Shown: piece after piece, positions 1-64,000 of the stretch
Layout: each line of letters begins with the position of its first letter
Position numbering within the stretch: the stretch's first letter is position 1
NCBI RefSeq assembly: GCF_000316685.1
Contig: NC_019680.1
Coordinates: forward strand, 187,501 to 251,500
Direction of reading: 5' to 3'
DNA: 64,000 nt
Origin: Synechococcus sp. PCC 6312
GTDB lineage: Bacteria; Cyanobacteriota; Cyanobacteriia; Thermosynechococcales; Thermosynechococcaceae
Translations under genes and position numbers: made by a program
Notes under the pieces: generated by a model
The model's database searches: none
Seen by the model: only the letters and a program-made list of their open reading frames with translations
What the model was told of the DNA's origin: nothing

Positions 1-1768
<1,768 letters not shown>

Positions 1769-1865
1769 ATATTTGGTGTCTGATTGACTAAATTAACCTT
1801 GTAGTTTCAAGTTTTTAATCTAATTTTCTAGTCAAGTTTAACTTGAGTTTCTAAGTTTTTAACCT

Positions 1866-1983
1866 TCTTGGTGCTCATGGCGTAATGGAACCACGCTGAT
1901 CCATCTCGAACTCAGTTGTGAAACGTTACTGCGACGAAGATAGTTGGTGGGTAGCTGCCTGCAAAAATAGTTCAGTGCCAAGA
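1866..1983 (+). rRNA. rrf: 5S ribosomal RNA
   Basis: The gene lies about 100 bases after the 23S end. Its 5' strand (CTTGGTG) pairs with the 3' strand (TGCCAAG), closing helix I. The internal text GGAACCACGCTGATCCATCTCGAACTCAG is close to cyanobacterial 5S, and GTTGTGAAAC follows as expected. No tRNA is seen between the 23S and 5S genes. The ends are placed on the helix and may be off by one or two bases. Confidence 0.93.
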
Positions 1984-1993
1984 TAATATTTCC

Positions 1994-2034
1994 AATCTCC
2001 CTTTTTCTTAATTGAAACTGGGGGATTTTGGTTT
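1994..2034 (+). terminator. Likely rRNA operon terminator
   Basis: AATCTCCC (1994-2001) pairs with GGGGGATT (2020-2027) across an 18-base loop, with one G-U pair, and is followed by a T-rich run. It begins 11 bases after the 5S gene, where an rRNA operon terminator is expected. Confidence 0.5.
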
Positions 2035-2096
2035 AAAGGTATAAGTTCTATTGATGCTGTTTGAATGGGAATAAATTTAGGAGAGGTTGGCTCTTC

Positions 2097-2900
2097 ATGA
2101 TGAGTGGGAGGCAAGGACTATTGTGGTTAGCAGCGGCTCTGTTCTTGTTACCGTTGTTGGTTGTGGTGTTGACTTCGGGTTGGCCCCCAGGCCCGGTTAC
2201 GTCATTTCAGCTTTGGCCACCGGGAGGATGGAGTTGGGATAGTTATCTCCAGGCCTGGCAGAATGGATATTTTATTCGGGCTTTTGGGAATTCAACTGTA
2301 GTGGCTCTGGTCGTGACAGGGTTACAGATTTTAACTTCCGCTTTGGCGGGGTATGCGTTAGCGAGAATCGCGTTTCCAGGCCAGAACTTAGTCTTGTTGT
2401 TAGTCCTGGCAAGCTTGGTGATTCCCTTCCAGTTACTGGTTATCCCCATTTTTATGATCTTGCGTTGGGGACATCTTATTAATACTTTTGGAGCTTTAAT
2501 TTTGCCAACGGCTGCCAATGGGTTTGGTATTTTTCTAATGCGGCAGTTTTTCTTAACCATTCCAGTCTCGTTAGAGGAAGCAGCCGCTTTGGATGGGGCG
2601 AGTCGCTGGGAGATTTTATGGCAGATTTTACTTCCCTTGTCTCGTCCTGCTTTAGTGACATTATTTTTGTTTACTTTTATTGGTGAGTGGAATGATCTGT
2701 TTAAGCCGCTGGTGTTTACAACAAAACCAGAGTTAATTACGGTGCAGTTGGCCTTGGCTAATTTTCAAGAGCAATTTACTAATGATTGGCCGTTAATGAT
2801 GGCGGCGATAGTCATTTCAACTATTCCCGTGGCGTTGGTGTTTATTGCTGGACAAAAGCAGTTTATCCGTGGAATCGCTACTACTGGGGTGAAGAATTAG
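2097..2900 (+). CDS. Carbohydrate ABC transporter permease (MalG type)
   Basis: Inner-membrane permease of a binding-protein-dependent sugar importer. It has six hydrophobic segments. The MalG-family EAA loop, which docks on the ATPase, sits near residues 158-182 (E-E-A-A-A-L-D-G-A-S then L-P-L-S-R-P-A). The ATG at 2097 follows AGGAGAGG and is preferred over an upstream in-frame TTG at 2061. The length of 267 residues is usual for the family. No ATPase, partner MalF permease or binding protein lies beside it, so it is an orphan here and its substrate is unknown; a sugar or a compatible solute such as glucosylglycerol are possibilities by family only. Confidence 0.9.
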   Translation: MMSGRQGLLWLAAALFLLPLLVVVLTSGWPPGPVTSFQLWPPGGWSWDSYLQAWQNGYFIRAFGNSTVVALVVTGLQILTSALAGYALARIAFPGQNLVLLLVLASLVIPFQLLVIPIFMILRWGHLINTFGALILPTAANGFGIFLMRQFFLTIPVSLEEAAALDGASRWEILWQILLPLSRPALVTLFLFTFIGEWNDLFKPLVFTTKPELITVQLALANFQEQFTNDWPLMMAAIVISTIPVALVFIAGQKQFIRGIATTGVKN

Positions 2901-3061
2901 CTTAACCTTCCTTCTTTAGCCTGTAACTTATTTTAACTGGGCGATAAGCTATAGAGGGACATGGTTAGCCATGAATTGGGTTTGATGCCTGAACCAAGCA
3001 GTACCTTGTCCGAAATGTGGATGGCTGGTTAATTAAGCTCTAAGTCTCGTGAAATTTGCTT

Positions 3062-3283
3062 ATGAAAACAATACTTATTGGGCTAATCCGTGTTTACCAG
3101 GCCACATTTTCGGCAGTATTTTTACCTAGCTGTCGGTATCAACCCACTTGCTCGCACTATGCTATTGAAGCAATTGAACGGTTTGGGCTGTTGCGTGGGA
3201 TATGGTTAGCTGTTAGACGAATTTCACGCTGTCACCCTTGGGGGGGGAGTGGATATGATCCTGTTCCAGAACATAGGCATTAA
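3062..3283 (+). CDS. yidD: Membrane protein insertion efficiency factor YidD
   Basis: Small YidD-family protein of 73 residues that assists YidC-dependent insertion of inner-membrane proteins. The family core is complete: an amphipathic N-terminus ([12 protein letters not shown]), then P-S-C-R-Y-x-P-T-C-S-x-Y-A-x-E-A-I, then R-I[15 protein letters not shown]. All three conserved cysteines are present. The ATG at 3062 gives the standard N-terminus; an in-frame TTG lies two codons upstream. In many bacteria yidD sits in the rpmH-rnpA-yidC cluster, but here it stands alone. Confidence 0.95.
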
Positions 3284-3330
3284 GTAATAAGAAAGTACGA
3301 CTTGGTTGATTAATCAGCTGTCTCTTGCCC

Positions 3331-3705
3331 ATGAAAAGGCTGTTTAAGATCCTACCTTATGCTTTGAGCGGACTTTTCGCCCTCATATTGGCTCCATATA
3401 TCTTGTTCTGGCTGAGTATGGAATGGGAGATGAGACCACAAACCTACGACAGTACTGATAGAAATTTTGGTTCTATTGCCGTGGCACCGTTGGAGAGTCT
3501 TACCTGTGGATCAATTCCTGTTAGCATTCGCATTAAACGGTATTTTCGACAAAGCAATTTCAATGACGGGGATGAACTATGGTTACTAGAGTCTCAAACG
3601 AACGAGGGAATTATTGAGTTAGCGAGTAGACTCAGACTCATGCCTCTAGAGCAAAAGGGAAGTATTGAAAAAATTAGTGGAGTATTGGTCAATAAACTGG
3701 CCTAG
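3331..3705 (+). CDS. Hypothetical membrane-anchored protein
   Basis: A 124-residue protein starting with a basic stretch (M-K-R-L-F-K) and one hydrophobic segment at about residues 7-27, followed by a soluble domain of about 90 residues. This fits a signal anchor or an uncleaved signal peptide with the rest in the periplasm. I do not recognise the family. The ATG at 3331 is used; a TTG two codons earlier is possible. It lies 47 bases after yidD on the same strand, so co-transcription is possible. Confidence 0.55.
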   Translation: MKRLFKILPYALSGLFALILAPYILFWLSMEWEMRPQTYDSTDRNFGSIAVAPLESLTCGSIPVSIRIKRYFRQSNFNDGDELWLLESQTNEGIIELASRLRLMPLEQKGSIEKISGVLVNKLA

Positions 3706-3887
3706 GTGGTACGTCCGTACGAGAAGATAAAATGGTTGTTTTCTGATGATCATTATCAACGAACAGAAGTTTCCTAACATTGTAAGCATGGACTCTTTTA
3801 CTTATGGAGTATTGATGGTAAAACAATTTTCTTATATCACATCATTACTTAATAACTTAGTTAATTATTGCTTTAGTGAGCTAACTC

Positions 3888-4637
3888 ATGAAACCTTATC
3901 AACTCCTCTCAATACAAGACTGTCATGAATCATTAGTTCCAATTGATCAATCAATATTTTTCTGCTTAGAACCCCATCCCTATCTTGCTATTGGCGCGCC
4001 CTATGATACGGTCTCTCCTTTTTATCTACGCCAAGGTGTCTTAAACGCGTTGTACCAGGCCCAGCAAAATTTACAAAGCATTCAACCCACCTGGAAGTTA
4101 GCAATCTTTGATGCCTATCGTCCGGTTGCGGTACAGGACTATATGGTTAATTATACTTTTCAGGAATTACTTAGGGGTCGGGGATTGACGGAGACAATGC
4201 TATCGCCTTCAATATTAGCGGCAATTTGGGCTGAAGTTTATACTTTTTGGGCAGTTCCGAGTCATGATCCCAAAACGCCTCCACCCCACAGCACCGGAGC
4301 GGCAATTGATTTAACCTTGGTTGATTCAGATAAAAAGTTAATTGATATGGGTTCGCCTATTGATGAGATTTCCGACCGATCATTTCCAGAGTATTTTTAT
4401 CACCAGGCCCAGCGACTCGATCTTACCAATCAAAAAGATGATTATCTGAAAGTTCATCAGCATCGTGAGATTTTAGATCAAGCCATGAGCCAAGCTGGGT
4501 TTCAGCGACATCCTCAAGAGTGGTGGCATTTTTCCTTGGGGGATCAACTCTGGGCCTGGCAAATTGAACAACAAACTGGCCAATCTATGGTGGCTCATTA
4601 TGGTCGTGCTGACTTAATTACTTCACAAAAATTATGA
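3888..4637 (+). CDS. D-alanyl-D-alanine dipeptidase (VanX/DdpX-like, peptidase family M15D)
   Basis: Zinc metallopeptidase that hydrolyses D-Ala-D-Ala, here most likely for recycling peptidoglycan fragments rather than vancomycin resistance, since no VanH or VanA lies nearby. The VanX signature is complete: Arg78 in D-A-Y-R-P, zinc ligands His134 and Asp141 in P-H-S-T-G-A-A-I-D, catalytic Glu211 and zinc ligand His214 in E-W-W-H. At 249 residues it is a little longer than classical VanX (about 202). No signal peptide is obvious, so it is probably cytoplasmic. An overlapping small ORF just upstream (3746-3928) looks spurious. Confidence 0.9.
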   Translation: MKPYQLLSIQDCHESLVPIDQSIFFCLEPHPYLAIGAPYDTVSPFYLRQGVLNALYQAQQNLQSIQPTWKLAIFDAYRPVAVQDYMVNYTFQELLRGRGLTETMLSPSILAAIWAEVYTFWAVPSHDPKTPPPHSTGAAIDLTLVDSDKKLIDMGSPIDEISDRSFPEYFYHQAQRLDLTNQKDDYLKVHQHREILDQAMSQAGFQRHPQEWWHFSLGDQLWAWQIEQQTGQSMVAHYGRADLITSQKL

Positions 4638-4885
4638 TGAATATTGATTAGGTTATATACACAATCCTAGAACAATAGAAATCTTAGGCATGATGGTTAG
4701 GAACTTCCCCTGACTTTTGCTGACTGAGACTTTATCAAATTGTTGATATAGCTTGTCACCCGACTAGCTGAATAGCCATTGATTATTGTCTGATTGGCGT
4801 TCTCAAAAAAATCAGCGTAGTATGGGGATATACACCTCTTAAGTGTGCGTGTTCGTTTCAAATCTCCAAGTTCCTCCTGCTACTT

Positions 4886-6202
4886 ATGCCAAAACCGACG
4901 ATTGCTATCTCCCATCTTGGCTGCGATAAAAATCGTGTGGATACGGAGCATATGTTGGGACTACTAGCCCAGGCCGGATATGGGATTGATAACGATGAGT
5001 CTCAGGCCGACTATGTCATTGTTAACACCTGTAGCTTTATCCAATCAGCTCGGGAAGAGTCAGTGCGAACTTTGGTTGAGTTAGCCGAAGCGGATAAAAA
5101 AATTGTTATTACCGGCTGTATGGCCCAGCATTTTCAGGAACAATTGCTCGATGAAATTCCGGAAGCGGTTGCCGTAGTCGGTACGGGGGATTATCAGCAT
5201 ATTGTCGAAGTGATAGTAAAAGCAGAGGCCGGGGAACGGGTCAAACAGATCACTCCCCACCCTACCTATATTGCAGATGAAACAATTCCCCGCTATCGAA
5301 CTACGCCGGAACCGATTGCCTATCTCCGGATTGCCGAGGGTTGTGATTATCGCTGTGCTTTTTGCATCATTCCCCATCTGCGGGGTGATCAACGTTCCCG
5401 ACCGATTGAATCTATTGTTGCGGAAGCGGAGCAGTTAGCGAATCAGGGAGTTCAGGAAATTAGCTTGGTTTCCCAAATTACGACTAACTATGGCCAAGAC
5501 CTCTATGGTAAACCTCACCTGGCAGAGCTATTACGCGCCTTGGGACAAGTGGATATTCCTTGGATTCGGATGCACTATGCCTATCCAACGGGTTTAACCC
5601 CTAATGTTTTGGAGGCGATGCGGGAAACCCCCAACATTTTGCCTTACCTAGATTTACCCCTCCAACATTCCCATCCTGAAATTTTACGCGCCATGAACCG
5701 TCCCTGGCAAGCCAATGTTAATGATCGGGTGATTGAACATTTGAAAGCTGCTTTACCCCAGGCAACGATGCGGACAACCTTTATTGTTGGCTTTCCTGGC
5801 GAAACAGAAGCTCATTTTGACCATCTTTGTGAGTTTGTCCAACGCCATGAGTTTGATCATGTGGGGGTGTTTACCTTTTCAGCGGAAGAAGGCACTGCTG
5901 CTTTTGATATGCCTAAGCAGGTTTTACCGGAAGTGATGGAACAACGCCGCCATGAGTTGATGGTCTTGCAGCAGCCGATATCCTATGCTCGCAACCAGGC
6001 CCAACTTGGCACGATTACAGATGTCTTAATTGAGCAAGAAAATCCTGATACTGGGGAGTTAATTGGCCGGTCGACACGGTTTGCGGCGGATGTGGATGGG
6101 GTGGTCTATGTGAAAGGATCTGCCCGCTTAGGAACGATTGTCCCCGTGGAAATTACGGCGGCTGATACCTATGATTTGTTTGGAACTGTTGTGACTCCTT
6201 GA
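4886..6202 (+). CDS. rimO: Ribosomal protein S12 methylthiotransferase RimO
   Basis: Radical-SAM enzyme that adds a methylthio group to the conserved aspartate of ribosomal protein uS12, using two Fe-S clusters. The N-terminal methylthiotransferase domain has its three cluster cysteines at 13 (H-L-G-C-D-K-N), 49 and 78. The radical SAM CxxxCxxC motif is at 152, 156 and 159 (G-C-D-Y-R-C-A-F-C). A TRAM domain closes the protein at about residues 370-438. The opening [10 protein letters not shown] and length of 438 point to RimO rather than MiaB. About 250 bases without a clear feature precede it. Confidence 0.96.
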
Positions 6203-6330
6203 TCTCAGTATCTGCCCCCAACTGGGTCATAGCCATAAGACTAAAAGCAATTCTAAAGAGGGGTAAAATATTCCGCCAGAATCACCAAACTAGCGGTATC
6301 TTAGGCCTGGACGTGGAGAACTAAACCCCT

Positions 6331-7920
6331 ATGGACACCCTGGCCCTCTGGCAGCAGTATCAAGATTGGTTATACTACAACCCGGATTTAGAGATCTACC
6401 TCGATATTAGCCGGACGGGGGTGACCACTCAGGATTTAACGCTGCTAGAACCCAAATTTGCCCAGGCCTTTGCCGATATGAACGCCTTGGAAGCTGGAGC
6501 CATTGCTAATCCTGATGAAGGGCGGATGGTCGGCCATTACTGGTTACGGGATGCGACTTTAGCCCCCAGCCCAGAATTAACCAAAGAAATTACCGACAGT
6601 ATTCAGCAGATCCAAACCTTTGTCGGGCAAATTCACTCTGGCCAGATTGCCCCACCCCAAGGCGGAAAGTTCACGGATGTCATCTCCATTGGTATTGGTG
6701 GATCTGCCCTTGGCCCGCAGTTTGTTTCCCAGGCCTTGGCCCCTGATCAGCCCCCCCTAAAGATTCACTTCATTGACAACACGGATCCCGCTGGAATTGA
6801 CCGCACCCTGAGTTATGTGGAGAATCGTTTCGTCAGTAGTCTAGTGCTGGTAATTTCTAAATCTGGGGGAACACCGGAAACCCGTAATGGCATGGTGGAA
6901 GTTCAGGAGGCGTTTCGGAAACGGGGCCTGGTGTTTGCCGATCATGCGGTAGCAATTACAATGGCGGGGAGCTTACTGTCCCAACAGGCCGAGTCCAATG
7001 GTTGGTTAGCTATTTTCCCGATGTTTGACTGGGTGGGGGGACGGACTTCGGAACTATCTCCAGTGGGTTTGTTGCCAGCAGCATTACAGGGGATTCCAAT
7101 TTTAGAACTGCTGGCCGGAGCTAAAATCATGGATGTAGCCACCCGTGTAGCAGAGATCAAAACTAATCCGGCGGCCCTATTAGCCCTGAGTTGGTATGTG
7201 ATTGGTCAAGGGCGGGGTGAAAAAGACATGGTGGTGTTGCCCTATAAAGATAGCCTGCAACTGTTTAGCCGCTATTTACAACAACTGGTGATGGAGTCTT
7301 TGGGGAAAGAGAAAGACCTGGCCGGAAATACAGTCAATCAAGGGATTGCGGTTTATGGCAACAAAGGCACCACCGATCAACACGCCTATGTCCAACAACT
7401 CCGGGATGGACTCAATAACTTTTTTGTCACCTTTATTGAAGTTTTAGCCGACCGGCCTGGGAATTCTGTGGATGTGGAACCGGGAATTACCTCAGGGGAC
7501 TATCTTTGTGGTTTGCTGTTGGGAACACGCCAGGCCCTGTTTGAGAAAGGCCGCCCTTCCTTAACGATTACAGTTCCCGATGCTTCAGCCAAAACAGTGG
7601 GGGCCTTAATTGCCTTGTATGAACGGGCCGTTGGACTCTATGGCTTTTTGATCAATGTCAATGCCTACCATCAGCCGGGGGTAGAAGCTGGGAAAAAGGC
7701 CGCCGCGATTAACTTGTCCCTCCAAAAACAACTGGTCAAAACTCTCCAACAGGAAGCTCGTCCCCTGAAACTGACAGAACTTGCCATGATTGCCGGAGCC
7801 GAAGCCCAGGCCGAGACCATCTATTTACTCTTGCGACATTTGGCGGCCAATCAGCGGGGGGTTAAAATTCAGGGATCACCCACGAAACCCGGAGAACTAC
7901 TCTATTCATGGCAGGGGTAA
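6331..7920 (+). CDS. pgi: Glucose-6-phosphate isomerase
   Basis: Interconverts glucose 6-phosphate and fructose 6-phosphate, linking glycolysis, gluconeogenesis, glycogen turnover and the oxidative pentose phosphate pathway. Family landmarks are present: the sugar-phosphate loop [12 protein letters not shown], the serine loop S-K-S-G-G-T-P-E-T, and the signature D-W-V-G-G-R-T-S. The length of 529 residues is usual for cyanobacterial Pgi. The stop codon overlaps the probable start of the next gene (TAATG), suggesting translational coupling with the solute-binding protein downstream. Confidence 0.97.
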
Positions 7921-8984
7921 TGCAGCGGCGATCTCTGTTACGGGGCCTGGCAGCGTTGGGCTTAGGGGCTGGACTAGCTGGTTGTAATCGGTATGATCCG
8001 ACTGCCCTCACTGTCACTGCTCTGCGAAATACTCTTCCCCCTCAACTGATCAATCGCTTTCGCCAAGAATTTCCGGCCCAGGCCTTGCGCTTACAAATTA
8101 AAACGACTCCCCAGGATATTTTTAACCAGCTAGAGGCAGATACACCGACAACCCAATGGTTGAGCTTAGGGGATGCTTGGCTGAAGCTGGCGATTGAAAC
8201 TAAAACCATCGAGCCTTTAAGAACTTTACCCCATTGGGCTAATCTTGAACCCCGCTGGCAACAACTGGTACAACGGAACGAAAGAGGTGAGCCGGATCCG
8301 CAGGGTAAAATTTGGGGTTTGCCTTACCGCTGGGGAACAACCGTCATGGCCTATCGCGCAGATTTGATTCAACCGACTGGCTGGTGGCCTCAAGATTGGG
8401 AAGACCTCTGGAAACCGGAACTGACCCAGAAACTTAGCTTGCTTAATCAACCCCGCGAAGTCATTGGCCTGGTCTTGAAAAAACTGGGACAGAGCTACAA
8501 TACAGCGGATATTAATCAGGTTTCTGGGTTAAAACCAGCCCTTGAAGAATTGCGGCAACAAACAAGATTCTTTGCTTCTACAGACTATTTGCAATCTTTG
8601 ATTATGGGAGATACTTGGATAGCCCAGGCCTGGTCAACGGATATTTTACCGATTCTTAACCGCTACAGCAACATTAAAGCCATTGTGCCAAAATCGGGCA
8701 CGGCTCTTTGGGCAGACTGTTGGGTTAAATCTACACAAACGACTGATACAACGGATGGGGGTTGGTTAGAGTTTTGGAGCCAGGCCGAGATTGCCAATTT
8801 ATTCTCCCAATTTAGTCTAGCGATTTCCCCCTTTCTCACCGATTTCCAGGCCAATGGCCCCGCAAAAACAGTCCTCCTGCCCAATCAGCCCACCTTTCAA
8901 ACCAGCGAGCTAATCTTGCCCCTCAGCCCCAGTAGCCAGGCCCAGTACGATCAACTCTGGAGCGAAGTCATGTTGTCGGGATAA
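7920..8984 (+). CDS. Extracellular solute-binding lipoprotein (polyamine/iron-type ABC substrate-binding protein)
   Basis: Periplasmic binding protein with an N-terminal export signal that looks both Tat-like and lipoprotein-like: Q-R-R-S-L-L-R-G, a hydrophobic core, then the lipobox L-A-G-C at about residues 19-22. The body resembles the PotD/Fbp group of type II binding proteins, e.g. the G-L-P-Y-R-W-G-T segment. The ATG at 7920 shares its A with the pgi stop codon; another in-frame ATG at 7908 would overlap pgi by 13 bases. The signal reads better from 7920. No permease or ATPase partner is nearby and the ligand is unknown. Confidence 0.8.
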   Translation: MQRRSLLRGLAALGLGAGLAGCNRYDPTALTVTALRNTLPPQLINRFRQEFPAQALRLQIKTTPQDIFNQLEADTPTTQWLSLGDAWLKLAIETKTIEPLRTLPHWANLEPRWQQLVQRNERGEPDPQGKIWGLPYRWGTTVMAYRADLIQPTGWWPQDWEDLWKPELTQKLSLLNQPREVIGLVLKKLGQSYNTADINQVSGLKPALEELRQQTRFFASTDYLQSLIMGDTWIAQAWSTDILPILNRYSNIKAIVPKSGTALWADCWVKSTQTTDTTDGGWLEFWSQAEIANLFSQFSLAISPFLTDFQANGPAKTVLLPNQPTFQTSELILPLSPSSQAQYDQLWSEVMLSG

Positions 8985-9018
8985 CAGAAATTATTTACGT
9001 CACTCTTGACCTGAGACG

Positions 9019-9222
9019 ATGGCTGATGAGCTAGGCTGTAACTATCAACAATCCCTCAAGTTTATGCTGGACTCCGAAACTCTTGAAAATCGCCAAATTG
9101 GACTGCCCCATCAAGACCCGACTGATCGCTTTATTGTAGCCACTGCTCTTTACTATGGACTTCAACTAGCTACGGTTGACGCTCAATTAACAGGTTTGGC
9201 CGAGTTGCCTACTGTGAGCTAG
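9019..9222 (+). pseudogene. Remnant of a PIN-domain (VapC-type) toxin, C-terminal part only
   Basis: The 67-residue reading frame contains the C-terminal PIN signature H-x-D-P-T-D-R-F-I-V-A-T-A-L followed by L-x-L-A-T-V-D-A-Q-L. A full VapC has about 130 residues and begins with a metal-binding Asp segment (such as L-L-D-T-H), which is missing. The frame is closed upstream by a stop at 9007, only 23 bases after the previous gene. No antitoxin gene precedes it. The segment before the signature does not look like a normal PIN N-terminus, so a deletion is likely. Any expressed protein should be inactive. Confidence 0.65.
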
Positions 9223-9226
9223 AAAA

Positions 9227-10084
9227 CTAAATCTGCCACTCACGTCGCCATTGACTGGTGGAGATGAGGCTGCTTTGGCGTTGTTCTTGTTGGCGGGTGT
9301 GGATAATGTCGGTGGCAGTTGCATCCAGGCCTGGGTCACGATAAGGAATAGCCGCTTTAGTTTGCAGGTGGGCCTGTTCGGCAGGGGTGAGGATTGGAAT
9401 ATCTGCATTGAGCCAGCGGGCAAGGGTTCCCGGAGATTTGCGGCCAACTGGGGGTGTTGAACCGACCCTTAATCCGGCCAGGTGCAAAGCAGTCCGAACG
9501 GCAGCGGCGGCAGAATAGGTGGCTAAATATCCGCTGGGGGCGAGGACTTGGCTGACCCGTTGGAGAAATTCCACGGTCCAGAGTTGGGGACAATGGGGCG
9601 GGGAGAACGGGTCTAGAAAAATCACATCCGCTTGCCAATGATCGGTGATCAACTGTTGGAGGGTTTGACGGGCATCCCCAATCAATAGCCTGGCCTGGAG
9701 GTTATTCCCTTGATAGTCCAGATGAGTGACCAGGCCACCGATGATCTGTTGAATCTCGGTTGACCAATGACCCAAACCACCCTGAGCTATAGCCTGTTGG
9801 GGAACATCCCAGTTTAATTCCAAGCCCTGTAACTCCACCTGGCAATCAGGATTCACCCGCCAAATTTCCGTCAGAGCCGCCGCGCTGTTATAACCCAGGC
9901 CAAAGCAAATATCTAAAAGCCGCACGCGTCCAGTCTTTGCCCAGGCCCCAACCCGACAAGGCATCACAAACTTAGACTCCGCTTCTTGCTTGGCCCCATG
10001 GTGGCTATGAAAGGCCTCTTGAAAGGTACTGGAGAAAAAGGTCAGTGAACCATCAGCCGTGAGTTGGGGCGTTAGGATATCCAT
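9227..10084 (-). CDS. MnmC/MnmD-like tRNA wobble-uridine methyltransferase domain protein (DUF752)
   Basis: SAM-dependent methyltransferase resembling the N-terminal half of E. coli MnmC, which methylates the aminomethyl group on tRNA U34. Visible motifs are the SAM-binding loop L-L-D-I-C-F-G-L-G-Y-N and the family motif F-L-D-P-F-S-P-x-x-C-P-Q-L-W-T, followed by Y-S-A-A-A-A-V-R and G-R-K-S-P-G-T. At 285 residues it lacks the FAD-dependent oxidoreductase half, as in MnmD-type and other cyanobacterial proteins. Its 3' end lies 5 bases from the PIN remnant on the other strand. Confidence 0.85.
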   Translation of the reverse strand: MDILTPQLTADGSLTFFSSTFQEAFHSHHGAKQEAESKFVMPCRVGAWAKTGRVRLLDICFGLGYNSAAALTEIWRVNPDCQVELQGLELNWDVPQQAIAQGGLGHWSTEIQQIIGGLVTHLDYQGNNLQARLLIGDARQTLQQLITDHWQADVIFLDPFSPPHCPQLWTVEFLQRVSQVLAPSGYLATYSAAAAVRTALHLAGLRVGSTPPVGRKSPGTLARWLNADIPILTPAEQAHLQTKAAIPYRDPGLDATATDIIHTRQQEQRQSSLISTSQWRREWQI

Positions 10085-10200
10085 TGAGCAGTTATCGTCT
10101 GAGTCCGGTTATTATCATGATGCAAATATTCTGGTTAACCCCAAGCTGAGGATCTAAGTGTGGTTCAAACTGCGGACTGGCCTAGTTTAGGATTTCATCC

Positions 10201-11832
10201 ATGCCCTTACGTTCCCGTACCGTAGTAGAGATTTGGTCACCGGGCCTGGTGGGGGTGGGGCTAATTTTAATTGGGCTAGGGATTGCCTTTCGCTGGGCTA
10301 ATCTAGGACAAGTCTATTGGCATGATGAAGCTTATACCGCATTACGACTATCAGGCTTTACCGGGCAAGAGTTAAATCAACATCTATTTCGAGGGGAAGT
10401 TGTTAGCGTTGCTCAGGTGATGGATTACCAATGGCCAAACTCAGTCCGAAGCATTTGGGAGACGGTTCGGGCCTTAGCCATTGATGATGCTCAACATCCC
10501 CCAGTTTATTATTTACTCGCTTGGCTGTGGGTCAAGACATTTGGGGCCTCAATTCCAGCTATTCGGAGTCTTTCCGTGATCATCAGTTGCCTGAGCTTGC
10601 CGGCTATGTATGGGTGGTGTCAAGAACTCTTTAGGCCGACTCGATGGGCTGTCTCGAGCTATCCCCAACTTCAGGTTGACGCAAAGTTAGTTGGCGGGTT
10701 TGCGGTCTTAATTTTGGCTTTATCCCCCTTTCATATTCTCTATGCCCAAGAAGCGCGGGAGTATGCCCTCTGGATTTTATTGACTATTGTGATTAATGCT
10801 CTGTTCTGGCGAGGGTTGAGGGGCCGAGGCTGGGGAAATTGGCTGGCCTATGGGAGTTGCCTAACCTTAGGGCTTTATACCTTTCCTTTAACGGGATTTG
10901 TCAGTGTTGGGCATGGATTTTATCTATTACTGATGAATCGTCAAAAGCTCCAGGCCTGGGGTGTAAGCACTTTAATCAGTTTTGGCTTGTTTGCTCCTTG
11001 GCTTTATATTTTAGTCACGACCTGGAATGTGACAGGGGCAACTTGGACGGCCTTACCCATTTCCCAGGCCAATCTCTGGCAAGCGATGGGCTTAAATCTA
11101 GTGCGAGTCTTTGTTTGGACTGATGACAGTTTTGATTTATCTACGGGAATTATTGGCCTCCTATTTGTAGTCCTGTTAATCCTCCTGGTGGCGAGCATTT
11201 ACACGCTCTGGCGGACAACTCCTCCGTGTATTTGGCTCTTTTTATTGATCCTCGCTGGAGCAACGTTTTTACCCTTGTTTTTACCGGATTTGTTCTGGGG
11301 GGGGCAGCGTTCGACCTCTGGACGGTATCTAATCCCGACAATTTTAGTGATTGAAATAACTGTTGCCTATTTTCTCGCTTGGCACGTGAGTCGCATTCAG
11401 CCATCTCAGCGTATCTTGGGTTGGACAATGACTGGTTTGGTAATTGGCCTGGGCCTGGTCTCAGGAGTAGCGATTACGGCCACCGAAACCAGTTGGATTA
11501 AACTGCTCAACTACTCTTTCCCGCAAATTTATCGCCAGGTTAATCAACATCCCCAACCCCTAGTGATTGGCTTATCGGGGAACATCAACACTGGCACCAT
11601 GCTGGCTCTAGCCCACGGCATTACCCCCCAGGCCCAGTTTGTTTTAATTGATGCTTGGGATAGCAACCAACCCCCAGAATTGCCCATTATCCCCGATGGA
11701 CAGGAGCCAATTTTTTTCCTCAATCCCACCCCGGAACTGCTCACTGGCTTGGAAGAAACACAAAATCTTGCCGGAACACTCATTTTCCAAGATAAGTTTC
11801 TGCAGCTTTGGCAACTCCACAGACACAACTAA
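10201..11832 (+). CDS. GT-C fold glycosyltransferase, family 39-like integral membrane protein
   Basis: Membrane protein of 543 residues with about ten or more hydrophobic segments. The first periplasmic loop carries the acidic motif W-H-D-E-A-Y-T-A, typical of polyprenyl-phosphate-sugar-dependent transferases (PMT/ArnT-like), with a second landmark H-P-P-V-Y-Y-L-L-A-W-L-W. Such enzymes move a sugar from a lipid-phosphate carrier to a lipid, glycan or protein on the outer face of the inner membrane. The donor and acceptor cannot be read from sequence. It stands alone, with no surface-polysaccharide cluster around it. Confidence 0.82.
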   Translation: MPLRSRTVVEIWSPGLVGVGLILIGLGIAFRWANLGQVYWHDEAYTALRLSGFTGQELNQHLFRGEVVSVAQVMDYQWPNSVRSIWETVRALAIDDAQHPPVYYLLAWLWVKTFGASIPAIRSLSVIISCLSLPAMYGWCQELFRPTRWAVSSYPQLQVDAKLVGGFAVLILALSPFHILYAQEAREYALWILLTIVINALFWRGLRGRGWGNWLAYGSCLTLGLYTFPLTGFVSVGHGFYLLLMNRQKLQAWGVSTLISFGLFAPWLYILVTTWNVTGATWTALPISQANLWQAMGLNLVRVFVWTDDSFDLSTGIIGLLFVVLLILLVASIYTLWRTTPPCIWLFLLILAGATFLPLFLPDLFWGGQRSTSGRYLIPTILVIEITVAYFLAWHVSRIQPSQRILGWTMTGLVIGLGLVSGVAITATETSWIKLLNYSFPQIYRQVNQHPQPLVIGLSGNINTGTMLALAHGITPQAQFVLIDAWDSNQPPELPIIPDGQEPIFFLNPTPELLTGLEETQNLAGTLIFQDKFLQLWQLHRHN

Positions 11833-11915
11833 ACCTATGGCCAATGCACAAATTCAGGGAAAGTTGACGGGAATGAGTCTCGACTTTGGTTATGAGAATA
11901 GTTTTTTTGAATGGC

Positions 11916-12665
11916 TTAATTGGCATGAATATTCATGCCTGGGTTACGGATGGGGCCGTTATAGTCAACTGTGATTTGAGAAGCATCCAACGCTACGGTG
12001 ACAACACTCTCAACCGTAGGGTTGTTACTGTTCGGCCGGCCACCCAAAAAACTAAACGTGACCGTACCATTCTCATTGACCACATACCTGGATAAATCCA
12101 TATTAAACATCGATAGCTGAGGCCGATACCGACTAAGGCCACCATTGGCTTTAATACCAGCTTGTCTGGCTAAGTTCATGGCCCGATGGATTTGACGGTT
12201 TTCATCTCCACTATTATTAGTGGTCAGCAATGCCGATGGGGTATAGCGGTTGTTGAGGTCTGAGTCGCGGATGGGGCCGTTGTAATTGACGGTTACAACT
12301 TGAGCATCTTGACTGACAGTAACAACAGATTGGACGCTGGGTGGAGCAGTTGGATGGCCGCCAACAAATGAGAACGTAACGCTACCGTCTGAGTTGTTTA
12401 CAAACGGTGATTGATTGGCCCATCCATACATAGTGGCCTCTGCCCGATATTTGGTTAAGCCTCCATTAGCCCGTTCAGCGGCCTGGCGAGCCAAGTTTTG
12501 GCCCCGTTGCAAAATAGAGCTACCAACTCCAACTTGATTAACATCAACGGTTGATGAGCCAGATTCTTGAGTCAGGGTAGATTGGGCATAGGCTGAACTG
12601 ATGATTCCCAGGCCCCCAGACAGGCCAGTTAACAAAACCACAGGTAACCAGTGAGATTTAAGCAT
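11916..12665 (-). CDS. Exported protein with two tandem ~85-residue repeats, unknown function
   Basis: From the ATG at 12665 the protein has 249 residues and a good Sec signal peptide (M-L-K-S-H-W-L-P, hydrophobic core, S-A-Y-A-Q). The start is supported by GGAG ten bases upstream. An in-frame ATG at 12806 would add 47 residues with a second hydrophobic stretch and remains possible. The mature part is two copies of one module, each with N-L-A-R-Q-A, A-N-G-G-L-x-x-Y-R, V-T-F-S-F-x-G-G-x-P and V-x-Y-N-G-P-I-R. Between them is a Thr/Asn-rich linker. I do not recognise the family. Confidence 0.75.
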
Positions 12666-13066
12666 GGGAAATTGACTCCAAAGTGATAGTAATCCATACA
12701 ATTTAGATTGTGTCAAGAATACTGATCCAGCCAAAACAGTTAGTGTAGCAACGCCAACAGTAAGTTTACTAATCACGCTTTTTGAATGCTGTGACATAAC
12801 CATCATGATTCTCTACAACCTGATGAGAACCTGGGCCTAAATTGGCACTTAGACATAAGCATCTTGATATCTCTATTAAACGCTATGGATGGTTTAATAC
12901 CAGTATCTTTTGAGGTCTAATCTCTCTGGATAAAATTCCTACATGATCTATCTTGTTTAAGGTCGGAAGTCAGCTTTTTCTTTAGGCAAATATTCAGTTA
13001 ATTCCAGTTTTATGATTCTTACCTAATCCTTTGTTCCCCTAATGAATTAGTGGGAGATTAGAACCT

Positions 13067-13240
13067 GTGAACAGTTGAAATAGTTGCAGAGATTCACCAA
13101 ATCCGTGAAGGGTATCAAAATCCTTCAATTATGACTTGGATGTAATAGTTGCAGATCTTGCGCGCAAAAAAGTAGCAAGGGGCAGGAAAGCTGTCACACT
13201 CTCGCCCCAGGCAAGTCTGATAAGACCTTGGAGCAGGCCA
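13067..13240 (+). pseudogene. Frameshifted remnant of a small antitoxin-like cyanobacterial protein
   Basis: Two adjacent frames together read like one small conserved cyanobacterial protein family, often found next to PIN-domain genes. The first frame (13074-13123) gives V-E-I-V-A-E-I-H-Q-I-R-E-G-Y. The second (from 13124) gives F-N-Y-D-L-D-V-I-V-A-D-L-A-R-K-K, then G-R-K-A-V-T-L-S-P. The second frame is closed upstream by TGA at 13106, so an indel lies between 13109 and 13124. The first frame also has a stop (13068) where its start should be. Family assignment is from memory of the E-I-x-x-I-R-E / F-N-Y-D-L / G-R-K pattern. The rest of the 511-base intergenic stretch (12807-13317) shows nothing else. 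Confidence 0.5.
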
Positions 13241-13317
13241 GTCAGAACTTTTGATCGTGAAGGGGTACAGGAGTTTAGCCACGCCTCACCGATAGCATTA
13301 CATACTCGTTTTGGAGC

Positions 13318-14067
13318 TTAACCAATCTGGTTAACTGGGCTGGGACTGACGGCTAAGGCTTCTACGAGGGAACGCACCGCGGCAATCATGGCAATTGGGC
13401 TATTGAGTTGATGAATCGCACTGCCGACTCCAACCCCACTCGCCCCAGCGGCAATGGCCATGGGTAAGGTTACACTCGATAACCCAGAGGCACAGAGGAC
13501 AGGAATATCCACGGCCTGGGAAATTTCAAAGGCAGCGGCTAGGGTTGGGGCGGCTTTTTCGATTAACCCTAAGGCACCGGGATGGGTGGGTTGACTGCTA
13601 GTTCCGCCCTCAGTTTGGATAATGTCAGCCCCGGCCTGAACCAAGGCAACGGCTAATTCCACCTGTTGATCCAAGGGTAAGGTGTGGGGCACGGTAACAG
13701 AAAGGGTAATGTCTGGGAGTAAGGCACGGGTTTGCCGAGTCAGTTCTAAGACTTCTTCACAGCTAAATGTCCGACCCGCTGCATAAAAACTGTCATAGTT
13801 CCCGATTTCTACCAGATCCGCACCCGCTTTGACCGCTTGAACTAGTAATTTAGGATCAACCGCCGAGACACAAATGGGCAAGTCAGTCAGGGTTTTAGCA
13901 AGTTTGACCAGGCCGGGATCTGCGGCAATATCGACAAAGGTCGCTCCTCCCTGATCTGCTGCCTGGACGACTGCTGCCACATTCTCATAGTTAAAGTTTT
14001 GTAAACCACTGATCACTTTCAGGGCGTTCCGGTGGGTCAAAGCTGAGCGTAAGCGAGGATGAATCAT
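13318..14067 (-). CDS. ycf23: Ycf23 family protein (DUF561)
   Basis: TIM-barrel protein of unknown function found in cyanobacteria and red-lineage plastids. Recognisable segments include A-L-K-V-I-S-G-L-Q-N-F near the N-terminus, V-D-I-A-A-D-P, I-C-V-S-A-V-D-P, the glycine-rich I-Q-T-E-G-G-T-S-S-Q, and near the end C-A-S-G-L-S-S-V-T and G-V-G-V-G-S-A-I. The repeated beta-strand/Gly-Ala pattern suggests a phosphate-binding barrel. The length of 249 residues fits the family. It is divergent from the HIT gene that follows. Confidence 0.92.
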   Translation of the reverse strand: MIHPRLRSALTHRNALKVISGLQNFNYENVAAVVQAADQGGATFVDIAADPGLVKLAKTLTDLPICVSAVDPKLLVQAVKAGADLVEIGNYDSFYAAGRTFSCEEVLELTRQTRALLPDITLSVTVPHTLPLDQQVELAVALVQAGADIIQTEGGTSSQPTHPGALGLIEKAAPTLAAAFEISQAVDIPVLCASGLSSVTLPMAIAAGASGVGVGSAIHQLNSPIAMIAAVRSLVEALAVSPSPVNQIG

Positions 14068-14200
14068 GATCAGGCCCTTTGAATTCAGAGAATTGCAGCA
14101 AGAAAAATAGTAGCGTAACTATTGATACATCGCCTAACTCAGTAGAAATTATTAACAGAATTTTTGAGTCCAAACCCCAGGCCTGGAGGCAAATTAACCG

Positions 14201-14551
14201 ATGACACCGCCAATCGAGACCTTGTTTACCAAAATTATTAACCGCCAAATCCCGGCTGAGATCATTTATGAGGACGACCTGGCTATTGCCATTAAGGATA
14301 TTAATCCCCAGGCCCCAATCCACCTCTTGATTGTCCCCAAAAAGCCACTTCCCAGCCTGTCCGATGCTGTTCCTGAGGATCATCGAGTTTTGGGACATTT
14401 GTTAATGATTGTTAAGCGAGTAGCCGAGCAGGTGGGCCTGGAGAATGGCTACCGAGTCGTGATCAACACCGGCAACGATGGGGGGCAAACCGTCAATCAC
14501 CTGCATTTACACCTCTTGGGTGGTCGTCCCCTGCACTGGCCACCGGGCTGA
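14201..14551 (+). CDS. HIT family protein (HinT-like nucleotide hydrolase)
   Basis: Histidine-triad protein of 116 residues, expected to hydrolyse purine nucleoside phosphoramidates such as aminoacyl-AMP. The catalytic triad motif H-x-H-x-H is at residues 100-104 (V-N-H-L-H-L-H-L-L-G-G-R). The N-terminal F-x-K-I-I-x-x-x-I-P-A-x-I-I-Y-E-D-D segment is typical of the HinT branch. The gene ends about 80 bases before the psbA promoter, and no terminator is obvious between them. Confidence 0.95.
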   Translation: MTPPIETLFTKIINRQIPAEIIYEDDLAIAIKDINPQAPIHLLIVPKKPLPSLSDAVPEDHRVLGHLLMIVKRVAEQVGLENGYRVVINTGNDGGQTVNHLHLHLLGGRPLHWPPG

Positions 14552-14632
14552 TCAAGGGAATCTCCAAACCGTCACAAGTCCTTTACGGAAATCCCCACTC
14601 TCAAACAAATCTAAACAAATTCTTAAAAGACC

Positions 14633-14661
14633 TTTACAAAACCTGAGGACTTGCTTAATAT
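14633..14661 (+). promoter_or_regulatory. Candidate psbA promoter (sigma-70 type)
   Basis: TTTACA (14633-14638) and TAATAT (14656-14661) are separated by exactly 17 bases, close to the cyanobacterial principal-sigma consensus used by psbA genes. The implied start near 14668 leaves a leader of about 95 bases before the ATG at 14765. AGGA at 14752-14755 is the likely ribosome binding site, 9 bases upstream. Confidence 0.6.
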
Positions 14662-14764
14662 AAATACATAGTCCACCAAACACCTCTCAGGTTCTCATCT
14701 TCAGAGCTGTAAGGTTTTTTAGGACTTAACATTTTATTCATTCTCTTGAATAGGACTTATAACA

Positions 14765-15847
14765 ATGACGACCGTATTACAACGTCGCCAGAGTGCAAAT
14801 TTTTGGGAGCAGTTCTGCTCTTGGGTCACCAGCACCGACAACCGGATTTATATCGGCTGGTTCGGCGTCTTGATGATCCCCACACTCTTGGCTGCCACTG
14901 CCTGTTTCGTAATTGCCTTCATTGCTGCTCCTCCCGTTGACATTGACGGGATTCGTGAGCCTGTGGCTGGTTCTTTGATGTTTGGTAACAACATCATCAC
15001 CGGTGCTGTTATTCCTTCTTCCAACGCTATCGGTTTGCACTTCTACCCAATTTGGGAAGCTGCTTCCTTAGATGAATGGCTTTACAACGGTGGTCCTTAC
15101 CAGTTGGTGATTTTCCACTTCTTGATCGGTGTCTTCTGCTACATGGGTCGTGAATGGGAATTGTCCTACCGCTTAGGTATGCGTCCCTGGATTTGCGTCG
15201 CTTACTCTGCCCCTGTAGCCGCTGCGACCGCTGTCTTCTTGATTTACCCGATTGGTCAAGGTTCTTTCTCTGACGGTATGCCCCTCGGTATCTCTGGTAC
15301 TTTCAACTTCATGATCGTGTTCCAAGCTGAGCACAACATCTTGATGCACCCCTTCCACCAACTCGGTGTGGCTGGTGTCTTTGGTGGTAGCTTGTTCTCT
15401 GCCATGCACGGTTCCTTGGTTACCTCTTCCTTAATTCGGGAAACCACTGAAACTGAATCTCAGAACTATGGTTACAAATTCGGTCAAGAAGAAGAAACTT
15501 ACAACATCGTTGCTGCTCACGGTTACTTCGGTCGCTTGATTTTCCAATACGCCAGCTTCAACAACAGCCGTGCTTTGCACTTCTTCTTGGCTGCCTGGCC
15601 TGTGATTGGTATCTGGTTCACTGCTTTGGGTATCAGCACCATGGCTTTTAACCTCAATGGCTTCAACTTCAACCACTCTGTTGTCGATGCCAAAGGTAAT
15701 GTCATCAACACTTGGGCTGATATCATCAACCGGGCAAACTTGGGTATGGAAGTCATGCACGAGCGGAATGCTCACAACTTCCCCCTAGACTTGGCTTCGG
15801 CTGAGTCTGCCCCCGTTGCCTTAGTTGCTCCTAGCATCAACGGTTAA
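14765..15847 (+). CDS. psbA: Photosystem II D1 protein, Glu130 (high-light, D1:2/PsbA3-like) form
   Basis: Core reaction-centre subunit of photosystem II, a five-helix thylakoid protein binding P680 chlorophylls, pheophytin, QB and the Mn cluster. Length is 360. Residue 130 is Glu (G-R-E-W-E-L), the variant that hydrogen-bonds pheophytin more strongly and marks high-light forms in Thermosynechococcus and Synechococcus. Pro173 is kept, so it is not a PsbA2 (Met173) type. Tyr161, His198, His215 and Ser264 are in place. The C-terminal extension after Ala344 (S-A-E-S-A-P-V) is the CtpA-cleaved tail. Phe124 and V-A-A-A-T-A at 151-156 differ from the second copy. Confidence 0.98.
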
Positions 15848-15879
15848 TCTCTGACTCTCTCTAAGTCAACCTAAAAAGT

Positions 15880-15914
15880 AAAGCCGCTTTCCATCATGGG
15901 GGGCGGCTTTTCCT
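15880..15914 (+). terminator. Rho-independent terminator of psbA (Glu130)
   Basis: AAAGCCGC (15880-15887) pairs with GCGGCTTT (15903-15910) across a 15-base loop and is followed by T and C residues. It lies 33 bases after the psbA stop. The second psbA has a similar hairpin at its 3' end. Confidence 0.75.
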
Positions 15915-16063
15915 TGCAATTCATCAAGCTTTTGACCCAAGATTTGCAGTTCTCAAGCCTGTGTTACCTATCGGGCGCAGTTTTGTTATCTGTTGCATCA
16001 GAATTGTTGTACTGCGATTGCTACTTTGTTGAACATTTACCACAAGCCATCATTAGTCATTTC

Positions 16064-16753
16064 TTAAGTCTCATCAACCCTCAGATAATCAAATAAATCT
16101 TCCCTTACTTCAGGAAAAAGCTCCGAAGTTAGTAGAGTAAAAAGAACCTTTCTTGCTAAGTTGTAATCCTTCAAGTTAATCTTTCGATAGTCTGTATCTG
16201 TATCATCTTCAACAATGTGAACATGAACACGATTTCTAAGCTGACGAAGGTATGGGAGGTTTTTAAAGAACTCATCATTTCCCAATCCAATCAGCTTTTG
16301 TGACTCAACCCTCTTGCACATTGCATCAAAAGTCATTGCTTCATATACGCTTGGCTCGATTTTCTCAAAGATTTCCATGTCAATTTTTCTCTTCTTCTCA
16401 TCACTATCTTTAAACTCTTTTCCTGGTAATTTACGATAAGACTTCCATGAAATGGTTGCAGCTTTACCTCGTAATCGCAGCAGATAAAAAAACAGAGCTT
16501 CCATAATTGAACAGGCTACTATGATGAACGTCTTCGCATTTTGAGTCCAAAGCACGGAAGTAAGATTTAAGTCTTCACCACAACGATGAATAAATTCAAG
16601 ATGTTGAAGTGAGTAAGCAACATTCTTTTGCAGTCCCCTGCATTTTTTCTCTTCATAGCTCGGTATTGGAACCATGAATTGTTTGAGATAATTTTCCAAA
16701 TCCGCTACTGGCTTTGGAAACCACTTATCTCCTTTTCCCTTCAGTGTAAGCAT
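16064..16753 (-). CDS. HEPN-like accessory protein, uncharacterised
   Basis: A 229-residue protein, more AT-rich than its neighbours, which suggests transfer. A helical segment at about 73-96 (A-K-T-F-I-I-V-A-C-S-I-M-E-A-L) and a late L-R-x-L-R-N-R-V-H-V-H resemble the two halves of a HEPN domain, where R-N-x4-H is the RNase active-site motif. HEPN proteins act as RNA-cutting toxins or in abortive defence. The match is by motif only; the rest, including the Lys-rich middle (K-F-K-D-S-D-E-K-K-R-K), is not recognised. It sits between psbA and nurA with no obvious partner such as an MNT-type antitoxin. Confidence 0.6.
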   Translation of the reverse strand: MLTLKGKGDKWFPKPVADLENYLKQFMVPIPSYEEKKCRGLQKNVAYSLQHLEFIHRCGEDLNLTSVLWTQNAKTFIIVACSIMEALFFYLLRLRGKAATISWKSYRKLPGKEFKDSDEKKRKIDMEIFEKIEPSVYEAMTFDAMCKRVESQKLIGLGNDEFFKNLPYLRQLRNRVHVHIVEDDTDTDYRKINLKDYNLARKVLFTLLTSELFPEVREDLFDYLRVDET

Positions 16754-16904
16754 TGCTTATTTGAACTACTACCTTGATGCTAAATCCCCTACTGACAACC
16801 TTTAGAAATCACCTTACAGAACCTCTAGGGAACTAATGCTGGATACTAACAGATAAATTTGCAGTAACTCCCTTCACCAAGGGCTAAATCGTACAACAAG
16901 GATA

Positions 16905-18077
16905 TTAACGGCGTTGGGCTTTACTGACATATTTACGGGCAAAGCGGAGATTCAGGTTTTGTTCTGTGGCCCAGGCCTGGAAGATTTTCAAAAAGGCTTG
17001 GCGATCGGTGGCTTGAATCACGGCGGCTTGATCGGCGGTTTCAATGGCGTAGGGATACCCTTGTCCGGCAATAATTTCGGCTCGTACCCAATCCATAATT
17101 GTTTCGATTTGCCCAGACTCAACCAGCCAGCTAGGGAATTCTAGACGAACAGGTTGTCCACTATGGGCTTTGAGGTAACAAAAGGCAACTTTTTCCGCAA
17201 CATCACCATAATCACTTAGGATACCGGGCCGGCCATCACTCCCTACCCGTTGAGCCTGAAAGACCGGAGTTCGCTGACCCCAGGCCAGGCCAGATAACAA
17301 ATGACTATCAAACACGGTATCTGTGGCCGGTAAATCAGCCAGGTAGGTCAATAAACTACATAAATCGCGGGCTCGGGAGTGATCAATATAGGCAATCAGC
17401 GGCACTTGATAGGTTTCGCTAGCGGTAATTAAGTTAATCAAGGCCTGGACATAATCTTGGCGACTGGTTGGATCAAAGGTTTCAGCAAAGGTGGCAATTA
17501 AGGAACCATCAAAAAAAAGCAACCGATCTCGGGCCTGGGCGTGATTTTTCATGTCTTTAATTAATTGCTCAGTTTCCATCTGAAAGCGGCGCAAATTGAC
17601 TAAGCGATCCGGGGGCCGATGGTGCGGGTCGGATTGTAATTTTAGAGGTGTGAGAATTTCCAGTTTCGTGTTTTTCTCATACTCCAGGCCGGCTAGATGA
17701 GGATTGGCAAACCAGGCCACTTGGACTAGGCCAACGGGGATGGAAATGTCTTCAGAGGGTAATAGCTGAGAGCCATCCACCGCTACGGTCGTCATCCCTT
17801 GCAAACAGGTTTTGGCCCAGGCCCGGCTTTGATCTCGATGCTGCCATTGATAGGGAAAATCTACAGCCCAGGCCGGAGTGACTTTTTCTAATGGCCGGGC
17901 CCCAATCCATTGCTCTGGTGGGAGGCGGAGGATCAATTCGGCATGGCTGAGGTGAGAAATCTCCTGAAATGCCCGTTCATAGGCCTGGTAGGTTTCGGTG
18001 AATCCGTGATCAAAATGATGAAAATCGGCCCGGTTTTGACTCAGGGCATGACGCAGTTGGAGCAAGTTTAAGGGCAT
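16905..18077 (-). CDS. NurA-domain protein (5'-3' nuclease family)
   Basis: NurA-family nuclease of 390 residues. The first acidic motif is clear (T-V-A-V-D-G-S-Q-L-L-P-S at about residues 96-107), as are L-L-F-F-D-G-S-L-I with a second Asp and A-Y-I-D-H-S-R-A-R-D. In archaea NurA works with the HerA ATPase in end resection. Cyanobacterial homologues usually occur without an adjacent herA, as here, and their role is not settled. It is followed 34 bases later by the aldolase gene on the same strand. Confidence 0.85.
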   Translation of the reverse strand: MPLNLLQLRHALSQNRADFHHFDHGFTETYQAYERAFQEISHLSHAELILRLPPEQWIGARPLEKVTPAWAVDFPYQWQHRDQSRAWAKTCLQGMTTVAVDGSQLLPSEDISIPVGLVQVAWFANPHLAGLEYEKNTKLEILTPLKLQSDPHHRPPDRLVNLRRFQMETEQLIKDMKNHAQARDRLLFFDGSLIATFAETFDPTSRQDYVQALINLITASETYQVPLIAYIDHSRARDLCSLLTYLADLPATDTVFDSHLLSGLAWGQRTPVFQAQRVGSDGRPGILSDYGDVAEKVAFCYLKAHSGQPVRLEFPSWLVESGQIETIMDWVRAEIIAGQGYPYAIETADQAAVIQATDRQAFLKIFQAWATEQNLNLRFARKYVSKAQRR

Positions 18078-18111
18078 AGGATTTTAGATCAGGGCAGGGA
18101 TAAGCAGTAAC

Positions 18112-19020
18112 TCATAACAGTTTGGATAGTTTGGGTTGGCTGGCTAAGAGGTGAGCGTAGGGGGTGTCGTGGAGATGGGCGGTGTTGGCGGAACCAAAAA
18201 GGACGAGTTTATCTTCAATGACGGATTTCATAGCGGAAATGGCTGCTCCAGCTACTTCTAACAGATCTTTGCCTGTATCGTCACAAATTTCTTGCTGGAG
18301 AGAACTCATATAGGCCTGGCGAACTTCTGTATTCACATTGAACTTGCAAACCCCCAGTTGGATCGAACGCTCAATCATCTCAGCCGGTAAGCCCGATGCC
18401 CCATGTAATACCAAGGGAATACTCAGACGTTGGCGGATCTTGAGGAGACGCTCAAAATCTAAACGGGGCGGGCTTTTATATTCTCCATGCACATTCCCAA
18501 TCGTCACCGCCAGCGCATCAACCCCTGTGGCCTGGACAAACTCTACGGCTTGGTCGGGATCCGTCATTTTGGCTTCTTTTTCGGCAATCGTTAAGCCATC
18601 CTCTGTACCGCTAATTCGGCCAATTTCTGCTTCAACGACAGCCCCGTATTGATGGGCTAACTGGGTCATCTCCCTGGTAAATTTGAGATTTTCAGCGTAG
18701 GAGAGGTGTGAGCCGTCCGCCATGATTGAGGTTAAACCCGCCTTGAGGGCTGCTTGGATGTCTTTGGCCTGGGTACTGTGGTCGAGATGGACAGAAATTG
18801 GGACAGTAGCACTGCGGGCAGCTTCTAAACAGAGGGCAATTAAACTGGAACTACCATAGCGTAAAGCACTGGGATGGATTTGCAGCATGGCTGGACTAGC
18901 GGTATCCTGGGCGGCATTAACAACTGCTTTGACCCCTTCCAAGTTGTAAACATTAAAGGCGCCAATGGCATAGCTATTAATCCGGGCAGTTTCGAGTAAC
19001 TCCTGAGTCGAAGCAAGCAT
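18112..19020 (-). CDS. Class II fructose/tagatose-bisphosphate aldolase family protein
   Basis: Zinc-dependent ketose-bisphosphate aldolase with a TIM-barrel fold, 302 residues. The zinc-binding V-H-L-D-H-S-T is at about residues 76-82, the metal-binding Glu lies in E-A-E-I-G-R-I-S-G, and L-V-L-H-G-A-S-G-L-P and F-N-V-N-T-E-V are the phosphate-loop motifs. It is shorter than the usual cyanobacterial Calvin-cycle class II FbaA (about 359) and closer to the GatY/KbaY type, so its true substrate (fructose, tagatose or sedoheptulose bisphosphate) is open. It ends 34 bases before nurA and may share its transcript. Confidence 0.88.
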   Translation of the reverse strand: MLASTQELLETARINSYAIGAFNVYNLEGVKAVVNAAQDTASPAMLQIHPSALRYGSSSLIALCLEAARSATVPISVHLDHSTQAKDIQAALKAGLTSIMADGSHLSYAENLKFTREMTQLAHQYGAVVEAEIGRISGTEDGLTIAEKEAKMTDPDQAVEFVQATGVDALAVTIGNVHGEYKSPPRLDFERLLKIRQRLSIPLVLHGASGLPAEMIERSIQLGVCKFNVNTEVRQAYMSSLQQEICDDTGKDLLEVAGAAISAMKSVIEDKLVLFGSANTAHLHDTPYAHLLASQPKLSKLL

Positions 19021-19050
19021 AGGACTAGTGCCAGGTGAGAATATCCAATT

Positions 19051-20427
19051 TTAACGTCTGGGTTGCCGGAAATAAGCTGGCTTCTCAATCAGGGTTGGAG
19101 CTGTACAGGCCTGGATGAGTCCGTTGATACCCCCGGTAATCACTTGCATCGGCACTCCTAAGGCCTGTTCCAACTCCTCTAAAGGCATATCGTCTAAAAA
19201 CACTGGCTGGTCAGCTTTAAGCATCACACTGGGAATTAAAACCGCATCGCCTAAATCTAGAGATTCTAAACCTTTTTCTAAGTCCTGTCCGGTTAATAAG
19301 CCGGTTACGGTCATGGCCTGGCCCCAATAGTCACTTTTCAGGGCAACCATATTTAAGGTTAAACCGGCAATTTGATTCAAACGATGATAGATGGGCATAA
19401 ACGCTTTTTCCACCGTATTCCCGACCACCCAAGTCAAGTGGCGGGGTGTTTCTAATTGTGTGGGTAAGGTTGAGGCTAACTCGGCAAATTCATCCAGAAA
19501 TAAGCGGATTGAACCCACTCCATTACTCAATTGCGGATAGTCTTCATAGTGACTCGCGGGGGGTAAATCTTGGCCAGCAATTAAAAACCACTCATCCGCT
19601 AACCAGGCCAGGGGGCTGCCGACTTTTTTCTGAAACTGGGCCTGTAATGCTTGCACTTGACTAATCACTTCTTGGGCTTTGGCTGGGGTCACGGGAATCA
19701 GTTCATCCTCCTCCGGGCGAAATCGAGTTAAGCCGAGGGGAACCACCGCAATTGAAGCCACAGCCGGCCAAGGGAGTTGATGGAACTGAGCTAAATCCTG
19801 CAAGGTTTGCGTTAAATGGTCGCCATCATTTAGGCCTGGGCAAACCACCACTTGGGCATGAATTTGTAACCCCTGCTCCTGAAACCAGGCCAGATGCTCG
19901 AGGATTTTTCCAGCCCGTGGGTTTTTGAGAAGGCGAATTCTGACTTCTGGCTCGGTGGCATGAACGGAAACATATAACGGTGAAAGGCGTAACCGGGCAA
20001 TTCTCTCCCACTCGGCCTGGATTAAGTTGGTCAGGGTTAAATAACTGCCATATAAAAAACTGAGGCGATAGTCATCATCTTTAGCGTAGAGACTGGCCCG
20101 TTTGCCGGGGGGTTGTTGATCAATAAAACAAAAAGGACAGCGATTATTGCACTGGATCAGGCCATCAAATAAAGCCGTGGTGAACTCCAGGCCCAGGTCA
20201 GCGTCATAGTCTTTTTCAATTTCGACATGGTGGGTTTTTCCTCGCTGATCCAAAACTTCTAGCTCCAGAACTTCATCGGCACATAAAAACCGATAATCAA
20301 TCAAATCTCGCGGCCGTTCGCCATTTATGGCCACTAAGGCATCCCCAGGCTCAAAGCCAACCTCAGCGGCAATGGAATCCGGGAGAACAGCACTGATTAG
20401 GGCAGGTTGAATGGTGGCGTGACTCAT
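19051..20427 (-). CDS. Cyanobacterial PDZ-radical SAM protein (TIGR03279/DUF512 family)
   Basis: A 458-residue protein combining an N-terminal PDZ-like domain (P-G-D-A-L-V-A-I-N-G at about 27-36) with a radical SAM core whose cluster motif is C-N-N-R-C-P-F-C (CxxxCxxC), followed by a DUF512 C-terminal region. The family is widespread in cyanobacteria and is usually annotated as a putative Fe-S oxidoreductase; no reaction is established. The aldolase gene begins 30 bases downstream on the same strand, so the aldolase and nurA may be in one transcription unit with it. Confidence 0.9.
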   Translation of the reverse strand: MSHATIQPALISAVLPDSIAAEVGFEPGDALVAINGERPRDLIDYRFLCADEVLELEVLDQRGKTHHVEIEKDYDADLGLEFTTALFDGLIQCNNRCPFCFIDQQPPGKRASLYAKDDDYRLSFLYGSYLTLTNLIQAEWERIARLRLSPLYVSVHATEPEVRIRLLKNPRAGKILEHLAWFQEQGLQIHAQVVVCPGLNDGDHLTQTLQDLAQFHQLPWPAVASIAVVPLGLTRFRPEEDELIPVTPAKAQEVISQVQALQAQFQKKVGSPLAWLADEWFLIAGQDLPPASHYEDYPQLSNGVGSIRLFLDEFAELASTLPTQLETPRHLTWVVGNTVEKAFMPIYHRLNQIAGLTLNMVALKSDYWGQAMTVTGLLTGQDLEKGLESLDLGDAVLIPSVMLKADQPVFLDDMPLEELEQALGVPMQVITGGINGLIQACTAPTLIEKPAYFRQPRR

Positions 20428-20707
20428 GGGTGGTTGGACTGCTTTGCTGGTTCCTAGGGGCGATATTTTGGGCTGTTTTCAGGGGGCAAGAACCTGGGTG
20501 GGGCTGAGACGGCATCGCGATAATAGAGATGTTTACCTTGGATCTTAATGCTGAAGATCAATCATTAGGACTCAATATAGTTTGAAATAGTCTAAATCTC
20601 TTAGGTTTGTGCAGTATGGCTTAGTTCTTCAGCGCATAATAGGAAAAGATACTATCGTCAGCATTGATCAAATTCACGTTTTTGTTTAGTAGTAGCTGTT
20701 TGCTCCC

Positions 20708-23080
20708 ATGACTAGAATAACCCTGGGTGCATTTCTAAAGCTTGTCCCGACCTATACAGAATCCATGGGGGTGAGGGATTGGTTAGGGCATTGGTCAGCC
20801 GAGCAGACAAGGGAGGGGGCGGTGGTGCTACTGGATCACCTAGGCTGTCCCCAGGCCGTGCTGAATGGTTGGGCGATTGCCGCGCAGGTGCAAGCAGATC
20901 CGCAACTGAAGTCCGAAACCCTAGGGTGTGAACCGTTCCGGGCCTGGGCGTTGCCGATGATCACCGTCCGGGCGGATTTATTAGTTCAAGAATGGTTCGG
21001 GACTCAAGCTCCAATTCCGTCAGACTTTGTGGCCCTGGTGGGCTTGAATGGCCAGTACTTAGGCCTATTGGATTTGGGGGCCTTAATTCACTATTGTCTT
21101 TCCCCAGACTGGACTCCTCAGACCAGTGAAGCTCCAGAAATTCCCCCAGAGTTGTTGCGGGCCTGGGAAGCGTTGGCTTGGCCGGTCTTAATTCAGACGG
21201 GGGAAGGGGAAGCCATTTGGCAAAACTCGGCCTGGCAAACCCAATTGGGCCAAGGGGGAATAGCCCTGAGTTTAGATGCGGAGGCTACCCGGCCTGGGGC
21301 TAATTTCAAGACTAGTCGCGGGAGCCGCTGGCAGTTCTATCCCTTGCCCCTCAGTAGTCATCATGGGATATTAGCCTCGACTCAAATCTTAAAAACTCAG
21401 CCGGAATTATTGCCCGCTTTATGTCTAACGGGCCTGGGGCAGTCGTTGGTGAATAGCCTCGAGATCGCCGCCGCCTCTGTCACCCTTTGGCTCGTCTTAG
21501 GCCTGGAAATTCCCCACTTAGAACCCTGGACGGAGGAGCTAAACGCAAACCTGACCGCCCTGCGGCAACGTTATCAATATCAACAAAAGTTTTTAGCCGC
21601 CCTCAATCACGAATTAAAAAACCCAGTCACTAGCCTCCTCAGCCTGACCCAACTGCTGCTGCAATCTGACCCCGAGCATTGGGAGTTGCGCCAACAGGAT
21701 TGCCTGGCTTTGATGGAGCGGGCCAGTCGTCAACTGAGTTTTTTGCTGAATCAGTGGTTAGAGTTAACGGAGGCGGCCCAAGGGAATGTGGACTTAACCT
21801 GGGAACCCCTGGCTTTACGGCTCCTTGTTCACCAGGCCCAGGAATGGCTCATTCAACAGTTACCCAGTTTTGGCGGTGGCTTAACAGCTGTGGAACTTGG
21901 CCAACGTTTTGAGCACTTTCACATAGAAATACCCCCTGGCTTGACCCATATTTCTGGGGATCGGTTACGACTGCGGCAGAGTTGTGGCTATCTCTTGATG
22001 GTGTTGGCTGGTCTGGGGCAAGGGAATTTAGACAGTCCACAGGGTGAGGATTGGGGCTGCCGGGTCAAACAATGGCCGGGCTGGCAAGAGTTGCAGTTTT
22101 GGCAAACCGGGCGGGGGATTCCAATTGCGGAACAATGTCACTTACTCGATGCAATGCCTGAGGCGGGGGCATGGGTGGCGGAGGTTGGCTTGGGGGTCAT
22201 TTTGGCCCGGCAATTCATTCGCCTTCACGGGGGGGAACTCTCTTTTTGGGCCACGGCTGGGGCTGCTGGGGCTGGCCTGGAGTTTCGCCTTTTGTTTCCG
22301 GTCAATTTGGAGCATCAGGGGCAGTTGATTTTGCTGTATGGCCATGACCCGGCCTGGCTGCGACAACTCTCAGATTATTGGGCGGGCCTGGGTTATGCAA
22401 CGGCCATTGCTCGGCAAGATTTAGAACTTCTGGATAAAAGTCGCCAACTCCGACCCCAGGCCATTGTTTTGGAACCCCAACTCTATCAGTCCGGTGGGCA
22501 ACATCTTTTCTTGGCCAGCCTGCGGAATCTTTTAACAGCTATGCCGGAAACTGCCAAAATCCCCTTAATTTCTTGGAGTCAAGGGAGCGTTCCAGAACCC
22601 CATCCCGGCGTGTATCTCCTCACTGAACCAGAAGATTTGTCGGGATTAGCCGCTTTGATTAACCAACTGGCGACGGTAAAATTTCCGAGCAGTTCCCCTC
22701 CGCTCCCCCCTGTTAAATCCTCACCCGTGATGACCTCAGCACTAACAACGGTCTTAACGGTTTTGCGCCTAGGAGCCACCCATGCCTTTACCCCCCAATT
22801 ACACCGATTTTTAGAGGCGGCTGATCTGGAGCAAGGGCAACTTTTAGCCGAAATTTGGCAGCCAGATATCTTACTTTGGGACTTGCCCCTCCCCACCGGC
22901 CTGAACGAACTGACAACCTTGCCGGACTACCCCTTGTTATCCCGTTTGCCCTTAGTCACCCTGGAGGAGCAAATTACCCGCCAGGCCTACCAACTTCCTG
23001 GTGTGGCGGTTTATCCCTGTTTAGATGTGGCGTTGCTGGGGCAGGTGATTGAGCGGGCCTGGAGACATTCGACAATCTGA
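20708..23080 (+). CDS. Hybrid sensor histidine kinase with degenerate ATPase and receiver domains
   Basis: A 790-residue protein. Order: CBS/PAS-like sensory region (about 40-230), a helix, HisKA with the phosphorylation site His301 ([10 protein letters not shown]), an HATPase region, and two receiver-like domains (about 535-650 and 680-790). The ATPase lacks expected residues: no Asn in the N-box (R-Q-S-C-G-Y-L-L-M) and Gln instead of Asp in the G1 box (Q-T-G-R-G-I-P). The G2 box (V-G-L-G-V-I-L-A) is kept. The first receiver has Glu where the phosphoacceptor Asp should be (I-V-L-E-P-Q-L). No transmembrane segment or separate response regulator is seen. Its last 70 bases overlap ccs1 on the other strand. 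Confidence 0.8.
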
Positions 23081-24411
23081 CAAAGTTCTTGCTCAAAGGT
23101 AATTTGGGCCCGATTGGTGCGCCCCCCCAAGTAAAGAGTTTCCCCTTGTACCAGGCCCCAGATTTGGGAATGGGAGACATAACTCATGATCACCCCTGCC
23201 ATCAAGAGGGCAAACCCCAAATAAAACAGGGGAATCCCCGGATCCGCTTTAATTTGTAAGCCCGTACTACCCAGAATGTCATCAATAGTCAGGGTCACGC
23301 CATTAATCTCTTGACTCACCCCGGTTCGTAAGCTGGTCAGGAATTTACCATCGGTGTCATAAACCAGCAGTGTCCCTTGCAAATCTCGGGCAATCAAGGA
23401 AATTCCGGCACTTAAATCTGTTTTCGTGGGAATCCAAGTGCCCCAAAGCCGCCCTTTGCCCCCAGTATCCAGTTGAGCCATGGGAAGTTGTAAGACGGGG
23501 CTTTTGTTAATCCGAAACCGCACGCCGCCAATTGACCAATCGGCCTGGTAAAGGCTGACACCGTGATATTTCAGGGGCTGGTTGACATGAATTGTCTCCC
23601 GTTTGACTTCTGCACCCTGGTGATCTAAGACGGATAAGTCGGAATAAAACTGATCAATTTCCCCGGCGGCATCGTAGTCAATCCAGAAGCGGTTGACCCG
23701 GACTGACCAATCTTGGGGGGCATGGGAAAAGGGCCCGGCCTGGATGAGGTGGGAAATATTGAAGGTGTTGCCACTGAGGATCAGTTCTTGGGCCATAAAT
23801 CCGGTTAAGGAACCCACAATTCCCCCCAGTAAGATCAGAATCATACTGGCATGGACAATAATCGGCCCAATTCGTCCGGCCAGGCCTTTGCGGGCGTAAA
23901 TGTGTCCCTGTCCCTCATCGGCCTGGAAGATTTTATAGCCCTTGCTGGTCAGAATGTCCCCTAACTCCCCTAATTTTGCGCCAGGAATTTCCGTACTTAA
24001 GGCTAGTTTTTGAAATTGGCGGGGTTGATCATAATACTTCCATCGTCTGGCGGCCGTGAGGGCTGGAAATTGGCGAGTAAAGGTACAGGCAATTAAACTG
24101 GCACCAAATAAAACAAGCAGGGCTAAATACCACCAGGTTTGATAGACATGATCCAGGCCGAGGAATAAGAGGCGTGTGCCCGTTAAAAACCCAAACAAGG
24201 CTGGACTTTCTGGATAGTTGGCAAAATAAAATTCGGCGGATTGGCCCTGCTCGATCACGGTTCCGGCAATACTCAGCACAGCAATGACTAGGAGCAAGAC
24301 AATCGCTAAGCGCAAATCGGCCAGGATCGGCAATATATCTTTTTGCCAGTGTTTGATCAGCCAGGTTTGGCCGAGGTTGAAGTGATTGATTGATTGATTT
24401 TGTGCATCCAT
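23011..24411 (-). CDS. ccs1: Cytochrome c biogenesis protein Ccs1 (ResB/CcsB family)
   Basis: System II cytochrome c maturation factor that, with CcsA, delivers and attaches heme to apocytochromes in the thylakoid lumen. The 466-residue protein has three N-terminal membrane segments ([23 protein letters not shown] region, then around 84-105 and 170-190), a long lumenal domain and a last membrane helix near 390 ([12 protein letters not shown]). The [18 protein letters not shown] motif is typical. No ccsA is nearby. The C-terminal 23 codons overlap the kinase gene tail-to-tail. Confidence 0.94.
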
Positions 24412-24680
24412 AGTCTCAATTATCCGGCCTAGTTCGGATGTTGTTCACGATGGGAGGAGGAAATATCTGCCAGGGAATGGGAAAATCCCCGTAATGGTGA
24501 ACTTTACTCTAAATCTGCCATGACATCCTCTGCTATGAAGAGACTAAGGGTGGTCATTGAGCGGTTGAGGGTTAAGCGTTTTTTCAAATCTTATTCCATC
24601 GTGATTTTGCAGATTTAGTCTCACTTTGTCTTCGTCCCATAGGGTACTTGAAATAAATATCTATGAGATTTTTTAATGAC

Positions 24681-25418
24681 TTAGGACTCAGTCGGGTTCC
24701 TAAAAATTGTAAAGGACATATACCCGGTATCCATCAAAATATGTTCATAAGTTCCCTCAGCAATAATTTCATCCGTAACTTTTTTTATCGGCGAATTATT
24801 ATTTCCTTGGGCATCATACCAACCATAGTAATCATGGAGAATGAAATAGCCACCGGGTCTTAATATCCAAGGCACATAGTTATAAACATCTTCTTTACAC
24901 CCCTCGTAACTGTGGTCACCATCAATAAAAATTAAATCTACAGTTTCATCAATGGTGACTTGATCAGAGCGGGTATTGATAAATTCTACATAACTTGAAA
25001 GATTGGCTTTAGTAATTAATTCTGTTGCTTCTGTTGTCGGAAATGGATCAATTGAATATAATTTCCGAGCCTGAGGTTTTTCTAATTCAGGATAGTTAAT
25101 GTCCGGTCGTTGTTTATGTTGCTGCGGTTCTTGCCAACCAATATCCAAGAACTTTAAGGCACTTGCTAAACATAGAGTAGAAAATCCCTTAAACCGGCCG
25201 ATTTCCACAATCCGATTTGCTTTGATACTGACTGCTAAGGAAAATAAAGTCATGCCCAGGCCCAATTCCGATCCCCCGGCTGATAAAGTCGAACGCATTA
25301 AACCAAAGAAATCGCCAAAATACCCATCCATGGCCTGGAAGTTTTCGGGTAAATGTTCCGTTGACATTAACTGTTCAACACTTTTATCTATCATCATTTT
25401 ATCCAAATTTAATTTCAA
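24681..25418 (-). CDS. Class I SAM-dependent methyltransferase (Methyltransf_24-like)
   Basis: A 245-residue O-methyltransferase-like protein. Motif I reads N-R-I-V-E-I-G-R-F-K-G-F-S-T, the Asp-rich motif L-I-F-I-D-G-D-H-S-Y-E-G-C-K-E-D, and the later strand R-P-G-G-Y-F-I-L-H-D-Y-Y-G-W. This pattern is common among methyltransferases acting on sugars or surface glycans. It begins 7 bases after the preceding methyltransferase gene on the same strand, and both are AT-rich compared with their flanks, so they form a probable co-acquired operon. The substrate is unknown. Confidence 0.85.
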   Translation of the reverse strand: MKLNLDKMMIDKSVEQLMSTEHLPENFQAMDGYFGDFFGLMRSTLSAGGSELGLGMTLFSLAVSIKANRIVEIGRFKGFSTLCLASALKFLDIGWQEPQQHKQRPDINYPELEKPQARKLYSIDPFPTTEATELITKANLSSYVEFINTRSDQVTIDETVDLIFIDGDHSYEGCKEDVYNYVPWILRPGGYFILHDYYGWYDAQGNNNSPIKKVTDEIIAEGTYEHILMDTGYMSFTIFRNPTES

Positions 25419-25425
25419 TCAATTT

Positions 25426-26154
25426 TTACTGATTTGACATATTTGCCATAGGAATATTATATTGATTTGCCCAAGTTAAATTTTCAAGGTACGATGTTTC
25501 AATGGCTTCAGCAATTAAAGCATCATAATTAACTTGAACCTTAAAATCTCGATCATGTTGATATAAGCGAGTTGTAAACTGATCTGTCCACGCGAAATAA
25601 GTATTCCAATGGAGTGGACCTGTATTTAGAGTTTTAACTAAAAAGGCTTCATCTTCACCAAAATCTAAATACTCGATTACGGGATATTTAGGTAAAAAAG
25701 ACAACGCATCTCCATCTGTCCACACCAAATACCGATGATGAATATAGCCACGAAAATCGGGTGAACCACCATCAATGTGGCGACAGCATTCTGCTATGGG
25801 TGAAGGCGTTTCGATATAACCCGCTTTAGCAACACGATTGATTTCGGTGCAAAGCCACATCGGATTATACATATCTTCTAAAACATGGCGACAATAAATA
25901 AAATCAACACTTTGATCGGCATAGGGTAAAGGCTCTGAATTCAAATCGAGATGATGGACAGGTTTCCCTTCGAGATGGGGCCTGGGTTGCCAATCAATAA
26001 ACTCAGTTGCAAAAGCAAAGGGACAATGACCTGGGCCAATCTCCACAATCACTTTTTTGTCCAATGCTAGGTTTTCCACAACCCTTTGATTGACGGGATC
26101 GGGTTGCCAATGGTGTCTCTCTAACTGTTTGGAATTGGTAGGCAGTGTCATCAT
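25426..26154 (-). CDS. SAM-dependent methyltransferase (type 11-like)
   Basis: A 242-residue protein with motif I V-I-V-E-I-G-P-G-H-C-P-F and the downstream segment Q-S-V-D-F-I-Y-C-R-H-V-L-E-D-M, which is typical of Methyltransf_11 proteins. The second half (Y-I-E-T-P-S-P-I-A-E-C-C-R-H-I-D-G) matches proteins often found in glycan or lipopolysaccharide clusters. It starts with ATGATG overlapping the stop of the frameshifted HicB-like gene and leads directly into the second methyltransferase. The substrate is unknown; the island is AT-rich and probably transferred. Confidence 0.82.
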   Translation of the reverse strand: MMTLPTNSKQLERHHWQPDPVNQRVVENLALDKKVIVEIGPGHCPFAFATEFIDWQPRPHLEGKPVHHLDLNSEPLPYADQSVDFIYCRHVLEDMYNPMWLCTEINRVAKAGYIETPSPIAECCRHIDGGSPDFRGYIHHRYLVWTDGDALSFLPKYPVIEYLDFGEDEAFLVKTLNTGPLHWNTYFAWTDQFTTRLYQHDRDFKVQVNYDALIAEAIETSYLENLTWANQYNIPMANMSNQ

Positions 26155-26400
26155 ATTTTATAAGATTGATGCAAATTAAAAGAACGATACCCTAACCGAA
26201 TTAAATGACGATTTTCTTCTGAATCAGCAAATAACATCCACCGCATCTTTGATTTTGGATTTTAATGTCTCTAGATTATCTGCTTGGGTGAAGATAGATT
26301 CTCCTAAAGCGGACGCTACATAGTCCCCATCAGCTTCTTCTTCAATAGAGATGATTACTTGAACCTTACGAGAGGCTAGAACTGTTGGTTGAGATGTCAT
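26151..26400 (-). pseudogene. Frameshifted HicB-like antitoxin gene
   Basis: From the ATG at 26400 the frame encodes 58 residues with a HicB-like fold: V-I-I-S-I-E-E-E-A-D-G-D-Y-V-A-S-A and T-L-K-S-K-I-K-D-A-V-D, then stops (V-I-C-stop). In the adjacent frame, right after the D-A-V-D codons, the sequence continues L-F-A-D-S-E-E-N-R-H-L-I-R-L-G. That is the kind of ending (D-A-V-x-C-x-F ... L-I-R-L) I recall for this family. A one-base indel near 26225-26235 explains it. The continued frame ends at TGA 26151-26153, overlapping the methyltransferase start. An in-frame TTG at 26427 is a less likely start. No HicA toxin is adjacent. Confidence 0.6.
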
Positions 26401-26474
26401 GATATTTGAACCTATTGGATAGGGCAAGACTATCTTTCTATTTTCTGATTGAGTTTGTCTCCTTTCAGTATAAA

Positions 26475-28973
26475 TTAACTACTGGGCAGAATTTGGGTCA
26501 CTAGTTCTTCCGGCTCCATGGAGACAATCTGGATACTACTGGCATGATGACCACAAGGGATTTGATCCACCGTTATCCGCTGCCACCGTTCCCGATTCGT
26601 TACCAGGCCTACCTCTGGCACTTCTGCTCCAAATGGGGGGGAAACCGCCACCAGGCCAGCGACATAATCGTGAGGCTGTGTAAATTTGAAGGTCATTGTC
26701 CCCAATTGTCCTAGGTGGATGGGCCGCACTTCATTGACCGATATTTGTTTGGCATAGCCCTGGGCCGTTACCAGCAGCAGATTAGTTGTCTCTGAGGTGG
26801 CAATTGCGCCAATAATCCGTTCCTGAGTGCCCAACTTAAAGGCAGCTACCCCGGCACTTGTCCGACTCATGATTGGAATGGTTTCCCCTTGAAAGCGTAA
26901 GATTCGGCTGGTGGAGGTAGCGACAATGAGGGTTTGGGCCGGCAGGATGGGGATGACCCAGTCCAAGGCATCATCATCTTTTAACTTAATGAGTTGCAAT
27001 GCCCGTTGATTCATCCCCGTTAGCTCTGTGGCTGGAATACGCTTGATCCGGGCCTGGTGGGTCAGGAGGACAAAATCTGGGTAACTATCGGCGGCATCCG
27101 TTGCTGGTTCTAACCAAAATTGAATCAGTTGTTCCCCCTGGGCTGAGTCGGGTAGGAGGGTTTGCAGAGGTTGACCTTTTTGGTTGCGTTCAGTCAGGGG
27201 AATTTTGGCTACAGGCACACTATAGGCTTTCCCATTGCTGCCCACTAAGTAAAGAGTATGTTGGCGTTGACCGGGGGCCTGGAAAATTGGATAGTCTTTT
27301 TTAGCGTCTTGCCATTGCTGCTTGGCCTGGGGGGGAATCACAAAACTATTCCGGGCCAGGGAGGTTAAACAGCGGCCATAGCCTTTTTGACTCACTTCCA
27401 CCATCACGGGTAAATCAGGGGGCGTGTCCACTTCAGCAGTGGAGATCACGGGCAGATCGGGAACATCCGTTAAAATTTGCGTCCGGCGGGGATCCCCAAA
27501 TTGTCGTTTGAGTTGGCGCAGTTCTTTTTTCAGGGCCTTGAGGAGTTCATGGCGGCTACCGAGAAGGGTTTGCAGGTCTTGGATGCGTTGACTTAGCTCT
27601 TGAAATTCCCGCTCTAAATTCTCCCGTTCCAGGCCAGTTAAGCGTCTCAAGGGCATGGCGAGGAGGGCATCGGCTTGGCGGTCACTCAGGTCAAATTCGG
27701 TTTGGAGATTAATTTTTGCGGTGGGGCCATCGGGGGCCTGGCGAAGGAGATCAATCAGCCGATCCAAGTCGTTCAAGCCCGCTAAAAGACCTTCGACAAT
27801 ATGGCTACGGGTCTGGGCCTGATCCAGTTCGTGTTGGTAGCGGCGGATGAGGGTTTCTTCTCGAAAATTGAGAAATTCCTGAAGCAGTTGAATTAGGGAT
27901 AATTGCCGGGGTTGTCCATTAACGATGGCCAGAAGAATCACGCCAAAATTGGTTTGCAGAACCGTTTGCCGATAGAGTTGCTCTAAAACCTTTTGGGGAT
28001 TGCCTTCCCGTTTTAGTTCAATGACCACCCGCATCCCGTCCCGATCACTCTCATCCCGCAGATCCGCAATCCCTTCTAAGCGTCCTTGGTTACTCAGATC
28101 CGCAATTTTTTCAATCCAGGCCGCTTTGTTGACCTGAAAGGGTAACTCTGTGACGATAATGGCGCTGCGCCGATGCCGCCCCCGCCCCGGTTGGATTTCC
28201 TCAATTTGGGCCACCCCCCGCAAGGTGACGAGGCCGCGCCCGGTTTCATAGGCCTGGATAATCCCTTGGGTGTCAATAATTTGGCCGCCGGTGGGAAAGT
28301 CGGGACCGGGGAGATGCTGCATGAGCTCTGGTAAAGAAATCTCGGGCCGGTCAATTAGAGCAATGAGGGCATCAACAACTTCATTCAGGTTATGGGGTGG
28401 AATATTTGTCGCCATCCCGACTGCAATCCCCGAGGAGCCATTCAAAAGCAAAATCGGTAGCTGGGCTGGCAGAACAAGAGGTTCCTGTTGGGAGTTGTCA
28501 AAGTTGGGGGCAAAATCTACCGTAGCCAGGCCCACCTCTGTCAGCATGGCGGTATTGGAAATGGGGGCTAACCGGGTTTCCGTGTAACGCATCGCGGCGG
28601 GCGGGTCGTCATCAACAGAACCAAAATTGCCGTGGCCATCCAAGAGGGGATAGCGACTACTAAAGGTTTGGACTAGGCGCACCAGGGCATCGTAAACCGA
28701 CTGATCGCCGTGGGGATGATATTTTCCGAGCACGTCCCCAACGACACGGGCGCATTTCCGATAGGGCCGATCCGGTGTTAAGCCCAACTCGTACATGGCA
28801 TATAAAATCCGCCGATGCACTGGTTTTAGCCCGTCCCGCACATCCGGCAAGGCCCGCCCGATAATCACACTCATGGCGTATTCGAGATAGGACTGTTGCA
28901 TTTCGGTGTGCAAAGCCGTGGGGATAATGTTACCCTCGCTTAATAAATTGAGTTGCTCTGCCATGAACGCCAA
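26475..28973 (-). CDS. Type IIA DNA topoisomerase subunit A (GyrA/ParC family, GyrA box not seen)
   Basis: Breakage-reunion subunit of DNA gyrase or topoisomerase IV, 832 residues. The N-terminal core is complete: [20 protein letters not shown], the quinolone-resistance region with G-D-Q-S-V-Y-D, and the catalytic Tyr in A-A-M-R-Y-T-E. A C-terminal beta-pinwheel follows from about 540. The GyrA box (Q-R-R-G-G-K-G), required for DNA wrapping and negative supercoiling, is not visible. This suggests the second, ParC-like paralogue known in several cyanobacteria; automatic annotation would probably say gyrase A. ATG at 28973 or three codons later (28964, M-A-E-Q-L-N). Confidence 0.9.
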
Positions 28974-28987
28974 TCCTTTTACCAGGT

Positions 28988-29391
28988 CTAAACATCGTTA
29001 CAGTAATCGGCTCTGGTCTCAGGTGCAAGTTGGCCGGGGTTCAGCCACACGCCAATCTTGATCTGATGTCCCGAGATCCGCAAGCCAGGTTTGGTCATAT
29101 TGTAGGCTTCATGGGATAAAACTTCCTTCGGAATAATGCAGTTGCCGTCATCTTTGCAGATTATTTGGTAAGGGTGGGTGACGGGAATAGTCATGCTAGA
29201 GCGATCATGGTTGAGGCCTTTGCCCGCAAAGTCCAAATAACTTGCTCCTTGCCCCAGGCCTGTTGAGCGTCCTTTTGGGCTTGGATGGCCATTTGGGTTT
29301 GCTGCTGTTGGATCATGGCCTGGGCATAACGGTGACAAGATTGACCAAAGCCTTGATGTCCACAGAGGAATACCTTTTTTCTTCTCGCCAT
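28988..29391 (-). pseudogene. Frameshifted/deleted gene for a small cyanobacterial zinc-finger protein (DUF7682-like)
   Basis: Two overlapping frames look like the halves of one protein. The upstream half (ATG 29391, stop at 29191) begins R-R-K-K-V-F-L-C-G-H-Q-G-F-G-Q-S-C-H-R-Y, a zinc-finger start where family members have a final Cys instead of Tyr. The downstream half, in another frame, reads G-A-S-Y-L-D-F-A-G-K-G-L-N-H-D-R, then T-I-P-V-T-H-P-Y-Q and E-V-L-S-H-E-A-Y-N. From memory, intact homologues join these through a linker of about 40 residues that is missing here, so an indel plus deletion near 29250-29260 is likely. The ATGA overlap at 29191-29194 could still allow the second half to be translated (68 residues). 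Confidence 0.55.
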
Positions 29392-29493
29392 TGATCTTGG
29401 GCGCGGTTGATCACCTCGGAGACAGAATAAATTCGCAATTGGGCCTGGAGTCCTCCTTTCCACTCTAGGCCTGGCATGGGAGAAAATAGAACG

Positions 29494-29973
29494 ATGAAGC
29501 AAAAAAATGTTTGGTTTTGGTTCGTGGCCTGGTTGGGGATTCTCGCCGATCGGCTCTCAAAATGGTGGGTGATTAGCGTTTTTGACCTGACTAGTCCGCC
29601 CCAATCCATCCCAATCTGGCCGGGTGTGTTTCATTTCACTTACGTCACCAACTCCGGGGCCGCCTTTAGCCTTTTTACCAATGGCGGGGGGTGGTTGCGC
29701 TGGTTGTCTTTGGGGGTCAGCCTGGGCCTGGTTGCCTATGGAATTTGGGGCCCGCGCTTAGGGCGTTGGGAACAGTTAGGTTATGGGTTTTTGTTGGCAG
29801 GGGCGATGGGCAATGGGGTGGATCGGCTCTTAACGGGTGAAGTTGTTGATTTCTTGGACTTTCGTTTGATTCAGTTTCCCATTTTTAATCTGGCAGATGT
29901 TTGGATTAATATTGGCATGGCCTGTTTGTTGATTGGCATCTGGCAAGCTTCTCAGCCCCGTGCCCATCCCTAG
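29494..29973 (+). CDS. lspA: Lipoprotein signal peptidase (signal peptidase II)
   Basis: Inner-membrane aspartyl protease that removes signal peptides from prolipoproteins. The 159-residue protein has four membrane segments. Catalytic aspartates are Asp119 (G-E-V-V-D-F-L-D-F) and Asp135 (F-N-L-A-D-V-W-I), and the conserved N-S-G-A-A-F-S is at 53-59. The ATG at 29494 is chosen because GGGAG lies 11 bases upstream; an in-frame ATG at 29476 would add six residues. Its last 4 bases overlap the convergent small gene. Confidence 0.95.
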   Translation: MKQKNVWFWFVAWLGILADRLSKWWVISVFDLTSPPQSIPIWPGVFHFTYVTNSGAAFSLFTNGGGWLRWLSLGVSLGLVAYGIWGPRLGRWEQLGYGFLLAGAMGNGVDRLLTGEVVDFLDFRLIQFPIFNLADVWINIGMACLLIGIWQASQPRAHP

Positions 29974-30218
29974 GAATTATGTTTATTCAGGAAAGACCCC
30001 TTGATCTGTTGCCAATTTATCTTGGGCAAAAAGTAGATCAAGAATGCTACCTGAGCTGTAAAAACCCAGCCATAGTAACGAAAAATGAGATTAAAATCCC
30101 ATTGGGCTTCATAGCTCAGACTGGCAATTGTCCACAGGAAAATAATCCCAGGCAGGGTCAGCCGCTTCAATAGTTTGGCGGGATTGCGGCTAATGGAGCT
30201 AAGGGGTTTGACGTTCAT
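29970..30218 (-). CDS. Small hypothetical membrane protein
   Basis: An 82-residue protein with two likely membrane helices (about residues 22-38 and 48-66), a basic N-terminus and a basic C-terminal tail (K-I-N-W-Q-Q-I-K-G). The ATG at 30218 follows AGGA with a spacing of about 10, which supports translation. It is convergent with lspA, overlapping it by 4 bases. The family is not recognised. Confidence 0.6.
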   Translation of the reverse strand: MNVKPLSSISRNPAKLLKRLTLPGIIFLWTIASLSYEAQWDFNLIFRYYGWVFTAQVAFLIYFLPKINWQQIKGSFLNKHNS

Positions 30219-30460
30219 GGAGCCAAGTTCCTTCCTGAGGATTACACCGTTGTGAGCGTGAATGTTGCCTAAATGGACTCAGCCAAGGAACATGTGGAGA
30301 TCGTGAACTGAGAATTTCCTGGGTATTAAGGGAAGCAAGAACCGCTATTGTTGTTGATTGTAGCAAGGCAGAATTTCTGGGAACCCCGGCCCGTTTTTTT
30401 GTCACGGTTAGTAACAATCGTCCTTAACGGCTTACCCCCAAGGATTTTAATTGCCGTCCT

Positions 30461-31639
30461 ATGGTTTCCATTGCCCGCAAGAACTTATTTGAAGACCTCC
30501 CTCGGTTTATGGTCGCCCAGGCCGGGATTATGTTCGCAGTGGCCTTAGTCACGGTGCAGACGGGCCTGTTGGAGGGATTTACCAAGTCATCTAGTTTATT
30601 GATTGATGGAGTCAAAGCAGATCTTTGGGTGGCCTCGAAAAGTATGCGCTTTTTTGATCTCACCCTACCCTTGCCCTACAGCAGTGTCGCCACTGTCCAA
30701 CAATTACCAGAGGTCGCCCGATCCGAACCCTTTATTATCCAAAGTGGCATTTGGCAACGGTTGAGTGATCGTGATATTGCCCCAGTCCGGGTGATTGGTT
30801 TTGACCCCAAAGGACGGTTGTTTCAACCCTGGAATGTCCAATCTGGTTCAATTGCAGATTTAGAACGCCCTAACACTGCCTTTATTGACCGCATTGACGC
30901 GGCTGGCCTGGGGATTACCGCAGTAGGGCAAGGGGCCACCTTAAATGGGCAGCGATTATTGGTGAAGGGGATGACGGTGGGAGTCCGGTCGTTGGTGGCG
31001 AGTCCCTATGTGTTTATGTCCACTGAAAATGCCCATCTTTATACCAATCTTGTTCAAATTCCCGGCCAACTGCCCCTCAATTCAGCCCCGCCCCTGGCCC
31101 CAGACTCTCCCATTAGCTATGTGCTGGTGCAGGTGGTTCCTGGTACGGATCTAGCGGCCCTAAAAACTAAGCTGGCAGACGCAATTCCCAATAGTCGAAT
31201 TTTGACCCAGGCCGAGATGTCCAAAATTACCCAAGTCTATTGGCGCAACAGTACGGGAGTCGGGTTTATCCTGGGCCTGGGGGCGATTGTCGGGATTGTG
31301 GTTGGGACAGTAGTAGTCGGGCAAATTCTCTATGCTTCGGTGGCGGATCACCTCAAGGAATATGGCACCCTCAAGGCCATGGGAGCGAGTGATTACTATC
31401 TCTACCGGGTGATCCTTGAGCAGGCCCTCTGGATGGCGGTTTTGGGCTACTTACCCGGCCTGGGGTTGGCCATGGGCTTAGGCAGTTGGACCATGCAAAC
31501 TCGGGCAATTCAGATTTTAGTCAGTCCCACGTCCGCTGCGGTGATTTTTGGGGTGACGGTGGCCATGTGTAGTGGGGCCGCAGTCTTTGCCATTCAAAAA
31601 GTGACTCGGTTGGATCCAGCTATGGTCTTTAAATCCTAA
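30461..31639 (+). CDS. DevC-like ABC exporter permease (FtsX/MacB family)
   Basis: Permease of 392 residues of the DevBCA exporter type, whose founding member exports heterocyst glycolipids. It starts with the DevC-like R-K-N-L-F-E-D-L-P-R-F, a first membrane helix, a large periplasmic domain (about 50-270) and three C-terminal helices, including G-A-I-V-G-I-V-V-G-T-V-V-V-G-Q-I-L-Y and L-K-E-Y-G-T-L-K-A-M-G-A. Unicellular cyanobacteria also carry DevC homologues. Here no devB (membrane fusion) or devA (ATPase) gene is adjacent, so the partners must be elsewhere. Confidence 0.9.
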   Translation: MVSIARKNLFEDLPRFMVAQAGIMFAVALVTVQTGLLEGFTKSSSLLIDGVKADLWVASKSMRFFDLTLPLPYSSVATVQQLPEVARSEPFIIQSGIWQRLSDRDIAPVRVIGFDPKGRLFQPWNVQSGSIADLERPNTAFIDRIDAAGLGITAVGQGATLNGQRLLVKGMTVGVRSLVASPYVFMSTENAHLYTNLVQIPGQLPLNSAPPLAPDSPISYVLVQVVPGTDLAALKTKLADAIPNSRILTQAEMSKITQVYWRNSTGVGFILGLGAIVGIVVGTVVVGQILYASVADHLKEYGTLKAMGASDYYLYRVILEQALWMAVLGYLPGLGLAMGLGSWTMQTRAIQILVSPTSAAVIFGVTVAMCSGAAVFAIQKVTRLDPAMVFKS

Positions 31640-31698
31640 ACTCCCGTTGTGATAGGTTGCTGCTAAAATCTTGTTCATTAGGCTAGTTCTCCAGTCCA

Positions 31699-32643
31699 TT
31701 ACACTAGCATTGTCTTCAGCAGTTGAATGTTGTCCCTAATATTTGCCCCCGAAGTTTGTAAGGCCGTTAATTCTTCCCCGGTTAAAGGCAGTTCAATAAC
31801 CTGTTCAACCCCCCTAGCTCCCAGTTTAATCGGGACACCCATGCAAACCTCCGTCAGACCATATTCCCCTTCTAAATAAACTGAGGCTGGGAGAATCCGG
31901 TGTTGATCCTCTAAAATTGCGGCCACCATTTCGGCTGTGGCAGCGGCAGGGGCATAATAGGCGCTTCCCGATTTCAAGAAGCTCACAATTTCGGCTCCCC
32001 CATTCTGAGTGCGTTCTATCAGGGGGGAAATGGCGTTCAGGGGCAATAATTCCGGTAAAGGAATCCCATTCACAGTCGTATGACGGGGTAGCGGAACCAT
32101 TAAGTCTCCATGCCCCCCCAACACCATGGCCCGAATATCCCGCACACTGATGCCCATTTCCGCGGCAATGAAGCTGGCAAAGCGGGCCGAATCCAAAATT
32201 CCTGCCATACCGAGAACCCGCTCTTTTCCCAGGCCACTGACTTGCCAGGCCAAATGGGTCATTACATCTAAGGGGTTGGTCACAACAATTAAAAAGGCGT
32301 TAGGAGCTTGGCTCATCGCCCTAGTGGTAATGTCTTGCACCAGTTGGCCATTGATTTTGAGCAGATCTTCCCGACTCATCCCTGGTTTGCGAGGGAACCC
32401 AGCCGTGATCACGACAATATCTACCCCAGCAAGTTCGGCATAGCTTTCTGTCCCGAGGATTGTGGAATGATTGCCGCTAATGGCCTGGGCCTGGTTTAAG
32501 TCCAACGCCAAGCCTTGGGTCCGGCCAGGGATGACATCCAACAAAACCACATGGGCTAAATCTAATTCCAGAATCCGGCGCGCTAAGGTACTCCCAACAT
32601 TTCCAGCGCCAATAATGCCAACCTTAGCCCGCTGCCCGACCAC
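31699..32643 (-). CDS. mdh: Malate dehydrogenase
   Basis: NAD-dependent malate/oxaloacetate enzyme of the LDH-like MDH group, 314 residues. The nucleotide loop G-I-I-G-A-G-N-V-G-S-T is at the N-terminus. Substrate loop R-K-P-G-M-S-R has Arg residues expected for malate rather than Gln as in lactate dehydrogenases. The catalytic His is in L-G-G-H-G-D-L-M-V-P. The stop of ndhO and the probable start of mdh are adjacent with no gap, so the two genes are read as one unit. Confidence 0.95.
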   Translation of the reverse strand: MVGQRAKVGIIGAGNVGSTLARRILELDLAHVVLLDVIPGRTQGLALDLNQAQAISGNHSTILGTESYAELAGVDIVVITAGFPRKPGMSREDLLKINGQLVQDITTRAMSQAPNAFLIVVTNPLDVMTHLAWQVSGLGKERVLGMAGILDSARFASFIAAEMGISVRDIRAMVLGGHGDLMVPLPRHTTVNGIPLPELLPLNAISPLIERTQNGGAEIVSFLKSGSAYYAPAAATAEMVAAILEDQHRILPASVYLEGEYGLTEVCMGVPIKLGARGVEQVIELPLTGEELTALQTSGANIRDNIQLLKTMLV

Positions 32644-32856
32644 TTATTGACCAGCTTCGACTTGATCTAGGCGTAACCAAATGGTCGGAGTTGGGACTGG
32701 AAATTTAATTTGGGCATAGTCGCCTTTGATATCCACAATTTCTCCCCGTCCCTCAAAAATATAACTGGGAAAGCGGGGATCACTGGCCTGGGCTTCGAGG
32801 CTGTCGGCTAACTTCTCGGCAATGACTTGGACAAAATCGCCTTTTTTAACGGTCAT
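32644..32856 (-). CDS. ndhO: NAD(P)H-quinone oxidoreductase subunit O (NdhO)
   Basis: Small peripheral subunit, 70 residues, of the cyanobacterial and chloroplast NDH-1 complex on the thylakoid membrane. It is reported to restrain cyclic electron flow in Synechocystis. The family signature is clear: K-K-G-D-F-V at the start, then [16 protein letters not shown] and the closing W-L-R-L-D-Q. It abuts mdh directly. Confidence 0.96.
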
Positions 32857-32944
32857 AGGACTTCCGGCTAGGGGACTAAAAGGACTATGTTGTTATCTTA
32901 CGCAACGGACTGGATGAATTTCAGCCAAAATTGATGATGTTTGA

Positions 32945-33214
32945 TTATGACTTGGTTGAGTTTTTTTGTTCCCAACGCCACAGACTGATCATTAGGGCAA
33001 TCACGCCCAGTTGGAGAGCAAAGTTTCCCCATAACTCTTGATCGGCCTGGCCGGCAATCAGCTTCAGTAAAAAAATCATCGCCCCAATTAGTCCCGATGC
33101 GGCAAAGACGAGATACATGACTTGGCGTAATCCCCGATAGGGGGCCTGGGCTTCTTTGAGGAGGCGTTGGCGAAATTCAGCTTCGGCGCGGGTTTGGGGA
33201 CTTTTGGGACTCAT
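32945..33214 (-). CDS. DUF3493 family small membrane protein
   Basis: An 89-residue protein with two membrane helices (about 31-50 and 62-78) after a charged N-terminus. The segment E-F-R-Q-R-L-L-K-E-A-Q-A-P-Y-R-G-L-R is characteristic of DUF3493 proteins, found in cyanobacteria and plant chloroplasts. Function is not established. It is followed 13 bases later, on the other side, by the ribE stop, and is on the same strand as ribE and ndhO. Confidence 0.85.
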   Translation of the reverse strand: MSPKSPQTRAEAEFRQRLLKEAQAPYRGLRQVMYLVFAASGLIGAMIFLLKLIAGQADQELWGNFALQLGVIALMISLWRWEQKNSTKS

Positions 33215-33227
33215 GGAATTATTTTAG

Positions 33228-33896
33228 CTAACCATACCCATGTTCCGCCAGAAACTCAAGGGTAATTAGGTCATGGTCTCGGCCTGGGGAAGACTCAGGG
33301 GCAAGATGGGGGTACTGAAATTTGGCCGCATATTTTCCCAGCAGATCTGCCTCAAGATTCACAGGTGCGCCAACAGATAAATATTGCAAATTCGTGGCCT
33401 GGTAGGTGTGGGAAATTACAGCCACGGTAAATGAACTTCCAATCGCATCATAACTCGCGACAGTTAAGCTAATCCCATTAATCGCAATACTGCCTTTGGG
33501 GACGATATAGGTGGCGACTGGGGGCGGGGCCTGGAAGCTCAATTCCCAACTGGTTTCTAACTCCTGAATTTCTGTGAGGGTTCCTACCCCATCCACATGA
33601 CCACTAACAAAATGCCCACCGACTTTATCCCCAACCCGTAAGGCCGGTTCTAAATTCACTAAGGCCTGGGCCTGGGCAATGCTTTTCAAATTAGAGCGGG
33701 ATATGGTTTCTGGGGAGACACTGACCGTAAAGGATTGTTGATCATAGATTTCTACGGTTAAGCAAATCCCATTAACAGCAATACTATCGCCAATTTCTAC
33801 TGTCTTGAGAAACTGACAGCTTGGACAATAAACTTTTAGTTGGGAGTTGGCTTGGAGGGAAATTGTTCCCAGGCCCTGAATCAGTCCAGTAAACAT
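33228..33896 (-). CDS. ribE: Riboflavin synthase, alpha chain
   Basis: Dismutates two 6,7-dimethyl-8-ribityllumazine molecules to riboflavin. The 222-residue protein is two copies of a lumazine-binding barrel: the first opens M-F-T-G-L-I-Q-G-L-G and contains G-D-S-I-A-V-N-G-I-C-L-T-V; the second contains H-F-V-S-G-H-V-D-G-V-G and K-G-S-I-A-I-N-G-I-S-L-T-V. It starts 11 bases after the sdhA stop on the same strand, linking flavin supply with a flavoprotein gene. No FMN riboswitch is seen before it. Confidence 0.96.
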   Translation of the reverse strand: MFTGLIQGLGTISLQANSQLKVYCPSCQFLKTVEIGDSIAVNGICLTVEIYDQQSFTVSVSPETISRSNLKSIAQAQALVNLEPALRVGDKVGGHFVSGHVDGVGTLTEIQELETSWELSFQAPPPVATYIVPKGSIAINGISLTVASYDAIGSSFTVAVISHTYQATNLQYLSVGAPVNLEADLLGKYAAKFQYPHLAPESSPGRDHDLITLEFLAEHGYG

Positions 33897-33907
33897 CGGG
33901 CAACCAC

Positions 33908-35656
33908 CTAATACTTCCGTTCTTGGGGGGGAAACAAGCTTAAATTCACGGGCGCATATTCAATTTGGACACCAGCGGGAGAATAGTAAGCCAAGGTATG
34001 TTTTAAGAAGTTTTCATCATCGCGGTTGGGGTAATCCTCGCGAGCATGGGCACCGCGGCTTTCTTGGCGGTTTAAGGCTCCAGTTAAGATCATCTCCCCA
34101 ACAATCATCAGGCTTTGGAGTTCAATGGCTTCGGTAATTTCAGTATTCCAAACTAACCCCGTATCATCTAAGCGAATTTGCTCGGCCTTGGCCTGGAGTG
34201 TTTGTAGTTTTTGCAGCCCCTCAGCCATCAGTTCTGCTGTCCGAAACACGCCGCAATGCTCGGTTAAACAATCCTGGACTTCTTGGCGAATTTCGGCAAT
34301 CCGGTAGGGGCCTTGTTTCTGCCTTAAGGATTTAAGCTGGGCCTGGGCTGAGGCGTAATAGGGTTTGGCATCGAGGTCGGGAAGTTTCGCAGTTTGAAGA
34401 TAGTCCGCAATCGCAGCCCCCGTCCGCCGGCCATAGACCACACATTCCAATAAGGAGTTACTCCCTAAGCGATTGGCCCCATGCACCGAGACACAGGACG
34501 TTTCCCCCGCGGCAAAAAAGCCCGTGACAATCTGATCAGCTCCCGATTTGACTTGCCCATGAGTCGTGACTGGAATCCCGCCCATGGAATAATGCACCGT
34601 TGGCCGCACCGGAATAGGTTCAACGACAGCATCTACCCCGGCTAAGCGATGGGATTCTTCCCAGCAAAAGGGAACCCGACTCATAATTTTTTCCCGGCCC
34701 ATGTGGCGTAAATCTAAATAGACAAATGGCCCACCCGCTGACCCATCTTTATTCGCCCCCCGTCCTTGCCGAATTTCCGTTGAGATCGCCCGTGAGGTAA
34801 TATCCCGCGGGGCCAATTCCATTCGACTGGGGGCATAACGGGCCATGAACCGTTCCCCTTGGACATTAATTAAATAGGCACCTTCCCCCCGAACCGCTTC
34901 CGAAATCAAGACTCCGGCCGGATACAGGCCAGTCGGATGAAACTGGACAAATTCCATATCTTCTAGGGGCAAACCCGCCAAGGCCGTCATTGCCAGGCCA
35001 TCCCCCGTGGAAGCATAGTCATTGGAGGTGGTATTAAACACCCGCCCATAGCCCCCGGTGGCAAACATCACTGCCTTGGCCCGAATAATCTGGATGGCCC
35101 CAGTGCGGATGTGATAGAGGACAACCCCCTTGGCCTGGTGATCTTCCAAGATCAGCCGCATCACATACCACTCTTCATAAAACTGCACCCCATACTTGAG
35201 CAGGTTGCAGTAAAGCTCATGGAGAATGGCATGGCCGGTTTTGTCGGCGGCGTAACAGGTGCGATTGTGACTGTGGCCACCAAAGGCGCGTTGGGCAATC
35301 CGGCCATCGGGCAAGCGGGAAAATAAGACCCCTAAATGCTCTAAATCAATCACCACATCCGGGGCTTCTTGGGTCAAAATCGCCACGGCATCTTGATCTG
35401 CTAAAAAGTCAGAACCCTTAACCGTATCAAAGGCATGGGCTTCCCAAGAATCTGTTTCATCCACGTTTTTCAGGGTGGCGGCAATTCCCCCTTGGGCCGC
35501 AACGGAATGGGAGCGGATCGGATGGGTTTTCGCAACTAGGGCAATATTTACGTTTGGGAGTTTCCGACACAGTTCCAAGGCCGCTCGACACCCAGCCAGG
35601 CCCCCACCGACAATCACCACATCATGATCTTGTACCGGGAGTGTGGGATTCGTCAT
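33908..35656 (-). CDS. sdhA: Succinate dehydrogenase/fumarate reductase flavoprotein subunit
   Basis: Catalytic flavoprotein of respiratory complex II, which in cyanobacteria feeds electrons from succinate into thylakoid plastoquinone. The FAD loop [12 protein letters not shown] is at the N-terminus. The [11 protein letters not shown] motif carries the His that binds FAD covalently. Active-site segments [10 protein letters not shown] and H-Y-S-M-G-G-I-P are complete. The length is 582 residues. The iron-sulfur subunit gene is not next to it, as is usual in cyanobacteria. Confidence 0.95.
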
Positions 35657-35782
35657 GACTGCCCTAGGAACCTAAAAAAGCCTACTTGTTAATTCTATCG
35701 GCTGATTTCTAAGGGGTAGGTTTCAATTGGTTAAGATGTAAGTCGTCTCCAACCCTGTTTAGCCTTTGCCCCTAGTTATCCC

Positions 35783-36526
35783 ATGTCCAACCCGTTGCGT
35801 CTCCACTACATCCGTCATGTTCCCTTTGAAGGACCAGGAAATATTGCTAAATGGGCAGAAAGCCGGGGCTATTCCTTAACAGGCACTCATCTGGATCAAA
35901 ATGACCCCTTTCCTGGCCTGGACAGTTTTGATTGGCTGGTGGTTATGGGTGGCCCGATGAATGTGGATCAAGAAGCCGACTATCCCTGGTTAGCAGCCGA
36001 GAAACTATTGATTCTTGAGGCAATTAACACCGGTAAAACAGTTTTGGGGGTTTGCTTGGGGGCACAGTTAATCGCCTCGGTCCTAGGGGGTGTGGTTTAT
36101 CCAGGCCCTGAAAAGGAAATTGGTTGGTTTCCAATAGAACTGACAACTAAGGGACTTCAGTCTCAACTTTTTCCCCCAGGCCCAGATCAATTTATGGTCT
36201 TTCATTGGCATGGGGATACCTTTACGATTCCTAGCGGGGCCTGGGCCTTGGGGAGTAGTCATGCCTGTGCCCAGCAAGGGTTTCTCTATGATCAGCGGGT
36301 TTTGGGTTTGCAATGCCATTTAGAATCCACCCCAGAGAGTATCCAGGCCTTGTTGGATCATTGTGCCGATGAATTAGTACCAGGGCAGTACATCCAATCT
36401 GCCGAGACGATCCAAGCCCAATTCAACTATTTACCAGAATTAGAAAAAACACTTTTTTATGTCTTAGATCGGCTCCATGAACTATCGGTTAACGCGCCTT
36501 GTCTCAGTCAGGTTCAGGAAGGTTAA
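35783..36526 (+). CDS. Class I glutamine amidotransferase-like protein (GMP synthase-type domain)
   Basis: Stand-alone type 1 glutamine amidotransferase domain of 247 residues. The nucleophilic Cys is in G-V-C-L-G-A-Q-L, the oxyanion glycines in V-M-G-G-P-M, and the His in G-L-Q-C-H-L-E-S-T-P-E with the nearby Glu. Such proteins are often annotated as GMP synthase-like, but no synthetase domain is present and the acceptor is unknown. Its stop codon (36524-36526) directly touches the first inverted-repeat element. Confidence 0.9.
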   Translation: MSNPLRLHYIRHVPFEGPGNIAKWAESRGYSLTGTHLDQNDPFPGLDSFDWLVVMGGPMNVDQEADYPWLAAEKLLILEAINTGKTVLGVCLGAQLIASVLGGVVYPGPEKEIGWFPIELTTKGLQSQLFPPGPDQFMVFHWHGDTFTIPSGAWALGSSHACAQQGFLYDQRVLGLQCHLESTPESIQALLDHCADELVPGQYIQSAETIQAQFNYLPELEKTLFYVLDRLHELSVNAPCLSQVQEG

Positions 36527-36633
36527 CTATAGCGTTACTCATTTAGAGTGCGACAGGAGCAAGTCAGGAAATTGATGATTAAAAACACTTTGAAAATGAT
36601 AATCTGCTTAGAACAGCCTGCGTAACGCTATAG
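36527..36633. mobile_element. MITE-like element, copy 1 (107 bp)
   Basis: The 11-base ends are perfect inverted repeats: CTATAGCGTTA (36527-36537) and TAACGCTATAG (36623-36633). There is no coding capacity. It shares its ends and interior blocks (GAGTGC and AAGTCAGGAAATT) with a second copy at 38767. It sits between convergent genes: it begins right after the stop of the amidotransferase gene, and its right end supplies the TAG stop of the RibD-like gene on the other strand. No transposase of a parent element is in the window. Confidence 0.8.
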
Positions 36634-37308
36634 GCGTTGGTAGTTCAAAAAGAGTTCATCCCCAATTTGCTTTGTGGCCATCAGTTGAAATCTGGGGGCA
36701 GCCTGAACTGAAAATCCTAAGCCGGCCACAGGGGTTGCTGCGGTTGTGCCACCTAAGACTAAGGGGCAAAGTGTGACCCACCATTCATCAATTAAGTTTG
36801 CAGCCAGGAGAGAGGCAATGAATACCCCGCCCCCCAAGACGGCTAATTTCTTGACACCTAGGATTTGGAGTTGTTGATAAGCCGCCACCAGATCAATTTG
36901 ATCATCAGGAGTGGTGGGAGAAAGAATCTGCTCAAAACTGCCTTGATTCCCCCAGGCCCTGGCTCCAGCTTTTGTCGTTAATAGATAACGGGGAAGGGGC
37001 TGCTGAAAAAATCGTAAATCAGGGTCAATTTTTCCTGACTGAGAGCAAACAATTTGGATCGGTTGGGGTGGTTTCCCTTGGGCAAGCCGGGCCTGGATGA
37101 GGGATTCTCCTTGGACGCTCATGGCTGTGCCACCGGCCCTGAGGGTTGCTGCCCCAAAAATCACCCCATCGGCCTGGGCCACCAGTTCCTCAAGATGTTG
37201 GTAATCATGCTGCGACCCAAACAACTGATCTGGCCCGATAGCGGAGGCAATTTTGCCATCTAAACTCATTGCTAAAATCACCGTAGCCCAGGGGCGGGAT
37301 TGGCACAT
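36628..37308 (-). CDS. RibD C-terminal reductase domain protein
   Basis: Stand-alone RibD reductase-domain protein of 226 residues, related to the NADPH-dependent 5-amino-6-ribosylamino-pyrimidine reductase of riboflavin synthesis and to dihydrofolate reductase. Typical segments are V-I-L-A-M-S-L-D-G-K-I-A, G-V-I-F-G-A-A-T-L-R-A-G-G-T, and the cofactor loop L-A-V-L-G-G-G-V-F-I-A-S-L-L. The deaminase domain is absent. The ATG at 37308 is used; a TTG at 37326 is possible. Its last residues and TAG stop overlap the end of the MITE-like element, so the original C-terminus may have been altered. Confidence 0.88.
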   Translation of the reverse strand: MCQSRPWATVILAMSLDGKIASAIGPDQLFGSQHDYQHLEELVAQADGVIFGAATLRAGGTAMSVQGESLIQARLAQGKPPQPIQIVCSQSGKIDPDLRFFQQPLPRYLLTTKAGARAWGNQGSFEQILSPTTPDDQIDLVAAYQQLQILGVKKLAVLGGGVFIASLLAANLIDEWWVTLCPLVLGGTTAATPVAGLGFSVQAAPRFQLMATKQIGDELFLNYQRL

Positions 37309-37395
37309 GGTAAATATTCGTCTCAATATAATAATGCTAGACTCTGGCTATTGCGTTTTATCACCCTTCTCAATCTTCCTTGCGAGAACTCCCCC

Positions 37396-38772
37396 ATGTC
37401 TAGTAGTGGCCGGCAAGCTCAACCGCCCTTAGAGTTTTTACCCCCGACCTATAATGCCTTGGTTCGCTGGGGATTTGCCCAACTTCTGCCCCTGTGGATG
37501 CGTTGGCAAATGGGCCTGGAGCAAATTGAGGGGGGACATTTAGAGCGACTCGTCCAGGCCTATGAACAGTTTCAACAGGGCCAGGCCCGGATTTTATTAG
37601 CCTTTCGCCATCCCAGCACCGATGATCCCCTCTGTATGGGCTATTTACTCTGGCATTTAGTCCCCCGCCAGGCCCGGCAAATGGGGGTAAAACTCAAGCT
37701 CCCCATTCACAGTTATTTTCTTTATGACCGCGGGATTCCCCTCTGGGCTGGAGATGGGGTGGGCTGGCTCTTTGGGCAGTTGGGCGGCAGTTCAATTATG
37801 CGCGGGAAGTTAGATACCCAGGCCTTGCGAGCAGCCCGTGAGTTATTAGTCCGGGGTGAGTTTCCCTTAGCCGCGGCCCCGGAAGGTGCAACCAATAATC
37901 AAAGTGAACTTGTCAGCCCGTTAGAACCGGGAATTGCCCAGATGGGGTTTTGGTGCTTGGAAGATTTAATCAAAGCGGGGCGGTTAGAAGAAGTGTTGAT
38001 TATTCCGATTGGGGTTCAATATTCTTTGCTGAAACCAAGCTGGTGCAAATTAGGACAAGTTCTCAAGCAATTGGAAACCCAGGCCGGTTGTCAGCCCCCC
38101 ACCCCGGCCCATGATCCGGAAAGTCTATATCAGCGGCTCTTTCACCTAGCAACACATCTATTGAGCATTATTGAAAGATTTTATGTTGCCTCCTACCACA
38201 TCACGATTCCAGAGTTACCCCCCTGTCAAGGTCCAAATCAAGAGTTAGCCACACGCTTAAAACGGCTACTGGATATTGTCTTGCACGTTGCGGAGGAATT
38301 TTTTGGGATTAAACCTTCAGAAAACCTCGTGGATCGGTGTCGGAGAGTTGAACAGGCGGCCTGGGAGCGGATGTTTCGCCAAGACTTGGAGCAGTTGTCG
38401 CCTGTTGAGCGAGGGTTTGCCAATTGGTTAGCCCAAGAAGCAGAACTCCGGCTCCGTCATATGCGGCTTGCGGAACGATTTACCTCCATCACTGGGCATT
38501 ATGTGCGCGAGAAAAACAGTCCCGACCGCTTTGCCGAAGTCTTATTTATCTTGGCTCGGACGCTGTGTTGGATTGAAGATAAACCCCAGCCCGATAGTTT
38601 GTTCCTTGGCCCCCGCCGAGTTCGTTTAACCGTAGCCCCTGTCATTCCCCTGCGGGAGTATTGGCCCGAATATCAACAGAATCGCCGCCAGGCCCGTCAA
38701 GTAGTGCAAACTGTAACCGCTAAAATTGGCCAAAGCTATGAAGAGATTATCGCCAGCAAAAATGATCGATAG
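37396..38772 (+). CDS. Lysophospholipid acyltransferase-like protein (PlsC family)
   Basis: A 458-residue protein with the acyltransferase motif H-P-S-T-D-D (Hx4D) at about residues 73-78 (A-F-R-H-P-S-T-D-D-P) and a downstream P-E-G-A-T-N-N motif for glycerophosphate binding. It is longer than the typical 1-acylglycerol-3-phosphate acyltransferase, with an added C-terminal region of about 200 residues of unknown role. The ATG at 37396 (M-S-S-S-G) is preferred; an in-frame TTG at 37300 would overlap the divergent RibD-like gene. The TAG stop (38770-38772) lies inside the end of the second MITE-like element. Confidence 0.85.
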   Translation: MSSSGRQAQPPLEFLPPTYNALVRWGFAQLLPLWMRWQMGLEQIEGGHLERLVQAYEQFQQGQARILLAFRHPSTDDPLCMGYLLWHLVPRQARQMGVKLKLPIHSYFLYDRGIPLWAGDGVGWLFGQLGGSSIMRGKLDTQALRAARELLVRGEFPLAAAPEGATNNQSELVSPLEPGIAQMGFWCLEDLIKAGRLEEVLIIPIGVQYSLLKPSWCKLGQVLKQLETQAGCQPPTPAHDPESLYQRLFHLATHLLSIIERFYVASYHITIPELPPCQGPNQELATRLKRLLDIVLHVAEEFFGIKPSENLVDRCRRVEQAAWERMFRQDLEQLSPVERGFANWLAQEAELRLRHMRLAERFTSITGHYVREKNSPDRFAEVLFILARTLCWIEDKPQPDSLFLGPRRVRLTVAPVIPLREYWPEYQQNRRQARQVVQTVTAKIGQSYEEIIASKNDR

Positions 38773-38874
38773 CGTTATCAATTTTGAGTGCTGATTGGGA
38801 TAAGTCAGGAAATTCTTTATGGGCGGTTCTTTTAAGATTTCTACTCTCTCAGAATAGTATGCCTAACGCCATAG
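38767..38874. mobile_element. MITE-like element, copy 2 (108 bp)
   Basis: The ends CGATAGCGTTA (38767-38777) and TAACGCCATAG (38864-38874) are imperfect inverted repeats matching those of copy 1. Interior blocks GAGTGC, AAGTCAGGAAATT and an AGAA-x-AG run near the right end are shared at the same spacing. It supplies the stop codon of the acyltransferase gene (C-G-A-T-A-G read as Arg-stop) and lies 16 bases from a truncated gene. Sequence divergence from copy 1 in the middle suggests that both are old. Confidence 0.75.
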
Positions 38875-38890
38875 TTTATGGGGGATGCGC

Positions 38891-39049
38891 TTAAGTCTTC
38901 AATTCTCTTGGAGCCATTGCGAGAATAACTCCTGGCTCGTGGGCTAAACTCGTTAGGCAAATTGTTGCTGCCTCTGCAATTGCTGACCCAAAAGCAGGTG
39001 TAACTCCAGGCAGCCCTTGATTAAGCTGTTGTAAGTTTAAGGTTTGCAT
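38891..39049 (-). pseudogene. N-terminal fragment of a cyanobacterial conserved hypothetical gene
   Basis: An open frame of 52 codons reads T-L-N-L-Q-Q-L-N-Q-G-L-P-G-V-T-P-A-F-G-S then A-I-A-E-A-A-T-I-C-L-T. This G-V-T-P-A-F-G / A-E-A-A-x-x-C-L pattern matches, from memory, the beginning of a cyanobacterial protein of well over 100 residues. The frame ends at 38891, 17 bases from the MITE-like element, and I see no continuation in other frames. No clear ribosome binding site precedes the ATG. The rest of the 38875-39099 gap shows nothing else. Confidence 0.45.
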
Positions 39050-39099
39050 CTGACTTCAGGCGGTTATGTTCGATCAAAACTAAAGGCTTGATTGTGCGC

Positions 39100-40359
39100 T
39101 TAAGATTGACCTGACTGTTCTAGGGGAATTCCACATTCCTTGCAATGGGGAAGATAGGTATAGGTGGGTTGATGGCAGTGAGGACAGTCTTGGTATTGAT
39201 GAAAGCCGCAATGGGCACAATAGGGATCTGATAGCCGGATTTTCCGACCACATTGGATGCAGCGGGATTTTTGGTAGCGATTGCTGGCCTGGGTCGCGGG
39301 ATGTAAAAACAGCCGTTGCCCTAATTTGATTAACCCAAAACCCACGAGGGGAATTAAGAAAATATAGACATAGCTAACTAAAAATAAAAGTTGCCCAAAT
39401 AGGGTTGTGATCAAACTGAAAACAACGGAGAAGACTGCGCCAAATCGTAGGACTTCAAAGATTTTCAGAATCAAGGGAATCAAAAAGATCACAAATAAAT
39501 GCCAGCTAATCAGAGCTAACAGGCCAAATTGTCGTTGCCAGGCCCAGCGTTGTACCCAGCCAGCCAGCCCAATTAAGGGAGCTAAAAAGAGGACTTGGAG
39601 GATTAACTGTTGGGTCGGATGCCAAAAGCGCGCGCTGTCATAGCCCTGTTGGACGGCCTGAAAAGCGGAATCTTGATTGAGGAATTGAATAAATTTTTGA
39701 CTGTTGGGTTGCTGGAGTAAGGTTTCTTGGAGTTGCTGAATATCTTGTTTCAGGGTTTGAATTTTTTGTTCATTGGCTTGTAAGGTTTGGCGGGCCTGGG
39801 CCGCAGCAACGGCATTAATGGATTGGGACGGGGCCTGGCCGGCAATTTGCTCTAATAAAGTCGAGTCATATTCAGCCCGGATTTTGCGATTAGCGGTGGC
39901 GAGGAAATCAATGGCCTGCTCCTGTTGTCTCAGTCGAGCTAGGGTATTGCGGGTGCTGGGAGTAACGATGGCATCACGGCGAGCGGCATAGTCCAAGCAA
40001 ACTGGGGAAAGTTGACCGAGGTGATCCTGGGCTTGGCGGCGATACTGCAACTCTAAAGAATCATTACTTGCGTTCTCTAGGGCAGTCCGAACTTGGGCAA
40101 AATCACGGTTTAGTTGGGAATCTGTGGTCTGCTCTCGATAGGTTTGCCAGGCCGGGTAACAGGGATAGGCTTGCTCCGGGCTGAGGGGCCAACGAGCAAT
40201 ATCAGCCAGCCCAGAAAAGACCTGCCAGAGAATGAAAATATCAATAACAATGATGATACCCAGGCTGAGTTTATTGAGGGGTTGGGCTTGTTGTCGGGAG
40301 GATTGGTGATAAAACCGTTGGATCCAGGCCGAGAGGGTTTGGCGCATCTGGGCGATCAT
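39100..40359 (-). CDS. Membrane protein with C-terminal double zinc ribbon, unknown function
   Basis: A 419-residue protein. Order: one N-terminal membrane helix (about residues 33-50), a long Gln-rich helical extracytoplasmic or coiled region (about 90-235), four to five membrane helices (about 255-375), then two CxxC zinc ribbons (C-I-Q-C-G-R-K, C-A-H-C-G-F, C-P-H-C, C-K-E-C-G-I-P). Zinc-ribbon tails of this kind are common in cyanobacterial membrane proteins of unknown role. The ATG at 40359 is chosen; a GTG four codons upstream is possible. Confidence 0.7.
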   Translation of the reverse strand: MIAQMRQTLSAWIQRFYHQSSRQQAQPLNKLSLGIIIVIDIFILWQVFSGLADIARWPLSPEQAYPCYPAWQTYREQTTDSQLNRDFAQVRTALENASNDSLELQYRRQAQDHLGQLSPVCLDYAARRDAIVTPSTRNTLARLRQQEQAIDFLATANRKIRAEYDSTLLEQIAGQAPSQSINAVAAAQARQTLQANEQKIQTLKQDIQQLQETLLQQPNSQKFIQFLNQDSAFQAVQQGYDSARFWHPTQQLILQVLFLAPLIGLAGWVQRWAWQRQFGLLALISWHLFVIFLIPLILKIFEVLRFGAVFSVVFSLITTLFGQLLFLVSYVYIFLIPLVGFGLIKLGQRLFLHPATQASNRYQKSRCIQCGRKIRLSDPYCAHCGFHQYQDCPHCHQPTYTYLPHCKECGIPLEQSGQS

Positions 40360-40502
40360 GATCAGGCACACCGTTAGAAATAAGGGGCAGGCATGGCTTA
40401 AGTTTACAGTGGAGCTTTTTGGAAATTATCCAGATGGGAGCCTCAGACCAGTCGTGAGCTATAAAAGCAGCATTGCCTCCCAAGGGGAGAGGAATAGAGC
40501 CG

Positions 40503-40661
40503 ATGCAAATTTTCTTTGTGATCTTTTTTTCCTTTTTGAGCGTCTGGATTGTTCAGCTAACCGTGCATTTGCCCCTAGATATTCTCAACTGGATTCATGT
40601 GCCCCAAGTCCTTTGGATTGCGGTGTTGGTTGGATTATTAGCGTGGGGATTGGGAGATTAA
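40503..40661 (+). CDS. Small hypothetical membrane protein (52 residues)
   Basis: An almost entirely hydrophobic protein with two short helices (I-F-F-V-I-F-F-S-F-L and V-L-W-I-A-V-L-V-G-L-L-A-W-G-L). The ATG at 40503 is preceded by GGGGAGAGGA about 12 bases upstream, which supports translation. It lies between the divergent zinc-ribbon gene and rsmB. The family is not recognised. Confidence 0.5.
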   Translation: MQIFFVIFFSFLSVWIVQLTVHLPLDILNWIHVPQVLWIAVLVGLLAWGLGD

Positions 40662-40772
40662 GGGCTAATGCGGCAGCTAGAGATTAATTTACTAAGCTAG
40701 TCAAGGGCCTGGGGATCGGTTACGCTCTTAAGTCCACATCGTTACTTTTCTACCCTTGGCTCACTGTTGTCC

Positions 40773-42149
40773 ATGTCTGCTTCTAGCTTGCTGTCCTCTG
40801 CTGCGGTCAACCTCAAAGCAACGCCTCGTTACCAGGCCTATCTTACCCTCCAGGCCGTTGCCAAGGGAGCCTATGCCGATGTTGCCCTCAGCCGTGTTTT
40901 GCATCAATCGCCCTTAAACTCTCTGGATCGGGGGTTGGTAACGGAGTTAGTCTATGGCACAGTCAGGCGACAACGTACCCTAGATGCTCTGATTGATCAC
41001 CTTTGTCGGCAGCGGAATCAACCCTTAAACTTGCGATTAATTCTGCGCCTAGGTCTTTATCAGTTACGCTACTTAGCCCAAATTCCCGCCGCTGCTGCTG
41101 TAAATACCAGCGTTGAGTTGGCTAAAGGGTGTGGTCTAACTGGCCTGGCGGGAGTGGTCAATGGGGTGTTACGGGCCTATCTGCGGATCAGTCAAGACCG
41201 AGAACCCCTACCTGAGTTGGCGGATCCGCTCCTCAATTTGGCTGTTCAAGAAAGTTTTCCCGATTGGATTGTCCAGGCCTGGGCGGCCCAGCTTGAGATG
41301 CCGGAAACTACGGCCCTCTGCCAGTTTTTTAATCAGACTCCCACCATCGACCTCCGGGTTAATTCTCTTCAGGCCAGTCCCGAAGACGTTTTAACGGCCC
41401 TCGCCACCGCTAAAATCCCTGCCACCCCTCTTGCCAACTTACCGGGGGGAATTCGTCTCGGGGCCGGCCTGGGGGCTATTGCCGCGTTGCCCGGTTATGA
41501 CAAAGGGTGGTGGTCTGTCCAAGATGCCGCGGCCCAACTGGTGACCTATTTGCTGGATCCACAACCTGGGGAAACAATTATTGATGCCTGTGCAGCCCCT
41601 GGGGGAAAGACCACCCACATCGCCGAACGAATGCAGGATCGGGGCACGGTGATTGCTCTGGATCGGGTTGCCTCCCGCCTACGGAAACTGAAGCAAAATC
41701 AACAACGCCTCCAGTTGACCTGCCTCCAGGCCCAGTTGGCCGATAGTACCCAAATTCAAACGATGTTACCCCTGGCCGACCGCGTCCTGATTGATGCCCC
41801 CTGTTCGGGCCTGGGAACTCTCCACCGCCATGCAGATGCCCGTTGGCGACAAACCCCCACGACACTTGCCGAATTAGTCAGCCTCCAGGCCCAACTCCTG
41901 GAAAATGCTGCAACCTGGGTTAAACCAGGGGGATTGATGGTCTATGCCACCTGTAGTTTGCATCCCGATGAAAATCAAACTCAAGTTGAGAATTTCCTCA
42001 AGGCTCACCCCAATTGGCACATTGCCCCCTTACCCCTGCCCTTTCCCCGCCCCGATCTCCAGCAAGCCCAAGGATGGCTCCAGGCCTGGCCCCAACGCCA
42101 ACAAATGGATGGATTTTTTATGGTGCGGTTGCAGCGCGATACCCCATGA
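40773..42149 (+). CDS. rsmB: 16S rRNA (cytosine(967)-C(5))-methyltransferase RsmB
   Basis: Methylates C967 of 16S rRNA. An N-terminal NusB-like domain (about residues 15-145) precedes the methyltransferase domain. The SAM loop is D-A-C-A-A-P-G-G-K-T-T-H, motif IV is D-A-P-C-S-G-L-G-T-L with one conserved Cys, and the catalytic Cys is in Y-A-T-C-S-L-H-P-D-E-N. The length of 458 residues is normal. The ATG at 40773 is used; a TTG two codons before it is possible. The last 32 bases overlap the convergent CPBP gene. Confidence 0.95.
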   Translation: MSASSLLSSAAVNLKATPRYQAYLTLQAVAKGAYADVALSRVLHQSPLNSLDRGLVTELVYGTVRRQRTLDALIDHLCRQRNQPLNLRLILRLGLYQLRYLAQIPAAAAVNTSVELAKGCGLTGLAGVVNGVLRAYLRISQDREPLPELADPLLNLAVQESFPDWIVQAWAAQLEMPETTALCQFFNQTPTIDLRVNSLQASPEDVLTALATAKIPATPLANLPGGIRLGAGLGAIAALPGYDKGWWSVQDAAAQLVTYLLDPQPGETIIDACAAPGGKTTHIAERMQDRGTVIALDRVASRLRKLKQNQQRLQLTCLQAQLADSTQIQTMLPLADRVLIDAPCSGLGTLHRHADARWRQTPTTLAELVSLQAQLLENAATWVKPGGLMVYATCSLHPDENQTQVENFLKAHPNWHIAPLPLPFPRPDLQQAQGWLQAWPQRQQMDGFFMVRLQRDTP

Positions 42150-42966
42150 CCCCAGCCAAGACCCATAACAGGATGAGGCCGATCAATCCTGCCAAAGGAT
42201 TCCCACCTACCCCCGTTAACCACTCTGGAATACCAGCACTGGGCTTAAACAGACCGCCAACATTGACCCAGTAATAGCCCGCAACCAGACCCCCATGAAG
42301 CCCCATGGCCATCCCTAACCGCCGTCCCCAGGCCTGTTTGGCCCATCCCAAGCTCAAGCCGAGGAGAACTAGGCCGAGAAATTGGGGAGCCGTGGCCACA
42401 ATGACATCCAAGGGGCGAATAAAATGTAAAGCCGCAAAGATGAGGGCTTGGATCATCACGGCACTATTGGGTTGATAGTCCAGTTCTAACTCCTGTTGCA
42501 GCCAACCCCGAAAGAGTAATTCCTCCGCAAATCCGACCCCCAAGCCCGTCAGTAGTCCTTCCCAAACAATCTTCAGAAAAGGGTCTGGAAAGCCTTCAAA
42601 TCCGACCCAACCCAGGCCCCACTGCCCGCCAAAAAGCACCCCGATCAACCCTAGCCCCAGTAACCAGCCCAGGCCAGCCTCCCGCCCGAGTTGCCGGTTC
42701 AAGCGTAATCCATAAAACCTGAGGGGCTGTTTTTGCCGGTGAATCCGCTGCCCCCACTCCCGTAATAGGAGGATAAACAGGCTGTACAGTAAGCCGAGAC
42801 TCAACCAGCTAACCGGGCCAGGCTCACCCCAGATCAGATAGAGGGGAATTGCCCAAGGGAGCCAGAGGGCCAACAACGTCACCACAAACAGACCCACTCG
42901 GGCCGCCGCTGGGAGTCGGGCCAATGGTTGGGGCCGGGCCTGGGAATACCTATTCGTCCGGTTCAA
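42118..42966 (-). CDS. CPBP family intramembrane glutamic endopeptidase
   Basis: A multi-helix membrane protein of 282 residues with the CPBP (Abi/Rce1) motif E-E-L-L-F-R-G-W-L and the second motif A-L-H-F. Members act as intramembrane proteases, some linked to bacteriocin self-immunity; no bacteriocin genes are seen here. The start is a TTG at 42966 overlapping the end of clpS by 17 bases; no ATG or clear ribosome site is available, so the true start is uncertain. The 3' end overlaps rsmB by 32 bases. Confidence 0.85.
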   Translation of the reverse strand: MNRTNRYSQARPQPLARLPAAARVGLFVVTLLALWLPWAIPLYLIWGEPGPVSWLSLGLLYSLFILLLREWGQRIHRQKQPLRFYGLRLNRQLGREAGLGWLLGLGLIGVLFGGQWGLGWVGFEGFPDPFLKIVWEGLLTGLGVGFAEELLFRGWLQQELELDYQPNSAVMIQALIFAALHFIRPLDVIVATAPQFLGLVLLGLSLGWAKQAWGRRLGMAMGLHGGLVAGYYWVNVGGLFKPSAGIPEWLTGVGGNPLAGLIGLILLWVLAGVMGYRAATAP

Positions 42967-43231
42967 TGGTACTTGTCAATCCAGCCATTTTCAGAGCTTC
43001 ACAATAAAACTCAGCATGTTCCAAGGCACAGGTAATGACGAGTGCTACACCATTGGTATGGGCTTCCATCATGATGTCCACGGCCTGGGGTTGGGTCAGA
43101 CTGGGGACAGTTTTCAGCAGGGTTTCCACCACATGCTCCATTGAGTTAAAGTCATCGTTATGCAGCAACACCCGATAACGGGGCGCAAGTTTCCGAACCG
43201 TAGATGTTTTTTCAATGGTTTGCACAGACAT
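42950..43231 (-). CDS. clpS: ATP-dependent Clp protease adaptor ClpS
   Basis: Adaptor that passes N-degron substrates to the ClpC/ClpP protease in cyanobacteria, 93 residues. Conserved parts: Y-R-V-L-L-H-N-D-D-F-N-S-M-E-H-V-V, where the Asn-Asp pair binds the substrate N-terminus, and A-H-T-N-G-V-A-L-V with C-A-L-E-H-A-E. The ATG at 43231 gives the usual N-terminus; an in-frame start nine codons upstream (43258) is less likely. It overlaps the CPBP protease gene downstream, so the two may be co-expressed. Confidence 0.95.
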   Translation of the reverse strand: MSVQTIEKTSTVRKLAPRYRVLLHNDDFNSMEHVVETLLKTVPSLTQPQAVDIMMEAHTNGVALVITCALEHAEFYCEALKMAGLTSTIEPDE

Positions 43232-43350
43232 AATGACTGGGCCTCGCGATCCTGGCACTTTCTAATAATTTTGACGGTGACTTTAGTTTAGCCTACCTCA
43301 CTTTACAATCTGTAATATCCCCCTTTGCCCATGACTCTTGAGGCACAGCC

Positions 43351-43806
43351 ATGACTGTAACAACTCCCACCCCAGCCATATCCCCAGGCATCGCCCCGCC
43401 AGCGGTTGTGATCTATGATGGCGACTGTAATTTCTGTGTCACGTTTGTGCAACTGTTGGAGCAATGGGATCAGGGAAAACGCTTTGTTTATGTGCCGATG
43501 CAAGATGAAGCCACCCTAGCCCAATGGCACATGACTCCAGCAGATTGCCAGGCCGGGATGATTTTGCTCGATCCGACTCATCCCCAAGCCTATGTCCAAG
43601 GGAGTGCTGCGGCTGAGGAAATTACCCGTTTATTACCTGGTGGAAATGGTTTAATTGCGGCCTATCGAAATTGGGCCACCCTCAAGGGCCTGGGGGATGC
43701 AGCCTACGAAACCCTTCGCGATCATCGTTATGCCTGGTTTGGATCCCGCAGCCAGACCTATGAATCTCGGTATCCAGGCCCGGCCTGTGGGGGCAATTGC
43801 CCTTAA
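43351..43806 (+). CDS. DCC family thiol-disulfide oxidoreductase-like protein (DUF393)
   Basis: A 151-residue protein with the DUF393 motif Y-D-G-D-C-N-F-C (D-x-x-C-x-x-C) near residues 22-29 and a thioredoxin-like pattern after it. The DCC family is named for the Asp-Cys-Cys motif and is thought to be redox-active, but no substrate is known. A second pair of cysteines at the end (A-C-G-G-N-C-P) is notable. The gene stands alone between clpS and the YggT gene. Confidence 0.88.
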   Translation: MTVTTPTPAISPGIAPPAVVIYDGDCNFCVTFVQLLEQWDQGKRFVYVPMQDEATLAQWHMTPADCQAGMILLDPTHPQAYVQGSAAAEEITRLLPGGNGLIAAYRNWATLKGLGDAAYETLRDHRYAWFGSRSQTYESRYPGPACGGNCP

Positions 43807-43885
43807 ATTTCCCAGGCTTTATCGACCAAAGTATTCTGTCAAGCTGAAACTCAAAAAGCCAAACCTCTCTGCCCCCCATGACAGA

Positions 43886-44185
43886 CTATGGCCAGAGTAA
43901 GTAAAGCAACCCCTGTTCGCCCACCAACAGTTCCCGCAACAGACTGACAATTGCGACCCAAATTACCGGGCTAATATCTACACCACCAATGGGGGGAATG
44001 ATTTTACGGGTCGGGCCTAAAAACGGTTCGGTCGGTGCAGCCACCCAGTTAAACGGAAATTGGGTTAAGTTGGCCTGGGGATACCAAGTTAAAACAATCC
44101 GCAAAATGAATAACAGCGTCAACAGTCCCAAGACCAGGCCCAGGCCCAAGTTAATCCATTCAAGTGGCTGCATTGTTAAACTCAT
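43886..44185 (-). CDS. YggT family membrane protein (Ycf19-like)
   Basis: A 99-residue protein with two membrane segments. It has the family motif P-T-E-P-F-L-G-P-T-R-K-I-I-P-P at about residues 51-65, after L-R-I-V-L-T-W-Y-P. YggT/Ycf19 proteins occur in cyanobacteria and plastids (CCB3, YLMG) and are implicated in cytochrome b6 maturation and nucleoid or thylakoid organisation. The ATG at 44185 fits; M-Q-P-L four codons later is an alternative. Confidence 0.88.
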   Translation of the reverse strand: MSLTMQPLEWINLGLGLVLGLLTLLFILRIVLTWYPQANLTQFPFNWVAAPTEPFLGPTRKIIPPIGGVDISPVIWVAIVSLLRELLVGEQGLLYLLWP

Positions 44186-44277
44186 GCCCTAGAGTGACTT
44201 TTTTTGATCTTATCCCCTTCTTATCGCCTCTGATAGTTTTCAATAGAGGGGCCTGAATCAATAGCCGAGGGACTTTA

Positions 44278-44388
44278 ATGGCTGCTCTGAACATTGACCA
44301 TAGCCCGGTGGCAGGCCGCAAAGTTCGACCGGAAACAGTCAGCTTGCTCAGATTGCCAGTGCCTTCAGGTGAGAGCATATGTCCCTAA
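44278..44388 (+). CDS. Possible 36-residue small protein
   Basis: A short frame in the 200-base gap between two genes starts with ATG six bases after GAGGG. It reads A-A-L-N-I-D-H-S-P-V-A-G-R-K-V-R-P then E-T-V-S-L-L-R-L-P. It overlaps the convergent epimerase stop by 4 bases. Codon use resembles neighbouring genes, but the family is not recognised and the frame is short enough to arise by chance. Confidence 0.3.
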   Translation: MAALNIDHSPVAGRKVRPETVSLLRLPVPSGESICP

Positions 44389-45299
44389 GCCTCCTCCTTG
44401 AGAATGTCGGCCAAAGCGGCCTGGGCATCGGGAAACTTGAACCTAAAACCCACTTCTTGGAGCCGTTGGGGTAAAACCTGCTGTCCTTCCAGAACAACCT
44501 GGGCTGCTTCCCCTAAAAGCAACTCCAAGACAAAATCCGGCACGGGTAGCCAAGAGGGCCGACCCATGACTTGCCCCAGAGTTTGACAAAAATCCGTCAT
44601 CCGTTGCGGGGTAGGGGCAGTGGCATTATAGATTCCTTCCATCTGCTCATCCTGAAGGGCCTGGAGAATGATGTTCACTAAATCATCTTGATGAATCCAA
44701 GAAAACCATTGTCGCCCTGAACCAATTGGCCCCCCGGCAAACAGCTTAAAGGTCGGTAACATCTGCCCCAATGCCCCCCCCAGGCCCAGGACAATTCCAA
44801 ATCGTAAAATGACTAATCGGGTTCCCAATGCAGTAACTTTTGCGGCTTCCGTTTCCCAGGCCTGGCAGACCGAGGCTAAAAAATCCTGGCCGGCTGGACT
44901 TGCTTCCGTGAAGGTGGCTGTTTCGCTGGTTCCGTAATAGCCAATGGCCGAGGTGCTAATCAATATGGGCGGGCGGGGGCTGGCCTGGGCGATGGCTTCC
45001 ACCAGTTTGGCTGTCCCGACTTGACGGCTATTAAGAATTTCTTGCTTACGGGTTGGAGTCCAACGACCTTGGGCCAACGGTTCACCCGCTAAATTAACCG
45101 CCGCATCACAATCCGCAATTGCCTCCTGCCAGACCCCGGAGGTTTGGGGGGTATAGGGCACAACTTCCACTTGCGGAAATTGGGCTGTTGCTTTGACTGG
45201 ATTCCGCGTTAGCAATAAACAATCATGGCCCTGGGCCTGGAGTCTGGTGATGAGTCTGGTGCCCACCAGTCCCGTGCCGCCTGTAACTGCAATTTTCAT
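44385..45299 (-). CDS. TIGR01777 family NAD(P)-dependent epimerase/dehydratase
   Basis: Short-chain-dehydrogenase-like protein of 304 residues, related to E. coli YfcH and plant SulA-like proteins. The nucleotide loop V-T-G-G-T-G-L-V-G-T-R is at the N-terminus. Later motifs are N-L-A-G-E-P-L-A-Q-G-R-W and S-A-I-G-Y-Y-G, with a DUF1731-type C-terminus (V-L-L-G-E-x-A-x-V-V-L-E-G-Q). No reaction has been assigned. The ATG at 45299 is used; an in-frame start twelve codons upstream is unlikely because it precedes the conserved N-terminus. Confidence 0.9.
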   Translation of the reverse strand: MKIAVTGGTGLVGTRLITRLQAQGHDCLLLTRNPVKATAQFPQVEVVPYTPQTSGVWQEAIADCDAAVNLAGEPLAQGRWTPTRKQEILNSRQVGTAKLVEAIAQASPRPPILISTSAIGYYGTSETATFTEASPAGQDFLASVCQAWETEAAKVTALGTRLVILRFGIVLGLGGALGQMLPTFKLFAGGPIGSGRQWFSWIHQDDLVNIILQALQDEQMEGIYNATAPTPQRMTDFCQTLGQVMGRPSWLPVPDFVLELLLGEAAQVVLEGQQVLPQRLQEVGFRFKFPDAQAALADILKEEA

Positions 45300-45359
45300 A
45301 AAATCATGCCTGTACTGGAGGATACGCCCTGCCAAGGGGATAGAGGCAGAGAGTGTGCC

Positions 45360-45602
45360 TTAACTGAGCTTCAACGCCGATGCCGGAACATCATCCCAAG
45401 TTTTCACGGTGCGTAAGCGGGTCAACCAACCAGCCGCCTTTTGTTCCGGGGTTAAGTTTTCTTCAAAGGAGTGTTGACATTCCTCTCCTTGGGCCTGGTC
45501 ACAGCAAGCAATACAGGCATAGAGCAACCCAGAGGGGTCTAGTTGTTCACACACCCAAATCGTTGTATCAGATAACTGCTCCATCCGGCCAATAAACTCC
45601 AC
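45360..45602 (-). CDS. Conserved small hypothetical protein
   Basis: An 80-residue protein with three central cysteines (Y-A-C-I-A-C-C-D) and a fourth in E-E-C-Q-H. A strongly acidic and aromatic start (T-T-I-W-V-C-E-Q-L-D) gives five cysteines in all, which could bind metal or form disulfides. The start may be GTG at 45602 or ATG at 45584; the latter has GGAG 12 bases upstream. It ends 60 bases before the epimerase start on the same strand. I do not recognise the family. Confidence 0.6.
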   Translation of the reverse strand: MEFIGRMEQLSDTTIWVCEQLDPSGLLYACIACCDQAQGEECQHSFEENLTPEQKAAGWLTRLRTVKTWDDVPASALKLS

Positions 45603-45791
45603 AACAGCACAAGCCCAAACCTTTTTTATTGTAGAGACTGTCCTGCAACTTATGGGGTTCGGGAACAGTTCTGCACTATCCCCAAGTACAAGCTAGTCCG
45701 GATCTAACCTAATCAAATAAGAATTAGTGGCAATAGTCATGATGAACTGCTATCATACTCTACGGAAAGTTACTAGGAGTAATTCGCAACT

Positions 45792-46877
45792 ATGGACAAG
45801 TTGACCCGACGCGGCGTACTAGGGTTGGGTGCTGCGGCAACGGCATATTTGGCCCACGAACTCTACCAAGGTGGGTCTGGCTGGGATGAGGCTGATGCTG
45901 CTACTACGCAAATTGCCCAGGCCAATCGGGTACTCAACCTCTACTCGGCTCGCCACTACGACACGGACAAAGCCCTTTACACCGGATTTACGCAGGCCAC
46001 TGGGATTCGTGTCAATGTGATTGAGGCTGAAGCGGACGCTTTAATCGAGCGGATCAGAAATGAAGGGGCCAACAGTCCGGCGGATGTCCTGATGACGGTA
46101 GATGCAGGTCGGTTGTGGCGGGCCCAAGAGCAAGGGGTGTTTCAGCCTGTTCAGTCGGCGGTTTTGAATCGGGCTGTACCTGCCAATTTACGGGATCCCC
46201 AAGGCAACTGGTATGGACTATCCCGCCGGGCCCGGGTGCTGATTTACAACAAAGCTCGGGTTAAGCCCAGCCAACTCTCTACCTATGAAGCCCTTGTAAA
46301 TCCCCAATGGCGAAAACAAGTTTTAACGCGATCATCTAGCAATGTTTATAGTCAATCTTTGACAGGTGCTCTCATTGCGATTCACGGTGCACCGAAAGTT
46401 GAATCCTGGGCCAAAGGCTTAGTGGCCAACTTTGCCCGCTCTCCCCAAGGTGGCGATACCGATCAAATTCGGGCTGTTGCGGCAGGGATTGGTTCAGTTG
46501 CGATTGCTAACCATTACTATCTGGTGCGGTTAATGGAGTCTAGTAAGCCAGAGGATCGGGACGTGGCGGCCAAGGTCGGGCTGTTTTTCCCCAATCAAAA
46601 GGCTCAGGGAACCCATGTGAATATCTGCGGGGCCGGTGTTGTCAAAGGGGCCCCCAATCGAGCCGCGGCAATTCGCTTTTTAGAGTATCTTGTTAGCCCC
46701 AAAGCCCAGGCCATGTTTGCCCAAGGGAACTTTGAATTTCCAGTTGTCCGGGGCGTTCCTCTTTATCCTGCGGTAGCCAAGCTCGGAAATTTCAAAGCCG
46801 AAACCGTGAGTGCGGCTGTATTTGGCCGAAACAATCCTGAAGCCCTGAGGTTAATGGATCGGGCTGGCTGGCGATAG
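45792..46877 (+). CDS. futA: Ferric iron ABC transporter substrate-binding protein (FutA-like)
   Basis: Periplasmic Fe(III)-binding protein of 361 residues. A Tat signal is visible at the start ([10 protein letters not shown]). The segment [12 protein letters not shown] holds the first iron ligands (around His55/Tyr56), and N-V-Y-S-Q-S and N-H-Y-Y hold the later tyrosines typical of FutA1/FutA2. AGGAG lies 12 bases before the ATG. No futB or futC is adjacent. The upstream AT-rich region may hold a Fur site, but I cannot identify one with confidence. Confidence 0.92.
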
Positions 46878-46929
46878 GGGCTTTTCGGGGTAAAATCCCA
46901 AACTAGACCCCCTCGCATTTGGACACCCT

Positions 46930-47442
46930 ATGGCTGAATCCGTCCCTAACCCCCCTGTCTCAGAATCCCTAATTGCGGCTTTGGCAGGGGATGATTGTGT
47001 GGTGGTGGCGGCGGCCCTCGAGGCTGGGCTGGCCCCTGATAGTGCCAATGCTGAGGGCATTCCTTTATTGGCGTTGGCGGCAGAGGCGGGCGCAGGGGAA
47101 TCCGTGAAGCTATTATTGGCCGCTGGGGCAACTGTTGATCAAGGGGATGCGGATCATTGGACTCCCCTCATGGCAGCGGCAGGGGGCAATCATTTGGAAA
47201 TTGTCCAACTCCTTTTAAATTCTGGGGCTAATGTCAATGCCCAGACTAGCTTTGGTTTAACCCCTCTGATGGCCGCGGCTGCTAAAGGTCAACTGGCCAC
47301 GGTAGAAGCTCTGATTGGGGCTGGGGCGGATGTAAAGGCGCGGGATCAAAATTCCTGGACAGCCTTGGTCTGGGCCTTGGAAGCAGGGCATACTGAAGTT
47401 GTCCAGGCCCTGAAGGCTGCCCGTGCCAAACTGGTGGGATGA
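46930..47442 (+). CDS. Ankyrin repeat protein
   Basis: A 170-residue protein made of about four to five ankyrin repeats, with consensus blocks such as D-H-W-T-P-L-M-A-A-A-G-G-N-H-L-E-I-V-Q-L and G-A-N-V-N-A-Q. No signal peptide is present, so it is probably a cytoplasmic protein-binding module. Its stop overlaps the start of the mechanosensitive channel gene (ATGA at 47439-47442), implying translational coupling and a possible regulatory or scaffold role for the channel. Confidence 0.9.
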   Translation: MAESVPNPPVSESLIAALAGDDCVVVAAALEAGLAPDSANAEGIPLLALAAEAGAGESVKLLLAAGATVDQGDADHWTPLMAAAGGNHLEIVQLLLNSGANVNAQTSFGLTPLMAAAAKGQLATVEALIGAGADVKARDQNSWTALVWALEAGHTEVVQALKAARAKLVG

Positions 47443-49223
47443 TTGCTGTCAACCTTCATTTTTTCCTCATCTTGGCGTTGATTCCCCTCCTAGTCGCGGC
47501 AAAGAAGTCAGATGTCACGACCAATTGGATGGCACTCTTTGCCGATCTGCTGTTGATGGCCGGCCTGGTGGGCGCGGCTGTTGCCCTCGATCGATTGGTG
47601 TTGGGTCGGGGCTGGCAATCCCTGGAGCGGCTCCTGATTCAAAAAATTCATCCTAACCAGCGGGCCTGGCTGAAATTTGGTTCGGGGTTATTGCGCCAGG
47701 CCGGGCGAATTATTCTCTGGATTGCCTTAGTGACAACAATTATCCGTCTGAGTGTCGCCTTGCAACCCCTAGAGCAACCTCTGGGGAATTTGGTTAGCTG
47801 GGCTGGGCAGGAAATTAGCCTGTTGTTTAATCGCCCCCTCTTGGATTTGGGACGCAATAAAATATCCCTAGGATTTTTAGTCTTACTGATTGCCCTGAGC
47901 GTGGCCGTTTTCTTCATCTCCCATTGGCTCAGCGAATGGTTTAAGCGCAGTATTCTCCGCGGCCTGGAGGTTGAACGGGGGGCTCAAGAAACCATTACCC
48001 GGATCATTAGCTATTGCCTCACCTTAATTGGCTTGATGATTTTGCTGCAAACAGCGGGGCTGGATCTCAGTTCCCTGACGGTAGTTGCTGGGGTCTTGGG
48101 GATTGGGATTGGCTTTGGCCTACAGAATTTAGCCAGTAATTTTGTCAGTGGCCTGGCGATTTTGATTGAACAACCGATTAAAGTTGGTGATTTTATTGAA
48201 GTTGATGGCCTATCAGGCACAGTCGAGAAGATTTCGATTCGCTCTACAGTTGTTCGCACCAATGATAGCCAGTTTGTCATTGTCCCCAATAATCGTTTTA
48301 TTGAACGAAATGTTATTAACTGGAGTTATCAAAGTCCCGAAAGTCGGCTCCATATTCCGGTTGGGGTTTCCTATGGTAGTAACACGGGGCAAGTGACCGA
48401 AGCTTTACTAAATGCTGCCCGTAAAGATTCGCGAATTTTGTTATATCCACCGCCCTGTGTCTGGTTTCGGGGGTTTGGTGATAACGCCTATCTGTTTGAA
48501 TTGTTGGTGTGGATCAATCGCCCCCAAGACGCAGAACCGATTAGAAGTGCCTTGAATTTTTTGATTGAGCAGGAACTCCAACGCCAAGGGATCGAAATTC
48601 CTTTTCCCCAACGAGATATTTATTTACATGGACTTGAGGATAGTTCTAAGAACTTGACCCGTGCCGTACAAAAACTGCGGAACCCGGCCCCGGAAACCAG
48701 CCCAGCCACTCCAACCCGTCAACACCGGGAATTACGGAATATGCTCCGGAAGGTGAGTTATTTTGGTCAGTGTACGGATCAGCAATTGGATTTACTCATT
48801 GAACAGGGCAAGCCACGTACCTATCGCACCGGAACTGTCATTTTTCGCCCTGGAGATCCCAGCCATGAAATCTATTTGATCCTTTCCGGCAGTGTCGAGA
48901 TTCGCTCCGAACGATTAAACCAAAGTTTAGCCACCTGTCATGGGGGAGAAAGTTTTGGAGATGTCACCGTCTTAACTGGCATGGCCCGTCTATCTACCGT
49001 CATTGCCGTTGAGTCTTGTAATGTTTTTGTGATTAATTTGCAATCCCTAAAGACTCTCCTCCAAGAAGATCCGCAACTGGCCGAAAGTATTGCTAATGAT
49101 TTATCCGCCCGGCAACAAGTCCTCCAAGAACTGGGGTTTATGAGTGAAGATGGAAATAATGACCGTCCTCTTCCGTCCTTTGCTTGGTTTCGTCAACGTC
49201 TCCAGGCCCTCTTTAATGTCTAA
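47439..49223 (+). CDS. MscS-type mechanosensitive channel with C-terminal cyclic nucleotide-binding domain
   Basis: A 594-residue channel. Several membrane helices (from about residue 5 to 220) lead into the MscS pore and beta domain: G-I-G-I-G-F-G-L-Q-N-L-A-S-N-F and P-I-K-V-G-D-F-I-E-V-D. A linker follows, then a cNMP-binding domain at about 440-560. The ligand cassette reads S-F-G-D-V-T-V-L-T-G-M-A-R-L-S-T: the phosphate-binding Arg is kept, but Asp replaces the usual Glu of F-G-E. Fusions of this kind occur in cyanobacteria. The gene is coupled to the ankyrin gene by a 4-base overlap. Confidence 0.93.
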   Translation: MIAVNLHFFLILALIPLLVAAKKSDVTTNWMALFADLLLMAGLVGAAVALDRLVLGRGWQSLERLLIQKIHPNQRAWLKFGSGLLRQAGRIILWIALVTTIIRLSVALQPLEQPLGNLVSWAGQEISLLFNRPLLDLGRNKISLGFLVLLIALSVAVFFISHWLSEWFKRSILRGLEVERGAQETITRIISYCLTLIGLMILLQTAGLDLSSLTVVAGVLGIGIGFGLQNLASNFVSGLAILIEQPIKVGDFIEVDGLSGTVEKISIRSTVVRTNDSQFVIVPNNRFIERNVINWSYQSPESRLHIPVGVSYGSNTGQVTEALLNAARKDSRILLYPPPCVWFRGFGDNAYLFELLVWINRPQDAEPIRSALNFLIEQELQRQGIEIPFPQRDIYLHGLEDSSKNLTRAVQKLRNPAPETSPATPTRQHRELRNMLRKVSYFGQCTDQQLDLLIEQGKPRTYRTGTVIFRPGDPSHEIYLILSGSVEIRSERLNQSLATCHGGESFGDVTVLTGMARLSTVIAVESCNVFVINLQSLKTLLQEDPQLAESIANDLSARQQVLQELGFMSEDGNNDRPLPSFAWFRQRLQALFNV

Positions 49224-49261
49224 CCCTTCAGGCTCCCACGCTGATTTCCCCTGACGTTCCG

Positions 49262-50944
49262 ATGACGATTTTGACTCCAGATTTCCAAATTCTAGATAGC
49301 AGCTTAGAGCAACTCCAGGCCCACAAGTCTCAATGGCCCAACGTGACGATCCCAGAGCGAATTAGGATCATCCAGCAATTGATTCAGGGCATTGCCGCAG
49401 TGGCTGAGGATTGGGCTAACACCAGTTGTCAACTTAAAGGCATAGACCCCCATAGCAACCTGGCTGGAGAAGAGTGGACAACCGGCCCCGCCGCAATTCT
49501 AATTCAGCTCCAACAGTTAATTGTCACCCTCCAGGCCAAGGGCCAACCCCAACCTCCCCAATGGCGCACCGGCCCCCAAGGTCAGGATATTGCCCAAGTC
49601 TTACCGGCCAATTGGCAAGAGAAGTTTATTTGGTTTGGCTATCGAGCTGAAGTTTGGTTAGAGTCGGGTAAACCTCGGACTCAGGGAAAAATTTATCGTG
49701 AACCACCGGGGCCTGGGGGTGTGGCCTTGGTTTTGGGGGCCGGGAATATTAGCTCCATTGCGCCGTTGGATGTTCTGTATAAACTCTTTGCCGAAAACCA
49801 AGTTGTGATTCTGAAAATGAATCCGTTAAATGCAGCCTTGGGACAATATCTGGAACGGGCCTGGCGGGCGTTAATTGAGGCCGGATACTTGGCCATTGTC
49901 TATGGGGGGGCGGAAGTTGGGGACTATTTGTGTCAGCATCCAATGGTTGAATCTGTTCACATTACCGGTTCCCAGGCCACCCATGATCTGATTGTTTGGG
50001 GCAAAACAAAAGCCGAACAAACGGAACATAAACAAAACCAGACCCCACGGCTCCAGAAACCTATCACCTCCGAACTGGGCAATATTACCCCAGTGGTGAT
50101 TATCCCCGGTCAATGGTCAGCCTCCGAGTTGCAATTCCAGGCCCGGCAAGTCGTGAGTTTATTAACCCATAATGCCAGTTTTAATTGTGTTGGCGCGCAA
50201 GTTTTAGTCATCAGTCAGGCCTGGCCACAAAAACAGGAGTTTCTGACTCGTATCCGGCACATTCTGGCCCAAACCCCGCAACGCAACGCCTATTATCCTG
50301 GGGCCAAATCACGCTATCACCACTTTTTAGATCACTATCCCCAGGCCGAGGTGATTACCAGTCCTAGCAATGGGTTAAACCCAGAGGAGACAATTCCCTG
50401 GACCGTCATTCCCAATATTCCCGATCAAGCTGGGGAGTTTTTCCTAGAGCAGGAAGTTTTTTGTGGAGTCTTAGGAATTGTTACCCTCAACGCTGCTGAT
50501 ACTCCCACTTTTCTTAAGTTAATGGTGGACTGTCTGAATCAACGGGTTCAAGGCACTTTGGGGTGTAACTTAATCATTGATCCACGTACAGAAAGGCAAT
50601 ATCAATCAGAATTTAACCAGGCCGTTAGTGAGTTGGACTATGGCACGATTACGATTAATCTTTGGGCTGCCGTTGCCTTTTCCCTGGGGGTGACACCTTG
50701 GGGGGCTTTTCCGAAACATAACCTCGAATCGGCTGGCTCTGGCCTGGGGTTTGTTCATAATACCTTTCTTTTTGACTATCCCCAGAAATCAGTGATTCAC
50801 GCTCCTTTTATAATTGTCCCGACCCCGGCCTGGTTTGTAGATCATCGTAATTTGTTAGCACTTGCAAAAGCTCTGGTTCATTACTATGCCAATCCCAACC
50901 TTTGGACAATTTTGCCGTTAATTTGGGCAGGATTATGGGGTTAG
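49262..50944 (+). CDS. Aldehyde dehydrogenase superfamily protein
   Basis: A 560-residue protein with the ALDH fold. The cofactor region contains V-H-I-T-G-S-Q-A-T-H, the general-base Glu is in S-E-L-G-N-I-T-P, and the catalytic Cys is in N-A-S-F-N-C-V-G-A-Q. It is longer than usual (about 450-500), with an extended N-terminus containing a Gln-rich stretch and extra C-terminal residues. The substrate is unknown. It starts 38 bases after the MscS gene. Confidence 0.85.
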   Translation: MTILTPDFQILDSSLEQLQAHKSQWPNVTIPERIRIIQQLIQGIAAVAEDWANTSCQLKGIDPHSNLAGEEWTTGPAAILIQLQQLIVTLQAKGQPQPPQWRTGPQGQDIAQVLPANWQEKFIWFGYRAEVWLESGKPRTQGKIYREPPGPGGVALVLGAGNISSIAPLDVLYKLFAENQVVILKMNPLNAALGQYLERAWRALIEAGYLAIVYGGAEVGDYLCQHPMVESVHITGSQATHDLIVWGKTKAEQTEHKQNQTPRLQKPITSELGNITPVVIIPGQWSASELQFQARQVVSLLTHNASFNCVGAQVLVISQAWPQKQEFLTRIRHILAQTPQRNAYYPGAKSRYHHFLDHYPQAEVITSPSNGLNPEETIPWTVIPNIPDQAGEFFLEQEVFCGVLGIVTLNAADTPTFLKLMVDCLNQRVQGTLGCNLIIDPRTERQYQSEFNQAVSELDYGTITINLWAAVAFSLGVTPWGAFPKHNLESAGSGLGFVHNTFLFDYPQKSVIHAPFIIVPTPAWFVDHRNLLALAKALVHYYANPNLWTILPLIWAGLWG

Positions 50945-51142
50945 GAAGAACCGTTTAATTTTTGGGGAGATCAACCGGCTCTGCTTGGCACATAGGAATC
51001 CGAAGCGATTTTGGAAACTAGAACATTGTTTCTGATCGACTTACAGACTCGAATAATTTTAGACTCAGGTAAGATTTCTAGACACGAAGTCCACGACTGT
51101 AGGGTAAGCTCTAAAGTAAGGTCAGAATTTTGGAACTGAGCC

Positions 51143-51388
51143 ATGAGTGTGATTGTTTCGGATCAGGTTCTAGCAGCAACGGGGATGACAGAAGCGGAAA
51201 TGCGCCAAGAAATTGCTGTCATGCTCTTTCAACAAGAAAAACTCACACTTGCCCAGGCCAGCCATCTTGCCGGGATTCATCGAGTTACATTTCAACATTT
51301 ACTTGCAAGTCGTCAGATACCAGTGCATTATAGTGTCGAGGATTTTGAGCACGAAATTAAAAGTCTCCAAGCATCGGGAAGATTGTGA
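51143..51388 (+). CDS. UPF0175 family antitoxin
   Basis: An 81-residue UPF0175 protein, a helix-turn-helix-like family that acts as the antitoxin partner of DUF3368 PIN proteins. Typical residues are L-F-Q-Q-E-K-L-T-L-A-Q-A-S-H-L-A-G and F-Q-H-L-L-A-S-R-Q-I-P-V-H-Y. The gene overlaps the PIN gene by GTGA (51385-51388), the arrangement expected of a toxin-antitoxin pair. Confidence 0.9.
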   Translation: MSVIVSDQVLAATGMTEAEMRQEIAVMLFQQEKLTLAQASHLAGIHRVTFQHLLASRQIPVHYSVEDFEHEIKSLQASGRL

Positions 51389-51822
51389 TCACAGTTAGCG
51401 ATACCTCACCGATCAATAATCTTGCCGCCCTCAATCAGCTTCATCTGCTCCATCAACTCTATGGCACAATTCTAATCCCAAATGCTGTTTATCAAGAACT
51501 GACTGAACCAGATTTTGACATTGCTGGATCAACTGAGGTAAAAACCTTTAACTGGATTCGGACTTGCCAAATTAAGGATGCGACTCTTGTAAATTTATTG
51601 AGTTCTGAACTAGGTCGGGGAGAGGCTGAAGTAATTGCTTTAGGACTTGAGGTTAATGCGGATCAAGTTTTAATAGATGAACCTCGAGGTCGAGAAGTTG
51701 CAGCCCGATTTGGATTAAGTTACACAGGAATTTTAGGTATCCTTCTTGAAGCAAAACATAAAGGCTTTCTGACGGAAGTTAAACCCATCCTAAATGACTT
51801 GGTGAGTCGATCAGGATTCTAG
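51385..51822 (+). CDS. DUF3368 PIN-domain toxin (VapC-like RNase)
   Basis: A PIN ribonuclease of 145 residues. The metal-binding acidic residues are visible: Asp in V-S-D-T-S-P-I, Glu in R-G-E-A-E-V-I-A-L, and Asp in V-L-I-D-E-P-R-G-R. The family-specific R-G-R-E-V-A-A-R-F-G-L and T-G-I-L-G-I-L are present. It starts at GTG 51385, inside the antitoxin gene. Unlike the other toxin-antitoxin relics in the window, this pair looks intact. Confidence 0.92.
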   Translation: MITVSDTSPINNLAALNQLHLLHQLYGTILIPNAVYQELTEPDFDIAGSTEVKTFNWIRTCQIKDATLVNLLSSELGRGEAEVIALGLEVNADQVLIDEPRGREVAARFGLSYTGILGILLEAKHKGFLTEVKPILNDLVSRSGF

Positions 51823-51876
51823 ATTTCTGAGCCTTTAGTGATCAAAGTATTAGAACTAGCTGATGAACTGCTCTGA

Positions 51877-53367
51877 TCAAGCTTTCTGTCTGGCATAGAG
51901 TTGCTTGAATTTTTGTTGTTGCACCTTATGATCCACAATTTCCATCGGATAGTTACAGGCCTGGCGTTCTAAGGGACTGATTCTGCCTGTTAATAAATCT
52001 GCTGTCTCTACACCCCTTAATTCTGGCAACCAGTAGCGAATATAGTCGGCTTCAGCATCAAACTTTTGGGCCTGGGTATGGGGGTTAAAAATTCGTAAGG
52101 GTTTGGGATCCATCCCACTGGAAGCACTCCACTGCCAGCCGCCATTATTGGCCGATAAATCCCCATCAATCAACCGTTGCATGAAGTAGTTCTCGCCCCA
52201 TTGAGGATTGATGATCAAATCTTTAGTCAAAAAACTGGCCACAATCATCCGACAGCGGTTATGCATCCACCCGGTCTGATTTAACTGACGCATGGCCGCA
52301 TCCACGATTGGAAAGCCGGTTTTACCTTCACACCAGGCCTGGAAATGGTCTTGGTTATTGCTCCAGGGAAAATTCTGAAAGGGTTGCCGATAGGGGCCTT
52401 GCGCTAATTCTGGAAAGGCATACATCACGTGTTGATAAAATTCTCGCCAGGCCAATTCCTGTTGCCATGTCCGAATTGCCGTTAAACTTTCCTCACTTCT
52501 GGCCTGGGCTTGTGCTTCCCGACTTGCGGCCCAAATTTCTCGAATCCCCAAAACCCCAAATTTCAAGGCTGCACTCAGGCCTGAGGTTCCGGCAATTCCT
52601 GGGAAATTCCGATCCGGTTCATAGCTATTAATGGCCCGCTGACAAAAGTCTTCAAGTCGGGCCTGGGCAGGGGGAACTCCGGGGGCTAAAACCAACTCCT
52701 GATCCCAGGTAAACCCTAAATCTTGGGTGGTGGGTAACAGAATCATCCCATTTTGTTGGGCAATATCTAATTCTTGACTGGTTAAACCTTGGGCTTGGTG
52801 GAGAGTTGGAACGGGTTGGGCTTTGGGATGTTGTTGCCAGTTTTTCCAAAAGGGCGAATAAACCGTATAGATTGCCCCGGAACCTGTGCGAATTGCCTCT
52901 GGTGCAACTAACAACTGATCCCAAAAGGTTTGTACCGAAATTCCAGCTTTAGCGAGGGCCTGGGCAACGGCTTTATCGCGGGCCTGGGCATAGGGTTCTA
53001 CATCACAGTGCCAATAGAGGGCTTGGGCCTTGAGGGCCTGGGCTAGTTTTGGGATTACCGTTGTGGGTTCGCCCTGGAGAATTAAGAGTTGGCTCCCGGC
53101 CTGGTGATACTGCTGGGCTAAATCTTCGAGACAACCAACCAGATAGGCAACCCGCACCGCAGCAATGTCCTCACCGCCTAAAATTTTAGGGTCAAAGCAA
53201 AACAAGCCGACAACTTTTGCGGTTTTTTCCCGCGCTGCCGCCAGGCCAAGGTGATCCTGAATCCGTAAATCCCGCCGATGCCAAAGCAAAATCAGGGGTT
53301 GTGTTTTTGGGGTGATCATTGCAGGGGCATTAGTCATGGGGTTTAGGGATAAACAAGGCGAGGCCAT
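51877..53367 (-). CDS. phr: Deoxyribodipyrimidine photolyase
   Basis: Light-driven repair enzyme for cyclobutane pyrimidine dimers, 496 residues from the first ATG. An N-terminal antenna domain ([12 protein letters not shown]) is followed by a C-terminal FAD domain with [13 protein letters not shown] and [10 protein letters not shown]. The pattern is of the 8-HDF (deazaflavin) class I type common in cyanobacteria. In-frame ATGs at 53367, 53337 and 53319 are all possible; 53337 or 53319 better fits the family N-terminus. Confidence 0.94.
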
Positions 53368-53397
53368 CCTCTCATTAAAATAACAAGCATTACATCT

Positions 53398-53883
53398 GTG
53401 AATTTTTACAGAAAAATAGAATTTACAGAATTGAGGAATTCCTGGCTCGGTACTTTAAATCTGTGGACAAGTGAGGGGATTAGGTCTGTGTTTACCCTGG
53501 TGATTTTTAGTTTGCTCTTTTGCATTGCTCCCTTGATTGGTTGGGCCTGGGCCAGAAGACTAGTCTTGCGAAGAAATATTAGGGTTAGAGCCTACTATGG
53601 TCGGGCAGTCAGTTTAGGACTTCTTGTACCTGGCCTGATTTTGAGTCAGCAAGTTATGGGTCTAATCCAGCAATACCAACCGGATCGATGTGGAAGCTGG
53701 TGGTTAGGAGCTACTCCTGGGGAATGCACCTTAGGTTTTTATCTAATTTCACGGACTCTAGCCGCCTTGATATTTTTAGTTGGGCCGGTTGTACTGCTTT
53801 CTGTTTCCCTAGTCTTAGCCGTATTTTGGAATGTCAAAGCCAATCATCGCCAGTCTCAAATGAAGGGGGCTAACAAGGGATAA
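53398..53883 (+). CDS. Hypothetical membrane protein
   Basis: A 161-residue protein with three membrane segments (about 31-52, 70-88 and 115-145). A loop with two cysteines ([15 protein letters not shown]) lies between the second and third helices, a plausible disulfide outside the membrane. The start is a GTG at 53398 without a clear ribosome binding site, so it is uncertain. The gene ends about 50 bases before gltX on the same strand. The family is not recognised. Confidence 0.55.
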
Positions 53884-53935
53884 AATTAGAACTCCAGGAT
53901 AACCAACCTTCAGCATCATTTAGGAGAAACCCTCT

Positions 53936-55375
53936 GTGACTGTGCGTGTCCGTATTGCTCCAAGCCCGACCGGAAATTTACACATTGGGACAGCCCGTAC
54001 AGCGGTATTCAACTGGCTCTATGCCCGACATCATGGGGGAACATTTATTCTCCGAGTTGAAGATACAGATTTAGAACGGTCGCGTCCTGAATATACAGAG
54101 AACATTTTGACGGGTCTGGCCTGGTTAGGGTTGCAGTGGGATGAGGGGCCGACATTTCAATCTCAGCGGACGGAACTCTATCAACAGGCCATTCAAACCC
54201 TCCTAGACAATGGCCAAGCCTACTACTGCTATTGCACTCCAGCAGAACTTGATGCCATGCGCCAGGCCCAGAAGGAGAGCGGCCAGGCCCCCCGCTATGA
54301 CAATCGCCATCGAAATTTAACCCTAGCAGAACAAGCCGCCTTTGTGGCCGCCGGTCGTCAGCCTGTAATTCGCTTCAAAATTGAAGATGACCAAGAAATT
54401 CGTTGGACAGATTTGGTACGGGGTGAAGTTTCCTGGCAGGGGCGCGATTTAGGTGGCGATATGGTGATTGCCCGCGCCGCCCCGGCCGGTGAAATTGGCC
54501 CACCCTTATATAACCTAGTTGTGGTCGTAGATGACATTGATATGGGGATTACCCAGGTGATTCGCGGTGAGGATCATATTGGGAATACACCTAAGCAAAT
54601 TCTCCTTTACCAGGCCTTGTCCGCTACTGTGCCTCAATTTGCCCATACTCCCCTAATTTTGAATCAGTCTGGCCAAAAACTGTCCAAGCGCGATGGCGTG
54701 ACTTCAATTTCTGATTTCCAGGCCATGGGTTATGTCGCACCAGCACTAGTGAACTACATGACCCTGTTGGGATGGTCGCCCGTAGAAGGCATGGCCGAGA
54801 TTTTTACCCTAGAGGAAGCAGCCAAACACTTCAGTTTTGAACGAGTCAATCGGGCTGGGGCCAAGTTTGATTGGGACAAGCTCAACTGGCTCAACAGTCA
54901 ATATCTCCACTCCATGCCTGTGACTGATTTACTCCAAGAGTTAGTGCCAATCTGGCAAGGGGCGGGCTATGAATGTGATCTGGAAACCGACCAGGCCTGG
55001 TTAGAACCTTTAACCGCACTGCTCCAGGCCAGCCTCACCAAACTGACGGATGCCATCGAACAAGCGGCTCCTTTCTTTGCAACCCTGATTACCTGTGATC
55101 CGGAAGCAACGGCCCAACTCGCTCAACCCGATAGCCGAAAAGCTCTAGAGTTAATCCTGACCTATCGGCAAGAGCCATCTGAACTAACACCTGAAATTGC
55201 CAACGAAGTCATTAAAAAAGTAACTAAAGAGTTGGGAGTCAAAAAGGGCCTGGTCATGCGATCCTTACGTTCTGCGTTAATGGGCAGTGTTCACGGGCCA
55301 GACTTAATAACATCGTGGCTAATTCTATCGCAACGACAATTAGATATCCCTCGGATCAGGCAAGCTCAAGGTTAA
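53936..55375 (+). CDS. gltX: Glutamyl-tRNA synthetase
   Basis: Charges tRNA-Glu, the precursor of both protein synthesis and tetrapyrrole (heme and chlorophyll) synthesis in cyanobacteria. The HIGH motif is in [13 protein letters not shown] and the KMSKS equivalent is K-L-S-K-R-D-G-V-T. The length of 479 residues is normal. The start is GTG at 53936, supported by TAGGAGAA upstream. Cyanobacterial GltX is usually non-discriminating, also charging tRNA-Gln. Confidence 0.97.
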
Positions 55376-55912
55376 TTGCTGAAAAAAATTGGATCAACAC
55401 TGGTGGCCCAATCAGATGGAGGCAAACCCAAACTATTGGATATGCGACAAAGAGCAAAACATCTTGGTTCAGGGAGTTGAGATGATGTTAGCTATTTAAA
55501 ACGAGACAGCCGCTATGTAGAAGATGCTTGATAAGACAATTAGATAATCTTGTCTAACCAATTTAATAAAGGATAAAAAATAAGTACATAGAGCTACACG
55601 ACTTTTCTGCAAAAGCTTTCAGGGAGAATGTTGCAATATTCTGCATCCTTGAAAAAGAATGATGACTACTTTCTTATAGCAAACACAGATGATTTGTAAG
55701 CACAGGAGAGCCTAAAAACTCGATTTCATAAAGATTCCTATCTCATGAATGAAGTCATTTTGTATATCTCCTTCTAATTTCACTGTCCACTTTTTTGAGA
55801 TAAGGTTATATTTGAGTATTTTTGATTCAGTTAGTATAGTCAATCCCTTGCTAAGCAAAAGGCGTAAGACCTTAGCTTGTACCAGGCCAGTGGGGAATCT
55901 GCTGTAACTATT
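55376..55912. other. Non-coding gap, 537 bases, AT-rich
   Basis: No open frame of note is visible on either strand. A short inverted repeat (AGACAA near 55533 and TTGTCT near 55549, about a 10-base loop) might be a weak terminator for gltX. The gap lies between gltX and the AT-rich CoiA-like gene and shares its base composition. Confidence 0.4.
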
Positions 55913-56998
55913 CTAGATTTTATGATATTCACTTATATGTTTAATATTATCCATCATATGCTCATAATTCCTAGAAAGGCGATATGAGCTTGAAACATAG
56001 TGATAAAAATACGGCAACACTGACCAATCAACATCGAACATAAATTCGATTAAACCAGTTAAAATTAAATCAATAAAAATTACTTCTTCTGAAGCAGAGT
56101 CAGGTTTTTCATAAAATAACTGATACGCTTGCTCCAGAAAATTCTTATCATTCGCCAAATTTCTTAAAATATTTAAGTCAAAACATCCAATAGATTGAAA
56201 TTCATAATTGTCTGGATTTCCACAATAATCTAATGTTACTAATGAACCAGGACCAGATTCAAGGATTTCAACAGAAAATAAACGAATAAAAATGATGAAA
56301 ATAAATATTTTCAAATCATTACCATCAAAGTTTAGAATTAGGTTCAACAATATTTTCCGAGTAGTTTTATGATAAATATGATAATCACTAATCAAAGGAT
56401 TGTTAATAACAGAATATTGTTCATATTGTGTCTGCAAGGACGAGGTGATTTTAGAACGGTTTTTTAGTGCTTTCTTGATTGGTGTGACTCTAAGAAATCT
56501 ATATATATATTGAGGAGTTATTACAGCAAAGCAGGCATTTAAAATTATATATATATCATTGAACTCAAAAAGTTTTGCTCCATAAATAATCGCTTGGGTT
56601 TTATCTAGTGCAATATCATAGCCTTTATTGATAGTTGAGGTAAAAGCTCTTTTTCCAGAGTCTAAAGTAGCCAAATATCCCAAGTGACTATAACTTATTA
56701 TGTCGATTATTGCTGCTGCAAGTCTCTTCTGGCTTTGACCTTTCCAAGGGTAATCAAAAAATTCGTTGACTGATCGAATAGTAGGGTAGTAGTCACCATT
56801 TCCACTGTTTGAACTTTCTAGCGAACAGTTTCCAGTGCGCTCGTAATGACTAAAAAATGCCGAACTTCGATAGGATTCTCTTGTTAAACGAACCCGTCTT
56901 CCACATTCAGGACATAAATAAATTTGATTGTGATTAGCATATTCTGCATTAACAACTTCTTTACCTAAATCTGGAATTAGCAAAATTGCATAGCGCAT
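55913..56998 (-). CDS. Uncharacterised AT-rich protein with CoiA-like N-terminal zinc finger
   Basis: A 361-residue protein. Near the N-terminus, Y-L-C-P-E-C-G-R-R-V-R-L then F-F-S-H-Y, then N-C-S-L-E give a C-x2-C-x(n)-H-x(n)-C set, like the start of competence protein CoiA and related nuclease-like proteins. The remaining 300 residues are helical and not recognised, and no PD-(D/E)XK core is obvious. The gene is markedly AT-rich, with runs such as A-T-A-T-A-T, unlike its neighbours, which points to transfer. It lies downstream of the second psbA, separated by that gene's terminator. Confidence 0.6.
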   Translation of the reverse strand: MRYAILLIPDLGKEVVNAEYANHNQIYLCPECGRRVRLTRESYRSSAFFSHYERTGNCSLESSNSGNGDYYPTIRSVNEFFDYPWKGQSQKRLAAAIIDIISYSHLGYLATLDSGKRAFTSTINKGYDIALDKTQAIIYGAKLFEFNDIYIILNACFAVITPQYIYRFLRVTPIKKALKNRSKITSSLQTQYEQYSVINNPLISDYHIYHKTTRKILLNLILNFDGNDLKIFIFIIFIRLFSVEILESGPGSLVTLDYCGNPDNYEFQSIGCFDLNILRNLANDKNFLEQAYQLFYEKPDSASEEVIFIDLILTGLIEFMFDVDWSVLPYFYHYVSSSYRLSRNYEHMMDNIKHISEYHKI

Positions 56999-57036
56999 AA
57001 TAATCTCCTTGTTGATTTCATAATTCTAGATAAATA

Positions 57037-57068
57037 ATAAAAAACCGCCCTCAATTAAGAAAGCGGCT
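57037..57068 (-). terminator. Rho-independent terminator of psbA (Gln130)
   Basis: Read on the minus strand, AGCCGC (57068-57063) pairs with GCGGTT (57048-57043), with one G-U pair, across a 14-base loop and is followed by six T residues. It lies about 45 bases after the psbA stop and separates it from the AT-rich gene. Confidence 0.75.
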
Positions 57069-57114
57069 GAATAATTCTTAAGTTTTCCTAAATCAGGAAA
57101 TCTAAGTTCGAATC

Positions 57115-58197
57115 CTAACCATGGATGCTCGGAGCAACTAAGGCAACAGGAGCAGACTCAGCCGAAGCCAAATCTAAGGGGAAGTTGTGAGCATTCCGCT
57201 CGTGCATGACTTCCATCCCCAAGTTGGCCCGGTTGATGATGTCAGCCCAGGTATTGATCACATTCCCTTTGGAATCAATCACACTATGGTTGAAGTTGAA
57301 GCCGTTGAGGTTGAAAGCCATGGTGCTGATGCCCAAAGCGGTAAACCAGATGCCAACCACAGGCCAAGCCGCCAAGAAGAAGTGTAAAGCCCGGCTGTTG
57401 TTGAAGCTGGCATATTGGAAAATCAAGCGACCAAAGTAACCGTGAGCGGCAACGATGTTGTAGGTCTCTTCTTCTTGACCGAATTTGTAACCGTAGTTCT
57501 GAGATTCAGTTTCAGTGGTTTCCCGAATCAAGGAAGAAGTCACCAAGGAACCGTGCATAGCAGAGAACAAGCTACCCCCAAAGACACCAGCCACACCAAT
57601 TTGATGGAAGGGGTGCATGAGAATGTTGTGCTCGGCCTGGAACACGATCATGAAGTTGAAGGTACCAGAGATACCGAGGGGCATACCGTCAGAGAAAGAA
57701 CCTTGACCAATGGGGTAGATCAAGAAAACAGCAAAGGCAGAAGCCAACGGAGCGGAGTAGGCCACGCAAATCCAAGGGCGCATCCCCAAACGGTAGGACA
57801 ATTCCCACTGCCGGCCCATGTAGCAAGAAGCTCCCAGCAAGAAGTGGAAAATCACCAACTGATAAGGGCCACCGTTGTAAAGCCATTCATCTAAAGAAGC
57901 AGCTTCCCAAATCGGGTAAAAGTGCAAACCAATGGCGTTGGAAGAGGGAATCACAGCCCCCGTAATGATGTTGTTGCCAAAGATCAAAGAACCAGCTACA
58001 GGTTCCCGGATGCCATCAATGTCCACAGGGGGAGCAGCGATAAAGGCAATTACAAAGCAAGTCGTAGCCGCTAGGAGGGTTGGGATCATGATCACGCCGA
58101 ACCAGCCGATATAAATCCGGTTGTCGGTACTCGTGATCCAATTACAAAACCGCTCCCATGCGCTCGCACTCTCGCGGCGTTGAATGGTCGTAGTCAT
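57115..58197 (-). CDS. psbA: Photosystem II D1 protein, Gln130 (standard, D1:1/PsbA1-like) form
   Basis: Second D1 copy, 360 residues from the ATG at 58197; nine more in-frame codons upstream (to 58224) are not part of known D1. Residue 130 is Gln ([11 protein letters not shown]), the standard low-light form; L-A-S-A-F-A at 151-156 and Ser124 also separate it from the first copy. Pro173, Tyr161, His198, Ser264 and the cleavable tail after Ala344 are the same. The gene is inverted relative to the other psbA, 42 kb away. No strong promoter was identified in the 240 bases upstream. Confidence 0.98.
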
Positions 58198-58437
58198 ATT
58201 GGTATAAGGCCAAATAAAGAGCAAGATTTCTGATTGCTTAATTGAAGTAATAAGTAAGCCCTCAGATTAGTTAATACTCTAAAACAATTACCCGACTTGG
58301 CCGTTAATTGTTGAAATATATTTACGGTTGTTTATTTTGGGATATATACAGACACAAAACTTAATTAATAAATGCAACAAACCCGACAAATTATTTGCAG
58401 TGAGTAACATTTCTAGAAATTTAGATACATTACCTGA

Positions 58438-58656
58438 TTAAACATCGCTAATGTGCCACCACCCCAGGCCGGGACCAATAAACCGTACCGTGATCCAAAG
58501 CAGGCCTAAAAGAACAATCCCAGTCCAAGTGCTCCGGGTCACAATTTTTTGAATTTGGCTGGCCTGGGATTTTGTTAAAGGCAACCAGGAGACAATAGAC
58601 TCTTCCTGTCCATATTTTTCACCTAAGGTTTCTTTACGCCGCTTTGAATCACCCAT
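58438..58656 (-). CDS. DUF2839 family small membrane protein
   Basis: A 72-residue cyanobacterial protein. The start M-G-D-S-K-R-R-K-E-T-L-G-E-K-Y-G-Q-E-E matches the family, followed by L-P-L-T-K-S-Q-A and one membrane helix ending V-R-F-I-G-P-G-L-G-W-W. The ATG at 58656 is preferred over an in-frame one at 58686, since it gives the family N-terminus. The function is unknown. The gene lies upstream of the Gln130 psbA on the same strand. Confidence 0.88.
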   Translation of the reverse strand: MGDSKRRKETLGEKYGQEESIVSWLPLTKSQASQIQKIVTRSTWTGIVLLGLLWITVRFIGPGLGWWHISDV

Positions 58657-58865
58657 ACATTTTTTGTCTCCCATCCTTGATCCCATTTTATCTACTCTCT
58701 GGAAGATTTCGATAAATTTGAGCGTAGTGCGATTACTTCATGAGAATAAAATTAATAATCCAGAGTACAGAATCCTGAAATACTTAAGGCTTTTTAACAG
58801 TTTTCGGGAAGACTAAATGATCTTGGTATAATTACAGCGATTTCCTTAGTCTAAAAGGAGCGGCA

Positions 58866-60119
58866 ATGACCAACTGGCAACGGATTCCGGGGGGAGTTAC
58901 AGCCCCAAAAGGGTATCGAGCCGCTGGGATGCGGGCTGGGCTGAAACCATCAGGACTCCCTGACTTAGCCTTGATTGTTTCTGATGTGCCGGCCATTGCT
59001 GCGGGAGTTTTTACCACCAGCCAAGTCCGAGCTGCCTGTGTTGATTATTGTCGCCAACGCTTACAAGCCAAATCTACGGCCCAGGCCATTTTGTGTAATG
59101 CCGGCCAGGCCAATGCTGCTACAGGGGCACAGGGTTGGGCCACTGTCCTAGAACAAGCCCAAATTGTCAGCCAGGCCTTGGAGATTTCCGCTGATGCTGT
59201 CTTGGTCGCCTCCACGGGGGTAATTGGCAAACAAATCCTGATTGAGAAAATTCGTGCCGCTGTCCCCGAACTCAAAACACTCCTCTCAGAAACAGGGTCA
59301 GAATCCGCATCCCAGGCCATCATGACTACGGATCTGGTTCCCAAAACCATTGCCCTAGAAGCGAAATTAGGGGATCAAACGATTCGGGTAGGGGGCATTG
59401 CCAAAGGGTCAGGTATGATTCATCCCAATATGGCCACAATGCTGGCCTTTGTCACCTGTGATGCGGCGGTTTCCCCCCATTTATGGCAAGAAATGGTCAG
59501 CCAGGCCAATGACAACAGTTTTAACCAAATCACCGTAGATGGCGACACCAGTACCAACGACAGCCTGATTGCTCTGGCCAATGGTCAATCCCGCACCCCC
59601 GCCATTACCGAACCGGGCCCAGCAGCAGATCTATTGGCAGGGATGTTAACGGAAGTTTGCACCTATCTGGCTAAGTCCATTGCTCGCGATGGCGAAGGGG
59701 CCACCTGTTTGCTAGAAGTTGAAGTGAGTGGAGCCAGTGATGGGGTCGCTGCTCGCCAAGTCGCCCGCACCATTGCCGGATCCATGTTGTTTAAGTCTGC
59801 TGTCTTTGGCCGAGATCCCAACTGGGGCCGGATTGCGGCGGCGGCGGGCCGGGCTGGAGTCTTTTTTGATCAGGAAAACTTGCAAATTCAATTGGGAGAT
59901 TTTTTACTGATGCAGCGGGGCCAACCCCTAGACTATGACAAAGCCGCCGCCAATACCTACCTGACTCAACAGGCCCAACTCAGTAACCAAGGGGGGCAAT
60001 CTGTAGAACACCCCGTCCTCGTTAAGGTCAGTATTGGCCAAGGGCCGGGCGTTGGGCGGGCCTGGGGCTGTGACCTGAGTTATGACTATGTAAAAATCAA
60101 TGCTGAGTACACCACATAA
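58866..60119 (+). CDS. argJ: Bifunctional glutamate N-acetyltransferase/N-acetylglutamate synthase ArgJ
   Basis: Ornithine acetyltransferase of the cyclic arginine pathway, 417 residues. The precursor cleaves itself before Thr191 in the motif K-G-S-G-M-I-H-P-N-M-A-T-M-L-A; this Thr is then the nucleophile. The T-T-D-L-V-P-K and the G-R-D-P-N-W-G-R segments are typical. Upstream, AAAGGAGCGGCA provides a good ribosome site 6-10 bases before the ATG. Confidence 0.97.
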   Translation: MTNWQRIPGGVTAPKGYRAAGMRAGLKPSGLPDLALIVSDVPAIAAGVFTTSQVRAACVDYCRQRLQAKSTAQAILCNAGQANAATGAQGWATVLEQAQIVSQALEISADAVLVASTGVIGKQILIEKIRAAVPELKTLLSETGSESASQAIMTTDLVPKTIALEAKLGDQTIRVGGIAKGSGMIHPNMATMLAFVTCDAAVSPHLWQEMVSQANDNSFNQITVDGDTSTNDSLIALANGQSRTPAITEPGPAADLLAGMLTEVCTYLAKSIARDGEGATCLLEVEVSGASDGVAARQVARTIAGSMLFKSAVFGRDPNWGRIAAAAGRAGVFFDQENLQIQLGDFLLMQRGQPLDYDKAAANTYLTQQAQLSNQGGQSVEHPVLVKVSIGQGPGVGRAWGCDLSYDYVKINAEYTT

Positions 60120-60216
60120 GGATATGAAACCAATTGTTTGACTCGGTCGTTAGGATAGAAGCGTTGTACCGACTGGCTGATTCCAATCTTCGGTATTCAC
60201 AGGGCATCGTATTGCT

Positions 60217-61566
60217 ATGAACCCCCAGGAATTACTGAAGCGCTATGCCAGTGGTCAGCGAGATTTCAACCGGGCCAGTCTAAGTAATGCTGAGTTAATT
60301 AATGTGGACTTGTCTGGCATTAATTTAGCCCGGGCTGACTTGGAATGGGTTAACCTCAGTGGCACCAAGCTGAACAACGCTAACTTAAGTGGGGCAGAAC
60401 TGATCAATGCCATCTTGATTAAGACAGACCTCTCCCAGGCCAACCTTACGGGTGTGAATTTAAGCCGGACAGATTTGAGTTGGGCTAACCTCAGTTACAC
60501 GAACCTCAGTCGCTCTGAGCTCAGTGAAGCCACATTGCGGGGGGCAAATCTCCAAGGGGCTGACCTGAGTCGGGTTGATTTAGCTGAGGCAGATCTGCGA
60601 GGCCTGGGGTTTAATCAAGTCAATCTGCGGGGGGCGAATCTCCAAGGGGCCAATCTCCACAACACGGAAATGGTTCAGGCAGACTTAGGACGAGTGGACT
60701 TAATTGAGGCGGATTTAAGCAATGCCAATCTCAGTGGGGCAAATCTGAGTGGAGCTAACCTCAGTCGCGCCAACCTGGCCAATGCCAACCTGAGTGGAGC
60801 CGATCTGAGTCGGGTGGATTTAACGGAAGTCAAGCTCAGCGAAGCCAACCTGACCAAAGCAAACCTTAGCGGTGCCGAACTGGGGAAAGCCGATCTCTCC
60901 GCCCTCGAGTTGTGTGATGTCAATTTGAGCGGTGCTAACTTAAGTGGAGCTAACTTGGCCAATACTAATCTCAGTCGGGCCGATCTCAGTGGGGCCAACT
61001 TACGGGGCGTTAATCTCAGTCGGGCCAAACTGGTGGGGACTAATTTACGGGGTGCGAACTTGGTCGGGGCCAATTTGACCGGGGCAACTTTAGATGGGGC
61101 CGACTTATCCCAGGCCGATATGCGGAGTGCCAACCTGAGTGGCCTGCTCTTAAATGGGGTGATTTTGCGGGGTGCGAATCTCAGTGGAGCTAATTTACGG
61201 GAAATCGAACTTAACCAGGCCAACCTCAGTCGCGCTGATCTGATTGAGGCTAACCTGAGTCGGGCTAAAATGGCTGGCGTTAACTTGAGTCGGGCCACCC
61301 TCAGCGAAGCCAATATGAGCCGAGCCACCCTCAGTGGAGCCACCCTCAGTCGCGTCACCCTCAGTGGGGACACCATTGGCAAAGTGGATTTAAGTGGTGT
61401 GAACTTGAGTGGGGCTGATTTGGGAGATGCTCAACTCCTTGGGGCTAACCTGTCTCGGGCAGACCTGACTCGTGTGAATCTGACCGCAGCCGATTTAAGT
61501 AGCTCTAATCTCAGTGAAGTGGATTTGCGGGGAACGATCATGCCCGATGGCCGCCGCCGTAATTAA
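60217..61566 (+). CDS. Long pentapeptide-repeat protein
   Basis: A 449-residue protein almost wholly made of A(D/N)LxX pentapeptides from about residue 20 to 445, e.g. A-N-L-S-G, A-D-L-S-R. Such repeats fold into a right-handed four-sided beta-helix, four pentapeptides per turn, so about twenty turns are predicted. No signal peptide or other domain is seen. Cyanobacteria have many such proteins; some bind DNA gyrase or act at the thylakoid lumen, but no role can be assigned here. Antisense frames over this gene are artefacts of the repeat. Confidence 0.95.
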   Translation: MNPQELLKRYASGQRDFNRASLSNAELINVDLSGINLARADLEWVNLSGTKLNNANLSGAELINAILIKTDLSQANLTGVNLSRTDLSWANLSYTNLSRSELSEATLRGANLQGADLSRVDLAEADLRGLGFNQVNLRGANLQGANLHNTEMVQADLGRVDLIEADLSNANLSGANLSGANLSRANLANANLSGADLSRVDLTEVKLSEANLTKANLSGAELGKADLSALELCDVNLSGANLSGANLANTNLSRADLSGANLRGVNLSRAKLVGTNLRGANLVGANLTGATLDGADLSQADMRSANLSGLLLNGVILRGANLSGANLREIELNQANLSRADLIEANLSRAKMAGVNLSRATLSEANMSRATLSGATLSRVTLSGDTIGKVDLSGVNLSGADLGDAQLLGANLSRADLTRVNLTAADLSSSNLSEVDLRGTIMPDGRRRN

Positions 61567-61608
61567 GCCTGACATTGCTCAACCGTGATTGATTGACGTG
61601 AAGATGCC

Positions 61609-63573
61609 TTATACGCCTTGGATTGGAATTGAGGGAATCTCTCCGGCGGGGGTGAAACCAAAAATTTGACCATAAAAATAAAGTTCGGCTGCTAAGGTCT
61701 GCTGGATGGTGCTGGCCTGGCGAAATCCGTGGGCTTCTGCGGGAAAGGTGAGATAGGCAACCGGGATTCCTTTGGCGATTAGGGCATTAACCATCATTTC
61801 CGCTTGGTTGGGGGGCACGACTTTATCCTCCAGGCCTTGGAAAAAGATCACGCTTGCAGCCAGTTGCTCAACAAAGTGAATCGGAGAGCGTTGGTAATAA
61901 ACCTGTTGCCCAGTGGGATAGGGGGCTACCAGCCCATCAAAATAGCGGGCTTCAAACTTGTGGGTATCTTGGGCTAGGGCTTCGAGATCACTGACACCGT
62001 AATAACTAGCCCCGGCCTGGAAGGTTTGGCTAAAGGTCAAGGCGGCCAAGGTGGTATAGCCCCCCGCACTACTTCCCCGCATTGCTAGTTTTTGAGGATC
62101 AGCCCGGCCTTTCTCAACCAGATATTCAGCCCCTGCAATGCAGTCAGCGACATCATAAACACCCCAATGTCCCTGCAAGGCATCTTGATAGTCCCGGCCA
62201 TAGCCCGTACTGCCCCGATAGTTCACATCCAAGCAAGCAAAGCCCCGACTCGTCCAAAATTGAATCCCTAAATTAAAGCCTGTGCTGGTTGCGGCAGTGG
62301 GGCCCCCGTGACATTTGACGAGCAGGGGTGGTTTTTCACTAGCAGGGGCGACAAAGTTGGGATTTGTGGGGGGGTAATAAAAGCCATAGGCAACGGTATC
62401 GGCGGTTGTGGGGAAGCAAAGGGCCTGGGGAACGGCTAAATAATCTGGGTCAATCGGGAGGTGAGTTGAGGTTTTGAGGATTTTGTAGGAGGTAGATTCT
62501 GAGGTAATGCTCCTGAGGTCTAGTTCGATAATGGCACTGGGGTTGGTCGGGGAACTGGCGACAAAATAGGCCCTATCAGCATTGGCCTGGATGCTGTGAA
62601 AGTCAGTGAAGGGCAGATCCATGATCTCCCAGGTTTGATGGGCCAGGTCGAGAATTCCCAATTGCTCAATGCCTTGATGGCCGACCGTGCAAATCAGCCG
62701 GGCTTGATCTGCAATGGCATAGGTTGATTGGCCAAAAACCCAGTGGGGAGTCCCAAATTCCAGCTCCAAGGCCTGGGGTAAAAGGGGAAGAACGTGTTGG
62801 GGTTGATCCGTCTGCCATTGATAGGGATTGCCCCAACCACTGCGATCACTCATAAAAATTAGGGTTTGATTGTCTAGCCAGCGGGGCTGCCCCACCGATT
62901 CAGTTTGACTCCCGGCAATTTTGCGCCCATCCCCAAGTTTCCCCGTTGTTAGAACTGGCGCAACCCATAACTCACAACCATCCCAGGGCATTTGCGGGTG
63001 ATTCCAACTCAACCAGGCCAGCCATTGCCCATCAGGACTTAAAGTAGGGGAAGAATAAAAATCGGCTCCTTCAACCAGAATTTCGGGTGCCTCGGGATAT
63101 GACTTAGAACCCGGGAGAGGGATTGTCACGAGGGTATTGCTGACGGTGCTTGACTGATGATCTTCTTGGACAAAAATTAAACGATGCCGAGTTCGATCCC
63201 AGATTCCATTGGCATAGCGACAGGGCGGGCAGTTGGTCAGGGCCTGGGGTTCTCTTGAGTTCTTACTGAGATAATAAACCTGTTGATCGGCGTTGTTAAT
63301 AAAATAAATTTCCCCTTGATCTACCCCGTAGGCTCCACCCCCATATTCATGGACTCGCGAGCGGACGTTCCAAGGGGCAGGGGTTAGGTCTTGGGCGTGA
63401 TCACCACGAGTTTGTTGGACGAGGACAGTACGCCCTTTTTCTTGGGGACGGCTTTCCAGCCAATAGATTTGTGCCCCATCCAAGGCAATGCTGCCCAGCC
63501 CCACTGAATCAGCCACTAAAAAATCAGTCGTAATCGGTGACTCCCAGGCCCCGTAACTGGCAATGGTTGGCAT
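61609..63573 (-). CDS. S9 family prolyl oligopeptidase-like peptidase
   Basis: A 654-residue serine peptidase (acylaminoacyl peptidase/dipeptidyl aminopeptidase type). An N-terminal beta-propeller (about residues 1-380) precedes an alpha/beta-hydrolase domain. The nucleophile Ser lies in R-G-S-S-A-G-G-Y, Asp in L-E-D-K-V-V-P-P-N-Q, and His in P-A-E-A-H-G-F. No signal peptide is visible, so it is probably cytoplasmic. It starts 4 bases after the sipA stop, suggesting one transcript with sipA. Confidence 0.92.
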   Translation of the reverse strand: MPTIASYGAWESPITTDFLVADSVGLGSIALDGAQIYWLESRPQEKGRTVLVQQTRGDHAQDLTPAPWNVRSRVHEYGGGAYGVDQGEIYFINNADQQVYYLSKNSREPQALTNCPPCRYANGIWDRTRHRLIFVQEDHQSSTVSNTLVTIPLPGSKSYPEAPEILVEGADFYSSPTLSPDGQWLAWLSWNHPQMPWDGCELWVAPVLTTGKLGDGRKIAGSQTESVGQPRWLDNQTLIFMSDRSGWGNPYQWQTDQPQHVLPLLPQALELEFGTPHWVFGQSTYAIADQARLICTVGHQGIEQLGILDLAHQTWEIMDLPFTDFHSIQANADRAYFVASSPTNPSAIIELDLRSITSESTSYKILKTSTHLPIDPDYLAVPQALCFPTTADTVAYGFYYPPTNPNFVAPASEKPPLLVKCHGGPTAATSTGFNLGIQFWTSRGFACLDVNYRGSTGYGRDYQDALQGHWGVYDVADCIAGAEYLVEKGRADPQKLAMRGSSAGGYTTLAALTFSQTFQAGASYYGVSDLEALAQDTHKFEARYFDGLVAPYPTGQQVYYQRSPIHFVEQLAASVIFFQGLEDKVVPPNQAEMMVNALIAKGIPVAYLTFPAEAHGFRQASTIQQTLAAELYFYGQIFGFTPAGEIPSIPIQGV

Positions 63574-63577
63574 CGGT

Positions 63578-63826
63578 TTAGGCCTCAGAATTCCTGGTTT
63601 CTAGTTTGGCCAGGTATTGGGTTTCTAGTAAAAATGCCCCCCGCCCTAGGCGCACAGCCCAATAGTTTCCCGGATGTCGACCCAAAATGACCCCCGTTTC
63701 CCCCAACGTCAAAACGTCCGGCGGACGCAGCATGGGCATGGGTTCAGCGGTTTTTACATAACTAGGCAGACGAATCAGTTGAACCTGATCTCCGGCCTGG
63801 AACTCTGAGGATGTATCTGTGTCCAT
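63578..63826 (-). CDS. sipA: Regulatory protein SipA (DUF3148)
   Basis: An 82-residue small protein of the SipA family, the partner that binds the sensor kinase NblS (and related regulators) in cyanobacteria, acting in high-light and nutrient stress control. The hallmark P-S-Y-V-K-T-A-E-P-M-P-M-L-R-P-P-D-V is complete, as is A-V-R-L-G-R-G-A-F-L-L-E-T-Q-Y. The NblS pathway controls high-light genes including psbA, so it links to the high-light psbA in the same window, though they are 48 kb apart. The nblS gene is not in the window. Confidence 0.93.
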   Translation of the reverse strand: MDTDTSSEFQAGDQVQLIRLPSYVKTAEPMPMLRPPDVLTLGETGVILGRHPGNYWAVRLGRGAFLLETQYLAKLETRNSEA

Positions 63827-63872
63827 AGGTTTTATTTTCCCCCAAGCGGTTACGATTGCCCACCCTCAGTAA

Positions 63873-64000
63873 TTAGCCCAGGTTCACATCTTCATAAATA
63901 TCGGCAATTGCACAGGTAAAGTTCAGGCCTGGAATGATCAGGGTATCTCCAGTTTTGTAGGTTGTTAAAAGCCATTGCTGTGGGGCCTGGCGATGATAGC
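63873..64000 (-). CDS. Uma2 family endonuclease (DUF820), C-terminal part; rest outside window
   Basis: Only the last 42 codons are visible. They read R-Q-A-P-Q-Q-W-L-L-T-T-Y-K-T-G-D-T and end C-A-I-A-D-I-Y-E-D-V-N-L-G. The closing A-D-I-Y-E-D-V pattern is typical of Uma2 proteins, a PD-(D/E)XK-like family very abundant in cyanobacteria and of uncertain role. The catalytic part is beyond the window edge. Confidence 0.75.
   Translation of the reverse strand, partial: YHRQAPQQWLLTTYKTGDTLIIPGLNFTCAIADIYEDVNLG

Follow-up and report, generated by a model that had tools for sequence, protein, structure and literature searches.

The two repeats that border a RibD-like gene and an acyltransferase gene in Synechococcus sp. 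PCC 6312 very probably belong to a non-autonomous MITE family of the IS630/Tc1-mariner type, which measures ~101-102 bp between TA duplicates and was found in only this genome among those examined. Both repeats lie in the 64,000-nucleotide stretch of DNA analysed here (the window), and each supplies the stop codon of a neighbouring gene. Two such stop-supplying copies are an ordinary outcome, to be expected from the target of the element and the persistence of insertions where they do no harm. An earlier note, made from the letters of the window, had described the repeats as MITE-like with terminal inverted repeats, and this description is borne out by their ends and by a dispersed family of related copies. 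The family adds a putative IS630-type MITE, in one genome so far, with copies of all ages. The features of the window on which the argument rests are as follows.

35783 to 36526, plus strand: glutamine amidotransferase class-I gene (PF00117)
36524 to 36526, plus strand: TAA stop codon of the amidotransferase gene, native and abutting copy 1
36527 to 36633, plus strand: copy 1 with its flanking target bases (C-TA...TA-G), scoring 74.5 bits with the family profile
36528 to 36529: left target duplicate TA of copy 1 (T in 29/31 and A in 30/31 copies at this place)
36530 to 36630, plus strand: core of copy 1, 101 bp, from TAGCGTTAC to GTAACGCTA, with boundaries placed by the TA duplication across copies
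36628 to 36630, minus strand: TAG stop codon of the RibD-like gene, formed by the final three core bases of copy 1
36631 to 36632: right target duplicate TA of copy 1 (T in 25/31 and A in 26/31 copies at this place)
36628 to 37308, minus strand: RibD-like gene, with a RibD C-terminal domain (PF01872); its start codon is ambiguous, and the ORF list has 37326
37396 to 38772, plus strand: acyltransferase gene (PF01553); its start codon is ambiguous, and the ORF list has 37300
38767 to 38874, plus strand: copy 2 with its flanking target bases, scoring 92.8 bits with the family profile
38770 to 38871, plus strand: core of copy 2, 102 bp, by direct reading of the sequence
38770 to 38772, plus strand: TAG stop codon of the acyltransferase gene, formed by the initial three core bases of copy 2
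39100 to 40371, minus strand: convergent partner of copy 2, with a weak double-zinc-ribbon match (PF12773) under the cut-off

Direct reading of the sequence and its ORFs finds both copies where the earlier note had placed them, each between convergent genes: copy 1 between the amidotransferase gene (plus strand) and the RibD-like gene (minus strand), and copy 2 between the acyltransferase gene (plus strand) and the ORF at 39100-40371 (minus strand). The ends of copy 1, CTATAGCGTTAC and GTAACGCTATAG, are perfect inverted repeats. The matching terminal repeats reported for both copies hold in full for copy 1 only, as the ends of copy 2 (CGATAGCGTTA on the left and TAACGCCATAG on the right) differ from those originally given and carry one mismatch each relative to copy 1. 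The left duplicate of copy 2 is also GA instead of TA (38768-38769), with its right TA at 38872-38873. The shared inner blocks are confirmed by AAGTCAGGAAATT, which is exact in both copies and has no third occurrence in the 64-kb window. Plain DNA comparison with copy 1 omits copy 2, but the family profile recovers it, with E values on the window of 7e-28 for copy 2 and 3.6e-22 for copy 1, both copies being in the training set. The resemblance between the two is not due to chance, because of these profile scores and because further copies exist elsewhere in the genome.

Across this genome, whose two contigs total 3.72 Mb, copy 1 has 17 matches by plain DNA comparison, among them copy 1 itself. 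Four of these (L003, L011, L013 and L014) were excluded from the alignment, with an end missing or the copy shortened, and copy 2 was added. The resulting 14 full-length copies, the window pair included, have a mean column identity of 86% and served to build a sequence-only profile. Their consensus has the ends CTATAGCGTTAC / GTAACGCTATAG, and the true inverted repeat is limited to ~12 bp of the element ends. The profile matches at least 61 places in this genome at E<=1e-3 and at least 83 at E<=1; it was applied to 150 of 921 first-look candidates, so that these copy counts are lower bounds and more decayed copies may exist. The search for additional copies proposed in the earlier note has thus been run; it uncovers a sizeable family, and the outcome that would have refuted the note, a lack of further copies, is not borne out. 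The best 70 profile matches grade without a break from well-kept copies down to remnants in which just the ends and some internal blocks survive. A split at 69 bits, chosen after the scores were seen, separates 31 well-kept from 30 decayed copies. With the closest pair among the 31 best copies at 95.3% identity, a median pairwise identity of 80.6% and no two copies identical, the family shows no sign of recent activity, and it is probably inactive.

The insertion sites carry the mark by which the type of element can be recognised. Outside the core (TAGCG...CGCTA), the 31 best copies have C-TA on the left (C in 18, T in 29 and A in 30 copies) and TA-G on the right (T in 25, A in 26 and G in 18). 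Empty sites were rebuilt computationally from the copies, the TA-TA arrangement leaving the element boundary ambiguous, and contain TA in 28/31 cases and exact CTAG in 10/31. IS630 reportedly prefers TA in CTAG (a finding attributed to Tenzen and Ohtsubo, 1991). Duplication of TA is given as a mark of the IS630/Tc1-mariner family in a passage of PMC2170065, where ISY100, an IS630-family element, is described as inserting almost exclusively into TA, which becomes duplicated.

We infer that the copies were moved by an IS630-type transposase. Such a transposase would once have mobilised them in trans, and would since have been lost from the genome or never have been encoded there. The copies would have decayed after mobilisation, and would persist at low-harm places outside genes. 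Since the element end reads CTATAG both ways, a copy landing in frame in or behind the last codons of a gene would supply a TAG. The RibD-like and acyltransferase genes very probably gained their stop codons in this manner, with a change of six or seven residues in a tail of variable length among relatives.

The sequence at both gene ends, read directly, is as the earlier note had described it: the end of copy 1 gives the TAG of the RibD-like gene and touches the TAA of the amidotransferase gene, and the end of copy 2 gives the TAG of the acyltransferase gene. Without copy 1, the RibD-like frame would extend by 7 codons (VNLPEPD) and end in ...LNYQRLVNLPEPD, compared with the actual ...LNYQRL. 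Without copy 2, and with TA for GA, the acyltransferase tail would be ...SKNDLVYGGCA, compared with the actual ...SKNDR. Gene 3′ ends lie inside an element in four cases among the 61 copies, and the window pair, in which the element shortened both frames, makes up two of the four. At L032, the third case, the original stop codon was disrupted by the insertion, and the called protein has 278 residues versus 268. The fourth case is the decayed copy L072, where the tail is altered and the protein has 354 residues versus 352.

The two genes themselves are widely shared. The RibD-like gene is matched in 22/23 genomes of the taxonomic family and the acyltransferase gene in 21/23, own genome included in both counts and some of the RibD-like matches being paralogues only. 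Tails were read for 19 acyltransferase and 21 RibD-like relatives; one stop-interrupted RibD-like gene (L168) was set aside, and fragmentary or distant matches (L142-L145, L167 and L169) were excluded from this comparison. Counted from the start codon adopted here, the acyltransferase of Synechococcus sp. PCC 6312 is 458 residues long, within the 453-480 of 19 relatives, and its RibD-like protein has 226, within the 221-245 of 20 relatives. Neither shortening stands out among the relatives.

When the consensus is read inwards, one frame in three meets TAG immediately from either end; the other two stop at bases 18 and 98 when counted from the left end, and at bases 24 and 32 when counted from the right. 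Coding capacity is absent, as the earlier note had maintained in finding no ORF: each of the six frames of the consensus runs into a stop codon, and the longest open stretch is ~32 codons.

To place the copies relative to genes, gene positions were taken from a crude caller based on codon usage, for which the window served as training set and to which a length bonus was added after genes had been missed. Its calls take in 77% of the window, probably with genes still missing and some starts misplaced. None of the 61 copies (0/61) lies inside a called gene; 21 are at convergent, 13 at divergent and 26 at tandem sites, and one is without assignment. Three called gene starts overlap old copies by two bases, and were disregarded given the crude starts of the caller. 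Control sites were drawn from the window and the flanks of the 70 profile matches, with overlapping or in-window flanks retained, and were limited to intergenic positions and the final 30 bp of genes, so that gene interiors are left out.

Proximity to gene ends is close to that of the controls. The rebuilt empty sites lie <=25 bp from a gene 3′ end in 7/31 well-kept and 6/30 decayed copies, compared with 41/211 CTAG controls (12/57 in the window and 29/154 in flanks) and 534/3673 TA controls (160/1059 and 374/2614, respectively). For the well-kept copies, Fisher's test gives P=0.64 against CTAG and P=0.20 against TA. With no excess over CTAG sites, the position at gene ends needs no special targeting. 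The supply of stop codons looks incidental, because the CTATAG palindrome holds TAG and because the copies show no excess over the CTAG controls.

Orientation of the neighbouring genes gives a stronger signal. Convergent sites hold 15/31 well-kept copies, versus 47/211 CTAG controls (Fisher P=0.004) and 805/3673 TA controls (P=0.0015), and divergent sites hold 4/31, versus 51/211 CTAG controls. Among the decayed copies, 6/30 are convergent and 9/30 divergent, and for all 61 copies (21/61) the convergent excess has P=0.065; P values are uncorrected, and the excess is clear only in the well-kept group. A convergent excess of pneumococcal BOX, RUP, SPRITE and IS elements is read, in the part of PMC3049150 concerned with it, as loss of promoter-hitting insertions, and the pattern of the well-kept copies agrees with such a loss. 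The earlier note had offered target preference or selection for harmless positions. In our analysis the two appear mixed, as a CTAG target combined with positions outside genes.

The convergent excess of the well-kept copies could also mean that the elements are bidirectional terminators, or 3′-end RNA modules selected between convergent genes, a reading to which we give a slim chance. The two ends can pair when read as RNA, with 7 or more of the initial 12 bases matched to the final 12 in 22/31 plus-strand and 24/31 minus-strand copies, although such end pairing is expected of any inverted repeat. The mean fold z values are -1.3 and -1.45 (31 copies, 40 shuffles each), mostly with the ends paired, and one copy (L038) reaches z -7.8. 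Copy 1 folds better than its shuffles (z -2.64), whereas copy 2 folds as its shuffles do (z 0.11). RNAalifold on 14 copies yields -3.1 kcal/mol, no stem made of the two ends, and two-sided change in 2/16 pairs. No terminator-like site (a GC-rich stem followed by a T run) was found in 36527-36633 or 38767-38874, and the two window copies also gave no promoter-like site and no match to Rfam covariance models up to E=1. The convergent excess itself does not extend to the decayed copies, and survival at harmless sites suffices to explain it, as it is read for pneumococcus in the corresponding part of PMC3049150. The earlier proposal of a bidirectional terminator is thus not upheld, as neither copy has a terminator-like site, a consensus RNA structure is missing and the folds beat shuffles only moderately.

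A variant of this idea, to which we would assign a marginally lower chance, is a domesticated 3′-end module: copies at convergent sites would have been preserved, their paired ends would shape the 3′ ends of both transcripts, and CTATAG would close frames on both sides.

Active targeting of gene 3′ ends or stop codons, by the transposase or the element, appears very unlikely. The window pair is among the seven well-kept copies near a gene 3′ end, and CTAG contains TAG, with control CTAG sites lying slightly closer to gene ends than control TA sites do (41/211 versus 534/3673). Against the CTAG controls, however, there is no excess, against TA it is weak, and any bias towards gene ends may run through the tetranucleotide and survival. 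The suggestion that gene ends are specially targeted therefore loses its ground, at 7/31 copies versus 41/211 CTAG sites (P=0.64).

Least probable of all, and in our view nearly negligible, is a composite mobile unit in which the two copies mark a co-moved gene pair: they lie ~2.2 kb apart in the same orientation and flank a divergent pair, but that pair is adjacent in 10/22 relatives (G002, G006, G007, G009, G010, G012, G015, G017, G019 and G021), all of them without the element, so the elements did not carry these genes, contrary to the earlier note's idea that the genes had moved together. The spacing is that expected by chance, with three neighbour gaps of <=2.3 kb seen versus 2.2 expected among 61 copies (P=0.39), and is not unusual.

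A parent element would be expected to share the ends of the family. The genome of Synechococcus sp. PCC 6312 has 15 DDE_3 loci, and TATAGCGTTAC is absent, at up to one mismatch, from the stretch examined around each of them; eight of these loci have the ends TATAGTACTTTCAATT, with an overlap with the element end that is limited to TATAG. End patterns gave 46 left-end and 42 right-end matches in this genome (16 and 0 for the controls), at places that were partly inspected by eye, one list comprising 100 of 111 places. Twenty stretches, comprising off-profile places and some partial profile matches, showed no convincing end pair at IS distance. A search of 387 further class genomes for end patterns with <=2 mismatches, and one of a collection of genome contigs for two exact end patterns, likewise revealed no parent. 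The parent transposase for which the earlier note had hoped has thus not come to light in the DDE_3 loci or the end-pattern searches, and the family is best described as a putative orphan of the IS630 type. Many MITEs have no known parent.

Beyond its own genome, the element was sought with the profile and with its ends. The profile finds it in 0/38 relatives (22 of the same taxonomic family and none of the same genus). With tighter filtering and a limit of ten scored candidates in each genome, it is found in 0/387 other genomes of the class, a set that overlaps with the 38 relatives. Occurrence in a single genome says nothing about sister species. Plasmids searched with two copies of the family gave no match, and the exact 20-base right end is absent from the genome contig collection, from which the own record was possibly left out. 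A looser left-end pattern matched two records in that collection, Oscillatoria sp. CS-180, whose matching stretch recurs in the class genome G099, and Bosea lathyri. The Bosea lathyri locus scores 14.8 bits with the profile (E 0.0015, 67 kb searched), and was rejected as a family member and attributed to chance: it had been preselected by the same 20 bases, so that its score is expected. An inverted partner with up to two mismatches is missing from its 8 kb, and its ORFs show no obvious transposase by eye. Left-end matches with <=2 mismatches occur in 10 other genomes of the class, in three of which other small repeats are seen by eye; these gave no profile score. A right-end match with two mismatches in genome G001 (L190) has no partner end and no profile score. 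Word searches of open-access full texts, none of them by sequence, did not find the family named, and so far as these searches tell it would be new as a family, of a known kind. A MITE called Nezha is said to occur in cyanobacteria.

Several well-described repeats share parts of this architecture. IS630 and ISY100 have in common with the present element the TA duplication and, for IS630, the preference for CTAG, but they encode a transposase, which the present element does not; the terminal inverted repeat of ISY100 is put at 24 bp in a passage of PMC2170065, compared with ~12 bp here. RUP of Streptococcus pneumoniae, compared here by its described properties rather than its letters and living in a different host, is presented in parts of PMC2229807 and PMC3049150 as a 107-bp element with a 9-bp terminal inverted repeat, TA duplication and no ORF, of which 108 copies lie between genes with a convergent excess. 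According to the same parts, RUP is highly conserved and has a matching IS630-Spn1, whereas the present family is diverged and its parent was not found. The Correia or NEMIS elements of Neisseria, as portrayed in sections of PMC2229807 and PMC10969869, are likewise of a ~107-bp class with TA ends, terminal inverted repeats and >120 copies in one genome. These sections also give them features of their own (a 24-bp terminal inverted repeat, promoters, an IHF site in one class and ORF fusions), whereas in the present family the two window copies show no promoter-like site and 0/61 copies lie inside a called gene.

Stop codons made by repeats are a known phenomenon, reported for BOX of Streptococcus pneumoniae in the portion of PMC3049150 devoted to it: BOX ends give the stop in 36/58 overlapping CDSs, truncation is not strongly evidenced, and the elements are enriched between convergent genes. 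The control counts for the present family show that stop codons from mobile repeats need no special targeting, a CTAG-like target together with loss of harmful insertions being enough. In Synechococcus sp. PCC 6312, a small number of C-termini and stop codons are very probably transposon-made. BOX differs, in the same portion of that source, in being modular and in having other ends; in the family described here, 4 gene ends among 61 copies fall inside an element.

One divergent intergenic region of the Synechococcus sp. PCC 6312 genome holds two well-preserved copies of the element in identical orientation, with only 0.6 kb between them (C1, contig coordinates in this genome):

C1:3053433-3053540, well-preserved element copy (L022)
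C1:3054141-3054246, well-preserved element copy (L018)

Inspection of the profile-match listing by eye revealed an inner insertion of ~40 bp (CCTCCGGTAGGCT.TTGC.AACGCT.GTAGAA) common to two old copies, which is perhaps a second small repeat nested within the element:

C1:1934724, old element copy (L079)
C1:1693859, old element copy (L093)

Different small repeats of ~105 bp, with ends (TATAGCGTTA.YCATTTAGG and TATAGCGTTACGCATTGAGG) that by eye resemble those of the element, are present in other cyanobacterial genomes:

Genome G099, ~105-bp repeats at L178, L182, L186 and L188
Genome G230, ~105-bp repeats at L175, L181 and L185
Genome G311, ~105-bp repeats at L179 and L183

The repeats of these three genomes give no score with the element's family profile, and their kinship to the element is therefore unproven; they may represent separate MITE families with related ends.

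PCC 6312 itself also carries eight near-alike IS630-type insertion sequences (L047-L054), each ~902 bp long and sharing the ends TATAGTACTTTCAATTAAG, for example:

C1:342859-343257, locus of one such IS630-type insertion sequence

The matched ORF comprises 187 aa in seven of the eight copies and 292 aa in L054, which is shorter by one base than the others. Our guess is that a frameshift lies between two transposase reading frames.
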